From positions 1 to 64,000 of the forward strand of contig JAJDDQ010000085.1 of the NCBI GenBank assembly GCA_029260215.1: 64,000 bases of DNA. Direction: 5' to 3'. The notes under the pieces are model-generated. The model did no database searches and had not been told where the DNA came from. It was given only the letters and a program-made list of their open reading frames with translations. This stretch comes from Phycisphaerae bacterium. GTDB lineage: Bacteria > Planctomycetota > Phycisphaerae > UBA1845. The translations under genes were made by a program, and so were the position numbers. Below, piece by piece: positions 1 through 64,000 of this stretch. Position 1 is the stretch's first letter. Each line of letters begins with the position of its first letter.

Positions 1-315
1 AAAACTTCCCTGTCCATGACTATCTCCCGATTGAATAAAAGATCGTAACACGCCCGGAATTCTGACAGCCCCCCGCGCCCTGCGCAAGTAAAGTGAGGCG
101 CGAATTATTCCACAGCGCCGAAGGAAATAGCCACACCCCACGCGAATAGACGCCGTTTCTTAGCTACTTCAGGAGGCCATGCCGAGCATCGCATCGGCCT
201 AAGATAATGGCCGGAAAGTGATTAGGCGCAAGCCGCTCCACGCTCCCACTGGCGGCGTCACCGGGAAATTAATTTCCCGACTGGTTCACTGCCTGTCGCT
301 GACGATGGACAGACG
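1..315. other. Intergenic region with a perfect 18-bp palindrome
   Basis: I see no gene here. The one structured element is the perfect palindrome CGGGAAATTAATTTCCCG at 262-279, about 37 bases past the stop of the minus-strand small membrane protein gene. It could be a protein binding site or a 3' stem-loop of that gene. There is no clear T-run beside it, so I do not call it a terminator. Confidence 0.5.
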
Positions 316-504
316 TCACCGTTTGATGTGAAGCTGATCGGACGAAATAACCTGGTGGCGCTTAAGCCCACTGTCCTTCAATTCGCCACAGGAGCTGCAC
401 CCACCCTGACCGCGACGCTTCAACCAGCGATACGCACGCCTGGAAAGAAACGCAGCCGCCGAAGCGACTGCGAGAATTGATACACAAGTTTGCCAGTCCA
501 TCAT
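316..504 (-). CDS. Small Cys-rich single-pass membrane protein (FeoB-associated-like)
   Basis: A 62-residue protein that starts MMDWQT, has one hydrophobic segment (about residues 7-20), then an Arg-rich stretch (SRRAYRWLKRR) and a GGCSSCG cysteine cluster. This layout resembles the small FeoB-associated Cys-rich membrane proteins that sit near ferrous iron transporters, but no feoB lies in the window, so the role is inferred. A longer reading from a GTG at 549 would begin one base after the stop of the 1287-residue gene upstream. I prefer the ATG pair at 504/501 because the family normally starts just before the membrane segment. The close spacing suggests co-transcription with the upstream gene. 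Confidence 0.55.
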   Translation of the reverse strand: MMDWQTCVSILAVASAAAFLSRRAYRWLKRRGQGGCSSCGELKDSGLKRHQVISSDQLHIKR

Positions 505-550
505 GACCGGACCCGCCAGACGCTGAAAACCGCACAGGCAATCCCGCACG

Positions 551-3500
551 TCAGCGAATCACATATTTGAGCCGCCGCCGCATCGTGCCCAACCCAAGCA
601 TCATGCCCGACAGACTGATGAGACCCAATACACCGCACGGCGCCGCGCCACAGCCACGCGGCATGTCGCCCTCGACCTCATCCGGGGCCGGCTGAGCGGG
701 TGGCTCCTCCACAACAACCGTCGTGTCGTCCACCACATCAGCGACCGGATCGGGTTCCGGCTCATCCTCGACGATCACCTCTTCTTCAGGCTCATCGTCC
801 GACACAACCCGCGACGGCCCGTTTTCGTTTTCGCCCACCGCGAACACGCTCAGCCGATCACGCACTCCCCACAGCGTAGCCAACCCGGCATCGCCCAGAA
901 AAACGCCGTAATCGCCAATGGCCTCGGTAGCCGCCGACACGCCGGCGTATGTTTCGCCCGCACGCTCCCACTGCCCGGTCTCTTCATTGAACACGTGCAA
1001 ATCCACATCGGACGGAACCAGACCCGCGCGCGCCAAACCGGACCGCGGCACGAACAACTGCACCACAACATCATAAGAGCCGGGCGCCATCGAGGTCGTC
1101 GCTTGCAGCGTGTACCCCAAAGCGCGCGAACCGGTGAACCCGCCAAAAGTCTTCCCGCCCTCAAGTCCCGGAATGTCATCTCCGTTGTTGAACAACTCCA
1201 ACTCGACCATCTGCCCGGTCGTGCCGCCTGTAATTTCCAAAATACCGCCAGCCGTACCGTCTTCGGTCATAACCGTCAGCGTGAGTCCGCCCAGCGGGCC
1301 GATGACTCCGGACGCAAACTCAGGACCGGCAGGCTCCTCTTCCACTTCGACGACGATCGGTCCGCCTCCCCCGCCACCGCCGCCGTTGTTGGGGTTGTCG
1401 CCGTTCGGCGTACTGTCACAAACATCGCCAAGCGTATCGCCGTCGGAATTAAGCTGATTGCCGTTCGAGATAAGCGGGCAGTTGTCCGAAACATCCAACA
1501 CACCGTCATTATCGTCGTCATCGTCGCCGATGTTGCACATGCCGTCAGCATCGGTATCAAGCCCATCGCTCGCCGGCCTGTTGTCCGCCAACGGACCGAA
1601 GCCATCCACGCCGACCACGCAATCATCGCAACCATCACCGTCCGCATCGCCGCAGACCGACGGGGACGCATCGTTCGGATCAAGATCGTCCGTCACACCG
1701 TCATTATCATCATCAACATCGCCGGCGTTGCATCGCCCGTCCGAGTCCGTATCGACTCCATCATTGGCGACATCGTTATCCGCCAAAGGCCCGAACCCGT
1801 CCACGCCGACCGAACAATCATCGCAGCCATCGGCGTCCGCATCACCGCAGACCGACGGGCTTGAATCATCCGGGTCGTTGTCATCCAGCACGCCGTCATT
1901 GTCATCGTCCGTATCGCAGGCATTGCCCTGCGTATCACCGTCGTTGTTGGCCTGATCGACATTGCCCACGTCGACGCAATTGTCCCCGGTGTTGCAAATC
2001 CCATCGACATCGTTGTCATCGCCGTCATTACCCGGATCGTTGTCCGCCAGCGGGCCAAACCCATCTACGCCGACCGAGCAGTCGTCGCAACCATCCCCGT
2101 CGGAATCGCCGCAAACGCTCGCATTCGCATCATTCGTGTCCGCAGCATCGAGCACGCCGTCGTTGTCATCGTCCGCATCGCCGGCGTTGCACAGCCCGTC
2201 CGAATCGGTATCCAACCCGTCGTTGGCGACGTTGCTGTCCGGCAGCGGACCAAACCCATCCACGCCAACCGAGCAATCATCGCAGCCATCGCTGTCCGTA
2301 TCACCACAGACCGAAGCGCTTGCGTCGTCAGGGTCATCGCCATCCAACACACCGTCGTTGTCATCATCTGCATCGCCGACATTGCACAAGCCGTCCGAAT
2401 CGGTATCAGGCCCATCGTTGGCGACGTCATTATCCGCCAGCGGCCCGAACCCATCTACACCGACCGAGCAGTCGTCACAACCATCGCCGTCAACGTCGCC
2501 ACAGACCAAAGCGCTCGCATCGTCCGGATCGTCGTTATCCGACACGCCGTCATTGTCATCATCCGTATCGCAGACATCGCCCAGCCCATCCCCGTCGAGG
2601 TTCAACTGATCCGGGTTGTCCATCTGCGGGCAATTGTCACAGGCGTTACCGAACGAATCCGCATCGTCGTTCAACTGGTCGTCGTTATTCGTGGTTTGAC
2701 AATTGTCGCACAAATCGCCGAACGAATCCGCATCGCTGTTGTTCTGAAGCGGATTCGGAACGAACGGGCAATTGTCGTTGGTATTGAGAATGAAATCGCC
2801 GTCGATCTCCGCATCGCACGCATCGCCGACAAAATCTTCGTCCATGTCAGCCTGATCCGCGTTCGGCACCGTCGGGCAATTGTCGTTGCACATCGCCGTA
2901 ACACCACCGGTGCATGGAATCGCACTCGGGCCGAAGAAGTCTGGAACACCGTCGCCGTCCGTGTCATCTTCGCATGCATCGCCTTCACCGTCGTTGTCGT
3001 TGTCCGCCTGATTGGGATTGAACGCGAACGGACAATTGTCGCACACCTCACCCACGCCGTCGTTGTCCGTATCGAGTTGGTCCTCGTTGTCATCGGACGG
3101 GCAATTGTCGCAATCATCACCAAACGAGTCGTTGTCGCCGTTGGCCTGCGTGGGGTTGAAAACGCCGAAGCAATTATCAATCAAGTCGTCAACGCCGTCA
3201 CCGTCCAGGTCCGGGTCGCACACGTCGCCGATCCCGTCCCCGTCGCCGTCAGCCTGATTCGTATTCCCGTCATTCGGACAATTATCGTCACACCCCAGCG
3301 TCTGACCGGGCGCACAAGGTGTACTCGCAGGACCATCGCCGTCGTCGAGTATGCCGTCGCAATCCGTATCGTCCGCCACGCCTGCGCGATGAATGCGATA
3401 CTCGGACAACAAATCGTTGCACGAATCCGAAACAGCATTACTGAATACGAGCGTGTGAATGTCCGTCGATGACAGGCTGAAGGAAAAACTGTACGTCCGA

Positions 3501-4414
3501 AGGTCGGCCGTCGTCGGATCACCGTTGGCCGCCACAAACGCGCCATTCGCATCCAGCGCGTACACACTGCTCGCCGTCACCGTCCGGGAGTCCATAACTT
3601 CGCTGAACGTCACCGTCAGCACATCGCCCGCAAGCGGCAGGCAACCCGGCGCGACAATCGACACCCGTGGCCGAACATTGCCCACGCCCGGAATCGACGA
3701 TCCCAGAACATCGGTTTCAAGAATCAAGTCGCGATCGTCATCGTCCACGCAACCGCTGAAATCAAGGTCCGCCCGCAGATCGTATCCGTTCGGACAGGGC
3801 GCTGAGGCAATAGCGTTGCAACAACCCAACCCCGGATTCGGACAGCACAGACCAAGAGAGTTGGAAATTATCGTAGAATCCGCTGCGTTGACCGCACCGC
3901 TGCGATTCGCGTCTGCCTGTAAAACCGAGAATTGAAAAACCGCCGAGCCACCCTCCACACCGTCGCCGGTAGGCAGAGTCGGGTTTCGCGGATTCGCAAC
4001 TTCACCGTCCAGCGCATCACCGGAACCATTCACCACACTTTGCACGACCACAAGGGTCAAACGCTGTCCAGCCACCGGCGTCCCCAGCGTAAGCGTAGCC
4101 GTCGTCGGCGAACCGCTGGTCTGCACAGCGACCGATACCGTCGCCCCCGTCCCCGCGCAGTCAGCCTGAAGCGGTGCTGGAGCGAAATTCAACCGCGCCG
4201 AAATCGCGCCGGCCGGAATCGTGACGTCCTGATCGAACGTGATGACGATCTCGGACAGGGACGAGTCATCCACGGTCCAGTCGTCCGGATGCGGCGAAAC
4301 GTCGACAATCCTAGGCCCCTGAGCAAGCGCCTGCCCGCAAGCGAACAGCACAAAACCCAAGACCGTTAGCGAACGAGCCTCGTGAACAAAGCGTGTGACA
4401 AATCGGTTACTCAT
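551..4414 (-). CDS. Secreted 1287-aa thrombospondin type 3 repeat protein with Cys-containing C-terminal anchor
   Basis: The protein has a signal peptide (hydrophobic core then ALAQ, about residue 32), an Ig-like domain of the SbsA/Big_5 type (about 35-165), a dockerin-like stretch with Cys pairs (about 167-245), and a second Ig-like domain (about 250-345). A very long Asp-rich region follows (about 350-1030) with repeated DxDxDGxxD loops typical of calcium-binding TSP3 repeats. Within it, five copies of a 65-residue supra-unit start VCGD and contain SVGVDGFGPL. A Gly-rich linker, a beta-rich domain (about 1050-1200) and an acidic Pro/Val-rich stalk come next. The C-terminus has GCGAAPCG, a hydrophobic helix and MRRR, like a MYXO-CTERM-type sorting tail and unlike PEP-CTERM. 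GGAAGG lies about 12 bases before the ATG. Probably a calcium-stabilised surface protein; partner unknown. Confidence 0.85.
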   Translation of the reverse strand: MSNRFVTRFVHEARSLTVLGFVLFACGQALAQGPRIVDVSPHPDDWTVDDSSLSEIVITFDQDVTIPAGAISARLNFAPAPLQADCAGTGATVSVAVQTSGSPTTATLTLGTPVAGQRLTLVVVQSVVNGSGDALDGEVANPRNPTLPTGDGVEGGSAVFQFSVLQADANRSGAVNAADSTIISNSLGLCCPNPGLGCCNAIASAPCPNGYDLRADLDFSGCVDDDDRDLILETDVLGSSIPGVGNVRPRVSIVAPGCLPLAGDVLTVTFSEVMDSRTVTASSVYALDANGAFVAANGDPTTADLRTYSFSFSLSSTDIHTLVFSNAVSDSCNDLLSEYRIHRAGVADDTDCDGILDDGDGPASTPCAPGQTLGCDDNCPNDGNTNQADGDGDGIGDVCDPDLDGDGVDDLIDNCFGVFNPTQANGDNDSFGDDCDNCPSDDNEDQLDTDNDGVGEVCDNCPFAFNPNQADNDNDGEGDACEDDTDGDGVPDFFGPSAIPCTGGVTAMCNDNCPTVPNADQADMDEDFVGDACDAEIDGDFILNTNDNCPFVPNPLQNNSDADSFGDLCDNCQTTNNDDQLNDDADSFGNACDNCPQMDNPDQLNLDGDGLGDVCDTDDDNDGVSDNDDPDDASALVCGDVDGDGCDDCSVGVDGFGPLADNDVANDGPDTDSDGLCNVGDADDDNDGVLDGDDPDDASASVCGDTDSDGCDDCSVGVDGFGPLPDSNVANDGLDTDSDGLCNAGDADDDNDGVLDAADTNDANASVCGDSDGDGCDDCSVGVDGFGPLADNDPGNDGDDNDVDGICNTGDNCVDVGNVDQANNDGDTQGNACDTDDDNDGVLDDNDPDDSSPSVCGDADADGCDDCSVGVDGFGPLADNDVANDGVDTDSDGRCNAGDVDDDNDGVTDDLDPNDASPSVCGDADGDGCDDCVVGVDGFGPLADNRPASDGLDTDADGMCNIGDDDDDNDGVLDVSDNCPLISNGNQLNSDGDTLGDVCDSTPNGDNPNNGGGGGGGGPIVVEVEEEPAGPEFASGVIGPLGGLTLTVMTEDGTAGGILEITGGTTGQMVELELFNNGDDIPGLEGGKTFGGFTGSRALGYTLQATTSMAPGSYDVVVQLFVPRSGLARAGLVPSDVDLHVFNEETGQWERAGETYAGVSAATEAIGDYGVFLGDAGLATLWGVRDRLSVFAVGENENGPSRVVSDDEPEEEVIVEDEPEPDPVADVVDDTTVVVEEPPAQPAPDEVEGDMPRGCGAAPCGVLGLISLSGMMLGLGTMRRRLKYVIR
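1490..2515 (-). repeat. Five tandem 65-codon repeats inside the TSP3 gene
   Basis: The coding DNA repeats about every 195 bases. Each unit encodes VCGD-x-D-x-DGCDDC, then (S/V)VGVDGFGPL, then a DTDSDGxCN loop and a DDDNDGVxD loop. The third and fifth units carry an extra NC...DQ.N TSP3 insert. The strong nucleotide similarity between units suggests recent duplication or gene conversion. Confidence 0.8.
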
Positions 4415-4471
4415 CTTGTGGCGAATCCTTCCAAGTCTTCCGATACGAAACCTCCGCGCGCACCGACTGCG

Positions 4472-5125
4472 CTACCGCGTCCGCCTCATTCCCACTCCGC
4501 GAAAACCGCGCCGACGCAAGAGTGCGACCATCCCCGCAAGGAGTGTGATCGCTGCCGGCTCTGGAACCACGTTGACGACGAATCGGTTCGCAGTGAACGG
4601 CACTGCCTGCTGGCCGCTGAACAAAACCGTCGCCGGCCCCAGGCTGATCTCAAACCGCCCGCCCGCATCTTCCGACACGTCGAATGCAATCGTCCCAAGT
4701 CCGTCGCTGAACCCGGGAAGTGCAAGATCGACCGGATTGCCGCTTAAACTCTGCGCATTCAAGAATACCCCGCCGTCGGCAGCATTGGCAATAACACTGA
4801 ACACCGGGTGGAGCGAATCGTCCGGGTCTCTCTCGATGAGGTTGCGCGTCAGCGCAAAATCCGAAGCCGACGCATTCCCCGTCACGCTTCCAATCGATTC
4901 GTCCTGTGCAGTGACATTCATGTCCAGAGAATAACCCACAAGATTCGTCGTGTTGTTGTGAAGCAGCACGAGAACCGAGAGCGTCGTACCGGGCATAACA
5001 TCGCCGCCCGGCCCGATGAGCAAGATGGTCTCCGCCCGTGAATTCGAAGCACACAGGCACACGCTAAGCATTGCCACCAACACAACGCATCGAGCGCCGC
5101 GCCGGCAGGCACGTTGGCCGATCAT
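4472..5125 (-). CDS. PEP-CTERM sorting domain protein
   Basis: About 217 residues. The N-terminal signal peptide (hydrophobic VVLVAMLSVCLCA, then SNSRA) is followed by a beta-rich domain of cohesin-like character (LVLLHNNTTNLVGYSLDMNV). The C-terminus is VVPEPAAITLLAGMVALLRRRG, a canonical PEP-CTERM tail: VPEP, hydrophobic helix, basic cluster. Such tails are recognised by exosortase, and none is encoded in this window. I chose the ATG at 5125 instead of an upstream start at 5185 because a purine-rich GGGAGAGAGG to GGAAGGG stretch precedes it and the signal peptide begins there. It lies 57 bases upstream of the TSP3 protein gene on the same strand. Confidence 0.8.
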   Translation of the reverse strand: MIGQRACRRGARCVVLVAMLSVCLCASNSRAETILLIGPGGDVMPGTTLSVLVLLHNNTTNLVGYSLDMNVTAQDESIGSVTGNASASDFALTRNLIERDPDDSLHPVFSVIANAADGGVFLNAQSLSGNPVDLALPGFSDGLGTIAFDVSEDAGGRFEISLGPATVLFSGQQAVPFTANRFVVNVVPEPAAITLLAGMVALLRRRGFRGVGMRRTR

Positions 5126-5350
5126 CCCTTCCCGTCCTCTCTCCCTCGCGCGCAGCCACAGCTTGGTGCAGTCGCAAAATCGCAACCCACCACCGATACC
5201 TGCGCTTGCTTTTTTTCTGGGTCGGAAGCTCGCAACGCCGCGATCGGCGCAAAGCGGAAGGACTCCCTCTCCATACTCTCCCTGCGAAGGAGTCTAGCCG
5301 GGCAAAGTCGGTACAGTCAAGTCCCGTTCCCAAAAGAACTTGCGAAGATG

Positions 5351-5485
5351 TGCATCCTGAAACGAGTGGCAATTCGCGGTGGAGAGTGGCACGGTCTACC
5401 GGCGCAGTCGGTAGACCGTGGGAGTTGTAGGACCCCACGGCCTGGCTCCGCCGGACCGTACCCCCCAAAATGAGATCCCCCCCTC
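5351..5485. repeat. Dispersed repeat R1, copy A (tandem hairpins)
   Basis: The core at 5386-5462 has two hairpins: GGCACGGTCTACC...GGTAGACCGTGG, then CCACGGCCTGGC...GCCGGACCGTACC. The outer arms are also complementary. Other copies are at 19567-19647, 35113-35192 and 49091-49170. Copies A and D (49.1 kb) share flanks on both sides (TGCATCC..AAACG.GTGGCAA on the left, CCCAAAA.G.GA on the right), so the full element is about 130 bp. It lies in the divergent region between the PEP-CTERM and TIGR03790 genes. The remainder of the 5186-5622 gap has no other gene. Confidence 0.8.
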
Positions 5486-5551
5486 GCAAGCATTAGCGGA
5501 CACACCCGCGCCACGCGGACCAAACTTCAATTCAGGAAACCTCATCCCTCG

Positions 5552-5572
5552 CCCCACAATTTGGGGTATAAT
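5552..5572 (+). promoter_or_regulatory. Possible -10 (TATAAT) with overlapping inverted repeat
   Basis: A perfect TATAAT occupies 5567-5572, about 50 bases before the TIGR03790 gene. Directly upstream is the small inverted repeat CCCCA-CAATT-TGGGG (5552-5566), which would sit in the promoter spacer. I could not find a good -35 at 16-18 bases, so the site may depend on an activator or another sigma factor. Confidence 0.35.
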
Positions 5573-5622
5573 GTTGCAATCGGGGATACGGCGGGCCAAG
5601 GGTTTTCAGGAGACAACGCACG

Positions 5623-8349
5623 ATGCAAGGGCGATCAGACGCGGCCCATTCCGCGCAACACCGGATTTGGACATTCGTCGCGCTAGTTTGCGTTGGCGCG
5701 GGTCTTATTCTGACCAGTCAGGTGTGCGCCGGCGGCGGACCCCACAACGTGCTGATCATCATCAACCCCAACAACGACGAATCCCTCTACGTCGGAAACT
5801 ACTACAAGAACGCGCGCAACATCCCCGATCGAAACGTCGTCTACTTCGACCCCCAAGCCGGAGATTACACCGAATTCGTCGGCTTTCACCTCGATGCGCT
5901 TCTGGGCAGCCTCGCAACGCGCGCCATCGAAGACCACATCGACTACGTCATCGTAACGCCGGGCGCCAATTACCGCGTTCCCGCATCGGGACTGATCAGC
6001 GACATCTGCGTATCGGTCAACAACTTCGCGGTCGCCTCCACCTACACAATGGCCCACGTCGTCGACGACATCCTCGCCGGAGACACCTCGCAAAAACGAA
6101 ACGAGTATTTCGGATCCAACAACACCGCCATCGCCTTCGACAGCAACACGTCGTGGCGATTCGGACTGCCCAGCACGTCAACCGAGGCCCACCGCTACTT
6201 CATCGGATCCATGCTCGGCTACACCGGCGCACGGGGAAACACGATCGAAGAAATCACCACCATGATCGACCGGAGCGTCGCGGCCGACGGCTCACGACCC
6301 GACGGCACGTTCTACTACGTTCAAACCACCGACAATGACCGCAGCCCCCCCAGAGACCCGTTTTTCACCCCAGCCGTCGCCGCCATCACCCCGCTCGGTT
6401 TCGGAGCGGAGCACCTCGGCGACGGTGTGCAGAACATCATCCTGCCCATCGGAGAACAGGACTGCCTCGGCGTCATGACCGGCATCGCGAACGTTGATAT
6501 CGTCGGCGCAGACATGACGCTCCTGCCGGGCGCGTTCGGCGATCATCTGACCAGTTGGGCCGGCGACTTCGATAACGCTTCGCAAACGAAAATGTCCGCG
6601 TGGATCGCCAAAGGCGCGAGCGGCTCCTGCGGAACCGTCGAAGAACCCTGCAATTTCCCCGGAAAATTCCCGCATCCGCGCTTGCACGTCTATTACGCAA
6701 AAGGCCTGTCGCTCGGCGAAGCCACGCTGCGCAGTCTCGGCTTCGTTCCGTTTCAGGCATTGATGTACGGCGACCCCCTGACCCGAACCTTCGCCCATCT
6801 GCCCGAAGTCACCGTGAACGATCTCCCCACGGAACCGCTGACCGGCACCATCACCCTCACACCGCAGGCCACCACCACGCATCCCACAGCCGGCATCGAC
6901 CGATTTGAACTGCTGATCGGCGGAATCCTGCATTCCAGCGTCCAGCCGGGGGCGCCCTTCACCGTTGACACCACCAGCCTGCCGGATGGCCGCGTGGAGT
7001 TTCGTGTCATAGCGTTTGAAGATTCCGCCGTCGCCAGCCAGGGCGAATGGTCTGCCGAGGTGCAGGTACGCAACCACAATCGCGACGTAACGCTCATCAC
7101 CGACGCAGCCACCGGCGATCTGGGCAGCGTGTTCACCTTCAGCGTAGCAGCCACCGGCGCAGGCCCAGCCCCTGTGGAAATCAGGCTGATCCAGAATCAC
7201 CGCGTGCTTGCCGCGGTTCAAGATGCAAATTCTGCAGGTTTCGCGGTAGCGGCTGCCACACTCGGTGCCGGCGTGTCCAAAGTCATCGCCGTCGCGGAAT
7301 TTCCCGGAGGCGAACGCGCCCGCAGCGAAGCCGTCACGCTCGACATCGCTTTCGCCACACCGCCCAATCCCGTTGCCCCCGGCAACTCAGCTCCCGTCGC
7401 CTACAACCATACCGTGACAGCCGCTCCGGTAATCGCCCGACTTGTGGACCTGCCCGCCCTCGACGCGGACGGCGATCCACTCGAAATCATCAACGTCTCC
7501 CAGCCCACACAATCCGCGCTCGATTCCGCCGCCAACGCTTTTCTGCTCCGGCCCGACCCAACCGCCACCGGCACAGATTCCTTCACCTTCCAGGCCACCG
7601 ATGGCACGCTGACCAGCAACGTCGCCACCGTCACAATCGAATACTGCACCGTCGTGGAAATCGTCACGCAACCGGCAAGCCGGCAGGCATGCATAGGGGA
7701 AACCATCCAGTTTGAGGTGGCCGCAACCGGTTCCACCCTGTCCTACCAGTGGTTCCGAGGCGGGAGCATTCTGCCCGGCGAAACCGATGCGACCCTCACA
7801 ATCGAAAACGCACAGGCATCCGCCGCCGGATCGTATTCGGTTGAAGTGACCGACACCTGCGGGGACATTCGCACCACGGAAACCAGCACGTCAGCCACCC
7901 TTTCCGTGGACGCCACACCGATTTTTCAGATGCCGCCCGTTGGCACGTCGGTGTGCATCGGCGGGTCATGGTTCGCCATCGTCAGCGCTCCGGGATCGGA
8001 TTCGTTCCAATGGTATCAGGACGGAACCCCCGTTCCGGGCGCGACAAGCTCGTTCCTGTTCCTCACCGAAGTCACACCAGCCGACAGCGGCATGTACACC
8101 GCTGAGGCCATCAACAACTGCGGCAGCGTAATCAGCCCGCCGACCCAGTTCCTGGTCCTCGGGTGCGGCGACGGTGACGGCGACGGCGACAACGATATGG
8201 GGGATTTCGCCCTGTTTCAGTTGTGCTTTACAGGCCCCCAAAAATCCGAGCTGTCCTTCGAATGCGCGCATTTCGATTTCGACGGCGACCGCGACGTGGA
8301 CGTTATCGATTACGACGGTTTCTTCAGCATCGCCGCCGGGCCGAAATAA
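5623..8349 (+). CDS. TIGR03790-type exported protein with Ig-like and dockerin-like C-terminus
   Basis: 908 residues. Signal peptide (residues 1-36, ending VCAGGG), then a TIGR03790-like domain of unknown function (about 40-390). It opens with HNVLIIINPNNDES and YYKNARNIPDRNVVYF and ends at QALMYGDPLTRTF. A beta-sandwich linker and a cadherin-like/Big_9-like domain (about 588-682: PVAYNHTV, DADGDPL, FTFQATDG) follow. Two Ig-like domains (about 685-860) show the typical YQWFRGG and FQWYQDG cores. Asp-rich DGDGDGDND and DFDGDRDVDVIDYDGF motifs at the end resemble dockerin/EF-hand loops. CAGGAG sits 10 bases before the ATG. A second TIGR03790 protein is at 17.9-19.6 kb. Role unknown; probably outer surface or cell-wall associated. 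Confidence 0.8.
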   Translation: MQGRSDAAHSAQHRIWTFVALVCVGAGLILTSQVCAGGGPHNVLIIINPNNDESLYVGNYYKNARNIPDRNVVYFDPQAGDYTEFVGFHLDALLGSLATRAIEDHIDYVIVTPGANYRVPASGLISDICVSVNNFAVASTYTMAHVVDDILAGDTSQKRNEYFGSNNTAIAFDSNTSWRFGLPSTSTEAHRYFIGSMLGYTGARGNTIEEITTMIDRSVAADGSRPDGTFYYVQTTDNDRSPPRDPFFTPAVAAITPLGFGAEHLGDGVQNIILPIGEQDCLGVMTGIANVDIVGADMTLLPGAFGDHLTSWAGDFDNASQTKMSAWIAKGASGSCGTVEEPCNFPGKFPHPRLHVYYAKGLSLGEATLRSLGFVPFQALMYGDPLTRTFAHLPEVTVNDLPTEPLTGTITLTPQATTTHPTAGIDRFELLIGGILHSSVQPGAPFTVDTTSLPDGRVEFRVIAFEDSAVASQGEWSAEVQVRNHNRDVTLITDAATGDLGSVFTFSVAATGAGPAPVEIRLIQNHRVLAAVQDANSAGFAVAAATLGAGVSKVIAVAEFPGGERARSEAVTLDIAFATPPNPVAPGNSAPVAYNHTVTAAPVIARLVDLPALDADGDPLEIINVSQPTQSALDSAANAFLLRPDPTATGTDSFTFQATDGTLTSNVATVTIEYCTVVEIVTQPASRQACIGETIQFEVAATGSTLSYQWFRGGSILPGETDATLTIENAQASAAGSYSVEVTDTCGDIRTTETSTSATLSVDATPIFQMPPVGTSVCIGGSWFAIVSAPGSDSFQWYQDGTPVPGATSSFLFLTEVTPADSGMYTAEAINNCGSVISPPTQFLVLGCGDGDGDGDNDMGDFALFQLCFTGPQKSELSFECAHFDFDGDRDVDVIDYDGFFSIAAGPK

Positions 8350-8422
8350 GCGTGACCGAACCAAACATCGCGGTACACTCGGGCGCTCGGCTGACGCGCG
8401 CACAGGGCGGAAAACCGGAAAA

Positions 8423-9220
8423 ATGTGGCTGATTCTCAACGGAACTATTTTCAACGCGATCACCGTCGCCGTCGGCTCGGGGAGCGGGCTGCTGCTGTCC
8501 GGTCGCTTGCCGGATCGCTATCAGCGCATCGTTCTCAGTTCGCTCGGGCTGATTACCATCACGCTGGGCATCGATGCGAGCGTGAACGTGTTGGGCGCGA
8601 CGATCGAAACATTCAAGCCGACCGGCGAAGCGGGAAAAACCTACGGCGCTGCGTTGGGCATGATTATGGTGACCTCGGTACTGGTCGGAGCAATTCTCGG
8701 CACGCGATGGCGAATCCAGGAACGCATCGAAGGGTTGGGCCTCATTATTCACAAGAGGTTCGGGCGCGGCGACGCGGGCAAGTTCGCCGAGGGATTCCTG
8801 ACGGCCAGCGTCATTTTCTGCGTCGGCCCGCTGACGCTGCTGGGGTGTTTTGAAAACGGCGTGAACGGCGACCCCAGCCTGCTGATGATCAAATCCGTGC
8901 TCGATCTCTTTTGCTCCGTCGCGCTGGCGTCCAGCCTGGGCATGGGTGTGTGCTTCAGCGTGTTCACCGTGCTGATTTTCCAGGGCGGCTTGTGTCTGTT
9001 CGCCTCCCGTTTCGCGACGGCGATTCCGCTCCTGTCGCAGCAACTGGTCAACGTCGTCGGTGGGATACTCCTGCTGGCCACCGCCCTCACTTTGCTGGAA
9101 ATCAAGAAAATCCCTGTGGCGGACATGCTCCCGGGCCTTTTCTTACCGCCGTTGATCGTGGCTGCTGTAGAATGGCTTTCACCGGGAACGTTGATACCGG
9201 TTGCAACAACGGGTTCGTGA
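8423..9220 (+). CDS. DUF554 family membrane protein
   Basis: 265 residues beginning MWLILNGTIFNAITVAVGSG, the typical N-terminus of DUF554 (YdfK/YqgA-type) proteins. Several hydrophobic segments follow, with family-like stretches such as LGLITITLGID, GRGDAGKFAEGFLTASVIFCVGP and SLGMGVCFS. The family is a multipass inner membrane protein of unknown function, possibly a transporter. An open frame extends upstream to 8174, but that part overlaps the end of the previous gene and is low-complexity Thr/Ser sequence, so I place the start at 8423. It is the first gene of a closely spaced run of five. Confidence 0.85.
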   Translation: MWLILNGTIFNAITVAVGSGSGLLLSGRLPDRYQRIVLSSLGLITITLGIDASVNVLGATIETFKPTGEAGKTYGAALGMIMVTSVLVGAILGTRWRIQERIEGLGLIIHKRFGRGDAGKFAEGFLTASVIFCVGPLTLLGCFENGVNGDPSLLMIKSVLDLFCSVALASSLGMGVCFSVFTVLIFQGGLCLFASRFATAIPLLSQQLVNVVGGILLLATALTLLEIKKIPVADMLPGLFLPPLIVAAVEWLSPGTLIPVATTGS

Positions 9221-9229
9221 TCGAACGAT

Positions 9230-9985
9230 ATGACTTCAGCAAAGAACAATCTGAGCCACATGCTCGTTGATAACTTCCTGTCTGAACAGGACTTACCGGC
9301 GGACAAGGCGCACGCCTGCCCCTACCTGCCGCAGCACTCAGCCGTCAACGAGGGCTTTGTCGTCGAAACGCTCGACCCGGAAATCTACCACGCTTTGATG
9401 GATCGTGGGTTTCGCCGCAGCGGCGACGTGATCTATCGCCCGCGCTGCCCATCCTGCTCAGCCTGTTCCGCGATGCGCATTGCGGTCCATTCGTTTCAAC
9501 GAACGCGATCGCAACGGCGCGTCTGGCGACTCAATCAGGATGTCACCGTCCGCATCGACGACGCCCCGTCAGCCAATGAGGAAAAATGGCGGATGTTCCG
9601 CAGGTACCTCGATCATCAGCACGACACAGCCATGCCGTCGGAATATGAAGATTTTTCCCGCTTCCTCTACAACAGCCCGACGCAAACCCTTGAATTCACC
9701 TATCTGCTCGGCGGGACAACAATCGGCATCGGCATCGCGGATCGAAGCCCACTCTCCATAAGCAGCGTCTACATGTTTTTTGATCCCGCCTTCGCCGACC
9801 GCAGCCCGGGCACGTTCTCGGCGCTGTGGGAAATCGAACATTGCCGCACTTCGGGAATCCCTTACTATTATCTTGGTTATTACATCCCCGAAGCCAAAAC
9901 GATGGCCTACAAAGCCAAGTTCAAGCCATACGAGCTTCTGGACAATTCGTTCGCGTGGCGCGGGGCGTCGTCCGATCCTCGTTGA
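9230..9985 (+). CDS. bpt: Bpt/ATE-type aminoacyl-tRNA--protein transferase
   Basis: 251 residues. The N-terminal CPYLPQHSA and the cluster YRPRCPSCSACSAMRIAV, then F.RTRSQRRV, match the Bpt (aspartate/glutamate leucyltransferase) and arginyl-tRNA protein transferase family. The C-terminal domain holds the GNAT-like half (SSVYMFFDPAF, YYYLGYYI, MAYKAKFKPYELL). The enzyme moves an amino acid from charged tRNA to the N-terminus of a protein, marking it for ClpAP-type degradation. Whether it uses Leu or Arg cannot be read from sequence alone. It starts 9 bases after the DUF554 stop. An alternative start is Met11. Confidence 0.8.
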   Translation: MTSAKNNLSHMLVDNFLSEQDLPADKAHACPYLPQHSAVNEGFVVETLDPEIYHALMDRGFRRSGDVIYRPRCPSCSACSAMRIAVHSFQRTRSQRRVWRLNQDVTVRIDDAPSANEEKWRMFRRYLDHQHDTAMPSEYEDFSRFLYNSPTQTLEFTYLLGGTTIGIGIADRSPLSISSVYMFFDPAFADRSPGTFSALWEIEHCRTSGIPYYYLGYYIPEAKTMAYKAKFKPYELLDNSFAWRGASSDPR

Positions 9986-10003
9986 ATCGACCCTGGAACA
10001 TCA

Positions 10004-11110
10004 ATGCGTCGCCCCATCAGCCTGCGCAACATGGAATTCCGGCGAATCCTGATCGTCAAACCGAGTTCGCTCGGCGACGTTGTGCATGCGCTGCCCGTGC
10101 TCAACGGACTGAGGCAGCGTTACCCGTCGGCGGAAATATCCTGGCTCGTTGGAAAACCCTTCGCGCCGCTCATCGCGGGTCATCCGCAGCTTGACGAGAC
10201 CATCATCTTCGACCGCGAACACTTCAGCCGCTTCGGCAGAAGATGGGCTGCGACGCGGGATTTTTGGCGATTCGTACAATCGTTACGGGCGCGTCGATTT
10301 GAATTGGCGGTCGATCTTCAAGGTCTCTTTCGCAGCGGTTTTTTGACGGCTGCCAGCGGTGCCCGGTATCGACTCGGATTCTCCGACGCCCGCGAAGGTG
10401 CGAGACTTTTCTACAGACAACACATTTCCATCCCCCCCGGCACGCTGCACGCCGTGGACAAGAACTACCTCGTCGCGGGCAACCTTGGTTTCGATGACGT
10501 GCCGATTCGGTTCGATTTCGCACTCAACGGCGTCGAGCGGAACGCGGCGGACGCTGCTCTGCGGGAGAACGACATCGACCCGGCCACGCCGTTCGCAACG
10601 CTCTGGCCTGGCGCACGATGGGAGACCAAGCGCTGGCCGGCGGAACGTTTTTCGCAATTGGCGGATCTTCTTCACAACGAATTCAATCTCTTCCCGGTGC
10701 TGATGGGCGACCCCGGCGAGCGGGAATTGTGCGAACGCATCGCCGAATCCGCGCAGACGACGTGCGCCGTTCTGGCAGGCAAAACCAACATCCGGCAGGC
10801 GATTGCGGTCATCGAGCGTGCTCATGTCACCATCACGCACGATTCCGCGCCCATGCACTTCGCGGCGGCGTTTGGGAGGCCGCTGGTCGCCATCGTCGGC
10901 CCGACCAACCCTGAACGGACCGGGCCTTACAATCGGGCGAACTGCGTGGTGTCCGCCGGTCTGGATTGTTCACCGTGCTACTTGAAACGGGCGTCCCAGT
11001 GTCCCTATGATCTTCGATGTATGGCCGACGTGGGTGTTGAGGACATCGGACGCAGGGTGGCTGAGGTGATTCAGCCGGTTCCCGAAGGCGTGGTCCGCCA
11101 AGAAAACTGA
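10004..11110 (+). CDS. Glycosyltransferase family 9 (heptosyltransferase-like)
   Basis: 368 residues. It opens with FRRILIVKPSSLGDVVHALPVL, the characteristic GT9 N-terminus, and has VDLQGLFRSG, WPGARWETKRWP, VLAGKT and the donor-binding region ITHDSAPMHFAAAFGRPLVAIVGPTNP. These are the hallmarks of ADP-heptose:LPS heptosyltransferases such as WaaC/WaaF. The likely role is transfer of a heptose-type sugar onto lipid A core or another surface glycan on the cytoplasmic side. The acceptor is unknown. The gene follows bpt with an 18-base gap. A second possible start is at 10031. Confidence 0.85.
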   Translation: MRRPISLRNMEFRRILIVKPSSLGDVVHALPVLNGLRQRYPSAEISWLVGKPFAPLIAGHPQLDETIIFDREHFSRFGRRWAATRDFWRFVQSLRARRFELAVDLQGLFRSGFLTAASGARYRLGFSDAREGARLFYRQHISIPPGTLHAVDKNYLVAGNLGFDDVPIRFDFALNGVERNAADAALRENDIDPATPFATLWPGARWETKRWPAERFSQLADLLHNEFNLFPVLMGDPGERELCERIAESAQTTCAVLAGKTNIRQAIAVIERAHVTITHDSAPMHFAAAFGRPLVAIVGPTNPERTGPYNRANCVVSAGLDCSPCYLKRASQCPYDLRCMADVGVEDIGRRVAEVIQPVPEGVVRQEN

Positions 11111-11135
11111 TTCTGAGGCGCAGACGGGGGGCGCG

Positions 11136-11801
11136 GTGGCCGATAGATTAGTGGTCAGCCGCACGCGACGGGGCGTGCGCAAACTCCAATCGCGAACGAG
11201 TCCAGGCGTGACCCGCAACTGGCGAAAACTCCGTAGGTTCATCCTGCACAATACGTTGCATGCAGACGACACGCCGCATTCGATCGCGATGGGCGCCGCC
11301 GTTGGCATGTTCGTGGGCTTCACGCCCACGCTCGGATTTCAGACAATCATCGCCGTAGCGATCGCGGCGGCCCTTCGCGTGAACAAAGCCGCCCCCATCG
11401 TCTTCGTCTGGGTGACGAACGTCTTTACCGCGATTCCGATTTACGCACTTTGCCACCGTGTGGGCGTGGGGCTGATGGCCGCCTTCGGGAAACCGGTGGT
11501 CGCAACGGCTGACAAGGCGTTGATCGCGCCCATCGAAAAAGCACACAGCGGCGGATTCGCGCAATTGCTCTCGCTTCAGTGGTGGATGGACACCGCCGCC
11601 GTCTTGACGCGTATTGGCAAGGAAATGTGGGTGGGGTGTTTGCTGGTGGCGTTCATCGTGGGAACGATCACCTATTTCGTTTGCCGATGGTCCGTCGGTC
11701 ACTACCGCCAGCGTCGCGAGCAGCGTCGTAACGCGCTCACCGCCCGCCGGGCTGCCCGCCCGTTCACCAAGCGCGTCCGGGCGCGTGAGCCGCTCGTCTA
11801 A
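11136..11801 (+). CDS. DUF2062 domain membrane protein
   Basis: 221 residues with a GTG start 25 bases after the GT9 gene, preceded by GGGGGGCG. The core SIAMGAAVGMFVGFTPTLGFQT, then AAALRVNKAAPIVFVWVTN, is the DUF2062 signature. There are three or four hydrophobic segments and a strongly basic C-terminal tail (HYRQRREQRRNAL...RAAR). DUF2062 proteins are often near glycosyltransferases and are thought to work in envelope biogenesis, but no activity is established. The context fits such a role. Confidence 0.8.
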   Translation: MADRLVVSRTRRGVRKLQSRTSPGVTRNWRKLRRFILHNTLHADDTPHSIAMGAAVGMFVGFTPTLGFQTIIAVAIAAALRVNKAAPIVFVWVTNVFTAIPIYALCHRVGVGLMAAFGKPVVATADKALIAPIEKAHSGGFAQLLSLQWWMDTAAVLTRIGKEMWVGCLLVAFIVGTITYFVCRWSVGHYRQRREQRRNALTARRAARPFTKRVRAREPLV

Positions 11802-11816
11802 GCCACAGCCAGAATC

Positions 11817-12455
11817 ATGACACTTCGCCTGAAAAACAACCTTACGCTCATTCTCGCGTCGAGCAGTCCGCAACGGGCGCAATTATTGCGCGACGCCGAC
11901 TACGCGTTCCAGATCACACCGCCCCCTATGGACGAGCCGAACGACATGGGCGCGTCCGTTCCGCCGGAATCGCAGGCGGAAGCATTAAGCTTTTTCAAAG
12001 CGCGCTCGGTGGCGAAGGCCGGTGCGACGGGGCTGATCCTCGGGGCGGACACCATCGTCGCCCTTGAAAACGAGGTTTTCGGCAAGCCGGCGGATCGCGA
12101 AGACGCCCGCCGGATTCTGGCCCGACTGATGGGCACGACGCAGCGCGTCATCACCGGCGTCACCCTGCTCGATACAGCCAACAACACGCGCCGCATCGCC
12201 CATGATGTAACGCTGGTGACTATGCGTCCCATGACCGAGCGGGCCGTCGAGAAATACCTCGATACAGGCCAATGGCGTGGCAAAGCGGGTGCCTACGGCA
12301 TACAGGATACGGGCGACGTTTTCGTTGAACACATTTCCGGAAGTTTCACCAACGTCGTCGGCATGCCGATGGAATTGCTTTCCCGGCTCATCGAGGATTG
12401 GGTCGAAAGCGACTCCGCCGATCACAAGCCGACAAAGACCCCGACGCACGGCTGA
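11817..12455 (+). CDS. maf: Maf-like nucleotide pyrophosphatase
   Basis: 212 residues. LILASSSPQRAQLLRDA matches the Maf N-terminal motif (ASxSPRR), GADTIVAL carries the catalytic Asp, and FGKPADREDARRILARLMGTTQRVITGV matches the family core. MPMELLSRL closes the fold. Maf proteins hydrolyse non-canonical or canonical NTPs to NMP and pyrophosphate and are linked to septum control or nucleotide pool cleaning. It is the last gene of the operon, 15 bases after the DUF2062 gene, and a palindromic R2 repeat sits 20 bases after its stop. Confidence 0.88.
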   Translation: MTLRLKNNLTLILASSSPQRAQLLRDADYAFQITPPPMDEPNDMGASVPPESQAEALSFFKARSVAKAGATGLILGADTIVALENEVFGKPADREDARRILARLMGTTQRVITGVTLLDTANNTRRIAHDVTLVTMRPMTERAVEKYLDTGQWRGKAGAYGIQDTGDVFVEHISGSFTNVVGMPMELLSRLIEDWVESDSADHKPTKTPTHG

Positions 12456-12474
12456 GGTGCATGCAGCCCGAAAC

Positions 12475-12504
12475 GAACCGCGAACTTCAGTTCGCGCGGA
12501 TTTT
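12475..12504. repeat. Dispersed palindrome R2, copy 1
   Basis: CCGCGAACTTCAGTTCGCGCGG with flanks GAA and ATTTT: inverted arms CGCGAAC/GTTCGCG around a short loop. Related copies are at 37166-37194, 42858-42888 and 53663-53700. It lies 20 bases after the maf stop, so it could act as a transcript end. Confidence 0.75.
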
Positions 12505-12572
12505 CCTCTGAATAACTCCTGCGAATCCAGTCAACGTAAAGCCCCCTGGTGCGTTGGCACGCGTCGTTCGAA

Positions 12573-12613
12573 GGGAGGCATGCCCGTCTCGACGGCGGGC
12601 ATGTTGCACCAAC
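12573..12613. repeat. Dispersed hairpin R3, copy 1
   Basis: GGCATGCCCGTCTC...GGCGGGCATGTTGC, a hairpin with GCATGCCCG/CGGGCATG arms. Similar copies are at 43039-43079, 46243-46284 and 46332-46370. Confidence 0.7.
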
Positions 12614-12706
12614 AGCGTAATCATGGCTGCGCTGCACGCAGCCATGTGTAATGTCGGATGACAGGAAACACTGTGCGGACAAGATTTTCTTGTGCAAACG
12701 CAACGG

Positions 12707-12869
12707 TCGCCCTCTTCCTCCCCTCCTTGCAAAGGAGGGGCTTGGGGGAGGTTTCTTCTGCAAAGCAAGGCGTTTCTCTGGTCCAGACCCCCCTGTATCC
12801 CCCCTTTGCAAGGGGGGAAAAGATGTTCCCAATCGTGAGAAAAGGACGGAAAATATACACGCATTGCAC
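12707..12869. repeat. Dispersed long inverted repeat R5, copy 1
   Basis: About 160 bp, strongly similar to 35208-35369. The left arm hairpin CCCTCCTTGCAAAGGAGGGG (12721-12740) and the right arm CCCCCCTTTGCAAGGGGGG (12799-12817) are reverse complements over CCTTGCAAAGG. Both copies end near GCATTGCAC. The 12456-12897 gap holds only R2, R3 and R5; open frames inside it look like translated repeat sequence, not genes. Confidence 0.75.
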
Positions 12870-12897
12870 TTAGCCGACCTGTTGCGGTCGGCGGCGA

Positions 12898-13608
12898 TCA
12901 GCCCTCGGCGTGCCCGCCGTCGGATTCACGCAGCGCCAGGGGTGGGCCCAGAATTTCACTCAGCACGATCGCCTGTCGCAGAGCTGTTTTGTTGAGTTTG
13001 CGCGGCAGCAAGCTTCTCGAACGATCGTGATCAATGGTTTGGCGTTCGCCGCTTCGGCGTTCGGCGGTTCGGCGCTCGGCGGCGCTGGCGATTTCTCCGG
13101 CTGCGCGCAGGCGCCGAGTGCGTTCGCGGCTCGTGGGCGTTGCACGCGGAGCCATCGGTTTCGGTGCGACCTTGGCCTGCGGCGCGACTGGCGGGCGGCT
13201 CGACGGTGGGCGAACGGGCTTGGCCCGCGGGATTTCAGGTCGCGAAACAGTGTGCGCGGGAGCAGCTTCTTGCGGCGGGCGAATCGGTTTGACGCGACGC
13301 GGACGCGGTTCCCTGGGGCTGACTTTGACCGGCGGCACGGGGGGACTGTCCACCGACTGCGGACGCGGCTTCGCCATGCTCACCACGCCGGACGGCAGCG
13401 GTTGAGCGGTAGTTTTCGCGGTTGATGACTTTTCGCCCTCCGCCTCGTCGCCGTCGGCTGTTTTCTTGTTGCCGGACCAATCGCGAATCTTGTCGCCCAA
13501 TTTGGACAGCAGGGGGAAGACGACCACGATGAGGAGATAGATAAGCCCCCCCCACCCGCGAGGGTCGTCGTCCTGAGCCAGCAGAATGACACCAATCAAA
13601 TCATGCAT
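12898..13608 (-). CDS. Proline-rich single-pass membrane protein in the floA operon
   Basis: 236 residues. A short N-terminus contains one membrane helix (about 18-37, GGLIYLLIVVVFPLLSKLGD). A long Pro/Arg/Lys-rich disordered middle follows (about 50-190), with many basic PPRPRRVK-like stretches. The end is a compact predicted helix, LRQAIVLSEILGPPLALRE. I do not recognise an enzyme. The gene starts 2 bases after the floA stop, so it is almost certainly co-transcribed with the flotillin genes and may be a scaffold or cytoplasmic adaptor for the membrane complex. That role is inferred from position only. The conserved-looking C-terminal helix is where I would look for a partner-binding site. 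Confidence 0.7.
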   Translation of the reverse strand: MHDLIGVILLAQDDDPRGWGGLIYLLIVVVFPLLSKLGDKIRDWSGNKKTADGDEAEGEKSSTAKTTAQPLPSGVVSMAKPRPQSVDSPPVPPVKVSPREPRPRRVKPIRPPQEAAPAHTVSRPEIPRAKPVRPPSSRPPVAPQAKVAPKPMAPRATPTSRERTRRLRAAGEIASAAERRTAERRSGERQTIDHDRSRSLLPRKLNKTALRQAIVLSEILGPPLALRESDGGHAEG

Positions 13609-13610
13609 GT

Positions 13611-14669
13611 CTATGATTCGTGATTGCCGGGCTTGGGACGATCCGGCTCGCCGATGTTCTCGCGCATCTGGGTGTCCGCCATGATGTTCTTCATGCGGTA
13701 GTAGTCGAGCACACCGAGATTCCCGCTGCGGAACGCGTCGGCCATCGCGAGTGGAATCTGAGCTTCCGCCTCAACAACTTTGGCGCGGTTTTCCTCGACG
13801 AGTGCGTGCATTTCCGCTTCGCGTGCTCGGGCCATCGCCGCGCGTTTCTCAGCCTCTGCCTGAAAACGTCTTTTGTCGGCTTCTGCCTGTTCCTGCTGGA
13901 GTTTGGCACCGACGTTGGCCTCCTGCGAAACGCCCGCGACGCTGATGTCGGCGATATCGACGGAGAGGATTTCGAAAGCGGTGCCCGAATCCAGCCCGCT
14001 GGCAAGCGCCCGGCGGGCGATGTCGTCCGGATTTTCGAGGACGTCTTTGTAGGTATTGGCTGACCCGATGGCGCTGACGATGGCTTGGCCTACGCGGGCG
14101 ACGATGGTTTCCTCGGTCGCACCGCCAATGAGTTGCTTGATGTTGGTCCGCACGGTCACGCGGGCTTGGGCGAGAAGACGGATGCCGTCTTTGGCTACCG
14201 CATCGAGCCGCGAAACCGGCTGGTCCGCGCTTGGGCAATCGATCACCTTCGGATTCACCGAAGTGTTGACTGCTTCGAGGATATCCCGGCCGGCCAGGTC
14301 GATGGCGCATGCGGTGCGCCAGTCCAGTTCAATCAGGGCGCGGTTGGCGCGAATGATCGCGCCGCACACAAACTGCACGCGCCCGCCGGCGAGATAGTGA
14401 CTTTCCAGGTCCGTGGTGGTTACATCGTGGATGCCGGCTTTGACCAGTTGAATCTTGCTTTGGACGATGGTGGAGAGATGCACCTTTCGCAGGCGCATTC
14501 CGACCAGATCCCGAATGCCCACTTTGGCGTTGCTGAAATACGCCTGCATCCACAGGCCAACGAATTGGAACAACAGCAGCGAGCCGATCAGGAGAGCGAG
14601 GGCCAGCCCGACGCCGATCACCCAATTAACCGTGCTGGACAAGGCGATGAGATTCGCGGAGTCAATCAT
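13611..14669 (-). CDS. floA: Flotillin-like protein FloA
   Basis: About 352 residues. An N-terminal membrane hairpin ([23 protein letters not shown]) is followed by the SPFH-like domain of the bacterial FloA/YqfA type ([71 protein letters not shown]). A coiled-coil stretch rich in Ala/Glu ([32 protein letters not shown]) comes next, and then [19 protein letters not shown]. FloA organises functional membrane microdomains. The ATG at 14669 is preceded by AAGGA at good spacing, which favours it over a TTG at 14684. Directly downstream of two NfeD genes, the classical partners. Confidence 0.92.
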
Positions 14670-14707
14670 CAAACATTCCTTCAAACCATGAGTCGGATTT
14701 CGATCCG

Positions 14708-15211
14708 TCAGGCGTCCGCCGCCTCACGCAATTCAGCCACTTCGAGCAGGCGGCCTCGCAAACCGACGGCACGCACCGCACAGCCAGCATCGATCATGCC
14801 GCTGTCACACAGACATTCTAGCCGCCGGCCGTCGAATTCGCACGCACCCACCGGACGCAACGGCGTGAGCGATCGCCCAACCTTGCCGACCACAGCCTCC
14901 ATCTCCGAGGTATCCACACCGAAGTCGCTCCTGGTGTACACCGGGTTCGGCGGCACCACGCGCCGCCCGACGGCTGTGTGCGGGAAAATCTGGACGGTGA
15001 CGATTGCGGCGGCGGGAATAACGATCAGCGATGCCACCAGCGCAATCATGCCGCCAGTCGAGCCGTAGGTTTGAAACGTGATCACGATCGCGGCGATCAG
15101 CGTTCCCAGGCCCACTATCGTCAGAATCCCCTGCGACGGGATGAATATCTCGAGCACGAGAATGACGCAGGCGACGGCGTATAACAGTGTCAGGGCGGTT
15201 GCATCATTCAT
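14708..15211 (-). CDS. Short NfeD-family membrane protein
   Basis: About 167 residues. Two or three N-terminal membrane helices ([30 protein letters not shown] and [21 protein letters not shown]) are followed by a soluble C-terminal domain of the NfeD OB-fold type ([36 protein letters not shown]...[13 protein letters not shown]). It lacks the protease domain of the long NfeD. Start choice: ATG at 15211; a TTG seven codons upstream is possible. In the order NfeD long, NfeD short, FloA it probably helps assemble the flotillin complex. Confidence 0.85.
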
Positions 15212-15258
15212 ATTGAATGCGATCCGGAACAATTCTGTTCGTTCGCAACGGCGCGGAA

Positions 15259-16893
15259 CTATCGCACGCGCCGGACGACCACGCGATTGCCACGCCGCTC
15301 GATCACCTCGACCTCGGTCCCGTCATCAACCACTTCGCCCTGACTGACCACATCCACAAGTCGGCCGCCGAAACGCACCTTGCCGGACGGTCTCAGTATG
15401 CCGACGGCTAAACCCACATCGCCCACGCGCGCGAAACCGGGGTACGGATCGTCGGGCATGACGTCGGAGGGGGCGGGGTTGGCAGGGATGACACCGCGCA
15501 CGTAGGGAATACGGTCGAGGTATTTGCTGACCAGCACCATCCCCGCGATCGACAGGCCTAACGATGCGCCCAACGCCTGCACACCGGCCTCCAACGCATC
15601 GACACCCGGCTGCAAGCTGGGCCAATGGATCGGCAAGCTGCCCGGCTCGTCCGGGATGAACGTCGCCAGCAGGCCCAGGAGCACGAAGAGAATCCCGGAG
15701 ATGCCAGCCACACCGAAACCGGGGATGACGAACAACTCGACGGCGATGAGCACGAACCCGAGCGCGACCAGGAGAACTTCCCAGATGTTGGCCAACCCGG
15801 TCAGGAACGGTGCGCCGAGGAACACGGTCAACGCGATGACAGCCACCGCGCCCGGTACGCCCAGACCCGGCGTGTTGAATTCAACGTAGGCACCGAGGAA
15901 AACGATGATGAGCAGGAAGATGCGCACCGGCATGGATGTCATCCAGCGCGTGAGAATCTCGACCGTCGTGAAATCGAATCGCTCAAAACCGCCGGCTACG
16001 TCGTAGCGCGTGCCCAGGCTCGATTCGCCGGAGACAATGCCCTTCGAGAATCCCAAAGCGAAAGCGCGACTCTGCGACATGGTCAGCAGTTCGGTGGCGG
16101 AAACGATCGGCTGGTGTATTTTGGTGCTCTCGCCCGTCACGGGGTCTTCGTATTCCGTCACCAGTCGCCACGGCGTTTTCTCAGCCGTTGTGGTGACCTC
16201 CACGCCGAGAATAATTTTTTTCTCTTCCTTTTCGCCGACCAGTTCGCTTTTTTCCTTCGCATCGACGAATCGCCGCTCGCCCGTTTCGACGTTCTCCAGC
16301 CAATAGACTTCGCGTTCCTTCACGACCATCGATTCGCACAGAAGAACGTCGTACCCGTGACGACGGGCTGAGTCGCGGAATTGTTCCAGGACCGGGCTTT
16401 CCGCCTTAGCGCGAAGCGCCTCGGGAACCTCCTCCGCGCCCATCGGGCCGCCCATGATGACACCGCAGTCGCCGATTACGGACGCTTTGGCCATCACGAT
16501 TTCGTCACAGGCCACGGAAATCATCGAGCCGGCGGAGTACGCATCAGTGTTGATCCACGCAACGGTCTTCACGTCTTCCAGATTTTTGATGTAGTTGCAG
16601 ATGTCCAGCGCGCTGGTCACGTAGCCGCCCGGCGTGTTCATTTCGAAGACGATCAGATTCGCACCGCCCTCAATTGCAAGCTCGACGCGACGCTTGATGC
16701 TCTCGGTCGTGACATCCGTAATCTCATCGGAAATCGGCACGATCGCCCCTCGGAGCGTTTCCACTTCCGCTTCCGGTTCCGCAGCAGCTTCGTCCGAACG
16801 AACGACCGGTGCGACCACCGAGAGCGCAAGCGCGATCCCCAGCAATCGAAAGAGCGTCCAGCCTGCGTCGGTTCTGATGGTTCCCAAATTCAT
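15259..16893 (-). CDS. NfeD-like membrane serine protease (ClpP class)
   Basis: About 544 residues. A signal peptide or N-terminal helix (GIALALSVVAPVVRS) leads into a ClpP-like domain: LIVFEMNTPGGYVTSALDIC, then WINTDAYSAGSMISVACDEIVMAKASVIGDCGV, where the Ser in YSAGS is the likely nucleophile. Four or more membrane segments (about 320-450) and a C-terminal NfeD OB-fold domain ending VVVRRVR follow. Long NfeD proteins cleave the C-terminus of stomatin/flotillin partners, consistent with the floA gene downstream. The ATG at 16893 has AAAGGTG nine bases upstream. An in-frame extension to 16941 lacks support. The gap 16894-17080 holds no gene. Confidence 0.9.
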   Translation of the reverse strand: MNLGTIRTDAGWTLFRLLGIALALSVVAPVVRSDEAAAEPEAEVETLRGAIVPISDEITDVTTESIKRRVELAIEGGANLIVFEMNTPGGYVTSALDICNYIKNLEDVKTVAWINTDAYSAGSMISVACDEIVMAKASVIGDCGVIMGGPMGAEEVPEALRAKAESPVLEQFRDSARRHGYDVLLCESMVVKEREVYWLENVETGERRFVDAKEKSELVGEKEEKKIILGVEVTTTAEKTPWRLVTEYEDPVTGESTKIHQPIVSATELLTMSQSRAFALGFSKGIVSGESSLGTRYDVAGGFERFDFTTVEILTRWMTSMPVRIFLLIIVFLGAYVEFNTPGLGVPGAVAVIALTVFLGAPFLTGLANIWEVLLVALGFVLIAVELFVIPGFGVAGISGILFVLLGLLATFIPDEPGSLPIHWPSLQPGVDALEAGVQALGASLGLSIAGMVLVSKYLDRIPYVRGVIPANPAPSDVMPDDPYPGFARVGDVGLAVGILRPSGKVRFGGRLVDVVSQGEVVDDGTEVEVIERRGNRVVVRRVR

Positions 16894-17080
16894 GCGTTGA
16901 CACCTTTGCGCGTCGCACGGACGCCGCCCCGAGACAGCCACAATGACGGAGCGTCGCGACGGCTTCCTATTCTAGGATTGCAGGATACCAGCGGCAAGCG
17001 GCGCACGCCCGATTCAACGCGAATCAGAAGCTCGGATTCCCGCCGCAACCTGTGGGAACGTGTCGGAACATGTCTGATTT

Positions 17081-17863
17081 CTACTCGGATGCTCGGCACG
17101 CGGTGAAAATGAGATCATTGGAAACCGCGAGATCGAACGGTACACGGTCATACCCGCCGTAAACATTTTCGACCTGCAAGCCCGCTTGGCTGCACCATTG
17201 ACGCGCGTCGGCCTCTGAAACAGCGAAAAGCGTTCCGCACGTCGACCGCGATCGCCACGACTCCCCCTCGCGCCACATTGTCGTGTTCGTCACGCAACAC
17301 TGATCGCCATCGAACGAAAAATGCCTGACCGAGACGTACTCCACGCCGTCGTGCGACACCACGCGAGGCCCACGCACGCAAGGCTTCTCTTCGCGCATTT
17401 TCTGAAAATTGACAATCTGCACGAAAATTTTTCCGCCCGGTCGCAGGCAAGCGCCAAAACGCACCATGGCCTGCGCGCAAGCGTCGCGCGACGCGGCGGC
17501 GGCCAGCGCGTTGCCGAGACAGATGATCCCGTCGAACGGACCGGGGGCTTTGTCCGCGATCGTGTCGTAGGTTCCGCAAACAGTGCGCACATCCACGGCG
17601 GCATGTTTTGCATGATACGTCGCGCGACCCAGCATACCTTCGTCAGGATCGAGACAGGTCACGTTGTAGCCGAGGCCAGCCAGCGCGACGGCTTGATGCC
17701 CCGGACCGCTGCCCGCATCCAGAATACCGTGCTCGCCCGGCCGCCCCAGAACGTTCGTCAACACCGGCAGCTCCCGTTTCAGGCGTGCGTCCCAGTTGAT
17801 CCCGCGATCGTACCATTCAGGCCTGTCGAAAAATTCCGGGTACTTCGTTTCCTGAGCATTCAT
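17081..17863 (-). CDS. Class I SAM-dependent methyltransferase
   Basis: 260 residues. ILDAGSGPGHQAVALAGLGYNVTCLDPDEGML is motif I plus the acidic end of strand 2 of the Rossmann methyltransferase fold. FDGIICLGNAL is motif IV-like and LRPGGKIFVQIVNF follows motif V. The substrate is unknown. Its ATG overlaps the stop of the TIGR03790 gene (ATGA), so the two are translationally coupled. Together with dtd and the WYL regulator upstream it forms a probable operon. Confidence 0.85.
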   Translation of the reverse strand: MNAQETKYPEFFDRPEWYDRGINWDARLKRELPVLTNVLGRPGEHGILDAGSGPGHQAVALAGLGYNVTCLDPDEGMLGRATYHAKHAAVDVRTVCGTYDTIADKAPGPFDGIICLGNALAAAASRDACAQAMVRFGACLRPGGKIFVQIVNFQKMREEKPCVRGPRVVSHDGVEYVSVRHFSFDGDQCCVTNTTMWREGESWRSRSTCGTLFAVSEADARQWCSQAGLQVENVYGGYDRVPFDLAVSNDLIFTACRASE

Positions 17864-19560
17864 TTCATCGCACTTTCATACATCTCGATCAGCTTCGGTT
17901 GCGGATTGTTTTTGAACGGGTTGTAGAGCGGATCGCCCAGCAAACTCAATCGCCACGAATTGCACGGCTTGCAGCGGTAAAACGCCTCGACCAGCGTGTA
18001 TCGGCCTGACAAGACGCTGCCGAAGAATCGCGTCGGCGAGGGAAAACCTTCGAGGTACGGCTCGGCCACCGCACCGAACGTCGCACACACGCCGTCCTTG
18101 AGCAACTCCTTGCACCAGTAGGGATCGCTCGGGTCGCGAAGCTTCACCAGTTCAAAACTCGCAAGGTGAGCAGCCACCGCACCTGGCACGAAGTCGAAGG
18201 CGTCCACGTATTGCCCAAGACTGTACCAACCACAGTAAATCGCCACGTTCGGGCAATCGCCCGGCTGAAACAGTGACTCGCGACGGTCCAGCACGACCGG
18301 CAGATCGGTGAAACGCTGTACCATCTCCGCGAATTGAATCAGATCCTTATCGCCTTTGAGGTATCCGTCGTTCGCAGTCAGCCCGCGTGCGTCCACATAG
18401 ACCGTGCCTTTCAAACCCACACGTTCCGTGGCGATCGCATCGTCAATCATCCGCCGAACGATCTTCGGCGTAGGCCCGTCGATGCGACCGACCATCAGTG
18501 TCCTGCTCTGCGATTCGGACGGCTCACGAACCACGGTCGGATTCAGCGTATTGGGCTGCCAGCGGGTCAGTGGGTACCCGTCCCAGAGCGCAAGAGACAA
18601 CTCACTGTCAAATGATGATTCCGTATCCCGCCCCTGGTACGCGTCGATGCACAGGAACAAACGCTTCGCCAGACCGAAAAGCCCGAACATTTCGCGCACG
18701 CGCGGCAGGCGATCCTTGAACACATCCACCGACGAGCGTGGGCCTGTCGAAGCATCAAGCTCGACCGCCTCCGCGGAAATTCGACGGCTGACTTTTTGCA
18801 ATCGTTCGAACGCTTCGGGGGCAATGCTCGCGCGGTCCTGCATGGCGTGCTGCAAGAGTCCCAGTTTCCCTTCCGCCCGGCCGACGAACTGAAGCACGCG
18901 CTCAGCACCCGCTCGGTCGATCTCGCCCTTGGCGTCGCGCAGGCTCTGGGCGTGCAGTTGTTGCGCTGCACGATAGCGCGTGTACAACCGTCGCATCTCG
19001 TCCTGCGAGACCTCGCGCGTGCCACCGTCCGGGGCGTATGGCGACCGTGGCTCCAGGGCAATCGACACAGCCGATCGCTGAATCTCATCGACGAGGCGCT
19101 CCAGCCGATCGACCGTTCGCGACAATTCAGCCTTGACTGAACGCAGATGGGCGGCTGCCGTCTGATCGAATACCGGAGCGTTGACCTTCAGCGGCACGCC
19201 GTGACAGGTCACGACACACCGAATCCGCGACCCGAATTTGTTCCCCTTGAGAAATCTGCGCAGCCCCGGAACGACGTCTTTTTCGTAGCGACTTCGCGCC
19301 AGTGTTTCACCCAGCGGCAACGCGATACCGAAAATCTGATCGCCGGGCACGGAGCGCTTGGCTGCGTAGTAGCGGGCGATGTCTTCCGATCCGGTGTAGG
19401 CGGGATTGAACAATATGACACACTCGTCCGGACGAAGCTCCGCCCGCACAGCCTGTGTCATCGCAAACACAACCGCCCAAACGAAGACCACTCGCCGACA
19501 CAAGCGCCCGACACGCGCGATGTGGCAATAGCCTTGTGATCGCGTACCGGCACGCATCAT
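17860..19560 (-). CDS. TIGR03790 family exported protein
   Basis: About 566 residues. After a basic N-terminus there is a signal peptide (RRVVFVWAVVFAMTQAVRA). LRPDECVILFNPAYTGSEDIARYYAAKRSVPGDQIFGI matches the start of TIGR03790. The family core includes RCVVTCHGVPLKV, a helical insert (about 145-260), LTRWQPNTLNP, GTVYVDARGL and YCGWYSLGQY, and it ends NSWRLSLLGDPLYNPF. An extended reading to 19710 runs through repeat R1 copy B, so I place the start at the ATG pair 19560/19557, although no strong RBS is visible. The terminal GDP motif resembles gingipain/caspase-like proteins, but catalysis is unproven. Compared with the 5.6 kb paralogue it lacks Ig domains. Confidence 0.8.
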   Translation of the reverse strand: MMRAGTRSQGYCHIARVGRLCRRVVFVWAVVFAMTQAVRAELRPDECVILFNPAYTGSEDIARYYAAKRSVPGDQIFGIALPLGETLARSRYEKDVVPGLRRFLKGNKFGSRIRCVVTCHGVPLKVNAPVFDQTAAAHLRSVKAELSRTVDRLERLVDEIQRSAVSIALEPRSPYAPDGGTREVSQDEMRRLYTRYRAAQQLHAQSLRDAKGEIDRAGAERVLQFVGRAEGKLGLLQHAMQDRASIAPEAFERLQKVSRRISAEAVELDASTGPRSSVDVFKDRLPRVREMFGLFGLAKRLFLCIDAYQGRDTESSFDSELSLALWDGYPLTRWQPNTLNPTVVREPSESQSRTLMVGRIDGPTPKIVRRMIDDAIATERVGLKGTVYVDARGLTANDGYLKGDKDLIQFAEMVQRFTDLPVVLDRRESLFQPGDCPNVAIYCGWYSLGQYVDAFDFVPGAVAAHLASFELVKLRDPSDPYWCKELLKDGVCATFGAVAEPYLEGFPSPTRFFGSVLSGRYTLVEAFYRCKPCNSWRLSLLGDPLYNPFKNNPQPKLIEMYESAMK

Positions 19561-19566
19561 TTGATG

Positions 19567-19647
19567 GGTGGCACGGTCTGCTGGCGCAGCCGGGAGGCCG
19601 TGGCTGGTGAGGGCTTCCACGGCCTGGCTATGCCAGACCGTGCCACC
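19567..19647. repeat. Dispersed repeat R1, copy B
   Basis: GGTGGCACGGTCTGCTGGC...CCGTGG and CCACGGCCTGGC...CCAGACCGTGCCACC, two hairpins with complementary outer ends. It abuts the start of the TIGR03790 gene and follows the dtd stop, so it fills the 116-base gap between them. Confidence 0.8.
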
Positions 19648-19676
19648 CGACCCACCGGCTAAAAAGTGTCGGCACA

Positions 19677-20126
19677 CTAAAACGCCTTCTTCGAATCGAG
19701 CAGAATACAAATCGGCCCGTCGTTGTTCGAGTGAACTTCCATCATCTCACCGAATCGGCCTCGCGCGACCGTTAGTCCCGCGTCGGTCAGCATGGTGCAA
19801 AACTCTTCGTACAACGGTTCCGCCACCGTCGGCGATGCGGTCTTGTCGAACGACGGTCTCCGACCGCGACGCGCGTCGCCGGCCACAGTGAAAGCACTCA
19901 CCACCAACAACGAACCGCCCACATCCGTGATATCGCGATTCATGGGCTTGGCGTCATCGGGAAACACGCGCAGAAATTTTATTTTCTCGGACAGGAAGCG
20001 GGCGTCGTCGGATGTATCGCCGACCTGCACGCCCAGATAGACGAGAAAACCCCGCCCCGACGAGCCGACAACTTCGCCCTCGACAACGACACTGGCATCA
20101 TGAATACGTTGAACGACTGCGCGCAT
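19677..20126 (-). CDS. dtd: D-aminoacyl-tRNA deacylase
   Basis: 149 residues, the usual Dtd length. MRAVVQRIHDASVVVEGEVVG is the family N-terminus. LLVVSAFTVAGDARRGRRPSFDKTA corresponds to the SQFTLxGDxRKGRRPSF motif, although Gln is replaced by Ala. EVHSNNDGPICILLDS corresponds to the C-terminal NxGPVT cross-subunit motif with an altered sequence (NDGPIC). The enzyme removes D-amino acids from tRNA and so protects translation. The gene begins 2 bases after the WYL regulator stop. Confidence 0.9.
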   Translation of the reverse strand: MRAVVQRIHDASVVVEGEVVGSSGRGFLVYLGVQVGDTSDDARFLSEKIKFLRVFPDDAKPMNRDITDVGGSLLVVSAFTVAGDARRGRRPSFDKTASPTVAEPLYEEFCTMLTDAGLTVARGRFGEMMEVHSNNDGPICILLDSKKAF

Positions 20127-20128
20127 AT

Positions 20129-21124
20129 TCAGGCTCGTGCTGCTGGAATTTTTTGATTCGATTCGTAAAGATGCACCATGTTGCGGGCATGGGACATCAC
20201 CATGTGACGCAGCTCATCCGGTTCCGTCACGATGGCTTGATCGCCGTAACCCAGAATCCACCACGATATTTCGTCGAGTCCGTCCACGTCCACCTCGAAA
20301 ATGAGTACGCCGTCGGACCGCATACGCGTACGTTGCGTCGCATGCCAAAAAACCTCTTCGACATTGCCGCCCACTTTCTTCGAAAAATGGACCTCGACAT
20401 GATGCCGGCGATCGCCCCGAACCATGTTCCACGCGTTACCGAAATAGTCCTCAAGCTTGAAGTCGCGCGGCGCGGTGAAGGTTTCGCTCAATACATCGTA
20501 GCGCACGATGCGTTCCAATTTGAACATGCGCGTTTCGTCGTGTGCCTGCGAATGCCCCACAACGTACCACCCTCGATTCCCGAAAAACACGCGAAAAGGA
20601 TGCAGAATCGTCGTTATCTCGCGCTTCTCGAAAAACGACTCGTAGTGCATTTCGACTTTTTGAGAACCCGCGATGGCCTCCATCATGCGAAACAGAACGT
20701 CCGAAGCGGAATCGATGTCGGAAACCTGAAATCGGCCAAGCTCCACGCCTTCCAGCATCAAACCGCAATGGTTGCGAATGTCCGCAGGCAGAACCGCCTC
20801 GATCTTCATTCCGGCTGTCACCGCCGATTGTGCCGAGGGAATCAGCCGATCGTCCACGAATTTACGCGTCAGAAGCAGCAGCGAAAGCGCCTCCGACAGC
20901 GTCAGTTCCAACGGCTGAAGGTAGTAGGAATGATCCAGACGGTAACACTCCGTCTCGGAATCGAACGAACATCGCACGCCCGCACCGTTCAACACGTTCA
21001 TATCGCGAAAAACCGTACGCCGGCTCACGTTCATTTCATCGGCGAATTCCGCCACACCAAGACGCTTGCCCGTCTGGAGCGCCTGCATGATGCGCATCAA
21101 GCGTTGTGTTCGCGTGAGTTTCAT
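20129..21124 (-). CDS. WYL-domain transcriptional regulator
   Basis: 331 residues. An N-terminal DeoR-like helix-turn-helix (LMRIMQALQTGKRLGVAEFADEMNVSRRTVFRDMNVL) is followed by a WYL domain around residues 150-235, with GNRGWYVVGHSQAHDETRMFKLERI, and a C-terminal WCX-like extension (FEVDVDGLDEISWWILGYGDQA...PDELRHMV). WYL proteins sense ligands, often nucleic acids or nucleotides, and control stress or defence genes. Here it sits at the head of dtd and 36 bases after a membrane protein gene, so it is probably part of that operon. The target is not evident. Confidence 0.87.
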   Translation of the reverse strand: MKLTRTQRLMRIMQALQTGKRLGVAEFADEMNVSRRTVFRDMNVLNGAGVRCSFDSETECYRLDHSYYLQPLELTLSEALSLLLLTRKFVDDRLIPSAQSAVTAGMKIEAVLPADIRNHCGLMLEGVELGRFQVSDIDSASDVLFRMMEAIAGSQKVEMHYESFFEKREITTILHPFRVFFGNRGWYVVGHSQAHDETRMFKLERIVRYDVLSETFTAPRDFKLEDYFGNAWNMVRGDRRHHVEVHFSKKVGGNVEEVFWHATQRTRMRSDGVLIFEVDVDGLDEISWWILGYGDQAIVTEPDELRHMVMSHARNMVHLYESNQKIPAARA

Positions 21125-21160
21125 GTTTCCGGACGCAGCCCTCCAAAACCAAGCACCGCG

Positions 21161-22186
21161 CTACCCGAGTGTGACGCGATGCACAGAGGATGAAAACGGC
21201 TCCGCACGCACCACGATGAACGCAACGCCAGCCAACCCCACTATAGCCGCCAGAATGCGAAAACTCGACCGCCCCGATTTTCTCGCAGCCCACAGGCACG
21301 TCATCAGCAGAAAAAGGCAGCCGCCCATTCCCGCGACCATCCGCCCGAGTGAATCGTCCGCCACGCTCACGTTGCGCATTCTGGGCCAAACCGCCATCGC
21401 GACAGCGTTGGCTGCACCGAGAAAACAACCCAAAAGAGCGAACGTATCACTGAACAGCGCGATCCGCCCCGCCGCAGTCCAGGCAACGCCGTCGTTCAAT
21501 TGCTGCCGCCACACCCGGCCCACCCAAATCCAAAACGCCGTCATCACCGCGAACGCAACCACGAGCGAGTTCATCAGGACCGGACAACGAGACTGAACAC
21601 TGTCTCCGGACATCGGCCAAACCGCGACGATCGCACAGGCAGCGCTCAATGTCAGCAGCCCCATCGCAATCTCGGCGATGTTCACACTCCACCGCCGCCC
21701 CACCAGACAAAACGTCGCAATCGCCGCCACCAAAGACGAAACCGAAAGAATCCCCGCCCGCAAGCCCGATCCCACCGATGTCGTCACCACGCACATCGCC
21801 AGCTCGAAACAAACCAACAGCAAAAGCAGAATCGCCACCGCACCGGCTGACTTCCTGAACCCAGGCCAATCCTTGTATTCAGACAAAAGCCGCGCCGGAT
21901 TCGCACGAACAGCCCGCCAAGCAGCCCGCCGAAGCGACAACCATTCAACGTATACGTAAATGCACAACAGAGATGCAAGCCAAACCGTCAGCGAGAGCGC
22001 CCGCGCCGCGAAGGGGCCATGCACGTCCGAATCGTCGCCGGTCGGCTGAGCGAATGCTTTCCAAACCCCTCCCCACACCAGCGCCCAAAACGCCAGCGTC
22101 GTCGACCGCTCATCGCCGGCCACCCTGTGCCAGACGAAGGCACCGGCGATAATCGCGGCGATAACGATATTGTCCGTTTGGATCAT
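21161..22186 (-). CDS. Hypothetical multipass membrane protein
   Basis: About 341 residues with eight or more hydrophobic segments (AIIAGAFVWHRVAG, LTVWLASLLCIYVYVEWLSL, AVAILLLLLVCFELAMCVV, ILSVSSLVAAIATFCLVG and others). I recognise no family. No catalytic motif is visible. The start at 22186 (MIQTDN) is preferred over a frame open to 22396, because the extension runs 165 bases into the isomerase gene and is low-complexity. The spacing to the genes on both sides (44 and 36 bases) suggests an operon with the isomerase-like protein and the WYL regulator. Confidence 0.65.
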   Translation of the reverse strand: MIQTDNIVIAAIIAGAFVWHRVAGDERSTTLAFWALVWGGVWKAFAQPTGDDSDVHGPFAARALSLTVWLASLLCIYVYVEWLSLRRAAWRAVRANPARLLSEYKDWPGFRKSAGAVAILLLLLVCFELAMCVVTTSVGSGLRAGILSVSSLVAAIATFCLVGRRWSVNIAEIAMGLLTLSAACAIVAVWPMSGDSVQSRCPVLMNSLVVAFAVMTAFWIWVGRVWRQQLNDGVAWTAAGRIALFSDTFALLGCFLGAANAVAMAVWPRMRNVSVADDSLGRMVAGMGGCLFLLMTCLWAARKSGRSSFRILAAIVGLAGVAFIVVRAEPFSSSVHRVTLG

Positions 22187-22230
22187 GTGGAATTTTTCGG
22201 AGCCGAGACCAACAACCGCTGATTCACGGG

Positions 22231-23139
22231 TCAGTTCGGACGCGCCGGGGCCGTCGCAAGGGCGGCGCGATACTTCGGGGCGTTTTTGTCGTTCTTGTAG
22301 GCGGAGAGAATCACCTGCTTTTCGTCGATACGCTCCCGCAGGAACGTCGCCACGCCCGGCAGGACCGAGTCGGCCAACGGCAGCGACGAATCCCACAGCT
22401 TAGGCCATTCGAACACGAGGTAGTCGTCGTAGCACACGCCCTTGAGCAATTCGATGGACCGAGCGATCTCAACATCACCCTCACCGGGAACGACATACCC
22501 ACCGCTCATGTAGCCCTGATCGTCAAACACGCCGTCGCAAACGTGGAACAGGCCGATCTTCATGCCCAGCCTCGGGATGGAAGTCGTCGGACGCTCAAGA
22601 CCCGTGCGCGCCGTACACGGATTCCAGCAAACCCGCACAGCCGGATGGGCTGCACTGTCGCAAACGAACCACATGTCCCCGCTGCCCGCGAAATCGTTGC
22701 TGTTCTCGACGAGAATCGTGACCTTGTGCTCCGCCGCGAACGGCGCGATCTTCGTCAACTCGCCCGCGATACGCGAAAGCGTGTTCTGCCGGGCTTCGCC
22801 GCCCTGCACATCGCCCATGAACATGCGCACGAACGGGCAGCCCAGACGCTCAGCCGTCTCGATGTACTCGCACAATTCCTCATGGGCCTGCGCGAGCTTC
22901 CTGCGATCGCGCGATGCGAACGAGCAACTGCTCGCCAAACAAACCAGCTCCACGCCCGCCGCGTTCAGCATCTGACGGGTGGCACCGGGGTTGCCGGACA
23001 GCTCCGGCACGCGCGTCAGCGTCAACTCGCCACGCAATCCGCGCAGCTCGATCCCGTCGAACCCGTATTCAGAAGCCTTGGCTACGATCGTTGAAAGATC
23101 CCAGCCGGGGCAAACCAGTGAACTAAAGCCTATCTTCAT
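22231..23139 (-). CDS. Sugar phosphate isomerase/epimerase-like TIM barrel
   Basis: 302 residues. MKIGFSSLVCPGWDLSTIVAKASEYGFDGIELRGL is the start of an AP endonuclease 2/xylose isomerase-like barrel. LVCLASSCSF, FVRMFMGD, ILVENSNDFAGS, VRVCWNPCTAR, IGLFHVCDGV and DDYLVFEWPKLWD mark the later strands, with the metal-binding Glu/Asp/His positions. The reaction is not known. Many relatives act on inositol or unusual sugars. It is divergent from the DegT aminotransferase gene, with 163 bases between starts. Confidence 0.82.
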   Translation of the reverse strand: MKIGFSSLVCPGWDLSTIVAKASEYGFDGIELRGLRGELTLTRVPELSGNPGATRQMLNAAGVELVCLASSCSFASRDRRKLAQAHEELCEYIETAERLGCPFVRMFMGDVQGGEARQNTLSRIAGELTKIAPFAAEHKVTILVENSNDFAGSGDMWFVCDSAAHPAVRVCWNPCTARTGLERPTTSIPRLGMKIGLFHVCDGVFDDQGYMSGGYVVPGEGDVEIARSIELLKGVCYDDYLVFEWPKLWDSSLPLADSVLPGVATFLRERIDEKQVILSAYKNDKNAPKYRAALATAPARPN

Positions 23140-23302
23140 AATGAATGAACCCGTCGGAGGCGTTGCTTGTATATCGGAACATCAGAAGCGGAAATCGTAC
23201 CAAGCCCCAACAAATCGTCAACGAACCGCCCCATCCCTTGACCCGCACAGAGGCTACGATACCGTCGGACGCGCGAAATCACCCGCGAAAAGGAACAACA
23301 CC

Positions 23303-24406
23303 ATGATCGCCGTCCCGCTCGTAGACCTCAAAGCCACGTTTCACCCCATCAAACGCGAAGTGATGCGGGCATTTGAAGAAATCTTCGACAACATGCAGCT
23401 TTTTCAGGGGCCGAATCTGCGCGCTCTTGAGGAGGAATTCACCTCCTACTGCCGCGCGACCCAAGGCCTCACCTGCTCAAACGGGACCGACGCGCTGACC
23501 CTCGCCCTCCGAGCGTTCGACTTCCCGCCGGGCTTCGAGGCGATCATCCCCTCGCATACGTTCTTCGCCACCGTCGAATCGGTCGTCCACGCGGGCGGCG
23601 TGCCCGTCATGGTCGATATCGACCCCAAAACCTACTGCATGGACCCCGAGCGCATCCCGCCCGCTCTGACCGATAAGACCAAAGTCATCGTCCCCGTCCA
23701 CATCTATGGCCACCCCGCTGACATGGACGCCATCCACCGTGTCGCTGGTGCCCGCGGGCTTACCGTCATCGAGGACGCGGCACAGGCCCACGGCACGAAA
23801 TATAAGGGTCAACCCGCCGGCAGCCTCGCGGACGCCTCATCATTCAGCTTTTATTTCACAAAAAATCTTGGCGCGTTTGGTGAAGCTGGCTTCTGCACAG
23901 CCAAGAGCGAAGCCGTTTTCGAGAGGATGCAGCTCCTGCGACACCACGGGCATGCGAGCAAATTCGAGCACGTGCTCGCCGGGTTCAACCTGCGCATGGA
24001 CGAGATTCAAGCGGCTGTCCTGCGTGCCAAGCTGCCGTCGCTGGACGCCAACAACGCCCGCCGGCGCGAAATCGCACAGCAATACAACGACGCCTTCGCC
24101 GATCTCGATATCGTCACGCCCCACACCGCAGACTACGCCCTGCCGAACTTCCACTGCTACGTGATGCAAACCGGCGGCCGAGACGATCTCGTCCGACACC
24201 TCGCCGAGTGCAAAGTCGGAACCGGCATCCACTACAAGACGCCGTCCCACCTTCAGCCAGCCGTCAGAACCTTCCCCCACCGGGCTATGCCCATGCCCGT
24301 AACCGAATCCGTCTGCTCCCGCTGCATAACGCTGCCCTGCTACCCCGAAATGTCCGAAACGCAAACCGCCCACGTCATCGACTCGGTGAAGTCGTTTTAT
24401 GGTTGA
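23303..24406 (+). CDS. DegT/DnrJ/EryC1/StrS family aminotransferase
   Basis: 367 residues. VPLVDLKATFHPIKREVMRAFEEI, then GPNLRALEEEFTSYC, CSNGTDALTLALRA, PSHTFFATVESVVHAGGVPVMVDID and VIEDAAQAHGTKYKG are the classical motifs of sugar aminotransferases. The PLP Lys is in SFSFYFTKNLGAFGEAG. The enzyme most likely aminates a nucleotide-linked keto sugar for surface glycans. AAGGA stands 8 bases before the ATG. A long frame upstream to 22979 overlaps the isomerase gene and is not coding. Confidence 0.9.
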   Translation: MIAVPLVDLKATFHPIKREVMRAFEEIFDNMQLFQGPNLRALEEEFTSYCRATQGLTCSNGTDALTLALRAFDFPPGFEAIIPSHTFFATVESVVHAGGVPVMVDIDPKTYCMDPERIPPALTDKTKVIVPVHIYGHPADMDAIHRVAGARGLTVIEDAAQAHGTKYKGQPAGSLADASSFSFYFTKNLGAFGEAGFCTAKSEAVFERMQLLRHHGHASKFEHVLAGFNLRMDEIQAAVLRAKLPSLDANNARRREIAQQYNDAFADLDIVTPHTADYALPNFHCYVMQTGGRDDLVRHLAECKVGTGIHYKTPSHLQPAVRTFPHRAMPMPVTESVCSRCITLPCYPEMSETQTAHVIDSVKSFYG

Positions 24407-24875
24407 CGCTCTGAAAAAGGGGTCGGGAGTACTCAAGCACGTACAAATGGCACAGGCAAACGTGATGACTGTAACGCAGAAACTTGAGAAGGCTGTTTGC
24501 CGCTGCTTCTCAGTATCCATTTATGCGAATGGGCGCGACGACTACTATGGGTTCACTGTTTCGAGTTTCGATTCAATGCTATCGAGCCTGGAACTTGTCG
24601 TAAGGTTCAAGAGTGGCGAACGCTACTGCTGTGCGGAAGCCGGATGCCACCTTGGATTTTGGGACGAATGCTGGTGGCAGCGCTTCCGTAATGCCTTGAA
24701 TTGCGAGGGGATCGGTGACCTGTCGCCTCTTACGATTGACCGCGTGACTGTGATTGTCGAGACTGGTGCAATGTTGGGGCTTCGCGATCCAAATGACAGC
24801 AGCGCTCTTTGCCCGGAAACCGAATGGTCCTATGCACTCGGCCCATTTAGCGAAGCCAATCCGGTACGGCTTTGA
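24399..24875 (+). CDS. Hypothetical protein overlapping the aminotransferase gene
   Basis: Up to 158 residues. I do not recognise it. The sequence has balanced composition with folded-looking stretches (SIYANGRDDYYGFTVSSFDSMLSSLELVVRF and CHLGFWDECWWQRF) and six Cys residues. The start at 24399 overlaps the preceding stop (ATGGTTGA), which would allow coupling, but Met17 (24447) or Met23 (24465) are also possible. Base use looks less GC-rich than the neighbours, which may hint at transfer. Not clearly linked to glycan synthesis. Confidence 0.55.
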   Translation: MVDALKKGSGVLKHVQMAQANVMTVTQKLEKAVCRCFSVSIYANGRDDYYGFTVSSFDSMLSSLELVVRFKSGERYCCAEAGCHLGFWDECWWQRFRNALNCEGIGDLSPLTIDRVTVIVETGAMLGLRDPNDSSALCPETEWSYALGPFSEANPVRL

Positions 24876-25057
24876 TGCCAAGCACAGGATTGATACAGGA
24901 CGCTCGGAAACGGTGGGCGCACAATGACGATTGAAACGGGGGACGCAGCTAGTTTTACCCCGCCCAGCAGCAGCCAAGACGACCCTGCACGCGAACTGCC
25001 AAGCTCAGAGAACCCGCGCCGAAAAACGTCCGTGAAAAGACTTGAATTGTCCGCGAC

Positions 25058-25231
25058 CTACGCCAGCGCCAGAAGCTCTTCCACAGCCTCATCGCGGGCT
25101 TCGTCGTCGCAGATTTCCAGGCATTGGCGAACCCAGGTCGACTCGTCACCAGCCTGTCGACGCCGCCGAACGACACCCTCGGGCGTCTCGATCAACTCGA
25201 TTTCCTTGCGATCCACGTTCCAATCCATCAT
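25058..25231 (-). CDS. Small hypothetical protein (57 aa)
   Basis: MMDWNVDRKEIELIETPEGVV, followed by a charged stretch and a helical acidic C-terminus (CLEICDDEARDEAVEELLALA). The ATG at 25231 has an excellent ribosome site, GGGGAGGAA eight bases upstream, which is the main reason to call it real. A longer frame reaches 25297 without such a site. Function unknown; no membrane segment. Confidence 0.6.
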   Translation of the reverse strand: MMDWNVDRKEIELIETPEGVVRRRRQAGDESTWVRQCLEICDDEARDEAVEELLALA

Positions 25232-25426
25232 CGTAAAATTCCTCCCCAACAGACCCAACCAAACCCAAAACAGCCTGCGGCGATGCGGACGCTTCAAGGA
25301 TCGTAGCGCGCACCGGCCAGAGCGTCTTTCGGCAAATCAACATTTTCAAATGAAATTATTTTCCCGGAATCGGGAGAAGCCCGATCCCGCCGGCTCCGAA
25401 GGCACGGCATCGACGATTCGGATCCG

Positions 25427-26701
25427 CTATGCAGCAGGACCAGCACGCCGGCGGCGAAATTCGATCACGCAGGCAACAATGAACGGAATGTACACCGGCA
25501 GCGTCACCCACCGGGGCATCTCCCAAACCCCCGTCATCGCCTCCGCACGAATCGCCTCGAAGTAGAAAACCATGCTCGCACAAAGCACCAGCCAGCACGC
25601 CGTCGGCCTCACCGAAACCGCCAGCACGATCCAGACCAGGTACCAATAATGCACGATCGGCATGAAAAGGATGAACGCACCCAGCACGCCCAGCAGCACG
25701 TCGCATAGCGGCAGCGACTTACGCGCGTACCACAACGACACGGCGGCGATAACGGCTGCACAAAGGATGCGCGCGGTCGCACCGTCGGCCAGCAAACTCG
25801 ACAGCCCATGCCCCAGACTCAGCATCTCCATCTCGCGCGGGAATTTCAAAAGGCTGAATATCAACCCGCCACCCGCACCAAAATACGGAATAACCCCAGC
25901 CACAACCACCGCGACCGCAATCACCGCAGCCGACAATCGCCGGCGAGCCAGCCACGGCAGCAGGAATATCGGAATGATTTTCGTGAGTATCGCCAACCCA
26001 ATGAACACGCCGCACCAGCGATACCGTTTCCGTGCGTCCGCCCACCCCGCCGCAGCCAGCATCGCAACCAAGGCACTGTCCAGATGCCCGTCAATCGCAA
26101 CGGCGGAAATCGTCAGAGGGCAAAGGCCATAGACCATCGCCAAATGCACCGGCTTACCCATCGCCCGCAACCACCCCGCCAGCAGCAAGACAGCCGCCAC
26201 ATCAAACAGCACATAAAATGTCTTGATCGCCCCCAGAGTAGGCCACGCAAGCGCCACCCCCAGAAACTGAATCTGCGCCAGCGGAGGGTAAATCGCGGGA
26301 TAGTCCTTGTGATTGATCTGCTCCCAATTGGCGTCGCGCAGCTCGGAAAGCTCCGGGCTGTCGGGAGCGTACTTGTAGGGGTTGAACCCCGCCGCCTGAA
26401 CCTGCCCTTCCCACAGATACCGGTGCAGATCGTCGCTCGGCGACGATGGAATCAGCACAATGCGAAACAGAATACTGCCGACCAGCCAGAATCCGACACC
26501 GCCCGGCGCGTCGCCCCGCCAGACGACATACACAATCAGCCCGTACCCAATGAACCCGATGAGATATGCGAATTGAAAAAGCGTGACGTTCGTTGAGTAG
26601 TCACGCAGGAAGGCTGCAATCGCGACGAAAATCGCCAAGAGCACCCAACCCACGGCAGCAAGCACAGTCGCACGCATAGATGAATGAGGAGCGGTCATCA
26701 C
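25427..26701 (-). CDS. GT-C fold glycosyltransferase (GT87/DUF2029-like)
   Basis: 424 residues with ten or more hydrophobic segments. Between them lie SSPSDDLHRYLWEGQVQAAGFNPYKYAPDSPEL and INHKDYPAIYPPLAQIQFLGV, the aspartate-rich loop and Tyr-Pro-Pro motif typical of polyprenyl-phosphate-dependent mannosyltransferases of the GT-C class. LTKIIPIFLLPWLARRR and HYWYLVWIVLAVS match later segments. It probably adds a hexose to a lipid or glycan on the outer face of the inner membrane. The gene has the same orientation as the GT2 gene upstream, 269 bases away. Confidence 0.8.
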   Translation of the reverse strand: MMTAPHSSMRATVLAAVGWVLLAIFVAIAAFLRDYSTNVTLFQFAYLIGFIGYGLIVYVVWRGDAPGGVGFWLVGSILFRIVLIPSSPSDDLHRYLWEGQVQAAGFNPYKYAPDSPELSELRDANWEQINHKDYPAIYPPLAQIQFLGVALAWPTLGAIKTFYVLFDVAAVLLLAGWLRAMGKPVHLAMVYGLCPLTISAVAIDGHLDSALVAMLAAAGWADARKRYRWCGVFIGLAILTKIIPIFLLPWLARRRLSAAVIAVAVVVAGVIPYFGAGGGLIFSLLKFPREMEMLSLGHGLSSLLADGATARILCAAVIAAVSLWYARKSLPLCDVLLGVLGAFILFMPIVHYWYLVWIVLAVSVRPTACWLVLCASMVFYFEAIRAEAMTGVWEMPRWVTLPVYIPFIVACVIEFRRRRAGPAA

Positions 26702-26725
26702 TCAATCAGCACCCAACGCCCCCGC

Positions 26726-26753
26726 CCGCTTAGCCGTGTCGCGTGCGACACGA
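26726..26753. repeat. Dispersed hairpin R6, copy 1
   Basis: CGCTTAGCCGTGTCGCGTGCGACACGA; the inverted arms GTGTCGC/GCGACAC form the stem. A near-identical copy is at 42930-42957 (GTGTCAC...GCGACAC). Confidence 0.6.
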
Positions 26754-26859
26754 ACCAAGTCATCACACCCAAGAAGCAATGTTTCGCAAAAATGCGACCA
26801 TTGCAAATCACAACAGCAATACGAGCATCCCCAACACACTGTCACGACTCAACTGAAGG

Positions 26860-26946
26860 ATTGGGTGCCCCACTGCTTTAGCCGTGGGGAAGTCGAATCC
26901 AGGAATCTTTCGACTTTCCCACCTCTGAAGAGGTGGGGCACCCAAT
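26860..26946. repeat. MITE-like element R4 with 14-bp perfect terminal inverted repeats
   Basis: 87 bp bounded by ATTGGGTGCCCCAC (26860-26873) and its perfect reverse complement (26933-26946). An inner pair AAGTCGAA/TTCGACTT makes the whole unit palindromic. The left end matches the GGGTGCCCCATCGCTTCAGC element at 42997 and 46290. With R6, it is all I see in the 26702-26970 gap. Confidence 0.7.
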
Positions 26947-26970
26947 CGTTGTTTCAGGCTTGACAAAGCC

Positions 26971-28629
26971 CTAATCCGAAACAGTCGCCACCCGCCCCGC
27001 CTCACTGGAAACGCCCACGCCAGCCCCCTCAAGCAACGGACCGCACGGACGAGGTTTCAACTGCGAAACGCCCACACCATTCAAACCGGAACGGTCCATA
27101 TTGGAACGATCCATATCGGAACGATCCACGCGGGGCGTCCGCCACCATCGCGGCATCGACATCCAAGCCAAAGCCAGAAACCCGAGACCATATATCAGGA
27201 GAAACACGCTCACAGGCCAAAGCTCGCCGGTCACGTACACGAAAAACGTAGCCATCGAGTAAATGCCAAGCGCCAGTTCGATCACCCACATATGCGTTTG
27301 CACCGGCGCGTACGTGCTGCGCACCGCATGCTTGATCTCACTGCCCGATTTCGGCGTGCGGACGAATTCTCCACCCCGCGTCGTCAGCCCGCGTACAACC
27401 GCCAGCGCATTGTTCACGCACATCCCACAACCCAACGCCATCATCCTCGGGATCATGCGCACACCCGAAAAACCGCCGCCCAACGTCCAGCGCGCGTACG
27501 TATACATGCCCGCCGGCGCGATGGCCGACAACAGCACGACAATCCAAAGACCCCAAATCCAACGCGACACCGGAAGGGAACCGTCCAGCCGCATGAACAG
27601 CATGGGCCGGGCCACAATCGCCAGCACCAGCATCCACACCGCCACCGAGTAATGCGTCAGATGCAGAAACGCCTCAACCTTCTGACCGACGGTAAGCCGT
27701 GACCGAAGAATCCGAGGCATGAGTTTGACGGCTGTCTGAATCGACCCTGTCGCCCACCGTCGCTGTTGACTCTTGAACGCGTCGATATGACCGGGCAACT
27801 CCGCAGGACAGGGCAAATCCGTCGAATACTCGATACGCCAACCCGCCAGTTGTGCTCGATACGATAAATCCAAATCTTCCGTCAGCGTATCGCCCCGCCA
27901 CCCGCCGACGGCTTCGTCGACCAGCACAGCCTTGCGCCAAACCCCAGCCGTTCCATTGAAATTCATCAACAGCCCGTTCCATGCCCGGGCGCCCTGCTCG
28001 ATCGCGAAATGCCCGTCGATTCCAAGCGCCTGCGCCCGCGTCAACCACGATTCCGACTCATTCAAATGGGCCCACCGACCCTGCAAACACGCAAGCCCGG
28101 AATCGTGGGCCAGCAACGGCACTGCCCGTTCCAGAAAATTCGCCGGCGGGACGAAATCGGAGTCGAAAATCGCAATGAATTCCCCGGTCGCCATCGGTGT
28201 CGCGTACGCCAGGGCACCGGCTTTGTACCCTTCCCGAACCGCACGCCGGACGACGTGAACATCGTGGCCATCCTCCGTCAGCTCGGCAGCCAGCCGGTCG
28301 ATGAGCATGCGCGTGTCGTCGTCGCTATCGTCCAGAATCTGAACCTCGTGGCGACCAGCCGGATAACGTATCGCACAGACAGACCGGATCACCCGTTCCG
28401 CCACGTCGATTTCGTTGTAAATCGGTATCTGACTCGTGACCAGAGGCCACGGACCCGACGGCGGCTGCACGCTCCAGGCGCGAACAATCTCCGACTGCCG
28501 CGCCCGAGCAGCCCGAACACGCCGCCGGAACAGATAAATCAGCACGTACAGATGCAGGCCGTAGACCGCGAGCGCACCCGTTGCGACAAAGAAAAGAGCA
28601 AGGGAAACCGACTGAATCAGAACAATCAC
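26971..28629 (-). CDS. Cellulose synthase-like family 2 glycosyltransferase
   Basis: 552 residues, GTG start. One N-terminal helix precedes the GT2 domain. Key motifs are QIPIYNE, ILDDSDDDTR, IFDSDFVPP, TEDLDLSYRAQLAGW and QQRRWATG, which match the D, DxD, TED and QxxRW signature of processive beta-glycosyltransferases. Several membrane helices follow (from about residue 320). It probably makes a beta-linked exopolysaccharide and moves it across the membrane. A C-terminal PilZ domain is not seen. The tail carries a 15-bp tandem repeat (27087-27131) encoding DRSDMDRSNMDRS. Most similar in type to CsbB-free glucomannan/cellulose synthase relatives. Confidence 0.87.
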   Translation of the reverse strand: MIVLIQSVSLALFFVATGALAVYGLHLYVLIYLFRRRVRAARARQSEIVRAWSVQPPSGPWPLVTSQIPIYNEIDVAERVIRSVCAIRYPAGRHEVQILDDSDDDTRMLIDRLAAELTEDGHDVHVVRRAVREGYKAGALAYATPMATGEFIAIFDSDFVPPANFLERAVPLLAHDSGLACLQGRWAHLNESESWLTRAQALGIDGHFAIEQGARAWNGLLMNFNGTAGVWRKAVLVDEAVGGWRGDTLTEDLDLSYRAQLAGWRIEYSTDLPCPAELPGHIDAFKSQQRRWATGSIQTAVKLMPRILRSRLTVGQKVEAFLHLTHYSVAVWMLVLAIVARPMLFMRLDGSLPVSRWIWGLWIVVLLSAIAPAGMYTYARWTLGGGFSGVRMIPRMMALGCGMCVNNALAVVRGLTTRGGEFVRTPKSGSEIKHAVRSTYAPVQTHMWVIELALGIYSMATFFVYVTGELWPVSVFLLIYGLGFLALAWMSMPRWWRTPRVDRSDMDRSNMDRSGLNGVGVSQLKPRPCGPLLEGAGVGVSSEAGRVATVSD

Positions 28630-28743
28630 TTGAGTGAACTCTCACGCGCGGGCCTGTAGCTCGGCCCTTGTAGAATGAAGGTGGGACAAACTAGATGCCA
28701 CAACAGTGTACGTCAACCGCGCGCTTCCTGCATCCTGCGTTGT

Positions 28744-28772
28744 TTGACATCCAAGGGTGCTCGGACTACCTT
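28744..28772 (+). promoter_or_regulatory. Sigma-70-type promoter of icd
   Basis: A perfect TTGACA (28744-28749), a 17-base spacer and TACCTT (28767-28772) lie about 60 bases before the icd ATG. The -35 is ideal and the -10 weak. Confidence 0.5.
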
Positions 28773-28834
28773 TCCGACTCGAATAAGCACTGTTTTCCAA
28801 GCGTTTTCCGCACCATGAGAGGCTGTGAATTGTT

Positions 28835-30097
<1,263 letters not shown>

Positions 30098-30116
30098 CGC
30101 TTTAGTCGAGCCGTTC

Positions 30117-30133
30117 GCCGCCGTCATGGCGGC
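30117..30133 (+). terminator. Stem-loop after icd
   Basis: GCCGCC-GTCAT-GGCGGC, 20 bases past the icd stop, flanked by weaker CGAGC/GCTCG pairing. There is no T-run on this strand; an A8 run follows at about 30151. A possible transcript end, but weak as an intrinsic terminator. Confidence 0.35.
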
Positions 30134-30182
30134 GCTCGGTTGCTCGTGACGAAAAAAAAGACGTTATAAGGGTCATTTGTGA

Positions 30183-30211
30183 TTGAAATCGAAATCGCCA
30201 TCTGATACGAT
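30183..30211 (+). promoter_or_regulatory. Extended -10 promoter upstream of the PEP-CTERM gene
   Basis: TTGAAA (30183-30188), 17-base spacer, then TACGAT (30206-30211) preceded by TGA, giving an extended -10. It lies about 266 bases before the next ATG, so it predicts a long leader. The leader contains the perfect palindrome GCGCAGCTTGCTGCGC (30299-30314). No gene is seen in 30098-30476. Confidence 0.5.
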
Positions 30212-30476
30212 GCTGGCGTCGGAGCGGTTATCCGCAGGCGATTCATGCCCGCACCCGCTACGCATTCCGAGGGATTTTCAGAGAGAGAGTTAGTCATAGC
30301 GCAGCTTGCTGCGCGTCTGGGTTGTCGCTTTGTGCGCATCCTGTGTTGTTTGCTTGTGACGCAGATGGTCTCGGCTTGCCGGGTTCAATTGCGATGAGTT
30401 TCTTGTGAACGTGAACGTTTGAGGCGTCGGTGCGGAGGTGCATCGGCCCCGAATTTCAACGAGGAGGAGTCTGGTA

Positions 30477-31115
30477 ATGGTGAAACGTGTACTTATGGTC
30501 GCAGTGGTCGCATCGTTTGCGGCAAGCACGGCAATGGCCACGAATGAAGTGATTACAAACGGTGGATTCGGCGACGGCGGCGACGGCTGGACCATCAACA
30601 ACGTGAATGAGAACGCTGGCGGCGTCTCGTTCGGTGGCGGAAATGTGACGATCACGGGTCCGGACGGCGGCGCCGGTTCCGGTTTCGCCGAGATTTTCCA
30701 GAATGCGGCGAATCCTTCGGAAGCGGCTGGGACGCTCACGTTTGACGTGATTTCGTACACCAGCGTCGACGTCGGCTTCACCCCGGCTTTCGATTCGCCG
30801 TACGTGTCGGTCAATAATGCCGGCAGCGGCTTGAATGCCGACGGTTCGCTTTCCCCCGGTCTCACCCCGGGTGCTGGCGACCAGGCTGGCTACGGCGACC
30901 TGCAGGTTGCCCCGCCGCACAACAACATCTCCTACTCGCTGGACGTTCCCGCCGGTTCGAGCAACATCCGCGTAGGCTTTGGTGTTGACTCAGCCGACAA
31001 CCTCTACGGTTCCGGCGTGCTCACCATCGACAACGTCAGCCTGAAGGTTCCCGAGCCGACCACGGCCGCCCTTTTGGCCCTCGGTGGTTGTGCCTTGCTG
31101 CGTCGTCGTCGCTAA
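30477..31115 (+). CDS. PEP-CTERM sorting domain protein
   Basis: 212 residues. Signal peptide VKRVLMVAVVASFAASTAMA, then a beta-rich domain starting NEVITNGGFGDGGDGW, of the kind seen in carbohydrate-binding 'choice-of-anchor' PEP-CTERM proteins. The C-terminus is VPEPTTAALLALGGCALLRRRR, an ideal PEP-CTERM tail. GAGGAGGAG precedes the ATG at 30477 by 8 bases, one of the strongest ribosome sites in the window. Likely highly expressed and exported. A strong intrinsic terminator follows. Confidence 0.88.
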   Translation: MVKRVLMVAVVASFAASTAMATNEVITNGGFGDGGDGWTINNVNENAGGVSFGGGNVTITGPDGGAGSGFAEIFQNAANPSEAAGTLTFDVISYTSVDVGFTPAFDSPYVSVNNAGSGLNADGSLSPGLTPGAGDQAGYGDLQVAPPHNNISYSLDVPAGSSNIRVGFGVDSADNLYGSGVLTIDNVSLKVPEPTTAALLALGGCALLRRRR

Positions 31116-31172
31116 GACTGCGAACGCGCGTCTGCCCGCAATTGTGGGCAACGCATCAGAATAGCTACGAAA

Positions 31173-31207
31173 CATCCCCGGTATCATTCCGATGCCGGGG
31201 ATGTTTT
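31173..31207 (+). terminator. Intrinsic terminator
   Basis: CATCCCCGG...CCGGGGATG stem (31173-31203) with a short loop, followed by TTTT. It sits 58 bases after the PEP-CTERM stop. It also overlaps ATG codons in frame with the sulfatase gene, showing that the sulfatase starts further downstream. Confidence 0.8.
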
Positions 31208-31284
31208 CATTCCCGACCACACCGCCGCGCCCAAACGAGACCAAAACCAGGGCAGCCTTCTTCACAACGCACCGCATTGGCCCG

Positions 31285-33195
31285 ATGATTCCCCGAGCGT
31301 ATGATCCCCGGATAGCGAGTAATCGGACCGTGTCACGCAATCAGCTTATTATCGGAATCGCTTTGGCAGCCGTTTTCGGCTCGCTGATCGTTTGGTATTC
31401 GTCGCAGTCCGCCCCACCCCCACCCGCCCATTCAGGCCCGTGGGCGGAATCAGCAGCTGCGTCCGGTCACAACGTCCTGCTCGTTACGATCGACACGCTC
31501 CGCTGGGATCGCCTGGGCTGCTATGGGTATAGCCGCGCCGAGACGCCCAACATTGACAGCCTGACGCAAAACGCCGTGCTGTTCCGGGACGCGGTCACCA
31601 CCGCCCCCCTGACACTTCCATCACACAGCACCATTTTCACGGGGCTGGACGTACCCCACCACGGCGTGCGTAACAATGGCGATTTCAAGCTCCCCCAAGA
31701 TCGAACCACTCTGGCTGAGATTCTTTCCGAAAACGGGTACGCCACCGCAGCGTTTATCGGAGCCTACGTCCTCGACGGAAGTTTCGGGCTGGATCAAGGA
31801 TTCGATCTATACGACGACGTTTTCGATCACACCAAGGAAGATCGATCCTGGGGGGCGGAGCTTGAACGCACCGCCGACGAGGTTACGGACAAGTTTCTGG
31901 CGTGGCTCGATGCCCGTCCGATAAGCGACGACAAACTGCTCTTCGCGTGGGTTCACTACTACGACCCCCACAACGACTACGAACCGCCCGAACCGTTCGC
32001 GACACGATTTTCGGACCCTTACGATGGCGAAATCGCCTTCGTCGATGAACAAGTCGGCCGACTCCTCGACGGGTTAGAATCCAAGGGCCTGCGTGAGAAA
32101 ACGCTGATCGTCGTTGTGGCTGACCACGGCGAATCGCTCGGCGACCACAACGAAGCAACACACGGCCATCTCATTTACGACAGCTCGATGCACGTTCCGT
32201 TCATCATCCACAGCCCGTCCGCGATCCCCGGCCGATTCGAAGTCGCGGACCGCGTGGTCAGCACGCTCGATGTGACGCCCACGATTCTCGATCTGCTCGG
32301 CATTGAGACGACCCTGACGTTCGACGGCATCAGTCAGATTCACGCGGCCGCAGACGCGGAACGCGCGATCTACATGGAAACGATGCTCCCGCTGTACAAC
32401 CACGGCTGGAGTTCGCTGCACGCCCTGCGTCGTCACGGCGACAAGTACATCAAGGCGCCGCGCAGCGAATACTACGACATCCGCAGCGATCCCGGAGAGC
32501 GCAACAACCTCATCGACGACGACTCCGAAGAACCCCCCCCGCTGGTCGCGATGTTGAAAACGCGGACAGCCGCTTGGGAAGCGACAGAAAACGAAGCGGT
32601 CGCCAAAACCGGGATGGACCCCGAGACGCTGAAAAAACTTGAATCCCTGGGCTACATCAGTACGCCCATCGCCGACGACGAATACGGAAAACGCGACCCC
32701 AAGGACATGATGGAGACCTGGCAGGACCTTATCAACGCGAAAGGCCTGACCGACCGGGGCCGATTCGCCGAGGCACGGGTGCTGGTGGACAAGGCTTTGA
32801 ACACTTGGCCTAAAGACCTTTTCGCGCTCGAGCGGCTCGCGGACATTCAAACCAAAGTAGGCCAACCAGCGGAGGCCGAGACAACGCTGCGGCGCATGCT
32901 CGCCATCAAACCGGCGGTTAACATTTACATATGGCTGGGGCAGATTCTCGTCGAACAGGATCGCGTACAGGAACTGGAAGTCATTCTCCAACAGGCTGAG
33001 GTGCTCGATCCCGGCGCGGGCGGCATCCTGATCCTGCGCGGAGACGTCGCAGCCAGGCGGAATGATTTCGATCGCGCCCTGCAACTTTACGAAGAGGCTA
33101 AGCGCATCGACCCCAAGCGATCCACCACGATGGCCGACAGCCACGCCGCCAAGGTTCGAGCATTCATCGCGTCGCTCAATCGGGGGAAGAAATAG
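31285..33195 (+). CDS. Sulfatase-family hydrolase with C-terminal TPR domain
   Basis: About 636 residues. One N-terminal membrane anchor (QLIIGIALAAVFGSLIVWYSS) precedes an alkaline phosphatase/sulfatase fold: NVLLVTIDTLRWDRLGCYGY (metal Asp), PLTLPSHSTIFTGL, VVVADHGESLGDH and THGHLIYDSSMHVPFI. Tetratricopeptide repeats follow from about residue 490 (DRGRFAEARVLVDKALNTWPKDLFALERLADI). The position that holds the formylglycine-forming Cys/Ser in true sulfatases (C/SxPSR) reads T-L-P-S-H, so a classical sulfatase mechanism is doubtful. A phosphotransferase-like Thr mechanism or another ester substrate is possible. First gene of a run that includes HTTM, CRTAC1-like and TPR proteins. Confidence 0.83.
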   Translation: MIPRAYDPRIASNRTVSRNQLIIGIALAAVFGSLIVWYSSQSAPPPPAHSGPWAESAAASGHNVLLVTIDTLRWDRLGCYGYSRAETPNIDSLTQNAVLFRDAVTTAPLTLPSHSTIFTGLDVPHHGVRNNGDFKLPQDRTTLAEILSENGYATAAFIGAYVLDGSFGLDQGFDLYDDVFDHTKEDRSWGAELERTADEVTDKFLAWLDARPISDDKLLFAWVHYYDPHNDYEPPEPFATRFSDPYDGEIAFVDEQVGRLLDGLESKGLREKTLIVVVADHGESLGDHNEATHGHLIYDSSMHVPFIIHSPSAIPGRFEVADRVVSTLDVTPTILDLLGIETTLTFDGISQIHAAADAERAIYMETMLPLYNHGWSSLHALRRHGDKYIKAPRSEYYDIRSDPGERNNLIDDDSEEPPPLVAMLKTRTAAWEATENEAVAKTGMDPETLKKLESLGYISTPIADDEYGKRDPKDMMETWQDLINAKGLTDRGRFAEARVLVDKALNTWPKDLFALERLADIQTKVGQPAEAETTLRRMLAIKPAVNIYIWLGQILVEQDRVQELEVILQQAEVLDPGAGGILILRGDVAARRNDFDRALQLYEEAKRIDPKRSTTMADSHAAKVRAFIASLNRGKK

Positions 33196-33225
33196 GCTCG
33201 CTCGTTTGAGGGCGTTCACAAGATC

Positions 33226-35070
33226 ATGGCTGGCTCGTGCAACATCGATGGTAGCGTTTTTGCGGACGACGAATCCGACACGCCTCAAGACCCTGCGACG
33301 AACAGGCGCAACCGCCTCCTCACGCAGCTCTTCGGCTTTGATCTGCGCTCGCTTGCGTTGTTCCGCGTCTGCGTAGCCGCCCTGATTCTCGTTGACCTTC
33401 TCGTACGCTCGCGAGACCTGGCCGCCCACTACACCGATGCGGGCGTGCTCCCGGCTGCCACGGTCCGCGAGATGTACAAAGGCATTCTCGATCTGTCCCT
33501 GCATTATCACCTGAGCGGGCACACGTGGATGATCGTCGCCCTTTTCGTCGTGCATGGCTTGTGCGCGCTCGCGTTGCTGTTGGGCTGGCACACGCGGCTG
33601 GCTGTCGTTTTGTGCTGGTACTTCGCACTAAGCCTGCACGTTCGCAACGGGACGATACTCGGCGGCGGTGATGCCATGCTGCGCACGCTGCTCATCTGGG
33701 GGGCGTTGCTGCCTCTGGGGGCGCGGTATTCCTTCGACAGTGCGCTCAACACCGCACCCCGCCGGCGTACGAACGGATTCCTATCCGTCGCGACGGTCGG
33801 CGTGCTCGTTCAGTTTCTGGTCGTCTACTGGATGTCCGTCGTTGCGAAATCAGGCCCCGCGTGGTGGGATGGCAGAGCCGTCTGGTACGCGCTCAATGTC
33901 GACTTCATCGCCAAGCCGCCGGCTGTTTGGCTTCGTCAGTTTACAAGCGTTTTGCCGCTGCTCACGCATCTGACCATCTGGTTCGAAGTCTTCGCGCCCG
34001 CCCTTCTTCTCGTTCCGTTCAAGGTCGGCCCTCTGCGCACGCTCACCGTCGTGATGTTTATGTTCTTCCACGCCTGCCTCGGCGCGTGTCTCGGTCTGGG
34101 GATTTTCGCGTACGTCGGCGTGGCCATGTGGACGATCTTCCTGCCTGCGTGGTTCTGGGACAAAATAACTGCGCGTTTGAATACGCCTCAGCGTGCCGGC
34201 CTGCGCATTTACTACGACGGCGATTGCGGATTCTGTGCCAAGTCCGCACGCATCCTGCGCACGTTCCTGCTGCTATCCAACACACCGCTTTCGCCGACCC
34301 AGAACGACCCCAGCGTTTACGCCGATATGCAACGTCACAATTCGTGGATCGTCATCGACCACAGCGAAAAACGGCACATTAAGTTCGACGCTTTTCTGCT
34401 GCTCTGCCGATACTCGCCGATCGCCTGGCCTTTCGCGTGGCTGCTGCGTATTCCGCCCATCCCCACCATCGGAAGAATCGCCTACGACTTTGTGGCCACG
34501 CACCGGCAGGACGCGAGCGCGATCACCGGGCCTTTCGTTCCGCGACCGATGCGCATCGAGCCGGGATTGTTCGTGCAAATCGTGGCGGGGTTGTTCACGC
34601 TTTTCGTCATCGTGCAGAACGTCAGCACGATCGACAGTCCCTGGGTCGCCCGCCTCCGCTCGCGTGCGCTCGCTCAAATCACCGTACGATTGCAACTCGA
34701 TCAGCGTTGGTATCTTTTCGCACCCCAGCCGCGTGCGGTCGATTCCTGGTTCGTTTTCGACGGTCTGCTCGCCGACGGCTCCCACGTCGATCCGCTGAGA
34801 CCCGAGATGGCTGTCACGTTCGACAAGCCTGCACTGGTGTCGGCCACGTTTCCGAGCATGCGTTGGCGGTGCTCCCTGCGCAGCATCGCCGCCCCCAATT
34901 CGCCGCGTTTGGTCAAGCTGGCTGAATACCTCAAACGTGAGTGGGACGCCAAGCATCCGAACGCGGAACGCCTCGTCGCGCTCAAAATTTACATGATCGC
35001 CGAACGCACCTACGACGACCACATTGGTCAACCCGAACCGGTTCAAATCTTCGGAGGCCGATTCGAGTGA
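33226..35070 (+). CDS. HTTM domain fused to DCC (DUF393) thiol-disulfide domain
   Basis: 614 residues. The N-terminal part (about 30-320) has many membrane helices with FGFDLRSLALFRVCVAALILVDLL and WHTRLAVVLCWYFALSLHVRN, typical of HTTM (vitamin K-dependent gamma-carboxylase-like) proteins. At about 325 comes LRIYYDGDCGFCAKSARIL, the DxDCxxC motif of DCC/DUF393 proteins. A third part (about 435-610) has another helix and a soluble tail (LDQRWYLFAPQP...VFDGLLADGSHVD) of the type often found after HTTM domains. HTTM proteins are thought to oxidise or carboxylate targets. The fusion puts a CxxC redox domain on the same chain. It starts 30 bases after the sulfatase gene. Confidence 0.83.
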   Translation: MAGSCNIDGSVFADDESDTPQDPATNRRNRLLTQLFGFDLRSLALFRVCVAALILVDLLVRSRDLAAHYTDAGVLPAATVREMYKGILDLSLHYHLSGHTWMIVALFVVHGLCALALLLGWHTRLAVVLCWYFALSLHVRNGTILGGGDAMLRTLLIWGALLPLGARYSFDSALNTAPRRRTNGFLSVATVGVLVQFLVVYWMSVVAKSGPAWWDGRAVWYALNVDFIAKPPAVWLRQFTSVLPLLTHLTIWFEVFAPALLLVPFKVGPLRTLTVVMFMFFHACLGACLGLGIFAYVGVAMWTIFLPAWFWDKITARLNTPQRAGLRIYYDGDCGFCAKSARILRTFLLLSNTPLSPTQNDPSVYADMQRHNSWIVIDHSEKRHIKFDAFLLLCRYSPIAWPFAWLLRIPPIPTIGRIAYDFVATHRQDASAITGPFVPRPMRIEPGLFVQIVAGLFTLFVIVQNVSTIDSPWVARLRSRALAQITVRLQLDQRWYLFAPQPRAVDSWFVFDGLLADGSHVDPLRPEMAVTFDKPALVSATFPSMRWRCSLRSIAAPNSPRLVKLAEYLKREWDAKHPNAERLVALKIYMIAERTYDDHIGQPEPVQIFGGRFE

Positions 35071-35112
35071 TGAATCGCGCAACCAGCGTCGGACAACATA
35101 CGCTCCGTTCCG

Positions 35113-35192
35113 GGTGGCATGGTCTGGCGCAGCCAGGCCGTGGCGTTTCGCGAATCCCACGGCCTACCGACTGCGCCGGTAGACCGTGCCAC
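35113..35192. repeat. Dispersed repeat R1, copy C
   Basis: GGTGGCATGGTCTGGCGC...CCGTGG and CCACGGCCTACCG...GGTAGACCGTGCCAC. Compared with copies A and D the hairpin order is reversed, i.e. this copy is inverted. Confidence 0.75.
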
Positions 35193-35207
35193 TCTGCCGC
35201 GGCGATC

Positions 35208-35369
35208 GCCTTCTTCCTCCCCTCCTTACGAAGGAGGGGCCGGGGGAGGTTCTTCTTGCAAAGCGAAGCGTCGCTCTGGTCTAACCCCCCTGTATCCCCC
35301 CTTCGTAAAGGGGGGAAGATATTATTCACTTTCGTAAAGGGAGGAACGGAGAACGCGCACGCATTGCAC
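35208..35369. repeat. Dispersed long inverted repeat R5, copy 2
   Basis: Matches 12707-12869 over about 160 bp. The left arm is CCCTCCTTACGAAGGAGGGG (35220-35239), the right arm CCCCCCTTCGTAAAGGGGGG (35296-35315), with a third partial arm CTTTCGTAAAGGGAGG at 35331-35346. R1 copy C plus R5 fill the 320-base gap between the HTTM and CRTAC1-like genes. Confidence 0.75.
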
Positions 35370-35390
35370 ACGGCCGGCTCGTTTCGAGTA

Positions 35391-37133
35391 ATGAATCGCT
35401 TTTTCATCGCCGGACAACCATGCACAGCGATCGCCGCGATCATACTGTTCCTCTGCATTGCCGCGTGCGATCGGAAACCGTCGGCCAACAAGACCGCCCC
35501 ACCGCCAACCGACGCACCGTCGTGGTTCACTGATATCACCGCCGAATCGGGCATCACATTCACGCACTTCGCCGGAGAGACAGGCCAATACTTCTACCCC
35601 GAAATCATGGGCAGCGGATGTGCACTCTTCGACTACGACAACGACGGCGACCTCGACGCCTATTTCATCAACGGCTGCCCACACCATGACGGCCTGCTCG
35701 CACCGGACGCAGCCGTCACCAACCAACTCTTCCGCCGCGAGCCGGACGGAACCTATACCAACGTCACCGCGAATTCAGGCCTGAACGACACGGGTTTCGG
35801 AATGGGTGTAGCCGTCGGCGACACCGACAACGACGGCGACCTCGATGTCTACGTCACCAACGTCGGCTTGAACATTTTCTACCGCAACAACGGCGACGGC
35901 ACGTTCACCGACGACACAACCGCCGCAGGCTTTGATGATTCAGCCGTGCAGCAATGGTCCGCCTCGGCCGCATTTTTTGACTTTGACCGCGACGGCGACC
36001 TCGATCTCTACGTCACCAACTACCTCAACTACGATGCGAAAAAGTCCTGTCGCGACAAGGCCGGCGCCCCCGACTACTGCGGGCCGCTGGCGTTTGAAGG
36101 GGCTTCCGACCGTCTCTATCGCAACGACGGCGACGGCACATTCACCGACATCACCGACGAATCGGGCATCGGGGTCGCACGCGGGAGAGGCCTCGGTGTG
36201 GTCTGTGCCGACTTCAACGACGACGGTCGCCCGGACGTTTTCGTGGCCAACGACGGCGAAGCCAACCTGCTGTGGATCAAGCGCGACGACGGCACGTTCG
36301 CGGACCACGCGGTTTCAATGGGCGTCGCGTTCAACATGATGGGGCGATCCGAAGCGAGCATGGGCATCGCACTCGGCGACGTTGACAACGACCATCGCCT
36401 CGACCTGCTCTGCACGCATCTGCATTCGGAAAGCAACACGCTGTACTTGGGCCAAGGGTCGGCGGGGTTTGAGGACGCGACCGGCGCTTCCGGCCTCGGT
36501 GCTGCCAGCATGGACACCACCGGTTTCGGAGCGGGATTCCTGGACGCCGACCACGACGGCGACCTCGACCTCTTCCTGGTCAACGGTCGAGTCAAACGCG
36601 GGACGCCGCGAATTGCCGATCACCTTTCACGATTCTGGCAAGCCTACGCTGAACCCGATCTTTTCTTCATCAACGAAGGAGACGCCCACTTTCACAACGC
36701 GACGAGTCAGGCGGCGGAGATGTGCGACAAACCGTTCGTTGGACGCGGATTGGCCATCGGCGACATCGACCGTGACGGCGACATCGACATACTCGTTTCC
36801 AACGACGCAGGCCCGGCGAAACTCTTCCGCAACGACACGCCCCGCAAAGGCCGATGGCTCGTTGTCGAGCCGATCGTCGCACCCGGTCGGACGCCGGCCA
36901 TCGGAGCCGTCGTCACTGTAACATTTGGAAAGCAATCCCTTCGCCGCGACATCCGCTCAGCATCAAGCTACCTCTCCGCCAACGACCCCGCCGCCCATTT
37001 CGGGCTGGGCGATCATGGTAAAGTCGACACGATCCGCATCGTCTGGCCCGACGGTGCGACGGAATCATTCGTCGGCGTCGCTGCGGACCAATACGTGCAA
37101 CCAATTAAAGGTCAAGGCAGTCAGGCGAAATGA
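35391..37133 (+). CDS. CRTAC1-like FG-GAP/VCBS repeat lipoprotein with ASPIC/UnbV domain
   Basis: About 580 residues. A lipoprotein signal peptide (AIILFLCIAACDRK, Cys at about residue 26) is followed by WFTDITAESGITFTHFAG and repeated FG-GAP-type blades with calcium loops (DYDNDGDLDAYF, DTDNDGDLDVYV, DFDRDGDLDLYV, DFNDDGRPDVFV, DADHDGDLDLFL, DIDRDGDIDILV), i.e. a beta-propeller. The C-terminal ASPIC/UnbV domain reads IGAVVTVTFGKQSLRRDIRSASSYLS...LGDHGKVDTIRIVWPDG. Probably a periplasmic or surface binding protein. The frame is open upstream to 34941, but that part is repeat sequence. Its stop overlaps the next start (ATGA). Confidence 0.87.
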   Translation: MNRFFIAGQPCTAIAAIILFLCIAACDRKPSANKTAPPPTDAPSWFTDITAESGITFTHFAGETGQYFYPEIMGSGCALFDYDNDGDLDAYFINGCPHHDGLLAPDAAVTNQLFRREPDGTYTNVTANSGLNDTGFGMGVAVGDTDNDGDLDVYVTNVGLNIFYRNNGDGTFTDDTTAAGFDDSAVQQWSASAAFFDFDRDGDLDLYVTNYLNYDAKKSCRDKAGAPDYCGPLAFEGASDRLYRNDGDGTFTDITDESGIGVARGRGLGVVCADFNDDGRPDVFVANDGEANLLWIKRDDGTFADHAVSMGVAFNMMGRSEASMGIALGDVDNDHRLDLLCTHLHSESNTLYLGQGSAGFEDATGASGLGAASMDTTGFGAGFLDADHDGDLDLFLVNGRVKRGTPRIADHLSRFWQAYAEPDLFFINEGDAHFHNATSQAAEMCDKPFVGRGLAIGDIDRDGDIDILVSNDAGPAKLFRNDTPRKGRWLVVEPIVAPGRTPAIGAVVTVTFGKQSLRRDIRSASSYLSANDPAAHFGLGDHGKVDTIRIVWPDGATESFVGVAADQYVQPIKGQGSQAK

Positions 37134-38701
37134 GACTCTCAAAGCAGTTTCAATCCAAGTCCAGCGAGCCGCGAACTTCAGTTCGCGCGGATTTCCCAGA
37201 CATCAAAACCGCAAGTCGCCACACGCGCACTGAATTCGCCCTAAACGCCATCATCTTCGCAACACTCGTCGCGACAACAGGCGGCTGCCGCCCCCAACCC
37301 CCACCGCAAACAACCGCAACCGTACCCTCACCCGACACCTCCACTGCCCAGCCAGCCGTCGTCCAAAAAATCAACGACGCGCGGCAAGCCGTCGAATCAT
37401 CGCCCGAGTCCGCCGAGCAATGGGGCAAGCTCGGCATGGTCCTGCTCGCCCACGGCCACAATCGCGAAGCGGTTCCGGCGTTTGAAGAAGCTCGGAAACG
37501 CGCCCCCGACGACTACCGTTGGCCTCACCTCGTCTCGATGGCGTATCCGAAGAGCGAAACCGTCGCGATCGAATCCGCCTTGCAGGATGCCGTCAGAATC
37601 AATCCGAAATTCTCGCCGTCGCGCCTCGCACTGGCTGAACACTTGATCCGCAACGGCCAACCGGACGCCGCAGCCGAACAATACACCGCCGTCCTCGAAA
37701 CGAATCCGAAAAACCCCCACGCACTGCTGGGCCTTGGACAGTTGAATCTTCAGAAGGGAAAAATCAAGAAGGCGTATGAAGTCCTCCAAAAGGCTCGCGT
37801 CGCCGCGCCCGCATACAAGGAAGTCTACGCAGCGTTGAGTCGAGCTTGCCGGCGTCTGAAACGAACCGAAGAAGCGGCGACGCTGGCAGAACGGGCCAAA
37901 GCGCTCACGCCGCGCTCGCATACGTCCGACGATCCGCTCATCCACGCATACCAAGCCGAGGCCGTCGACGCATCCACCCTTTCGCAACGCGGCACCGATC
38001 TCGTCGCCATTGGCCAATCGGAGCAGGGCATCGCGCTTCTACGCCGCGCCGCGCAAATCGACCCCGAAACCGTTTCAATCCTCCGCGCCCTCGGTGCAGG
38101 CCTGACCCGGGCGGGCCGACTCGACGAAGCTCTGCCCGTCCTCGAAAATGCACGCCGCCTCGCACCCGACAGGCCTCGCGTGCTGATCGACCTCGGCGTC
38201 GCCATGACACAACTGAATCGCCTCGACGAAGCTCTGGAAATATTCGAACGCATCCGCACCATCGACCCCCGGCACGCCGCAGCCTGGTACAACACCGGCA
38301 CCGTCCTCGCCCGCCAGAGTCGGCTCACTGACGCGATCGACGCTTTTGAAAATTATGTCACCCTGAACCCCGGCGACCCCAAAACCCACCTCAACCTCGC
38401 CGCTTTGCACGACGCACTCAACCAGCCGCTCGAAGCGATACGACAATGCGAGCAGGCCATCAAGTACGAACCCCACCGCCTCGACGGCTACACCCAACTC
38501 GCCCGCCTCCACGTGAAGCTCAACCAGTGGCCGGAGGCAAAGCAGGCCCTCCAGCAAGCCGCCGAACGCATGCCCGACAACCCCGCCATCGCCGACCTGC
38601 TCGACCAATTGGCCGCCGCCCGCACCGCCGCCCAATCCGCCCAGAACCCGCCAGCGGCCAACAACAACGCCAACCGCGCGGATCATCCCGACCGTCGTTG
38701 A
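37130..38701 (+). CDS. TPR lipoprotein with an R2 repeat in its N-terminus
   Basis: 523 residues. From about residue 80 onward it is a long series of tetratricopeptide repeats (WGKLGMVLLAHGHNREAVPAFEEARKRAP, LGLGQLNLQKGKIKKAYEVLQKAR, LGAGLTRAGRLDEALPVLENARRLAP and so on), ten or so units, ending in an Ala/Asn-rich tail. The lipoprotein-like segment is NAIIFATLVATTGGC (Cys at about 53). Residues 11-24 (SSEPRTSVRADFPD) are encoded by dispersed repeat R2. The gene overlaps the CRTAC1-like stop (ATGA), so 37130 is the natural start and the repeat appears to lie inside the coding frame, lengthening the pre-signal region. Likely a partner of the CRTAC1-like protein. Confidence 0.85.
   Translation: MRLSKQFQSKSSEPRTSVRADFPDIKTASRHTRTEFALNAIIFATLVATTGGCRPQPPPQTTATVPSPDTSTAQPAVVQKINDARQAVESSPESAEQWGKLGMVLLAHGHNREAVPAFEEARKRAPDDYRWPHLVSMAYPKSETVAIESALQDAVRINPKFSPSRLALAEHLIRNGQPDAAAEQYTAVLETNPKNPHALLGLGQLNLQKGKIKKAYEVLQKARVAAPAYKEVYAALSRACRRLKRTEEAATLAERAKALTPRSHTSDDPLIHAYQAEAVDASTLSQRGTDLVAIGQSEQGIALLRRAAQIDPETVSILRALGAGLTRAGRLDEALPVLENARRLAPDRPRVLIDLGVAMTQLNRLDEALEIFERIRTIDPRHAAAWYNTGTVLARQSRLTDAIDAFENYVTLNPGDPKTHLNLAALHDALNQPLEAIRQCEQAIKYEPHRLDGYTQLARLHVKLNQWPEAKQALQQAAERMPDNPAIADLLDQLAAARTAAQSAQNPPAANNNANRADHPDRR
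37166..37194. repeat. Dispersed palindrome R2, copy 2 (within a coding frame)
   Basis: GAGCCGCGAACTTCAGTTCG, then CGCGGATTT; nearly identical to 12475-12504. It falls in frame within the TPR lipoprotein gene, before the signal peptide. Confidence 0.75.
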
Positions 38702-38797
38702 CGAGCCGTCCGATATCCCCTACCGTGAATGGTTCGTCGCGAAGAGGGCGAAACGGCGGCTACGGGGAACGACAGCCGCAACAGGAGACAGTCGGTC

Positions 38798-39262
38798 ATG
38801 AGCTTGTCGCGAGGGTTTTGGGTCGGTGCGTTTCTGGCGGCTGGCATGCTGTCCGGGTGTGGCACGCAAGACGCCCAGGGCAAGCGGTTCCAGCTCGTCC
38901 GCGGAAGGCCCTTCGAGCATGACCTGCCGGTCCCCGCCGGATTCGTCATGGTCGAACAGGCCAGCGAAGACCGCTCCACCGGATCGACCCGGCTGTATTT
39001 GCGACATATGTATCAAGGCAAGGCCGATAAGTACGCGGTTCGCCATTTTTATCGAGATCAGATGCCCTTGGCTCGATGGACCAAGGTCAGCGACGGAAAC
39101 GTCAAGGGACTGTTCACGATGAGGTATAAAAAAGGCGACGAATCGTGTACCGTCACGATTTCAGATCAGAGAAAGGTGTTCGGCTCGCTCATCACCGTGC
39201 AGATCGTCATCGCGCGCGAGGAGCATAACCAGGCACCGCCCACAACACGGACAGGTACATGA
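38798..39262 (+). CDS. Small exported lipoprotein of unknown function
   Basis: 154 residues. Signal peptide WVGAFLAAGMLSGCGTQD, a lipobox ending at Cys. The mature part (FELVRGRPFEHDLPVPAGF begins as FQLVRGRPFEHDLPVP) contains LYLRHMYQGKADKYAVRHFYRDQMPLARW, and a beta-strand pattern follows. No family recognised beyond a general planctomycete lipoprotein look. AGGAG lies 10 bases before the ATG at 38798, which decides the start over a frame open from 38729. Its stop overlaps the next ATG (ATGA). Confidence 0.75.
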   Translation: MSLSRGFWVGAFLAAGMLSGCGTQDAQGKRFQLVRGRPFEHDLPVPAGFVMVEQASEDRSTGSTRLYLRHMYQGKADKYAVRHFYRDQMPLARWTKVSDGNVKGLFTMRYKKGDESCTVTISDQRKVFGSLITVQIVIAREEHNQAPPTTRTGT

Positions 39263-40005
39263 AGACCGAACGCAAACAAGAGCTTCGCACAAACGAACTC
39301 GGCGCTTTTCTGCTCGACGCAAACGATTGGGCCAAGAAGAACTCGACCCAGGTATTCGGCGGCATCGTCGTCGTACTCGTCGTCGTGATCGCCTTTCGCA
39401 TGTTCCAGTCCTCACGCACGGAATCGCGAAACGCAGCCGCCTCCTCCATCGGCGGCCTCAGCTTTGAGACGCCCGAAGAGATCGGCACCTCCTTCGCCGA
39501 TCTCGACGACGCCATCAACAGCACCAGCGACCGCTCAGTCCGACTCACCGCCCTCGTCCGCAAGGGGGCCGTCGCCATGAGCCTCGTCGGTCGCGACGGT
39601 TTCAACCCGCAATACCTCGACCGCGCCGAAGAAGCCTACAAAGAAATTCTGAACGATTACACCAACAGTATGCCCGCACTCGGAGCGGCTCTTTCCTCGC
39701 TCGCCACCATCGAAGAATCTCGTTTCGTTCAAGATCAGGACAAAAGCCGTCGCACGACCGCCGAGAACTATCTCACACGACTTCAAAACGGCCCGATGTT
39801 CAAAGGCACCCCGTTCCAAACCGTAGCCGCCGAACGTCTCCTGAATCTTGACGAAGTATTCAAGACCGTTGAAATCGCACCAGCTCCGCCCGCGATGGCT
39901 CCCCCCGCAACCGCGGCGCCGGAGAAAGCCGACCCCGAGGTGATTTCCTCCGAAACTGGAAACCTCGGAATCAAAATCAACCCCGGCACCGACGGCGGCT
40001 CCTGA
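39259..40005 (+). CDS. YfgM-like single-pass membrane protein with TPR-like domain
   Basis: 248 residues. The N-terminus (TERKQELRTNELGAFLLDANDWAKKNSTQVFGGIVVVLVVVIAFRMFQ) has the layout of YfgM/TPR_21 proteins: short cytoplasmic part, one membrane helix, then an outer helical domain. Helical repeats (RAEEAYKEILNDYTNSMPALGAALSSLATIEESR) and a Pro/Ala-rich tail follow. YfgM works as an ancillary factor of the Sec translocon in proteobacteria; here the function is inferred. Translationally coupled to the lipoprotein gene. The 163-base gap after it shows only short GC-rich inverted motifs. Confidence 0.75.
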   Translation: MKTERKQELRTNELGAFLLDANDWAKKNSTQVFGGIVVVLVVVIAFRMFQSSRTESRNAAASSIGGLSFETPEEIGTSFADLDDAINSTSDRSVRLTALVRKGAVAMSLVGRDGFNPQYLDRAEEAYKEILNDYTNSMPALGAALSSLATIEESRFVQDQDKSRRTTAENYLTRLQNGPMFKGTPFQTVAAERLLNLDEVFKTVEIAPAPPAMAPPATAAPEKADPEVISSETGNLGIKINPGTDGGS

Positions 40006-40168
40006 CACTCCGCGCGAATCGCGCGTCTTATCAGAGCCGCGACCCTGAGTGCGACCAGGGCGGAAGCACGAAGGGAGCGGACCGCGAAACCCGCACAATC
40101 AGGATTGAGTGTGCATTGGTGAGATCGCCGGAGCACTCCGCCAACCGCAACGCGCCGCGAAACAGGCA

Positions 40169-42841
40169 ATGATCGATCACCCGCGAACCTCGTCCAAAAG
40201 CAAGATCGCGCTCGCACCGCTCCTCTGCACACTCGCAGCCTGCTCACAATTCGCACCCGTCTACCAGTCCATCACCACAACGCCCCAACCCGACGGAAGC
40301 ATCACCGCACAATCACCCGGCGGCTCCATAACCTTACTCAGCCAATCCCCCGGCTTCGACGCAACCCGGCAACGCTACAACCTCGACGCCCCTAAAGGCC
40401 AAACGGTTTCATTCCAACTGAACATGCAAGCCACCTCCGGCGACGTGAAGAATCTCGACATACGAATACAGTCACCCTTCGATCCCCAACTGTTCGCCAA
40501 CGACCAACCCCCGATCCGAATCCACCGAATCCACCCCATCGAAACCCAACGCTGGCCGGGGTGGCACGTTCGATATAGGCCCGACACCGAACGCACCAAA
40601 TCAGTCCCCGACGCACTCGTCCCCATCAACGCACCACGCGGCGGCCTGCCCGCAGACGTCACACCTAACCAACCCATGAACATCCTCATAGAAATGCTCG
40701 TCCCGCTCGGCGCATCGCCCGGCACGCACACAACAGCCGTCGATGTCGTCTCCGCCGAAGGCCTCCTCTTCCGCCTCCCCGTTTGCATCGACGTCCAACC
40801 GTTCATGCTGACCCCACCAGCCAATCCACTCCTCTTCGCCAACATATCCGTCAACGACATCCGCGCACCCCAGATCGCGCAAACGCTCGACCGTCACAGC
40901 CTAACCCCCCTGCTCGTCGACGGCGGCCCCAGCGTGAAGCTCGACACCAGCGGAAAACTCGTCATCGATTGGCAGGAATACGACGCTTCCGTCCGCAAGA
41001 TCATCCGCGAATGCAAACACACGCGACCGTGGATCGAAATCCCACTTAACCCACAACTCTACGCCGCCGCCTGCGCAGGCAACCCCGACCGCCTCACCCA
41101 ATACCTGCGCAAGACCTCCCACCATTTCGCCCAACGCGGCTGGCTCGATCGCGCAATCGTTCAACCACCCGACGTGCCCGACATCACCGAATCCGACCTC
41201 GCAAACCTCCGCACCCTCTGCTCAGCCGCACGCTCCGCCGACCGACGACTGCGCATTCTCACCACCGCCACCGCCAACGATTTCGCAAACGTCACCTGGG
41301 CAGCCTTCCAATTCTCGGAACTCGTCGGAGCCATCGACATCTGGGCACCGCCCGCAAGATTCGCCGAACCCAATGTCGTCCCACACGGCTGCAAGACGTG
41401 GATGCGCACCGACGTTCCACCCTACTCCGGAACCACCGCCCTCACAGGCCAACCCATCTTCGCACGCATCCTGCCCTGGCAGGCTGAACGCTACAACGTC
41501 CGCGCCGTCCTGCTCGGCGACGCAAAACGCATCCTGCACGACGGCCGGCGATGGGACATCGACGCGTGGCTTCCATCGCTCAGAATGAACCACCTCCGCG
41601 AAGGCATACGCGACATCGCCACCCTTCGCCGACTTCAGTCGCTGACCCAATCCGATGCCGCCGACAACATCGTGCGCACCGTCGTCCCCATCGCCCTGCA
41701 CCAAGCCCACCGCTTCTACAACGGCGACACTTGGCCTATCACCTGGGCCGACGATCCAAAGACTGTCGAGCGCGCCCGCGACGCAATGGCGGACGCCATC
41801 GAAGCGCGACTCAACCGCTCCGCGGAAGAAACCCCGGCATTCGATGCCAACGCCATCCTGCGACGCATCACCACACAATCGCAACCCATGCGCATCCTGC
41901 CCGAAGGCACGCGCGTCCAAGCCTCCATCAGCAGCGCCGTCTACCACATCGAGTGTCACCTGACCGTCGAAAACAGATCGCCAAACCCGCTGACTGCACA
42001 GTTAAAGCTCGACGACCCGCCCCTCGGCTGGTCCACAGACGACAAACCCGTCTCCGTCAACCTTCCGCCGTGGGGACGAAAACGCTGCGTCATCACAGCC
42101 GACACCGCCACCCTCGCGTGGAGCGACGCGGGCTTCATCGACCTCACGTTTTCACTGGAATACAACGCCACGACGCACATCCAGACGACACGCCTCGCCA
42201 TCGTCGGTGCAAACCCCAAGGGCACACCAATTCAGATCGACGGCGATCTCAGCGATTGGGGATTTGTCTCAAGCAACCTCGGCACCGACTTCCAACCCAT
42301 CGACAGAACAACGTCGCGCACCAACGGCGACATGGGACCAAACCGCTTCATCGTCGCCCACGATGCCGACACGCTCTACATCGCAGTCATCGCCTCACCC
42401 CCCGCCGCGAGCGTCGCGAGCATCTCCGCCAACCATCTTCGCACCGAAGACAGCCTGCCCCTGGACCACGATCTCATCGAAGTCCTGCTCGACCCCACCA
42501 ACGCGGGCACCCACGATCCCGGCGATATTTTCCGCCTCGCGTTCATCCCCGGCGGCGCATTATTTGAAAAGGATTTGCCAGTGTCAGAGGGTGACACCGC
42601 CCGGCGTTGGTCAGCCGACATCCGCTACGCCGCAAGAATCACCGACTCCGCCTGGACGATCGAAGTCGCTGTGCCAATCGAATCACTAAGCGCATCATCC
42701 ATCCGCCCCGCCGTCTGGGGCTTGAACGTCACGCACTTCAACGCTCAGGATCAGCGATACACCTCCTGGTCCGCCGCCCGCCACAACCTCTACGACACCA
42801 TGACCTTCGGCAACCTGATCATCACCACCCCGCCCAACTAA
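40169..42841 (+). CDS. Lipoprotein with glycoside hydrolase-like region and C-terminal CBM9-like domain
   Basis: About 890 residues. Lipoprotein signal ALAPLLCTLAACSQF (Cys at about 24). The middle (about 200-560) contains WIEIPLN, IDIWAPPARF and HDGRRWDIDAWLPSLRMNHLREGIRDIATLRRL, which resembles DUF4091/GH123-type proteins (the LREGIxDxxxLxxL stretch is typical). The C-terminal part (about 690-890) has IQIDGDLSDWG, DADTLYIAVIA, DDLIEVLLDP (as HDLIEVLLDP) and WTIEVAVPIESL, a CBM9/DOMON-like sugar-binding fold. Probably a periplasmic or outer-surface polysaccharide enzyme. Start Met at 40169 chosen for the signal peptide. R2 follows 17 bases after the stop. Confidence 0.75.
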   Translation: MIDHPRTSSKSKIALAPLLCTLAACSQFAPVYQSITTTPQPDGSITAQSPGGSITLLSQSPGFDATRQRYNLDAPKGQTVSFQLNMQATSGDVKNLDIRIQSPFDPQLFANDQPPIRIHRIHPIETQRWPGWHVRYRPDTERTKSVPDALVPINAPRGGLPADVTPNQPMNILIEMLVPLGASPGTHTTAVDVVSAEGLLFRLPVCIDVQPFMLTPPANPLLFANISVNDIRAPQIAQTLDRHSLTPLLVDGGPSVKLDTSGKLVIDWQEYDASVRKIIRECKHTRPWIEIPLNPQLYAAACAGNPDRLTQYLRKTSHHFAQRGWLDRAIVQPPDVPDITESDLANLRTLCSAARSADRRLRILTTATANDFANVTWAAFQFSELVGAIDIWAPPARFAEPNVVPHGCKTWMRTDVPPYSGTTALTGQPIFARILPWQAERYNVRAVLLGDAKRILHDGRRWDIDAWLPSLRMNHLREGIRDIATLRRLQSLTQSDAADNIVRTVVPIALHQAHRFYNGDTWPITWADDPKTVERARDAMADAIEARLNRSAEETPAFDANAILRRITTQSQPMRILPEGTRVQASISSAVYHIECHLTVENRSPNPLTAQLKLDDPPLGWSTDDKPVSVNLPPWGRKRCVITADTATLAWSDAGFIDLTFSLEYNATTHIQTTRLAIVGANPKGTPIQIDGDLSDWGFVSSNLGTDFQPIDRTTSRTNGDMGPNRFIVAHDADTLYIAVIASPPAASVASISANHLRTEDSLPLDHDLIEVLLDPTNAGTHDPGDIFRLAFIPGGALFEKDLPVSEGDTARRWSADIRYAARITDSAWTIEVAVPIESLSASSIRPAVWGLNVTHFNAQDQRYTSWSAARHNLYDTMTFGNLIITTPPN

Positions 42842-42857
42842 ACAGTCAAAACGCAAC

Positions 42858-42888
42858 GAGCCACGGACTTCAGTCCGCGCGGACGCCC
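42858..42888. repeat. Dispersed palindrome R2, copy 3
   Basis: GAGCCACGGACTTCAGTCCG, then CGCGGACGCCC. Same plan as the other R2 copies but with different arms (CGGAC/GTCCG). It sits 17 bases after a gene end. Confidence 0.65.
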
Positions 42889-42929
42889 CCCCAAAAAACC
42901 GTCTCCAATCAACCCACCGTCACCAACAC

Positions 42930-43079
42930 CCGCTTAGCCGTGTCACGTGCGACACGAGAAAAAAAATCCAGATGCAGCACAAATCCCCCCGCCGCCGGGT
43001 GCCCCATCGCTTCAGCGGTGGGAGAATCGAATCGTCACGGGTGGCATGCCCGCTTCCAGGGCGGGCATGTACCACCAAC
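42930..43079. repeat. Stacked repeats R6, R4 and R3
   Basis: R6 copy 2 at 42930-42957, then GGGTGCCCCATCGCTTCAGC (R4, 42997-43034), directly followed by R3 (43039-43079). The R4-R3 pair recurs in the same order at 46290-46370, so together they look like one composite element of about 83 bp. With R2 copy 3 these fill most of the 42842-43185 gap; no gene is seen there. Confidence 0.7.
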
Positions 43080-43185
43080 ATCGCCCGCATACAAAAGCGG
43101 TCAATCAGTCCCACCAACAAAACCCAACGCGCATTCGGCGCGCAGGACATCGATCGACCTGCACGCCGAAACCGGAAACGCCAAC

Positions 43186-46035
43186 TTACGGCCGCGGACC
43201 GATCGAAGCACCCGCCCAAGGCTGACTCGACGGCGCGACGCCCGCAATCAACTGCCTGAAACGAAGCAAGTCCAGCGGGTCCACGCTGCCATTGCGATTC
43301 ATATCCAAATAGTCCGACACAAGACCGCAATCCGTCAAAGGCCCATCATCGACCAACTGGCGAAAGCGTAACAGGTCAAACGGAGAAACCGTTCCATTCT
43401 GATCGATGTCCGCTGGGAGGAATCCAAGGTCAACGCGATCCGGCTCGTCCACACCCGGGCCAAGGTTGCCAAGGTTTTCGATCACAAAACCCTGAGCGTT
43501 GTAAACCACCGCCTGAATCGTCGTCCACGCTTCAAACGCAATCGGCTGACTCCATTCCACATGGTAACGCGCCACATCACCGTCGATCATATTGACAGCC
43601 ACCACCACCGGCGGCTCGAACGGAAGCGTATGGCCCATAATGAAATTGTTGATCGCCACCGGTTCGCCCGCAGGGTTACCGAACACCGGCACGTTGAAAA
43701 CAATCTCCATCTCGGTCAATCCCAAAATCGCAATGGCATCGCCGATTTGCATCGTCTCCGCACGTGGATCGATGTAGCCCGAGCAGGGTCGCGTTTCACC
43801 AAGCAAACCGTTCGCGTGAACGATCCTCGGACGCTCCGCACACGCCGCCGCATCGCACGTAGAATTCAACCCTTGAAAGCTCCCGCCGAGCGGAGCGCAG
43901 ATCGTCGCCAACGTGATGGAGCACGATCCGTCCTCAAAGCAGCACGCGCCCTCCAACACAACCGCACAAAATTCCTGAGCACACGAAGTACCCATTCCCT
44001 GCGGGATTCCACCCGCCTCGGAACAGAAGGGCGCCGGCTCATCCGTGCAGCCTCCGTTGAGTCCGCAGCAAGCCTGAATCTGCGGCAAACAGAATACGTT
44101 CCCGCAGCCCATGCCCGCCCCGAGCGGCATTCCTTGCTGCAACTCACATTCCTCGGGCGTGACCACAGTGCAGACTCCTTCGGGCAGGCAGCAGCCTTGT
44201 GTTTCACCGGAACAATCCACAGTGTCGCACGTCGTCGCGAACCCCTGAAAAATACCGCCCAAAGGCGCGCACAAGTTGAAGGGAACCTCGGAACATCCGC
44301 CCGTTTCCAGAAAACAGCATGCCCCCTCCAGAGCGATCGGACAGAGCCCGTTGAAACACGTCGATCCTATCCCCTGCGGCGTTCCGCCCTGCTCCCGACA
44401 AAATGGCGGGAATGTCATCATGCAAAGTCCACTGCTCAGACAACACGCTTGCGTTTCCGGCAAGACGAGACAAGGTGTCGATTCGCAATCCGTCCCAGGC
44501 CCCCTCGGCACACCGTTTTCTGCAATACACGCTTCCCGAGGAAGGTCCGCACAGGTCTTGTTCGGCAGGCAACAGGCTTCGGTTTCGTTCCCACAATCAA
44601 CGTCCTCGCAGGTCGTTCCGGGGCCTTGAAACCGGCCGTCGTTGAATATGCAGTTCAACTGATGAACAACGTTGCACACACCGTCCGGCAGGCAGCACGC
44701 GCCAAGTGAAACGATGGGACAAAAAGTATTCAAACACGTCGTTCCCGCACCCTGCGGGATGCCGTCCTGCGCGAGACACACCATTGGCGGCACCACGGAA
44801 CACCCCTGCGCCCCCGGAAGACAGCAGGCTTGACCCTTGGGCGGGAAACACTCGATAACCTCACACGCCACGCCCGGATCCGCCGGCGTTCCACCCTCAG
44901 CCAGACAAGCTCCGACCGTCAATTCCGCACACGTTCCGTCCGGCAGGCAGCAGGCCGACAACAACGCAACGCACGTCGCATCCCCACACGGCGTGCCAGC
45001 CGGCAACGGAACGCCGTTTTCCTCTTCGCATTCGAAAGGAGCCAGTTCAACGCAACTCGAATCCGGCAAACAGCACGCCCGCGGCTGCTGATCGCAAAAT
45101 GCGAGAATGCAATTCGAACCAGCGCCTTGCGGCACACCTTTTTGAATCAAACACACCGTCGGCGGAATTATCGAACAACCACCCCCCGGCAAACAACACG
45201 CCTCCAGAATCGGCTGAAAACACCCGCTGATACCGCAGTCCGTCATAGGCCCCTGCGGAGAACCGCCGAGTTCCTCACACACGTCCGCCGGAACGTCCTG
45301 ACAAAACCCTCCAACGAAACAACACGCCTGCGAATTCTCCGGACAATCAACGCTGGAGCAATTACTACCCATACCCTGCGGCTCGCCCCCAACTGCACCA
45401 CAAACCGGCGGCGGCGTATCAAAACAACCGCCGTTAGCGAGACAGCACGCCTGGAAATTCGGCGGCAAACAATCCGCATCCTGACACGTCACCCCAGGCC
45501 CCTGCGGCATCCCGTTTTCGAGAAAACAGATAGACGGCGGGAGCAACGCACACTGATGTTCCGGTAAGCAGCAAGCCTCCACCAGCGGCGCGAAGCAAGA
45601 CCCCGCACTGCAACTCGTACCAGAACCGACCGCGAACCCACCTTCCTCGGCACAGGCTTCCGCCGACAGATCGAAACAAACATTCCCCCCAAAACAGCAT
45701 GCCTGCTCGACCCCCGAACAGCTCACGTCGTTACACGAAACCCCCGCACCCTGCGGCACGCCGCCCTGCGCTCCGCACACCGGCGGAAGCGTCACGACAC
45801 ATTCGCCGTTCGGCAGACAACACACCTCCAGCAAAGGCTGAAAGCAGTGCGCATCCTGGCACGTCCCCCCGACGACCTCACCGCCCGCTTCCCGGCACTC
45901 AGCCGGTGTGCCCATCACGCATCCGCCACCCGGCAAGCAGCACGCAGCCATCATTCCCTGCCCACGAGCATCAACGGTTATCCCAATTACAGCCGCGCAC
46001 GCGACTACCAAAATCATCGAAGTACGAACCAACAT
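43186..46035 (-). CDS. Secreted protein with 17 six-cysteine repeats and C-terminal dockerin-like EF-hands
   Basis: 949 residues. Signal peptide LVRTSMILVVACAAVIGITVDARG, then 17 tandem units of about 41-43 residues (about 25-740) with the plan CC-x5/6-C-x7-C-x13-C-x3/4-C, consensus ACCLPxGxC...PxxCxxxGGxPQGxGxxCxxxxC. That gives about 100 Cys, so an array of small disulfide modules. A beta domain follows (about 745-870, IVHANGLLGETRPCSGYIDPRA). The end has DIDQNGTVSPFDLLRFRQL and DMNRNGSVDPLDLLRFRQL, a paired dockerin type I motif. The ATG at 46035 has GGAGGG seven bases upstream. Partner and function unknown; likely a cell-surface scaffold or sheath. Confidence 0.85.
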   Translation of the reverse strand: MLVRTSMILVVACAAVIGITVDARGQGMMAACCLPGGGCVMGTPAECREAGGEVVGGTCQDAHCFQPLLEVCCLPNGECVVTLPPVCGAQGGVPQGAGVSCNDVSCSGVEQACCFGGNVCFDLSAEACAEEGGFAVGSGTSCSAGSCFAPLVEACCLPEHQCALLPPSICFLENGMPQGPGVTCQDADCLPPNFQACCLANGGCFDTPPPVCGAVGGEPQGMGSNCSSVDCPENSQACCFVGGFCQDVPADVCEELGGSPQGPMTDCGISGCFQPILEACCLPGGGCSIIPPTVCLIQKGVPQGAGSNCILAFCDQQPRACCLPDSSCVELAPFECEEENGVPLPAGTPCGDATCVALLSACCLPDGTCAELTVGACLAEGGTPADPGVACEVIECFPPKGQACCLPGAQGCSVVPPMVCLAQDGIPQGAGTTCLNTFCPIVSLGACCLPDGVCNVVHQLNCIFNDGRFQGPGTTCEDVDCGNETEACCLPNKTCADLPREACIAENGVPRGPGTDCESTPCLVLPETQACCLSSGLCMMTFPPFCREQGGTPQGIGSTCFNGLCPIALEGACCFLETGGCSEVPFNLCAPLGGIFQGFATTCDTVDCSGETQGCCLPEGVCTVVTPEECELQQGMPLGAGMGCGNVFCLPQIQACCGLNGGCTDEPAPFCSEAGGIPQGMGTSCAQEFCAVVLEGACCFEDGSCSITLATICAPLGGSFQGLNSTCDAAACAERPRIVHANGLLGETRPCSGYIDPRAETMQIGDAIAILGLTEMEIVFNVPVFGNPAGEPVAINNFIMGHTLPFEPPVVVAVNMIDGDVARYHVEWSQPIAFEAWTTIQAVVYNAQGFVIENLGNLGPGVDEPDRVDLGFLPADIDQNGTVSPFDLLRFRQLVDDGPLTDCGLVSDYLDMNRNGSVDPLDLLRFRQLIAGVAPSSQPWAGASIGPRP

Positions 46036-46242
46036 CAAGAAACCCTCCAATGTTGCATAAACGCTAGAAAGGCTCGCCCCGTTGCTTCAAGCAATGTCGA
46101 TCGCTCGAAACAACAATCACCGGAAACCCGCAGCCCAGCGCATCTCCGAACTGCTCATCCCCGCGTCAAAGCCCAAGCCATCAAGCCACGTTTCACCCGT
46201 TCAACTTCATTTTCCACTCAATTGAGAAGACCACGATCACTC

Positions 46243-46400
46243 GGGTGGCATGCAACGCCCCCAAGGCGGGCATGTTGCGCCAACAGCTCGGGTGCCCCAT
46301 CGCTTCAGCGGTGGGAGAATCGAATCGCCAAGGGTGGCATGCACGCCTCCAAGGCGGGCATGTTACGAACGTATGCGGGTGCCCCACCCGCTTCAGCGGC
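46243..46400. repeat. Repeat cluster R3, R4, R3, partial R4
   Basis: R3 at 46243-46284, R4 at 46290-46327, R3 at 46332-46370 and a truncated R4 at 46378-46400. Apart from the repressor promoter, this is all I see in the 46036-46481 gap. Confidence 0.7.
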
Positions 46401-46446
46401 GACAAACCCGAATCCCCCAAACCCCGCAAATTCCACGATTTACCAT

Positions 46447-46475
46447 TTGCCCCAGCCAAACCCATAGCGTATGCT
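46447..46475 (+). promoter_or_regulatory. Promoter of the S24 repressor, probably giving a leaderless mRNA
   Basis: TTGCCC (46447-46452), exactly 17 bases, then TATGCT (46470-46475). The ATG of the repressor is at 46482, where transcription would be expected to start. No ribosome site lies between. Confidence 0.5.
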
Positions 46476-46481
46476 TAAAAT

Positions 46482-47144
46482 ATGGCTGTTATTGACAACG
46501 TCATCGCCCAACGCGCCGGAGAAACTCTAGGCTGGCGCGTCCGACGAATCCGCCAGGAACGAGGATGGACCCAAGCCGACCTCGTCAACCGAGCCGGAAT
46601 CAACCAGGGTTACCTATCAGCCATCGAACGCAACAAGAGCCTCCCCTCCCGGCGCACCATCGCAGCCCTCGCCACCGCACTCGACGTACCCCCCGCCATC
46701 CTCATCGGTGCCGGTTCCGAACACGACGCCCCCCAGCCCCTCGAATCGCGCGAACTACCCCTCTTTGGCTCCATTCCCGCCGGAAAACCGTCACAATCGC
46801 AGGAACAACTCGAAATGTTCCCCGTCCTCCAGCACCTCTGGGCACCCGACCGCTACTGCCTCAGACTCAACCTCGACAGCATGGAACCCACCCTAAAGCC
46901 CGACGACATCGTACTCGTCGCCTACCGCCCCAACGTAGACCCCGCCCACGTCCAAGGCCGAATCTGCGCCTGCCTCCTCGAAGGAAATCCAACCCTCAAA
47001 CGCGTCTCCGTCGAGACCCGAGCAGACCGCCGCCTGATCATCCTCAGAGGCGACAACCCCACCGCCTCACCAATAATGGTCGACGCCGATGACGAATTCT
47101 GCATCCAGGGCGTCGTCATAAAGCTCGTAGCCCGCGACCTTTAA
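46482..47144 (+). CDS. XRE-S24 (LexA/CI-like) self-cleaving repressor
   Basis: 220 residues. An N-terminal helix-turn-helix (GWRVRRIRQERGWTQADLVNRAGINQGYLSAIERNKSLPSRRTI, about 17-60) is followed by a S24 peptidase domain: possible cleavage site Ala100-Gly101 in GSIPAGKP, nucleophile Ser133 in LNLDSMEPTLKPDDIVLV, and base Lys173 in PTLKRVSVE. The Ser-Lys spacing (40) fits LexA/CI proteins, so autocleavage after DNA damage looks possible. This is the usual repressor of a prophage or integrated element. A perfect inverted repeat near the promoter of the next gene is a candidate operator. Confidence 0.85.
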   Translation: MAVIDNVIAQRAGETLGWRVRRIRQERGWTQADLVNRAGINQGYLSAIERNKSLPSRRTIAALATALDVPPAILIGAGSEHDAPQPLESRELPLFGSIPAGKPSQSQEQLEMFPVLQHLWAPDRYCLRLNLDSMEPTLKPDDIVLVAYRPNVDPAHVQGRICACLLEGNPTLKRVSVETRADRRLIILRGDNPTASPIMVDADDEFCIQGVVIKLVARDL

Positions 47145-47198
47145 GCCAACCCCACCCCAAAAACCCATCCTTCGATATTGATTTTTATTGATTTCTCC

Positions 47199-47227
47199 TT
47201 GACGAGTTGCCGATCATGGCTTATGTT
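47199..47227 (+). promoter_or_regulatory. Strong sigma-70-type promoter of the ABC-GNAT gene
   Basis: TTGACG (47199-47204), 17-base spacer, TATGTT (47222-47227). Confidence 0.55.
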
Positions 47228-47235
47228 AGGGTAAT

Positions 47236-47250
47236 GTTCGGTATCCGAAC
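47236..47250. promoter_or_regulatory. Candidate operator GTTCGGTATCCGAAC
   Basis: A perfect 6-bp inverted repeat with a 3-bp centre, placed at the expected transcription start, 9 bases past the -10. Symmetry and place suit a dimeric repressor such as the adjacent S24 protein. I found no second copy in the repressor's own promoter. Confidence 0.45.
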
Positions 47251-47295
47251 GGGTGCGATTCGGGGTGTCAAACGGGCCTTTGGGGGAAACACGAG

Positions 47296-48696
47296 ATGGG
47301 AAACAATACGAAAATCGAAAAAAACCGGGCCGTAACGCTCGGGCCGGTATCCAAACGATCCACAAGACGGGTCACAAGACGGACAGCCGACGTCGCCCTC
47401 CAATTCGGGCTGCCATTAAACAGCGATCCGGTCACCGTGCTCGACAAGATGCGCCTCAACCTGGGACCGGGACGCATCCTCCTCTTCCTCGGACCCAGCG
47501 GAGCGGGAAAATCCACCGCCCTGGCCCAACTCGCGTTACGCTGCGACGGCGGCGAGGACGTCGACCGCACACGCTTCCGCAAAGACACAGCACTCATCGA
47601 CGGCGTCTGCCCCGCTGAGCCGATCAGCCACGCCATCAACGTGATGGCCTCCTGCGGACTGGGGCAGGCCAATCTCTGGCTCAGGCGCTACGACGAACTC
47701 AGCGAGGGGCAGCGCTTCCGCGCACGATTGGCCCGCGCCGTCGGCAGACACATCAAAGCCAACGCGACCGCCCCGCTCCTCTGCGACGAATTCGGCAGTC
47801 GCCTCCACAACCGCCTCACCCAAGCCATCGCGTTCAACCTGCGCAAGCTCGTCTCAAGACATCGCCTCTGCCTCGTCGCCACCACCAACGACGAAAGCGT
47901 CGCCCGAGATTTGCAACCCGACGTCACCATCCGCCTCACCTCCGCAGGCCGATGCACCATCGCAAACACAACCACCATCAAAAAAGCGGTCAGCTTCCGC
48001 CGCCGACTGCGCATCGAACGAGGCTGCAAAGCGGACTACGACGCCTTCGCCGCCATGCACTACCGCGCCACCGACGAACTCGGCTTCGTAGACAAAATTT
48101 TCATCATGCGCGAAGGCCTCAACGGCGAACCGCTGGGCATCGTCGTCTATTCGCACGGCCCACTCGAACTCACACTCCGCAACCGCGCGACCAAAGGCCG
48201 ATTCGTCCGCAACCCCCAACGGCTCAATCGAGAAATGCGCATCCTGCGCAGACTCGTCATCCATCCCGACGTACGCGGCTGCGGCCTCGGACATTGGCTC
48301 GTGCGCAAAACGCTCCCGCTCGTCGGAACGCCCTACGTCGAGTGCCTAGCCAACATGGGGCGCGTCAATCCCGTCTTTGAAAAAGCGGGCATGATACGTA
48401 TCGGAGAATGTGCAGCCCCCAACCATCGAACCAAAGCATTGGCCGAGCTCAAAAGCATAAAAGTGGACCCCTCCGGGCGCGATTTCGTCATGCAGGTCAG
48501 CCGTCGCGAACGTGTGCGGCGCATCGTCGCGGACACCGTGTACCGCTGGTACGCAGCCACAACCGCCGGCGGGGAGCGTCGCGTCGCACGTCAGGCGCCG
48601 GAGTTTCTCGCACAAATCTTCCGAGGATTGGTGGGATCAAAACCCGTGTATTTCCTATGGCACAAGCCCGCAAACCGCTGCCGAAAGGGGACGTAA
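47296..48696 (+). CDS. ABC-type ATPase fused to a GNAT acetyltransferase domain
   Basis: 466 residues. Residues about 50-215 form an ABC ATPase: Walker A GPSGAGKST (66-74), signature LSEGQ (135-139), Walker B LLCDEF with Asp164/Glu165. The switch His is not seen: the site reads VATTNDES. No membrane domain is present, so it is not a transporter. Residues about 235-440 form a GNAT-like domain with RRLVIHPDVRGCGLGHWLVRKTL (acetyl-CoA loop RGxGLG) and ECLANMGRVNPVFEKAGM. This architecture recalls COG2401 (ABC ATPase fused to a predicted acetyltransferase), whose role is unclear. GGGGGAAA precedes the ATG. Coupled with the next gene (TAA immediately followed by ATG). Confidence 0.82.
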   Translation: MGNNTKIEKNRAVTLGPVSKRSTRRVTRRTADVALQFGLPLNSDPVTVLDKMRLNLGPGRILLFLGPSGAGKSTALAQLALRCDGGEDVDRTRFRKDTALIDGVCPAEPISHAINVMASCGLGQANLWLRRYDELSEGQRFRARLARAVGRHIKANATAPLLCDEFGSRLHNRLTQAIAFNLRKLVSRHRLCLVATTNDESVARDLQPDVTIRLTSAGRCTIANTTTIKKAVSFRRRLRIERGCKADYDAFAAMHYRATDELGFVDKIFIMREGLNGEPLGIVVYSHGPLELTLRNRATKGRFVRNPQRLNREMRILRRLVIHPDVRGCGLGHWLVRKTLPLVGTPYVECLANMGRVNPVFEKAGMIRIGECAAPNHRTKALAELKSIKVDPSGRDFVMQVSRRERVRRIVADTVYRWYAATTAGGERRVARQAPEFLAQIFRGLVGSKPVYFLWHKPANRCRKGT

Positions 48697-48981
48697 ATGT
48701 CAACGCACGCAAAAAAATCAGATTCGTTTTCAATTCAATCTTTCCTTGGGCGGCCTCTTCGATCGCTTCATTCGCGCAAAGTGCGCGTCGCTCTGGTCAC
48801 AGCAGTCGCAGCCATCGCAGCCGACTACGGACTGGACGTTTCCGAGGAGCTTCTGCTCGCCATCATGGGCGTCGGAGCCTCGCTAATCCTCGGAATCGCG
48901 CATGAAGATGCCGGTCGAAACGCCGCCTCACTCCTACAACGCGCCGCGCCGCCACCGAAAAATTCGGACGGCGAGGCTTGA
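48697..48981 (+). CDS. Small holin-like membrane protein
   Basis: 94 residues, starting directly after the ABC-GNAT stop. A basic N-terminus is followed by two hydrophobic segments (VRVALVTAVAAIAADYGL and LLLAIMGVGASLILGIAHEDAG) and a hydrophilic tail. Size and layout resemble small phage-type holins or membrane peptides, but no family can be named with confidence. Confidence 0.6.
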   Translation: MSTHAKKSDSFSIQSFLGRPLRSLHSRKVRVALVTAVAAIAADYGLDVSEELLLAIMGVGASLILGIAHEDAGRNAASLLQRAAPPPKNSDGEA

Positions 48982-49056
48982 CCATGAGGGGAAAGTCGGG
49001 GCGGGCGGGGAACGTGGCGCCCGCCCGCTCCGGCCGGCTGGCGATTTTTGGAGCGT

Positions 49057-49190
49057 GCATCCCAAAACGGGTGGCAACTCGTAATGCAGGGCGGCACGGT
49101 CTACCGGCGCGGTCGGTAGACCGTGGGCGTCACGGAACGCCACGGCCTGGCTGCGCCAGACCGTGCCACCCAAAACGGGACGCACCCATT
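49057..49190. repeat. Dispersed repeat R1, copy D (full length)
   Basis: Core 49091-49170: GGCACGGTCTACCGGC...GGTAGACCGTGG and CCACGGCCTGGCTGCGCCAG, then ACCGTGCC. Flanks match copy A on both sides, defining an element of about 130 bp. It separates the holin-like gene and the sigma-like gene. Confidence 0.8.
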
Positions 49191-49237
49191 TTTGGAAACC
49201 TGCGACCATCGAAACATGCATACGGGGTACACGAACG

Positions 49238-49660
49238 ATGATGATGCAACGATTAAGCGATACACAACAACGGCTGGTCGAAAACAACATCGGTCTGGTC
49301 GGCGTACACATGAAACACCTCTGTTCCGGACCCGCAGGCCGGCGAGACAAAGCGGAGTGGGACGACCTGTATCAGGAAGGATGCCTCGGGCTGATGACCG
49401 CCGCAACACGCTTCAACGCCGCCCAGGGCTTGCAGTTCGCGCCCTACGCACTGGCCCGAATCCGAAAGGCTGTAAGCAACGCAATGGAAAAGCGTCAGGA
49501 CATGGCACCCCACGGCACCGCCCGCACCGACCCCGGCCCGAGGACCACATCGGCACTCGAATTGATGGAAACGAAACGCACATCGCCGGACCGCCATCGC
49601 CTTTGGGCAGAGACTGAAAACAACCGACCAACGCTCGGCGAACACGTACGCAGACGTTAA
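49238..49660 (+). CDS. Sigma-70-like factor, region 2 part (ends at an in-frame stop)
   Basis: 140 residues. LSDTQQRLVENNIGLVGVHMKHL and DLYQEGCLGLMTAATRFNAAQGLQFAPYALARIRKAVSNAM match sigma-70 region 2 (compare DLIQEGNIGLMRA...RGFRFSTYA). The frame ends at a TAA (49658-49660). Three codons later and in the same frame an ATG opens the next protein, which contains region 4-like sequence. The two thus look like one sigma factor broken by a single stop codon. I start at 49238; two further Met codons follow at once. Confidence 0.7.
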   Translation: MMMQRLSDTQQRLVENNIGLVGVHMKHLCSGPAGRRDKAEWDDLYQEGCLGLMTAATRFNAAQGLQFAPYALARIRKAVSNAMEKRQDMAPHGTARTDPGPRTTSALELMETKRTSPDRHRLWAETENNRPTLGEHVRRR

Positions 49661-49669
49661 GAGCACGCG

Positions 49670-50176
49670 ATGGCCGCCGCACTGCGCGAAGCGTCGCACA
49701 ACGCCACCGAACCAAGGCGGCGCGCGCTACGCACCGTCATCGAAAAACGATTCAGCGTACCCGAAGTCGGCCACCGAACCCGCCTGCGAACCATCTCGCG
49801 GGAACTGAACTGCCCCTACAACCGCGTCAAAGCCGCGGACGACTGCCTGACCACGCTGATTCGCACCAACCTGATTCACGATGCGGAATTGCAGGAACTT
49901 CGATCAGCCGCCAAACGCGAACCGCTCGGTTTGGACGCAGTCCTCGACAACGGGACAGCCACCGGCATCGCCCGGCGACTTAACGAGCGGCTGAGCGACG
50001 CCATCGAGAAACTTCCCGATCGCCACATAGGAAAAGCCGTCGCCGAAATGCTGAAAACCGGCCAGGAGTCCGCCATCGACTGGATCAAATCCATCGTGCC
50101 GAATCTTTCGCCGGAACAAAAAGCGGAGTTACTGTCCTCATGCGGATCAGTCGTCGAAGCTCAACAACAACCGTAA
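49670..50176 (+). CDS. Sigma region 4-like protein, in frame with the preceding sigma region 2
   Basis: 168 residues. EPRRRALRTVIEKRF resembles region 4.1 and TRLRTISRELNCPYNRVKAADDCLTTLIR resembles the region 4.2 helix-turn-helix. The rest (about 75-168) is helical with unknown function. It begins in the same reading frame as the region 2 protein, 9 bases past its stop. Either a true split sigma pair, a readthrough product or a decayed gene. The end overlaps comEA tail to tail by 30 bases. Confidence 0.65.
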   Translation: MAAALREASHNATEPRRRALRTVIEKRFSVPEVGHRTRLRTISRELNCPYNRVKAADDCLTTLIRTNLIHDAELQELRSAAKREPLGLDAVLDNGTATGIARRLNERLSDAIEKLPDRHIGKAVAEMLKTGQESAIDWIKSIVPNLSPEQKAELLSSCGSVVEAQQQP

Positions 50177-50530
50177 ACGATCCACCGTAACCGGTCCGAT
50201 GCCTTTGACGGCATCAAGATCGTCAGCCGTTTTGAACACGGCTTTTTGAGGATGCTTATGCTTCTCCCGATACGCAACAATAGCCGCCGCCCGCGCCGGA
50301 CCGATACCCGGCAGAACGGTCAATTCCGCGATCGTCGCCACATTGGGATTGATCGTGTAGGCGATATCCGGCGCAATGGCCGCTGCGTCCTCAAGTGACG
50401 GAACTGGCGACCGCGCACGCATGTCCAGCAGAAACAGAAGGGTCGCGATGAGACAAATCACCGCTAATGTTTGTTGCAGTTTGGCCGATCGCGCCGGCGG
50501 ATTCGTCGCCCGGTCAGACTGCGCGGGCAC
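50147..50530 (-). CDS. ComEA-like helix-hairpin-helix protein
   Basis: About 127 residues from a GTG at 50530, which overlaps the end of the GH10-like gene and has GAGG upstream. One membrane helix (LAVICLIATLLFLLDM), then the double HhH motif INPNVATIAELTVLPGIGPARAAAIVAYREKH and DDLDAVKGIGPVTVDRLRLLL. ComEA binds DNA at the surface during natural uptake, so it may be part of a competence system, though no other com genes are nearby. An ATG at 50596 is possible but would overlap the upstream gene more. Confidence 0.8.
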   Translation of the reverse strand: MPAQSDRATNPPARSAKLQQTLAVICLIATLLFLLDMRARSPVPSLEDAAAIAPDIAYTINPNVATIAELTVLPGIGPARAAAIVAYREKHKHPQKAVFKTADDLDAVKGIGPVTVDRLRLLLSFDD

Positions 50531-52019
50531 CGGGCACAACCTCGCCGCGCAGGCGGGTAAATTCACGGTACACCGGCTTGGGCGCGTGGCTGGCATCGAT
50601 CAAACCAGCCGTTGTGATAAGCGACTGCTTCGAGTCAGCCAAATCGCGCCAAGTGACCGTCTCCACGAAAGGCCTAGCCAGCGCGACTTCGCAAAACTGC
50701 CTGAACCAGTCGGACTGAATCTGATCGGACCATTCGCCCCGCCACTGCCCGCCCGGCTGAAACCCACGCGCAGGCGCGTCGGCGTCCGAGGGTACGGTGC
50801 GCTTGGACGGAACCGCAGCAGCCGTCACGTGAATCGGACGACCGAAATTCCCGAAGCGGTCAATCAAAGCGGAAATCTGGAACATGTCGCGCACGAACAT
50901 GCCTTCCCTGTCAGCGCCGAACATGATCTGCAAGCCGATGGCGTCGAACTGGATGCCGCTCTGCATGGCCATGTCAACGTAGAGCATGGGCGGAATCGTA
51001 CGCTGGTTCCGGGCGTAGTATTCGCCCCACGGCTCGACGATATCGAGGATGGTGATCGAGCGCGGAGCCAACTGCTTGGTGATGGTCGTCGACATTCTGG
51101 TCAACTCCATCAACTGCTCGAAATTGAAATTGAAACGATGCGTGTTGTGCAGACCGTTGACCACATCCCATACCTGAATGTAGCTGCCGTAGCGATTGAC
51201 GACGCGGCGCACATGCTCAGCCACCAGGTCGCGAATGGTTTCGAAATCGTGCTCCCAGATGTACATCCATTCGGGAATGACGCGGGCATCGAAATTGACC
51301 AGATTCGTACCCTTGATCGGGATACGGTTTTTCGCCAGCCACTCGATCCAGGCGTCACACTGTTTCCAGTTAAAAGCCCGCTCGGTCGGCTCGATGGCCT
51401 TCCAATCCAACGCGACGCAGGCGAAATCAACCTGATTGGCCACCAACGGCGAACACTTGGCCAGAGAGTCGGTCGGATCGATGCGGCAGCCGAACACGCG
51501 ACGGGAAAAGCCGGCGGTCTGCTTGCGTCGTTCGAGCAAAATGTCGGCGTGCAGGCGCGTCATCTCCTCGCCGATGCGGACAGCCTCCGCGAGCGCCTTC
51601 TGCCCCAGTTCCGATGTCTTCTGCGGCGTTTCGGCACACATCGCCTCCACGAGCAGATCGATCGCAGCCAGCACAGACTTGTTCAATGCGCCGGACTCCG
51701 CCGCGTCGTGCAGGCCCCACTCCTCGCGTTTGTGGTGGATGCGCAGCATCAGCCCACGGGCCAATTCGAGCGGAATAATATAGGGGGCATCGCGTTCGAG
51801 CAGGCGGGGCGTTTCCAGCATGACGCCGCCGACCCCCTCTACAGGCCAAAGAATGGCCAAACCAGCCGGTCCGGCGGCGCGTTTGACGCAGTTGACCACG
51901 TCCCCGACACGCTCAATCTCGGCGCGCAGGGGCACTCCGTCGCTGCCGAACAGATAGGCGCCGGTCAACTCGAAATCCGCAGCCGACCCACCGTTGTCGA
52001 ATGCCTGGAACCGAAGCAT
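50514..52019 (-). CDS. GH10-like endo-beta-1,4-xylanase-related protein
   Basis: 501 residues. The C-terminal two thirds (about 190-480) show a GH10-type barrel: DFACVALDWKAIEPTERAFNWKQCDAWIEWLAKNRIPIKGTNLVNFD, WDVVNGLHN (the acid/base region, where the canonical WDVVNE Glu appears changed to Gly), IQFDAIGLQIMFG and PIHVTAAAVPS. The N-terminal 180 residues are a separate domain (LFGSDGVPLRAEIE, PLELARGLMLRIHHKREEW). No signal peptide is visible. The lost Glu suggests altered or absent hydrolysis, perhaps a binding or regulatory role. Confidence 0.7.
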   Translation of the reverse strand: MLRFQAFDNGGSAADFELTGAYLFGSDGVPLRAEIERVGDVVNCVKRAAGPAGLAILWPVEGVGGVMLETPRLLERDAPYIIPLELARGLMLRIHHKREEWGLHDAAESGALNKSVLAAIDLLVEAMCAETPQKTSELGQKALAEAVRIGEEMTRLHADILLERRKQTAGFSRRVFGCRIDPTDSLAKCSPLVANQVDFACVALDWKAIEPTERAFNWKQCDAWIEWLAKNRIPIKGTNLVNFDARVIPEWMYIWEHDFETIRDLVAEHVRRVVNRYGSYIQVWDVVNGLHNTHRFNFNFEQLMELTRMSTTITKQLAPRSITILDIVEPWGEYYARNQRTIPPMLYVDMAMQSGIQFDAIGLQIMFGADREGMFVRDMFQISALIDRFGNFGRPIHVTAAAVPSKRTVPSDADAPARGFQPGGQWRGEWSDQIQSDWFRQFCEVALARPFVETVTWRDLADSKQSLITTAGLIDASHAPKPVYREFTRLRGEVVPGARAV

Positions 52020-52028
52020 CCTGACATC

Positions 52029-52265
52029 CTACAACGAACCGACCCGTTGAACGAGTCCCCCGCACGAAAATCGGCGACGGCCATTCTCCAGCCATATCCG
52101 CCCGCTGCGGACGCGTTCCAGCGGTACGTCATCGAAGTTCACGATCGACGTGACGTTCCAGTTGGCATCCTGGTTTACGAACATGGGGTCGCAATCCCGC
52201 CGCTCGATGCGGACGTGCTTATCTTTCACGATATGAATGTGTTCATCGATGTACCGCGTCCTCAA
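52029..52265 (-). CDS. Short hypothetical protein upstream of the GH10-like gene
   Basis: Up to 78 residues from a TTG; GTG or ATG starts further in (for example Met28) are possible. Sequence RRDCDPMFVNQDANWNVTSIVNFDDVPLERVRSGRIWLENGRRRFSCGGLVQ looks like folded protein, but I recognise no family. Ends 9 bases before the GH10-like ATG, so it is likely in the same transcript. The ISAs1 element starts 46 bases upstream and may have altered its promoter. Confidence 0.45.
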   Translation of the reverse strand: MRTRYIDEHIHIVKDKHVRIERRDCDPMFVNQDANWNVTSIVNFDDVPLERVRSGRIWLENGRRRFSCGGLVQRVGSL

Positions 52266-52310
52266 AAGACCTGCACGTCAAGAGCCTCCGATCCGCGGCG
52301 GGTCTCGCCC

Positions 52311-53596
52311 CAGGGCAATCACATCTAATCATCGTGGCGGGGGCGGTTTTTGGTCTGTTCGGCGGAGTCTGGCCGATATTTAGAACTGGAATGAACTGGT
52401 GAGGCCTCGCGATCAACGCAAATGATCGTTGAAAGGAGCGGCGACATGGACGTCGAAGCCCCGCGTGGCTTGCTGCGCGTATTTGACCAAGTGGAGGATC
52501 CGCGTGTGGAGCGGACCAAGCTCCATCGTCTTTCGCACATTCTGGTGATTGCTCTTTGCGGCGTCATCTGTGGAGCCGACAGCTGGACGGAGATCGAACT
52601 GTTCGACAAGGCAAAGTTCGCTTGGCTGCGGACTCTTCTGGAACTGCCGCACGGCATTCCTTCTCACGACACCTTCGGCCGGGTTTTCAGCAAACTGAAT
52701 CCCGAACAACTGGAACGATGTTTCCCGACGTGGATGCAAGCCTTGGCCCAAATCGGCGGCGGGCGGTTGGTTGCGATTGACGGCAAGACGCGCAGTCGCA
52801 GCTTCGACAAAGCGCACGGCAAGGCCGCCCTTCACATGGTCAGCGCTTGGTGCCAAACCAATCATCTCGTCCTGGGGCAATTGGCCACCGACACCAAGAG
52901 CAATGAAATCACGGCAATTCCCAAGCTCCTGAAGCTGTTGGACATCTCTGATTTGGTCGTGACAATCGACGCGATGGGTTGTCAAAAGGCCATCGCCAAG
53001 CAATTCGTGGAGCAAGAAGGACACTATCTTATTCAGGTCAAGGGGAACCAGGAAACCCTCCGCGATCGGCTGAAAAAGACGTTCGACGAGTTGACACGTC
53101 GCCCTGTCCCCGGCGTGCCGTACCGCTTTCACGAAGAAGTCGACAGCGGCCACGGTAGGGTGGAGACCCGGCGCATATGGACCACGGAATGGACCGATTG
53201 GTACGATCGGCGTGCCGACTGGGCGGGGTTGCGGAGCTTTGTTTGCGTGGAAAGCGAACGAAGCATTCACGGTCGAACGTCGACCGATCGTCGGTACTAC
53301 ATAAGCGACTTGGGCGGGGTTGACGCTCGAACCATGCTCGAATACGTCCGGGGACATTGGGGCATCGAAAACCGCCTGCACTGGTCGCTGGACGTAACCT
53401 TCCACGAAGACATGCTTCGCAATCGGGTGGGCCACTCCGCAGAAAACTTCTCGAGAATTCGTCGCCTGGCCCTGAACCTTCTACGCCGCGACAAAACCTG
53501 CAAGGCCGGCGTCAAATGAAAACGCCTTCAGGCCTGCCTCAGGGAGGATTACCTATTGCGGATACTCGGACAGGGATCTTAGATGCGATTGCCCCG
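52311..53596 (+). mobile_element. ISAs1-family insertion sequence
   Basis: Ends: left CAGGGCAATCACATCTAA (52311-52328), right TTAGATGCGATTGCCCCG (53579-53596). The 16 bp GGGCAATCRCATCTAA are inverted with one mismatch, and CAGGG ends are typical for the family. Length about 1286 bp with one transposase gene. The flanks GGTCTCGCCC and GGTCGCGGTT match only partly, so a target duplication is not certain. Confidence 0.8.
52446..53519 (+). CDS. ISAs1-family transposase
   Basis: 357 residues. N-terminal DDE_Tnp_1-associated region (FDQVEDPRVERTKLHRLSHILVIALCGVICGADSW, HDTFGRVFSKLNPEQLE) and the catalytic domain: LVAIDGKTRSRSF (first Asp), VVTIDAMGCQKAIAKQF (second Asp) and WGIENRLHWSLDVTFHEDMLRNR (Glu). 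The ATG at 52446 has AAAGGAG nine bases before it, better than the one at 52422. No frameshift or stop is visible, so the element may still be active. Confidence 0.92.
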   Translation: MDVEAPRGLLRVFDQVEDPRVERTKLHRLSHILVIALCGVICGADSWTEIELFDKAKFAWLRTLLELPHGIPSHDTFGRVFSKLNPEQLERCFPTWMQALAQIGGGRLVAIDGKTRSRSFDKAHGKAALHMVSAWCQTNHLVLGQLATDTKSNEITAIPKLLKLLDISDLVVTIDAMGCQKAIAKQFVEQEGHYLIQVKGNQETLRDRLKKTFDELTRRPVPGVPYRFHEEVDSGHGRVETRRIWTTEWTDWYDRRADWAGLRSFVCVESERSIHGRTSTDRRYYISDLGGVDARTMLEYVRGHWGIENRLHWSLDVTFHEDMLRNRVGHSAENFSRIRRLALNLLRRDKTCKAGVK

Positions 53597-53662
53597 GTCG
53601 CGGTTCTGATTGATTTCTTCCCAATCGAGCGACGTCTTCTGGAACACTTCCGTCGGCGCAAA

Positions 53663-53700
53663 CGAACCTCCGCGCGGGCTGACGCCCGCGCGGAGGTTTG
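53663..53700. repeat. Palindrome R2, copy 4
   Basis: CCTCCGCGCGGGC-TGAC-GCCCGCGCGGAGG, a perfect long stem. It sits 11 bases beyond the stop of the metalloprotease gene (minus strand) and could end that transcript. Between it and the IS there is no gene. Confidence 0.7.
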
Positions 53701-53710
53701 GTCCGTCGGG

Positions 53711-56554
53711 TTATCGCAGCGCTCTGGCGTCCTGTGTGACGAGGATGACCGCTGGGGTGATGCGGGTTGGTTCTATCTTGCCGTTGTCGGTGGCGACGAG
53801 ATAGGTTTGCCCGTCTTTTGGTACGTCGATTACGAACGTTCCTACAGCGTCTTCGGACGCGCGGTATGTGAATGTTGCGAGATAGGCTGACGCGGGCGTC
53901 TCGACGCCTTCGCCGACGAGTCCGCACAGCACTTGGCTTTTCTCGATGTTGGTTGCGTCGAACGTGTCGCCTCGTCCGTTGAACACGAATGCCTGTGTCC
54001 GTTCAAGCTCGACGGCTACGAGTTCAAGTGTTCCGGCGCGTCCGCCGCTGACGTCCAGATCGAGCTGGTAGCCACGGAGGTCGTCGAGGGGTTGGGTGAG
54101 AATAACTTTTACGTCTACCGTTTCGCCCCGGCTTAGGCAACGTTGGTCGGCGTCGACGGTGATTCCTGTTTGTCCAACGACGATGGGATCAACGGTCGGC
54201 GCGGGTCCGTTGGCTGGGCAGGAACAGGGGTTCGCTTGGGCAAAGGCCGCCAAGGCGTGGTTGGCATCAAACAGGTTGCAGAATCCATCGGGCGCACAAT
54301 CGCCGAATGGGCCACCGGCATCGATGTTGATCCCGTCGCACGGGTTGACGTCGGCGAAACACAGCAGCGCGTGGTTGGCGTCAAATGCGTTCGCGAATCC
54401 GTCGCTGGGGCAGAGGCCGAACGCGCCGCCCATGTCGGCGAAGATTCTGGGGGCGAGGCTGCACGAACCGTCACACGTAAAGAAGAAGCAATTGTCGTCC
54501 ACGATTCCGAACGGCGGAAGCGCGTCGCCGCATTGGGTGGCAGTGGTGCATGGAACACCGATTTCGACCGTGATGTTCAGTGGTTGATATTGGGCGATGA
54601 TCTGCCCGGCACCGGTTTGGTCGCTAAGTCCTGATCCTCCGTCCGGCGGCATGCCGACGGGTATGAAATTGAGCGTGAATGCGCTGATCGCGCCCGGTGA
54701 GGCCGTAAGTTGGAACTCGCCGAGGTAAGCCAACCCGTTGATCACGTTACCCTGGCCGAACGGCAGAGTCCCAATGAATGCAAAACCGTCGGGCAACCCG
54801 CCCTCCGCATAGAACACGGTGGCTTGTGCGGCGAGGGGAAAGAGTGCCCAATCTGAGCGGGCCTGATCGACCAGAACCGAGTCTCCGATGGGGACACCGG
54901 GGTTATTGTCGACGTAGGTTACGGTTCCGTTGGCTCCGCCCTGGGGCGTTGCGGTGCCCTCGATGGCAATCTGATAACCGCCGAGCGATTGCGGATCGGT
55001 ATCGGCCAGCCAAACCTCAACAGTTACGCTTCCGCCCTGTGCCATTGTGAGGGAGGTGGGGCCGTTGGCCGGCGCGCTCACTTGCTGCCCCGCGCGAACC
55101 ATGAATACGCGCGTGTCGCCCGGGTCCGGTCCGCATACACCGGCCTGACAGATTCCGGTTCCTCCATCGCACGGGCCACCTTCGTTGGCTGGCGTGAGAA
55201 TTGTACAGTTGCCTTCGCCGCCCGACGGATCGCACGAGGCGGCATTGCAGTCATCGCCGGCTGCAGCGCAATCAACAGGGTTGCCCACACAAGTTGTTCC
55301 GGAGCAGATTTCGTTGACCGTGCATACGTCACCGTCGTCGCAAGGCAAGGTGCAGATGGGGTATTCCCAGCCAATGGCGTCGAGAACGGTCAAATCGGGC
55401 GTGCGCATGAAGTTAGGCCAAAACGACTGTCCCGATGCGATGTTGGGGTCCATGATGGCATTGACGGATTCATCAAAATGCGACGCCTGCCATGGGTTGC
55501 CGTCCTCCATTTGGTATTCGAGCGTTCCGAGGTCGGTGTAGTGCTGGTTGTTGGGATTGTCGCAGGAACCGATACGCGGTGCGGTCTGGAATTCCATCAC
55601 GGTATCCGGGTCGTAGTCGCAGCATCCGTCCACGCCGGAGAAGCGGAAGATATCCATCATCTCCATCGCGTTGCTGCCGTTGAAGCACTGATCGTCGACG
55701 CCCGAGGTGAACCCCATTGCATGGATGACCTCATGCACGAGCACGGATTGGAAGTCAGTCGTTCCGCCGGATATGCCGTTTGACGGGTCATAATCCCAGG
55801 AAAAAGCGGTATTGAACGTCATGCCGGCGGCGAGGTTCGACGCGGAGCCGACCGTTGCTTTGTAGTTGGCGCGCGTGACGTCGATGAAGAACTCGTTGGT
55901 GATCGTGTCGCTACTTCCGTTGTAGCGGACCGGGCATGCGCTTCCCGCGGGCAGGAATGCCTGAATGGAGTCGTCTCCGTCCATGCCGTTGATGAGTCCG
56001 TTACGCACGGTGGTGTAGGATGGGAAGACATAGTTGCTGCCCGTGGCACCAAGAACGCCTCCGCCGAGATTCGCATACGACACATTGATCTGGAATGTTA
56101 CGACGTCGGCGAACAGCCCTTCGATATATGTTTCGACGGTTGCGATAGCGGGCAGTGCTGCGGCTGGAACCGAGGCTGCGTTGCTGAAAATAATGTTCAC
56201 GCCGCCACCCTCTGGTTTCTGCGGCTGCGGAGCCTGTAGCGCCTTGTCGAATTCGTTGCGCAGCGGCTCTGTCTGGCGCATGAACTCCTTGCGGGTGATG
56301 TTGGGTTTGCCTCCGCACATTGGCCGCCACTTCGTCTTTGAGGGCCATGCGACGACGCTGCCATCGTTGTAGAGCGTCGACACGACTACCGGTCCTGGCT
56401 CCACGATCAGGAAGCTCTCGTTCTGAACTGCGGCGGCGTTCTGCTCGCTAAGTTTCTGAACCTCCGGCGGCGGCGTCTCAGCCAGCAAATCAGAAAGGCC
56501 CAGTGACAGTGAGGCGACCACCAGAGCGCAGCGTATTGACGATGGCAGGTACAT
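53711..56554 (-). CDS. Secreted zinc metalloprotease (NF038122-like) with dockerin/cohesin-like C-terminal module
   Basis: 947 residues. Signal peptide (LVVASLSLGLSDLLAE), a protease domain (about 90-400) with VHEVIHAMGFTSG, the zinc site HExxHxxGF (His274), and a later SVNAIMDPNIASGQ that may supply the Met-turn. A Cys-rich link follows (about 405-480, CDDGDVCTVNEIC...GDDCNAASC), and then a 465-residue tail: cohesin-like domain 1 (TRVFMVRAGQQ...DTDPQSLGGYQIAI), a double dockerin-like block (DGFANAFDANHALLCFADVNPCD and DGFCNLFDANHALAAFAQANPC) and cohesin-like domain 2 ending TQDARALR. GGGAGAA precedes the ATG at 56554. The same tail occurs in the upstream giant gene. The gap to it (187 bases) holds no gene. 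Confidence 0.82.
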   Translation of the reverse strand: MYLPSSIRCALVVASLSLGLSDLLAETPPPEVQKLSEQNAAAVQNESFLIVEPGPVVVSTLYNDGSVVAWPSKTKWRPMCGGKPNITRKEFMRQTEPLRNEFDKALQAPQPQKPEGGGVNIIFSNAASVPAAALPAIATVETYIEGLFADVVTFQINVSYANLGGGVLGATGSNYVFPSYTTVRNGLINGMDGDDSIQAFLPAGSACPVRYNGSSDTITNEFFIDVTRANYKATVGSASNLAAGMTFNTAFSWDYDPSNGISGGTTDFQSVLVHEVIHAMGFTSGVDDQCFNGSNAMEMMDIFRFSGVDGCCDYDPDTVMEFQTAPRIGSCDNPNNQHYTDLGTLEYQMEDGNPWQASHFDESVNAIMDPNIASGQSFWPNFMRTPDLTVLDAIGWEYPICTLPCDDGDVCTVNEICSGTTCVGNPVDCAAAGDDCNAASCDPSGGEGNCTILTPANEGGPCDGGTGICQAGVCGPDPGDTRVFMVRAGQQVSAPANGPTSLTMAQGGSVTVEVWLADTDPQSLGGYQIAIEGTATPQGGANGTVTYVDNNPGVPIGDSVLVDQARSDWALFPLAAQATVFYAEGGLPDGFAFIGTLPFGQGNVINGLAYLGEFQLTASPGAISAFTLNFIPVGMPPDGGSGLSDQTGAGQIIAQYQPLNITVEIGVPCTTATQCGDALPPFGIVDDNCFFFTCDGSCSLAPRIFADMGGAFGLCPSDGFANAFDANHALLCFADVNPCDGINIDAGGPFGDCAPDGFCNLFDANHALAAFAQANPCSCPANGPAPTVDPIVVGQTGITVDADQRCLSRGETVDVKVILTQPLDDLRGYQLDLDVSGGRAGTLELVAVELERTQAFVFNGRGDTFDATNIEKSQVLCGLVGEGVETPASAYLATFTYRASEDAVGTFVIDVPKDGQTYLVATDNGKIEPTRITPAVILVTQDARALR

Positions 56555-56741
56555 GAATTTCTCCCACGAATGAAATGTTCGTTGCGAACCCAATGGCACC
56601 CGAATCGCCACCCCACAGGCCGCTGCATTGATCTCAAGGCGACGCATCACCCGAGAGCAATCATAGGCCTAATGGCGAATCCCGTCGAAAAAGGACGCGG
56701 AGCGAGCACAAGCACCCGCTCCGCGTCGGGATTACCGCACG

Positions 56742-59700
56742 CTAACGAACCGCTCGCGCCTGGCCGGTGGAAACCACAACCACCGCGGGCGATGTCGAAG
56801 TCAGTTCGATTTTTCCGTCTCCGTCGGCGACGAAGTAAGTCTGTCCGTCGAGCGGAATGTCAATCACAAACGTGCCGGCAGCATCGTCGGACACGCGATA
56901 AGTCAACGTCGCGAGGTAGCCGCTCGCCTTCGCTCGCATTCCTCCACCGATCAGGCTTGCGAGCAGTTGCTGCCTGTCGACGTTGGACGCGGTCAGGACA
57001 TCGGTTCGCCGCGCGAACACATAATCCGCACGTGACTCGATTTGCAAATCGACCAGTTCAAGCCGGCCTCTGCGACCGCCGCTGACGGCTGCGTCGAGTT
57101 GATAGCTCTGCAAGTTGGCCTGCTCGCCCTTCAGGTGGACTGTTACCGTGACGGTGTCACCCGGTGTCGCCAAGCGACGGTCCGCCGCCAGGGTCAAACC
57201 GGTTTGACTGACGATCGTCGGCGCTACGACGGGTGCCGGGCCGTCAGCGGGACACGAACAAGTGCTGACCTCGGCGAACGCGAGCAGGATGAGGTTGACA
57301 TCGAACACGTTGCAGAAGCCATCAGCCGGGCACGCGCCGAAATCCGACCCTACGTCGATGTTTATCACATCACAGGGTGAGACTTGCGCAAAGCACGCCA
57401 AGACCAGGTTGGCGTCGAAGATGTTCGGGAATCCATCCGGATTACAGTCTCCGAACGGGCCTCCGACATCGCCGTACACGCGGGGCGTGGCTGAGCAAGC
57501 GTTTCCGTTGCACGCGTAGAACATGCATTGATCATCCACGACGCCGTCCACCACGATCGCATCGCCGCAGTCGGTGGCGGTCGTACACATTTCCTCGCCT
57601 ATGACGATGTTCAGTGTTTGATACTGTGCGAAAATTTGCAGGCCTGCGCTGTCGTTCAGGCCGGTTCCGCCATCGGGCGGTTGGCCCACGGGAACGAAAC
57701 CGAGCGTGAAAGAACCAGTCGCATCAGGTGAGGCTGACACGTCAAACTCGCCCAGATAAGCCAAGCCGTTGATAGACAGGCCAGTTCCGAAAGTCAGACC
57801 TGAAGCGAATGCGAAACCAGCCGGGAGACCACCCTCAGCATAAAAGACAGCCGGGGCTTGGGCGATGAATGCCCAGTCCGATCGAGCGGTATCGATGAAC
57901 ACGGAATCACCTCCGGGTACACCTGGGCTGATGTCCACATAGGAGATCATTCCGGCTGCTCCAACGTCAGGCGATGCGGCGCCGGGGATCGCGATCTGGT
58001 AACCATTGAGCAACTCGGGATCGGTATCCGCCACCCAGATTTCAATGGTCGCGGTGGTACCCGCCGCCATAGTCATGGACGTCGGCCCAAAGGCAGGTGC
58101 GCCCGCCTGCTGACCAGTGCGTGCCATGAACACGCGCGTGGCACCCGGATCGACGCAAACGCCCATATCGCAGATGCCCGTGCCACCGTTGCAGGCACCG
58201 CCCTCATTGATGAAGGTCAGTGTTGCACAGTTTCCGTCCGCACCGGCTGCGTCGCATGAGGCTGCGTTGCAGTCGTCACCCGCACCGGAACAGTCGACCG
58301 GCGTACCGATGCACGCCAAGCCCACGCACGCATCGCCGATTGTGCAGGCGTCACTGTCGGAACAAGGCTCGATGCATTCGCAGTCATCGGGCACACCGTT
58401 GGGGCCGCTGGGGTTGCCACCCGGGTTGTAGGCAGGATCAACGTCGAACTGAGTTCTCGCCTCCAACTCGCAACCGTCGGACTGGCCGTCGTTGTCGCAA
58501 TCGGCCAACGTCTGACATTCGTCGGGGACCAGGTCAGGTCGACCGTGGCTGCCGGTGTCGGAAAGGAACGCTTCAAGATCGGCGAAATCCTGCTGGACAA
58601 AGCCGAGGAATTGCCCGCCAGGGTGATCGCCACTGGCGAAAAACGTCCAGATGAAGTCGCGTCGATGGTCGCGGATGTTCGGCCCGGGGAATCCCATGCC
58701 GCCCGTGCCGTCGACATTGTGGCAGAACTGGCAGTTGGCCAGGAGCAGCGTTTGGCCGTCGGTCACATTGCCGACCGGGCCGCCGTCGCAATCTGCGCTG
58801 GCCACGCCGTTTCCGTCCGGGTCGGAAATATCAACATCGCAGCCGTCGGGTATGCCGTTGCTGTTGCAATCGTCGCACGACGTATCGCCTATGGGGCAGT
58901 TCGCAATGTCGACGGCATCGTCGATACCGTTACCGTTGCAATCGACGATTGAAGAGCAAACGCGGAATGCGTCCAAGCCGCCTTCAACAATACTCGCTGC
59001 GCCAGTGTCGTTGATCGTGTAACGAAGCTGCATGTTCGCGGTCAATGTGATGCCCGCCAAGTCCAGATCCGCCTGGGTGATCAGGTTCGATCGCCACGAG
59101 GTTCCACCGTCTGTGGTGTGCAATGCAACCTGAGTCCACGGGCCGGCGACGCCGTTGCTGCTGATTTCAACAAGCAACCGATCTGTTCCGTCCGAATTGG
59201 TGAGATTGAGATAGTAGTCGTATTCGATGCGAATGCCGCCACCAGACATGTTGATGTCCGGGGAATTAAGACGTACTGATCCGCCGTCAACATCCGTGTT
59301 GCCCGCCTGATTTTGAGTAAGAAAACACTGCCCACTGCCGTCGGAATCGGAAAGCGGGTCGAAATCCCACCCGGGATCGTTCACAGGTACACCGCGTTCC
59401 CAATCCCCGGTAGACGCACCAAGGTTGGTCGGAACCCAGCCCTGGTCAGTCTGGAAGTCGTCCGCGAACACTACGAAATCGCACGGTGCGATGAATTGGC
59501 AGTTGGCATCACACGTCGTGCCGTCCGGAGGATCGCAATCCTCGCCGGTCTCGATCACGCTGTTTCCGCACACGGCCGGGTTGTTGCACTCGATCTTGTT
59601 CACCGAGCCGCCCTGGGATACCCAGTACAATTCGCCCGAAGCATCTTCGCCGAATGACACAACCGAACTGATCGATCCGATGTCCGGCTGCAATTCCACA

Positions 59701-62700
59701 GTGCGGTCCGCAAAGTCCGTCAAAGTTGTTCCGTCGTACCGGAACGTCTGGATGCTGTCATCGCAGAAGTCAGACACGAAATACGTACCGGACAGACCAA
59801 TAATGTCGCAGCCGCGATAGACGAAGCCGCCCGTGATCGAACAGGGGCTTGGGAACCCGCCGGTGTGGGCAACGTCGTAAATGGGATCGGTAAGCCCAGC
59901 CGCACCGCAGACGCAACCATACCCGCCGCTGTTGGTAGGTGTGCATATAAAGCCTTCCTCGCAGTCCCATCCGTAGTTTTCACCGCCAGTGCTCGCGGCT
60001 GGCTGGAAGTCGATTTCCTCACGAGCGTCTTGCCCGACATCCCCGATGTACATATCGCCGGTCAGGCGGTCGAACGAGAATCGCCACGGGTTGCGCAGGC
60101 CAAGCGCCCAGATTTCGTCCAGCGGAGCGCCCGGGCCTACGAATGGATTGTCGACCGGAATGTAAGGGGGTGCAGCGTTCACATCGAGGCGAAGCATCTT
60201 CCCAAGGAGCGAACTTGTATTCTGTGCGCGATTGTTGGGATCGTCAGCGGCACCGCCGTCGCCCATGCCCACGTAAAGCATGCCGTCCGGGCCAAACTGC
60301 AGTTGGCCTCCGTTGTGGTTGGCGAAATCCTGCACGATCGTTTTGAGGATGAGCGCGCTGCCGGAATCGGCTGTGTTCGACGCGGGATTGCCACCCGTGG
60401 CTGTGTATCGTGCCACAACAGTGTTGCCGGAAGTATTCGTGTAGTTGACGTAGAATCGCCCGTTCGCGTTCCAGTTGGGATCGAAGGCCATGCTGAGAAG
60501 GCCCTGCTCGCCGCCACTGGTGATAATGCCGGAGAGGTTGATGTAATCCGCACCGAGCACGGACTCGGTATTCAGGTCAATAATTCTGATACGCCCACCC
60601 TGCTGAACAGCAAACAGTCGGTTCAAGTCGCCAGGAGGCGCGAAGACACCCGTCGGGGACGACAGGCCGGCTACGATCCGACGTGAGGTCAACTGGCACA
60701 GTGCCTCGCATTCATCCGGAATACCGTTGCCGTTGCAGTCCTGCACGTCGCCGTTGGCGATGTCCATACCGTCTTCCACGCCGTTGTTATTGCAATCCTG
60801 CGGACCAACCGCCAGCGGCCCCTGGGTGGCGACCGCCATGCTCCCGCCAGTCTTGAAAAAGCCGACCGTACTGTTGACCGCCTGCGGACCGGAATTGGCG
60901 TCAAATCGGAAGTTGTACAGCGTGCCGAATCGAATCGCGTTAGCCTGTGCGTTCTGACCTACCGTCTGCGTCGCCCACGTGATCGCTCCACCAGTGGTGG
61001 ACACCGTCCAGGGCACGTTGGAATACTGCTCGGAAGCGGAAACTCCTGCGTCATTGTGGTTGGGCGGAAAGTGCATGTCGATATTGGTCAACAAAACGCC
61101 AGCGGGTATCGGCACGCTGAATTCGCGCATCGAACGGTCCATGTTCTGGTTGTGAACTGCGTATTCGTAGTGGAATTGCCCACCACCGAGATCGGTCACC
61201 CTGTAGGACAGAGACCCGCGGCCATCCACCGTCGGTGCCGGCTCGATCATGACCTGAGTGGCGGTCGTCCACGCGTTGACAGCCGGCTGCTCGCGAACGG
61301 TCGCGCCGACATTGTTAAAGCCAAACGGGTTGCCGTTGTTATTCGAGTCAGTCACCGACAGTTCGCGATAGGAGGCATTGTTGTGCATGTTCTGAGCGGC
61401 GAACGCTTGAGCATTGTTGAATTCGTGGGGAGTCAGGTATTGGCCTTCAGAGAAGTATCGAGCGCCCGTATTCAAGGAGGGAATGAGATCCTGATCCATG
61501 ACTTGTAAGCGGTGCGTGACGCCGCCGTGCGCATGCCCGCGATGATCTCGCGAAGGAAAGTTGCTGCTGCTGCACGGGCTGCCGCCGAGATTTCCGCCGC
61601 CTGGTGTGACGCCCGTGTACGGATTGAGCTGAGCACGAGGCCCCAAACCGCAAAACGATCCGTTTCGACTTTGGCTGTACGGATCCGAGCATCCGACGCC
61701 CAAAAGCGTCCCGCCTGCACCCGGGTCAGTGCAGCCGAAGCCGCACGCATTCAATTGGAGGGCAAAGAAACCGTGCTTCATCCATGAGTAGCCGACCTGC
61801 TCGAAACGCTCGCTTCCACTCACCGTTTTCAAGCGGTAAAGATTCATCGGAATCATGGGATGGTCCCCATTGGGGAGCGCAAACCAGTTGAACGGCGTGT
61901 CGCCTTTGTTGCACGAAGTCGTCGCGACAGCCAAGCCAACCTGGCCGTTGGGGTAGGTGCCGGTGCGACCTTCTTGGCCGGTGCTCGGGAGATCACCGAC
62001 GATGACGTCAGGCCCCGGATTCGGGAAACCCTCAGCCGGCTGCGTGGGCTGAGGATACATCGTAAACGATTCTACATCCCCTTCGGCATTGAGCGCGACT
62101 GATTCGGTCAGCGACACGTTGATGGACACAGCGAAACGCCCTGCACGCATGCCAGCCAACGATTTGTCGCCAAGATGCTGCGCAAGCTCCGGTGCGATGG
62201 CCAAGCCGGCGTTGATTCCGAATAAACCGTTGTCCGAATCAAACGACGCTTGCGCCACGCTCAACGTGAACAACCGCAGGCCATCTTTGCTGTCGGCGTA
62301 GACCGAAAACTCCCGATCCGACTGCCCAAAGGCATCATGCACGAGCACGATTGCGGTGCCCGAAAGTACTGTTTTTCCGAACTGGGAGAAATGAAAGGCT
62401 CCATCGGCGGTGATTTCGCCACCCAGATACCGTTCGACAGCATCTCCCGACGCAACGATAGTATACGTGTCCGTCACGTGCGTCATCTGGAAGCGCCGGC
62501 TGATCCTGTCCCCGACGGGTGACGCATCGACGACGTCGCTCGGGGCGGTCGCGCTCAGCAACTCACCGTCGAGGACGATTTCCAGAATACCACCCGTCGC
62601 AACATAGGTGTCTTTGTAGACCAAGCTCACGTTCTCGTCGGGCACCGAGGCCCCCAATACCAAGCATGAGCACAGAATAGTCAAAGCCGAAACGACGCGG

Positions 62701-62726
62701 CTCCGTCCGAACGCCTGACGAATCAT
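56742..62726 (-). CDS. Giant exported sugar dehydrogenase-like protein with c-type heme site and the shared C-terminal module
   Basis: 1994 residues. Signal peptide (VVSALTILCSCLVLGAS). A planctomycete-type domain of unknown role (about 30-650) and a dockerin-like Asn/Asp stretch (NNNGVEDGMD) lead to a glucose/sorbosone dehydrogenase-like six-bladed propeller (about 680-1045: GLSSPTGVFAPPGD, GEQGLLSMAFDPNW, NHNGGQLQFGPDGMLYVGMGDGG, WALGLRNPWRFSFD, YIGDVGQDAREEIDF). A MAM-like domain comes next (about 1085-1240), then a cytochrome c-like segment with heme motif CQFCH (1332-1336), a Cys-rich link (about 1452-1525) and the same C-terminal module as the metalloprotease (about 1530-1994, ending QARAVR). 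GAGGAG stands 6 bases before the ATG. It may oxidise sugars outside the cell and pass electrons to heme. Confidence 0.82.
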   Translation of the reverse strand: MIRQAFGRSRVVSALTILCSCLVLGASVPDENVSLVYKDTYVATGGILEIVLDGELLSATAPSDVVDASPVGDRISRRFQMTHVTDTYTIVASGDAVERYLGGEITADGAFHFSQFGKTVLSGTAIVLVHDAFGQSDREFSVYADSKDGLRLFTLSVAQASFDSDNGLFGINAGLAIAPELAQHLGDKSLAGMRAGRFAVSINVSLTESVALNAEGDVESFTMYPQPTQPAEGFPNPGPDVIVGDLPSTGQEGRTGTYPNGQVGLAVATTSCNKGDTPFNWFALPNGDHPMIPMNLYRLKTVSGSERFEQVGYSWMKHGFFALQLNACGFGCTDPGAGGTLLGVGCSDPYSQSRNGSFCGLGPRAQLNPYTGVTPGGGNLGGSPCSSSNFPSRDHRGHAHGGVTHRLQVMDQDLIPSLNTGARYFSEGQYLTPHEFNNAQAFAAQNMHNNASYRELSVTDSNNNGNPFGFNNVGATVREQPAVNAWTTATQVMIEPAPTVDGRGSLSYRVTDLGGGQFHYEYAVHNQNMDRSMREFSVPIPAGVLLTNIDMHFPPNHNDAGVSASEQYSNVPWTVSTTGGAITWATQTVGQNAQANAIRFGTLYNFRFDANSGPQAVNSTVGFFKTGGSMAVATQGPLAVGPQDCNNNGVEDGMDIANGDVQDCNGNGIPDECEALCQLTSRRIVAGLSSPTGVFAPPGDLNRLFAVQQGGRIRIIDLNTESVLGADYINLSGIITSGGEQGLLSMAFDPNWNANGRFYVNYTNTSGNTVVARYTATGGNPASNTADSGSALILKTIVQDFANHNGGQLQFGPDGMLYVGMGDGGAADDPNNRAQNTSSLLGKMLRLDVNAAPPYIPVDNPFVGPGAPLDEIWALGLRNPWRFSFDRLTGDMYIGDVGQDAREEIDFQPAASTGGENYGWDCEEGFICTPTNSGGYGCVCGAAGLTDPIYDVAHTGGFPSPCSITGGFVYRGCDIIGLSGTYFVSDFCDDSIQTFRYDGTTLTDFADRTVELQPDIGSISSVVSFGEDASGELYWVSQGGSVNKIECNNPAVCGNSVIETGEDCDPPDGTTCDANCQFIAPCDFVVFADDFQTDQGWVPTNLGASTGDWERGVPVNDPGWDFDPLSDSDGSGQCFLTQNQAGNTDVDGGSVRLNSPDINMSGGGIRIEYDYYLNLTNSDGTDRLLVEISSNGVAGPWTQVALHTTDGGTSWRSNLITQADLDLAGITLTANMQLRYTINDTGAASIVEGGLDAFRVCSSIVDCNGNGIDDAVDIANCPIGDTSCDDCNSNGIPDGCDVDISDPDGNGVASADCDGGPVGNVTDGQTLLLANCQFCHNVDGTGGMGFPGPNIRDHRRDFIWTFFASGDHPGGQFLGFVQQDFADLEAFLSDTGSHGRPDLVPDECQTLADCDNDGQSDGCELEARTQFDVDPAYNPGGNPSGPNGVPDDCECIEPCSDSDACTIGDACVGLACIGTPVDCSGAGDDCNAASCDAAGADGNCATLTFINEGGACNGGTGICDMGVCVDPGATRVFMARTGQQAGAPAFGPTSMTMAAGTTATIEIWVADTDPELLNGYQIAIPGAASPDVGAAGMISYVDISPGVPGGDSVFIDTARSDWAFIAQAPAVFYAEGGLPAGFAFASGLTFGTGLSINGLAYLGEFDVSASPDATGSFTLGFVPVGQPPDGGTGLNDSAGLQIFAQYQTLNIVIGEEMCTTATDCGDAIVVDGVVDDQCMFYACNGNACSATPRVYGDVGGPFGDCNPDGFPNIFDANLVLACFAQVSPCDVINIDVGSDFGACPADGFCNVFDVNLILLAFAEVSTCSCPADGPAPVVAPTIVSQTGLTLAADRRLATPGDTVTVTVHLKGEQANLQSYQLDAAVSGGRRGRLELVDLQIESRADYVFARRTDVLTASNVDRQQLLASLIGGGMRAKASGYLATLTYRVSDDAAGTFVIDIPLDGQTYFVADGDGKIELTSTSPAVVVVSTGQARAVR

Positions 62727-63025
62727 GGAAACTCCTCACATGGCACCAAACAGGTGGAAACAACGAAGCCACTCCCCACAAGCGACCCGGGTTTCAAACA
62801 TCACTTCAACCACAGCGCGTGATTTTGCAATTCAAGTTAGGGAAATATCGGTTTTGGCGCTTTTCCTGAACCGACCCTCAGCCTCAGGGTATCAGGTGGG
62901 GGGCCTATAAGCAAGAATTTACACGACGATTGTGGCCGCGCCGGTTCAAAACACCTGCCGCGGAAATGGTCAACAACGAGAAAAATGATGCGAGCACAGT
63001 GGGTGCTGAAGTGTCAATGCAATAA
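62727..63025. other. Intergenic region without visible gene
   Basis: 299 bases between two minus-strand genes. AT-richer than the neighbours around 62810-62880, where the promoter of the giant gene is expected, but I see no convincing -35/-10 pair. Confidence 0.5.
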
Positions 63026-63682
63026 TCAGATCGTCGCAGCATTGCGACGCTTGCACAAGATCGCGATTCCCAGGGCACCGAGCAGGGCGGCTGACCCGGG
63101 TTCCGGGACAATCGTGATGATCGTGTTTTGCGTGCCGCCCAAAATGTTTACACCGGGCGGACCGTCTCCAAGGAAAACAGCGGAGGCCGTGTGCTCGCCG
63201 ACACCGAGTGGAATCGATATTTCGGTCACGTTGGCTGCGAGCGCCTGGAACAGAATGCGCACCACTTTCAGGCCACCGCTTGTGACCGTTGGGCGATTTT
63301 GCAGGCCGAACTGCGCCAGCGCCTCAAAAAAAGCATTTCCGTCGTTATCGGGCAGGCCGATGGGTTCGGTCGTGACGCCGTTGTTCAGGTCGTCAAGTCC
63401 GGAATCGTCGTTGAAACCAGCCAGGAACCACTCGTAATCGGGGTTTTCGTTGGTCACCACGCCCGCCAACTGCAGGGCGACAGGATCCCAGTTCAAGACG
63501 GCCGCCACGCCACCGACCCTGAAATCAGCCTCCTCCAGGGGCGTGACCACCAAATCAACAGCCACGGTATCGCCGATCTCGACAAGCGAATCCTGCGTGA
63601 CGATATCCAGGCGCACCAAGGGCTCAGCCGAACAAAGCATAGGAAGGGCGCACAGGGCCCCAAAGGCGGTCAGCCTCAACAT
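63026..63682 (-). CDS. PEP-CTERM protein with cohesin-like domain
   Basis: 218 residues. Signal peptide (LRLTAFGALCALPMLCSAEP), then a cohesin-like beta sandwich: VRLDIVTQDSLVEIGDTVAVDLVVTPLEEADFRVGGVAAVLNWDPVALQLAGV. The C-terminus is IVPEPGSAALLGALGIAILCKRRN, a PEP-CTERM tail. AGAGGAAA before the ATG at 63682 decides the start over a frame open to 63790. Its cohesin-like fold and position upstream of proteins that carry dockerin-like blocks suggest a possible surface anchor for them; this is inference. Confidence 0.82.
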   Translation of the reverse strand: MLRLTAFGALCALPMLCSAEPLVRLDIVTQDSLVEIGDTVAVDLVVTPLEEADFRVGGVAAVLNWDPVALQLAGVVTNENPDYEWFLAGFNDDSGLDDLNNGVTTEPIGLPDNDGNAFFEALAQFGLQNRPTVTSGGLKVVRILFQALAANVTEISIPLGVGEHTASAVFLGDGPPGVNILGGTQNTIITIVPEPGSAALLGALGIAILCKRRNAATI

Positions 63683-64000
63683 TTTCCTCTCTCCCTCTTC
63701 CCAAAGAGCCGCCCACGACGAAATCCCGTGAAGTGATCGTGGAGCGGAATCCGGTCGCGATAGACCGGTTTTCACCCGCTTGGTGAACACCTATCATAGC
63801 GAAGTCCCAATGCCTGATGCAATGATTGGCCGGGAAAAACTCGGAGCGTAGCGCCGACGTCCCAGAAAAAGCGGGAAGCCCGCGTGGTGTGAAATGCGTA
63901 CTTGAGGTTGGTGCTAAAGGCGGTGTACAATGCAGCGGGGTGCAGGTCCATGTGCGCGAATCCGGAGTTCGGCGGTGCGCGCACCGTGCGAGCCGCCGCC
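63683..64000. other. Window end, no gene supported
   Basis: 318 bases upstream of the PEP-CTERM gene. A minus-strand open frame (63772-63984) has no ribosome site and no recognisable composition, so I leave it out. Promoter sequences for the PEP-CTERM gene would be expected near 63700-63800. Confidence 0.4.

Follow-up and report, generated by a model that had tools for sequence, protein, structure and literature searches.

Among described proteins, the closest counterpart of the repeat unit analyzed in this work lies within the iRhom homology domain (IRHD), a 240-residue, 16-Cys domain of the rhomboid pseudoproteases iRhom1 (RHBDF1) and iRhom2 (RHBDF2). In two papers this domain is said to have no known structural relatives and is called unprecedented (PMC11248996, PMC10148629); the former also describes it as disulfide-bonded (PMC11248996), and eight bonds are named for it in the literature. 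On the bacterial side, the protein envelope of planctomycetes has been described biochemically as Cys-rich and disulfide-linked (PMC3035269), and Cys-rich wall proteins of the YTV type have been reported only in the Planctomycetales (PMC8567305). Here, we analyze a protein encoded in a stretch of 64,000 nucleotides (the window) from contig JAJDDQ010000085.1 of a Phycisphaerae bacterium, and compare its six-Cys repeat units with these systems.

Gene and protein architecture

The 949-residue protein (Table 1) contains 105 Cys (11% of its residues), in line with the approximately 100 estimated in a first-pass annotation of this DNA, and 102 of them fall within the repeat units. A script counted exactly 17 units starting with CC, with a period of 40-43 residues, which is the number previously obtained by eye. 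The general spacing is CC-x5/6-C-x7-C-x11/13-C-x4-C, a pattern matched 17 times in the protein, against a mean of 0.01 and a maximum of 2 in 5000 composition-preserving shuffles. The CC pair and four further Cys occur in all units, as had been proposed, but the spacing is identical (CC-x5-C-x7-C-x13-C-x4-C) only in 14 of the 17, with x6 in units 10 and 14 and x11 in unit 1. Likewise, the PQGxG motif placed between the fourth and fifth Cys is exact in 7/17 units and replaced by variants in the others (FQGPG, PRGPG, PLGAG and more), and the supposed alternation of L-P and F types is absent: CC is followed by F only in units 3, 6, 14 and 17, by LP in ten and by LA, LS or GL in three. The units have diverged (32-50% identity to unit 1) but all of them retain six Cys and one Gly, which gives the impression of an old array that has been maintained. 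The protein begins with a hydrophobic, signal-peptide-like stretch recognized by eye, from which we infer the export that had been asserted earlier.

Table 1. Features of the gene encoding the 949-residue protein (window coordinates)
Feature	Protein residues	Coordinates	Strand	Basis
Open reading frame, 949 aa	1-949	43186..46035	-	ATG start
Signal-peptide-like N-terminal segment, MLVRTSMILVVACAAVIGITVDARGQ	1-26	45958..46035	-	translation; cleavage site by eye
17 six-Cys units, 40-43 residues each	31-732	43840..45945	-	script and per-unit profile search
Ig-like-looking segment, GYIDPRxE ... FNVPV ... WTTI ... DEPDRVDLGFLP	736-872	43420..43830	-	genome recurrence; no Pfam hit; 'Ig-like' by eye
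Dockerin type I-like duplicated Ca-loop segment	875-926	43258..43413	-	Pfam PF00404, E 7e-5
Conserved tail ending in -RP	927-949	43189..43257	-	alignment of C-terminal modules

The dockerin end reported at first pass was recovered by Pfam, Dockerin_1 scoring 23.4 bits against a cut-off of 22.9 (E 7e-5), with two Ca-loop-like repeats, DIDQNGTVSPFD and DMNRNGSVDPLD; it is only part of a lineage-specific C-terminal module formed by the last 210 residues (43189-43830, minus strand). This module comprises the Ig-like-looking segment (GYIDPRxES...), the dockerin-like duplicate and a tail in which, along the module alignment, W206 and P215 are invariant and most rows end in RP, QP or LP. It recurs at 31 other loci of the host genome (L002-L030 of G000 among them) with about 30-52% identity. 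A search of 150 genomes of the class detected it in members of the same family only, with 20 copies or more in two sister genomes. With type I dockerins it shares the duplicated Ca-loop segment, just above the Pfam cut-off, but it differs from them in its conserved -RP tail, in the lack of a detected cohesin (0 matches to PF00963 in the 97%-complete genome; one control genome matched) and in its fixed partner, the dockerin part being fused to one conserved segment in 12/12 aligned copies. The latter points to an anchor or to pairing within the molecule, and the module as a whole resembles an anchoring or sorting device specific to the lineage.

Proteins of about 1595 aa in sister genomes combine 27-28 units with the C-terminus of the window protein, so that array length changes while the architecture stays. 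These counterparts (L241, 2319-7109, and L242, 2435-7219, both on the minus strand) are interrupted by another Cys-rich motif (CCDPALEPGxGxxPxCFEGAxCCANGxWxCNGP...), which is absent from the window array. Neighboring ORFs in the window encode an HTH and S24-peptidase (LexA/CI-like) regulator (46482-47144, plus strand) and an ABC-type ATPase (47296-48696, plus strand), neither of which was seen close to the counterparts of this gene in sister genomes. A DDE transposase gene with its associated domain according to Pfam (52422-53519, plus strand), possibly an insertion element, and two very long ORFs on the minus strand, of 979 aa without Pfam hit (53711-56650) and of 1994 aa (56742-62726), are also present.

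Distribution of the six-Cys module

The whole protein and 52 two-unit segments gave no consistent match of the unit to Pfam or NCBIfam models, EGF, DUF4215 and PSI domains, whose comparison had been proposed, being included in the Pfam search. Like these three domains, the units are small, Cys-rich and putatively extracellular repeats. A literature search returned no paper on the module, and the motif ACCLPDG had no match in paper texts. The earlier statement that the unit could not be assigned to a named family is thus borne out for these model collections, although one solved relative exists, a part of the IRHD.

The first profile detected 57 units at E 1e-3 in the host genome (4.97 Mb, 88 contigs, 97% complete), spread over more than a dozen other ORFs that include a multicopper oxidase with CBM96, a lamin-tail (LTD) protein and a Rax2-type beta-propeller. 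Another genome of the phylum (G003) also carries an array, and units were detected at E 1e-3 in 23 of the 382 genomes of the phylum sample, inside and outside the class of the window. A scan of genome contigs with the profile of the window array alone gave nothing because single-protein patterns are too specific; a broader profile (A3) then gave matches. The scan of named species genomes yielded 134 loci, 80 of which were kept, nearly all in MAGs of Planctomycetota (Phycisphaerae and Planctomycetia), where proteins carry from 1 to about 33 units and the longest ORFs about 27-33. A few MAGs are labelled otherwise, by label only, as Myxococcales (L155), Bacteroidia (L174), Cyanobacteria (L142), Zixibacteria (L211) and Proteobacteria (L212), and the plasmid and phage collections contained no units at the sensitivity used. 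In the alignments of bacterial units, loops are variable and Cys fixed, and no column is nearly invariant besides the Cys and a few Gly. The six-Cys module is a real, widespread and unnamed bacterial family.

A knottin register (C-x4-C-x6-CC-x5-C-x7-C) was considered and set aside, since an isolated unit can run from CC to C-x4-C with no neighbors. In the Rax2-type beta-propeller (L083, 2372-4381, plus strand, contig C63 of G000) the first unit of the inserted array has no CC part and a lone ACC stands at the array end; together, these halves might complete a single split unit at the insertion neck. Beyond the end of the window, a few kilobases downstream on the same contig, a second module-bearing ORF (L090, contig C84, 7805-10027, plus strand; 741 aa, no Pfam hit) contains two isolated units.

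Similarity to the iRhom homology domain

Profiles built from bacterial units only were searched against 177,635 PDB sequences. With the 17 units of the window (A1), iRhom1 and iRhom2 ranked first (E 0.06); with 65 bacterial units from three genomes (A2), iRhom1 and iRhom2 were matched with E 5.7e-5 and 1.5e-4, respectively, the next non-iRhom protein being at 0.63; and with 62 units from the named-genome scan (A4), independent of A2, only iRhoms were retrieved (E 0.0035-0.0077), no other hit appearing up to E 10. All six Cys are aligned between the A2 and A4 profiles and iRhom1/2, the match in iRhom2 covers residues 570-606, and the profile-profile probability given by hhalign for unit and iRhom segment was 88.7-91.3. 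When the iRhom segments were shuffled with the Cys fixed and the other residues permuted, 0/8000 sequences reached the observed score, and the match is therefore more than a Cys skeleton. A weak half match (7.7-8.6 bits with A2 and A4) about 100 residues upstream in iRhom1 is perhaps a degenerate second copy.

The likeness to the six-Cys segment of the human proteins (PDB 8SNL, 9O58, 9XY4, 9Q7Y) thus extends to the Cys spacing (CC-x6-C-x7-C-x13-C-x4-C in iRhom, shared with bacterial units), the non-Cys residues and the predicted fold, and also to the side of the membrane, the iRhom segment being luminal and the bacterial unit probably exported. In contrast, iRhoms have one full copy, plus the possible half copy, inside the IRHD, which lies between TM1 and TM2, whereas in bacteria the units occur singly or as arrays and a rhomboid core is lacking. 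Pfam found no rhomboid domain in the 949-residue protein, which consists of signal-like segment, array and C-terminal module, and since this core is absent, the protein is not an iRhom.

Predicted fold and disulfide pairing

The structure prediction for a two-unit fragment, suggested in the first-pass annotation, was run with AlphaFold2 on units 4-5 of the window with their bacterial relatives and no templates (pLDDT 91.3, pTM 0.54). In the model, the unit is predicted as a 36-residue domain with a beta hairpin, a short helix and an extended segment or strand leading to the last two Cys; a rigid rod is not implied, as this pTM leaves the geometry between units undefined. A Foldseek search of 350,542 PDB chains placed 8snl (iRhom2), 9xy4 and 9q7y (iRhom1) as the top three matches, with probabilities of 0.98, 0.98 and 0.87, the next match being at 0.08, and superposition of 1.5-1.6 A over 39-40 residues, at weak E-values of 0.5-1.9. 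A second model was built for a sequence of a different genome with a variant Cys layout; it reached a moderate pLDDT of 68 and again placed iRhom1 and iRhom2 first (0.80 and 0.54; next 0.09). Taking both models together, the deviation from iRhom1/2 is 1.5-2.1 A over about 40 residues. The VIA structural alignment spans iRhom2 residues 568-610, coinciding with the sequence match, with Z of 2.9-3.9, low in absolute terms. A BFVD fold search gave nothing convincing. As the iRhom structures were released from 2024, they presumably were not part of the AlphaFold2 training set. Because the Foldseek E-values and the Z scores are weak, the identification of the fold rests on rank, probability and agreement with the sequence match, and because the domain is short, the models give moderate support to a fold shared by the unit and the iRhom six-Cys segment.

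The unit is probably a three-disulfide domain. In a survey of 907 unit segments, Cys were lost jointly: (i) C1 with C4 in three settings, namely twelve last units of a four-unit family, L108 and L113, (ii) C2 with C6 in L209 and L206, and (iii) C3 with C5 in L139. Because these pairs vanish together, bonds C1-C4, C2-C6 and C3-C5 are suggested; a further four segments, from which both C1 and C2 are missing, depart from this pattern and look truncated or mis-bounded. The C2-C6 bond appears the least certain, since C6 is often missing alone. C6 was lacking in 37 of 47 units with an extra Cys adjoining C4, as compared with 72 of 766 without it (p 2e-26, or 2e-11 without the L171 array, with tandem copies and relatives not being independent). 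The array of L171 (3545-8347, plus strand) has about 27 units, the majority with a CC at the fourth Cys position and no sixth Cys, as if the disulfide partner had migrated. Replacement of a missing C6 by a Cys located 5-6 residues upstream of CC was not supported (odds ratio 0.92, p 0.85). The host genome contains a VKOR gene.

Discussion

Taken together, we consider it reasonably likely that the window encodes a chain of three-disulfide units that share the fold of the iRhom segment and are probably its homologs, and that this chain would be exported, oxidized and held at the surface in a structural or adhesive role in the envelope. The bacterium would export the 949-residue chain; each unit would be oxidized, with bonds C1-C4, C2-C6 and C3-C5, giving a string of hard, stable beads; the Ig-like/dockerin-like module common to 32 loci would hold the chain at the surface; and the chain would thereby act as a disulfide-hardened structural or adhesive component of the cell envelope. 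With somewhat less assurance, though still on the favorable side, we regard the module as homologous to a core part of the IRHD and as its free-standing bacterial counterpart, the animal domain controlling ADAM17/TNF release having been taken from, or sharing ancestry with, bacterial exported repeats.

The main rival to a structural role is ligand binding, a possible but clearly less probable reading in which the units form a high-avidity array for a polysaccharide or other surface ligand and strength is a by-product. The variable loops around fixed Cys would suit it, as would the short runs of units in varied proteins such as the multicopper oxidase with CBM96 and the lamin-tail protein, which resemble accessory binding domains; indeed, a binding role is also in keeping with the presence of units within multi-domain proteins (multicopper oxidase, LTD proteins, beta-propeller). 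Nevertheless, with only the Cys and a few Gly nearly invariant, a shared binding site is not evident. In secreted proteins, small disulfide domains repeated in tandem frequently act as inhibitors, and an array of Kazal- or TIL-like protease inhibitors directed against predators or competitors would agree with distant Kazal-type rows obtained with the second model; their probability was 0.02 or less, however, and no inhibitor family was consistently matched in Pfam, so that we hold this to be improbable.

Regarding the likeness to iRhom, it is unlikely that unrelated peptides converged on the same Cys skeleton. A short, probably disulfide-dominated domain, weak Foldseek E-values and the lack of a phylogenetic bridge between bacteria and animals in this analysis speak for convergence, but no Cys-fixed shuffle reached the observed score and two independent profiles retrieved essentially only iRhoms from the PDB sequences. 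A scaffoldin- or cellulosome-like assembly through the dockerin is very improbable. The C-terminal Dockerin_1 match, within a module common to 31 other loci, would suit it, but the partner segment of the dockerin part is fixed and cohesin was not found in the 97%-complete genome. Least probable of all is a metallothionein-like, metal-binding storage protein with free thiols. Whereas the Cys content would allow it, the signal-like N-terminus, the loss of Cys two at a time, the VKOR gene and the disulfide-bonded state of the iRhom domain (PMC11248996) point to disulfides rather than free thiols.

Within the envelope reading that we prefer, the 949-residue protein resembles the YTV wall proteins of Planctomycetales in being a Cys-rich, putatively exported planctomycete protein, but differs in that their domain, PF07639, was not matched in it by Pfam. 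A genome search for PF07639 gave no match either and, as the control also had no match anywhere, is not proof of absence.

It was surprising that the single solved relative of a module so common, and yet without Pfam or NCBIfam model, is a part of the IRHD, previously thought to have no relatives. With a bacterial family of hundreds of sequences, the IRHD would acquire a relative and, along with it, natural limits for the unit, a deep alignment and a map of disulfides that can be put to the test. In planctomycetes, the same family would be a defined set of exported, Cys-rich repeat proteins, which might explain the Cys-rich, disulfide-stabilized envelope (PMC3035269). We hypothesize that array proteins are candidates for the Cys-rich envelope material elsewhere in the phylum, where arrays could supply such material in lineages reported without YTV wall proteins (PMC8567305).
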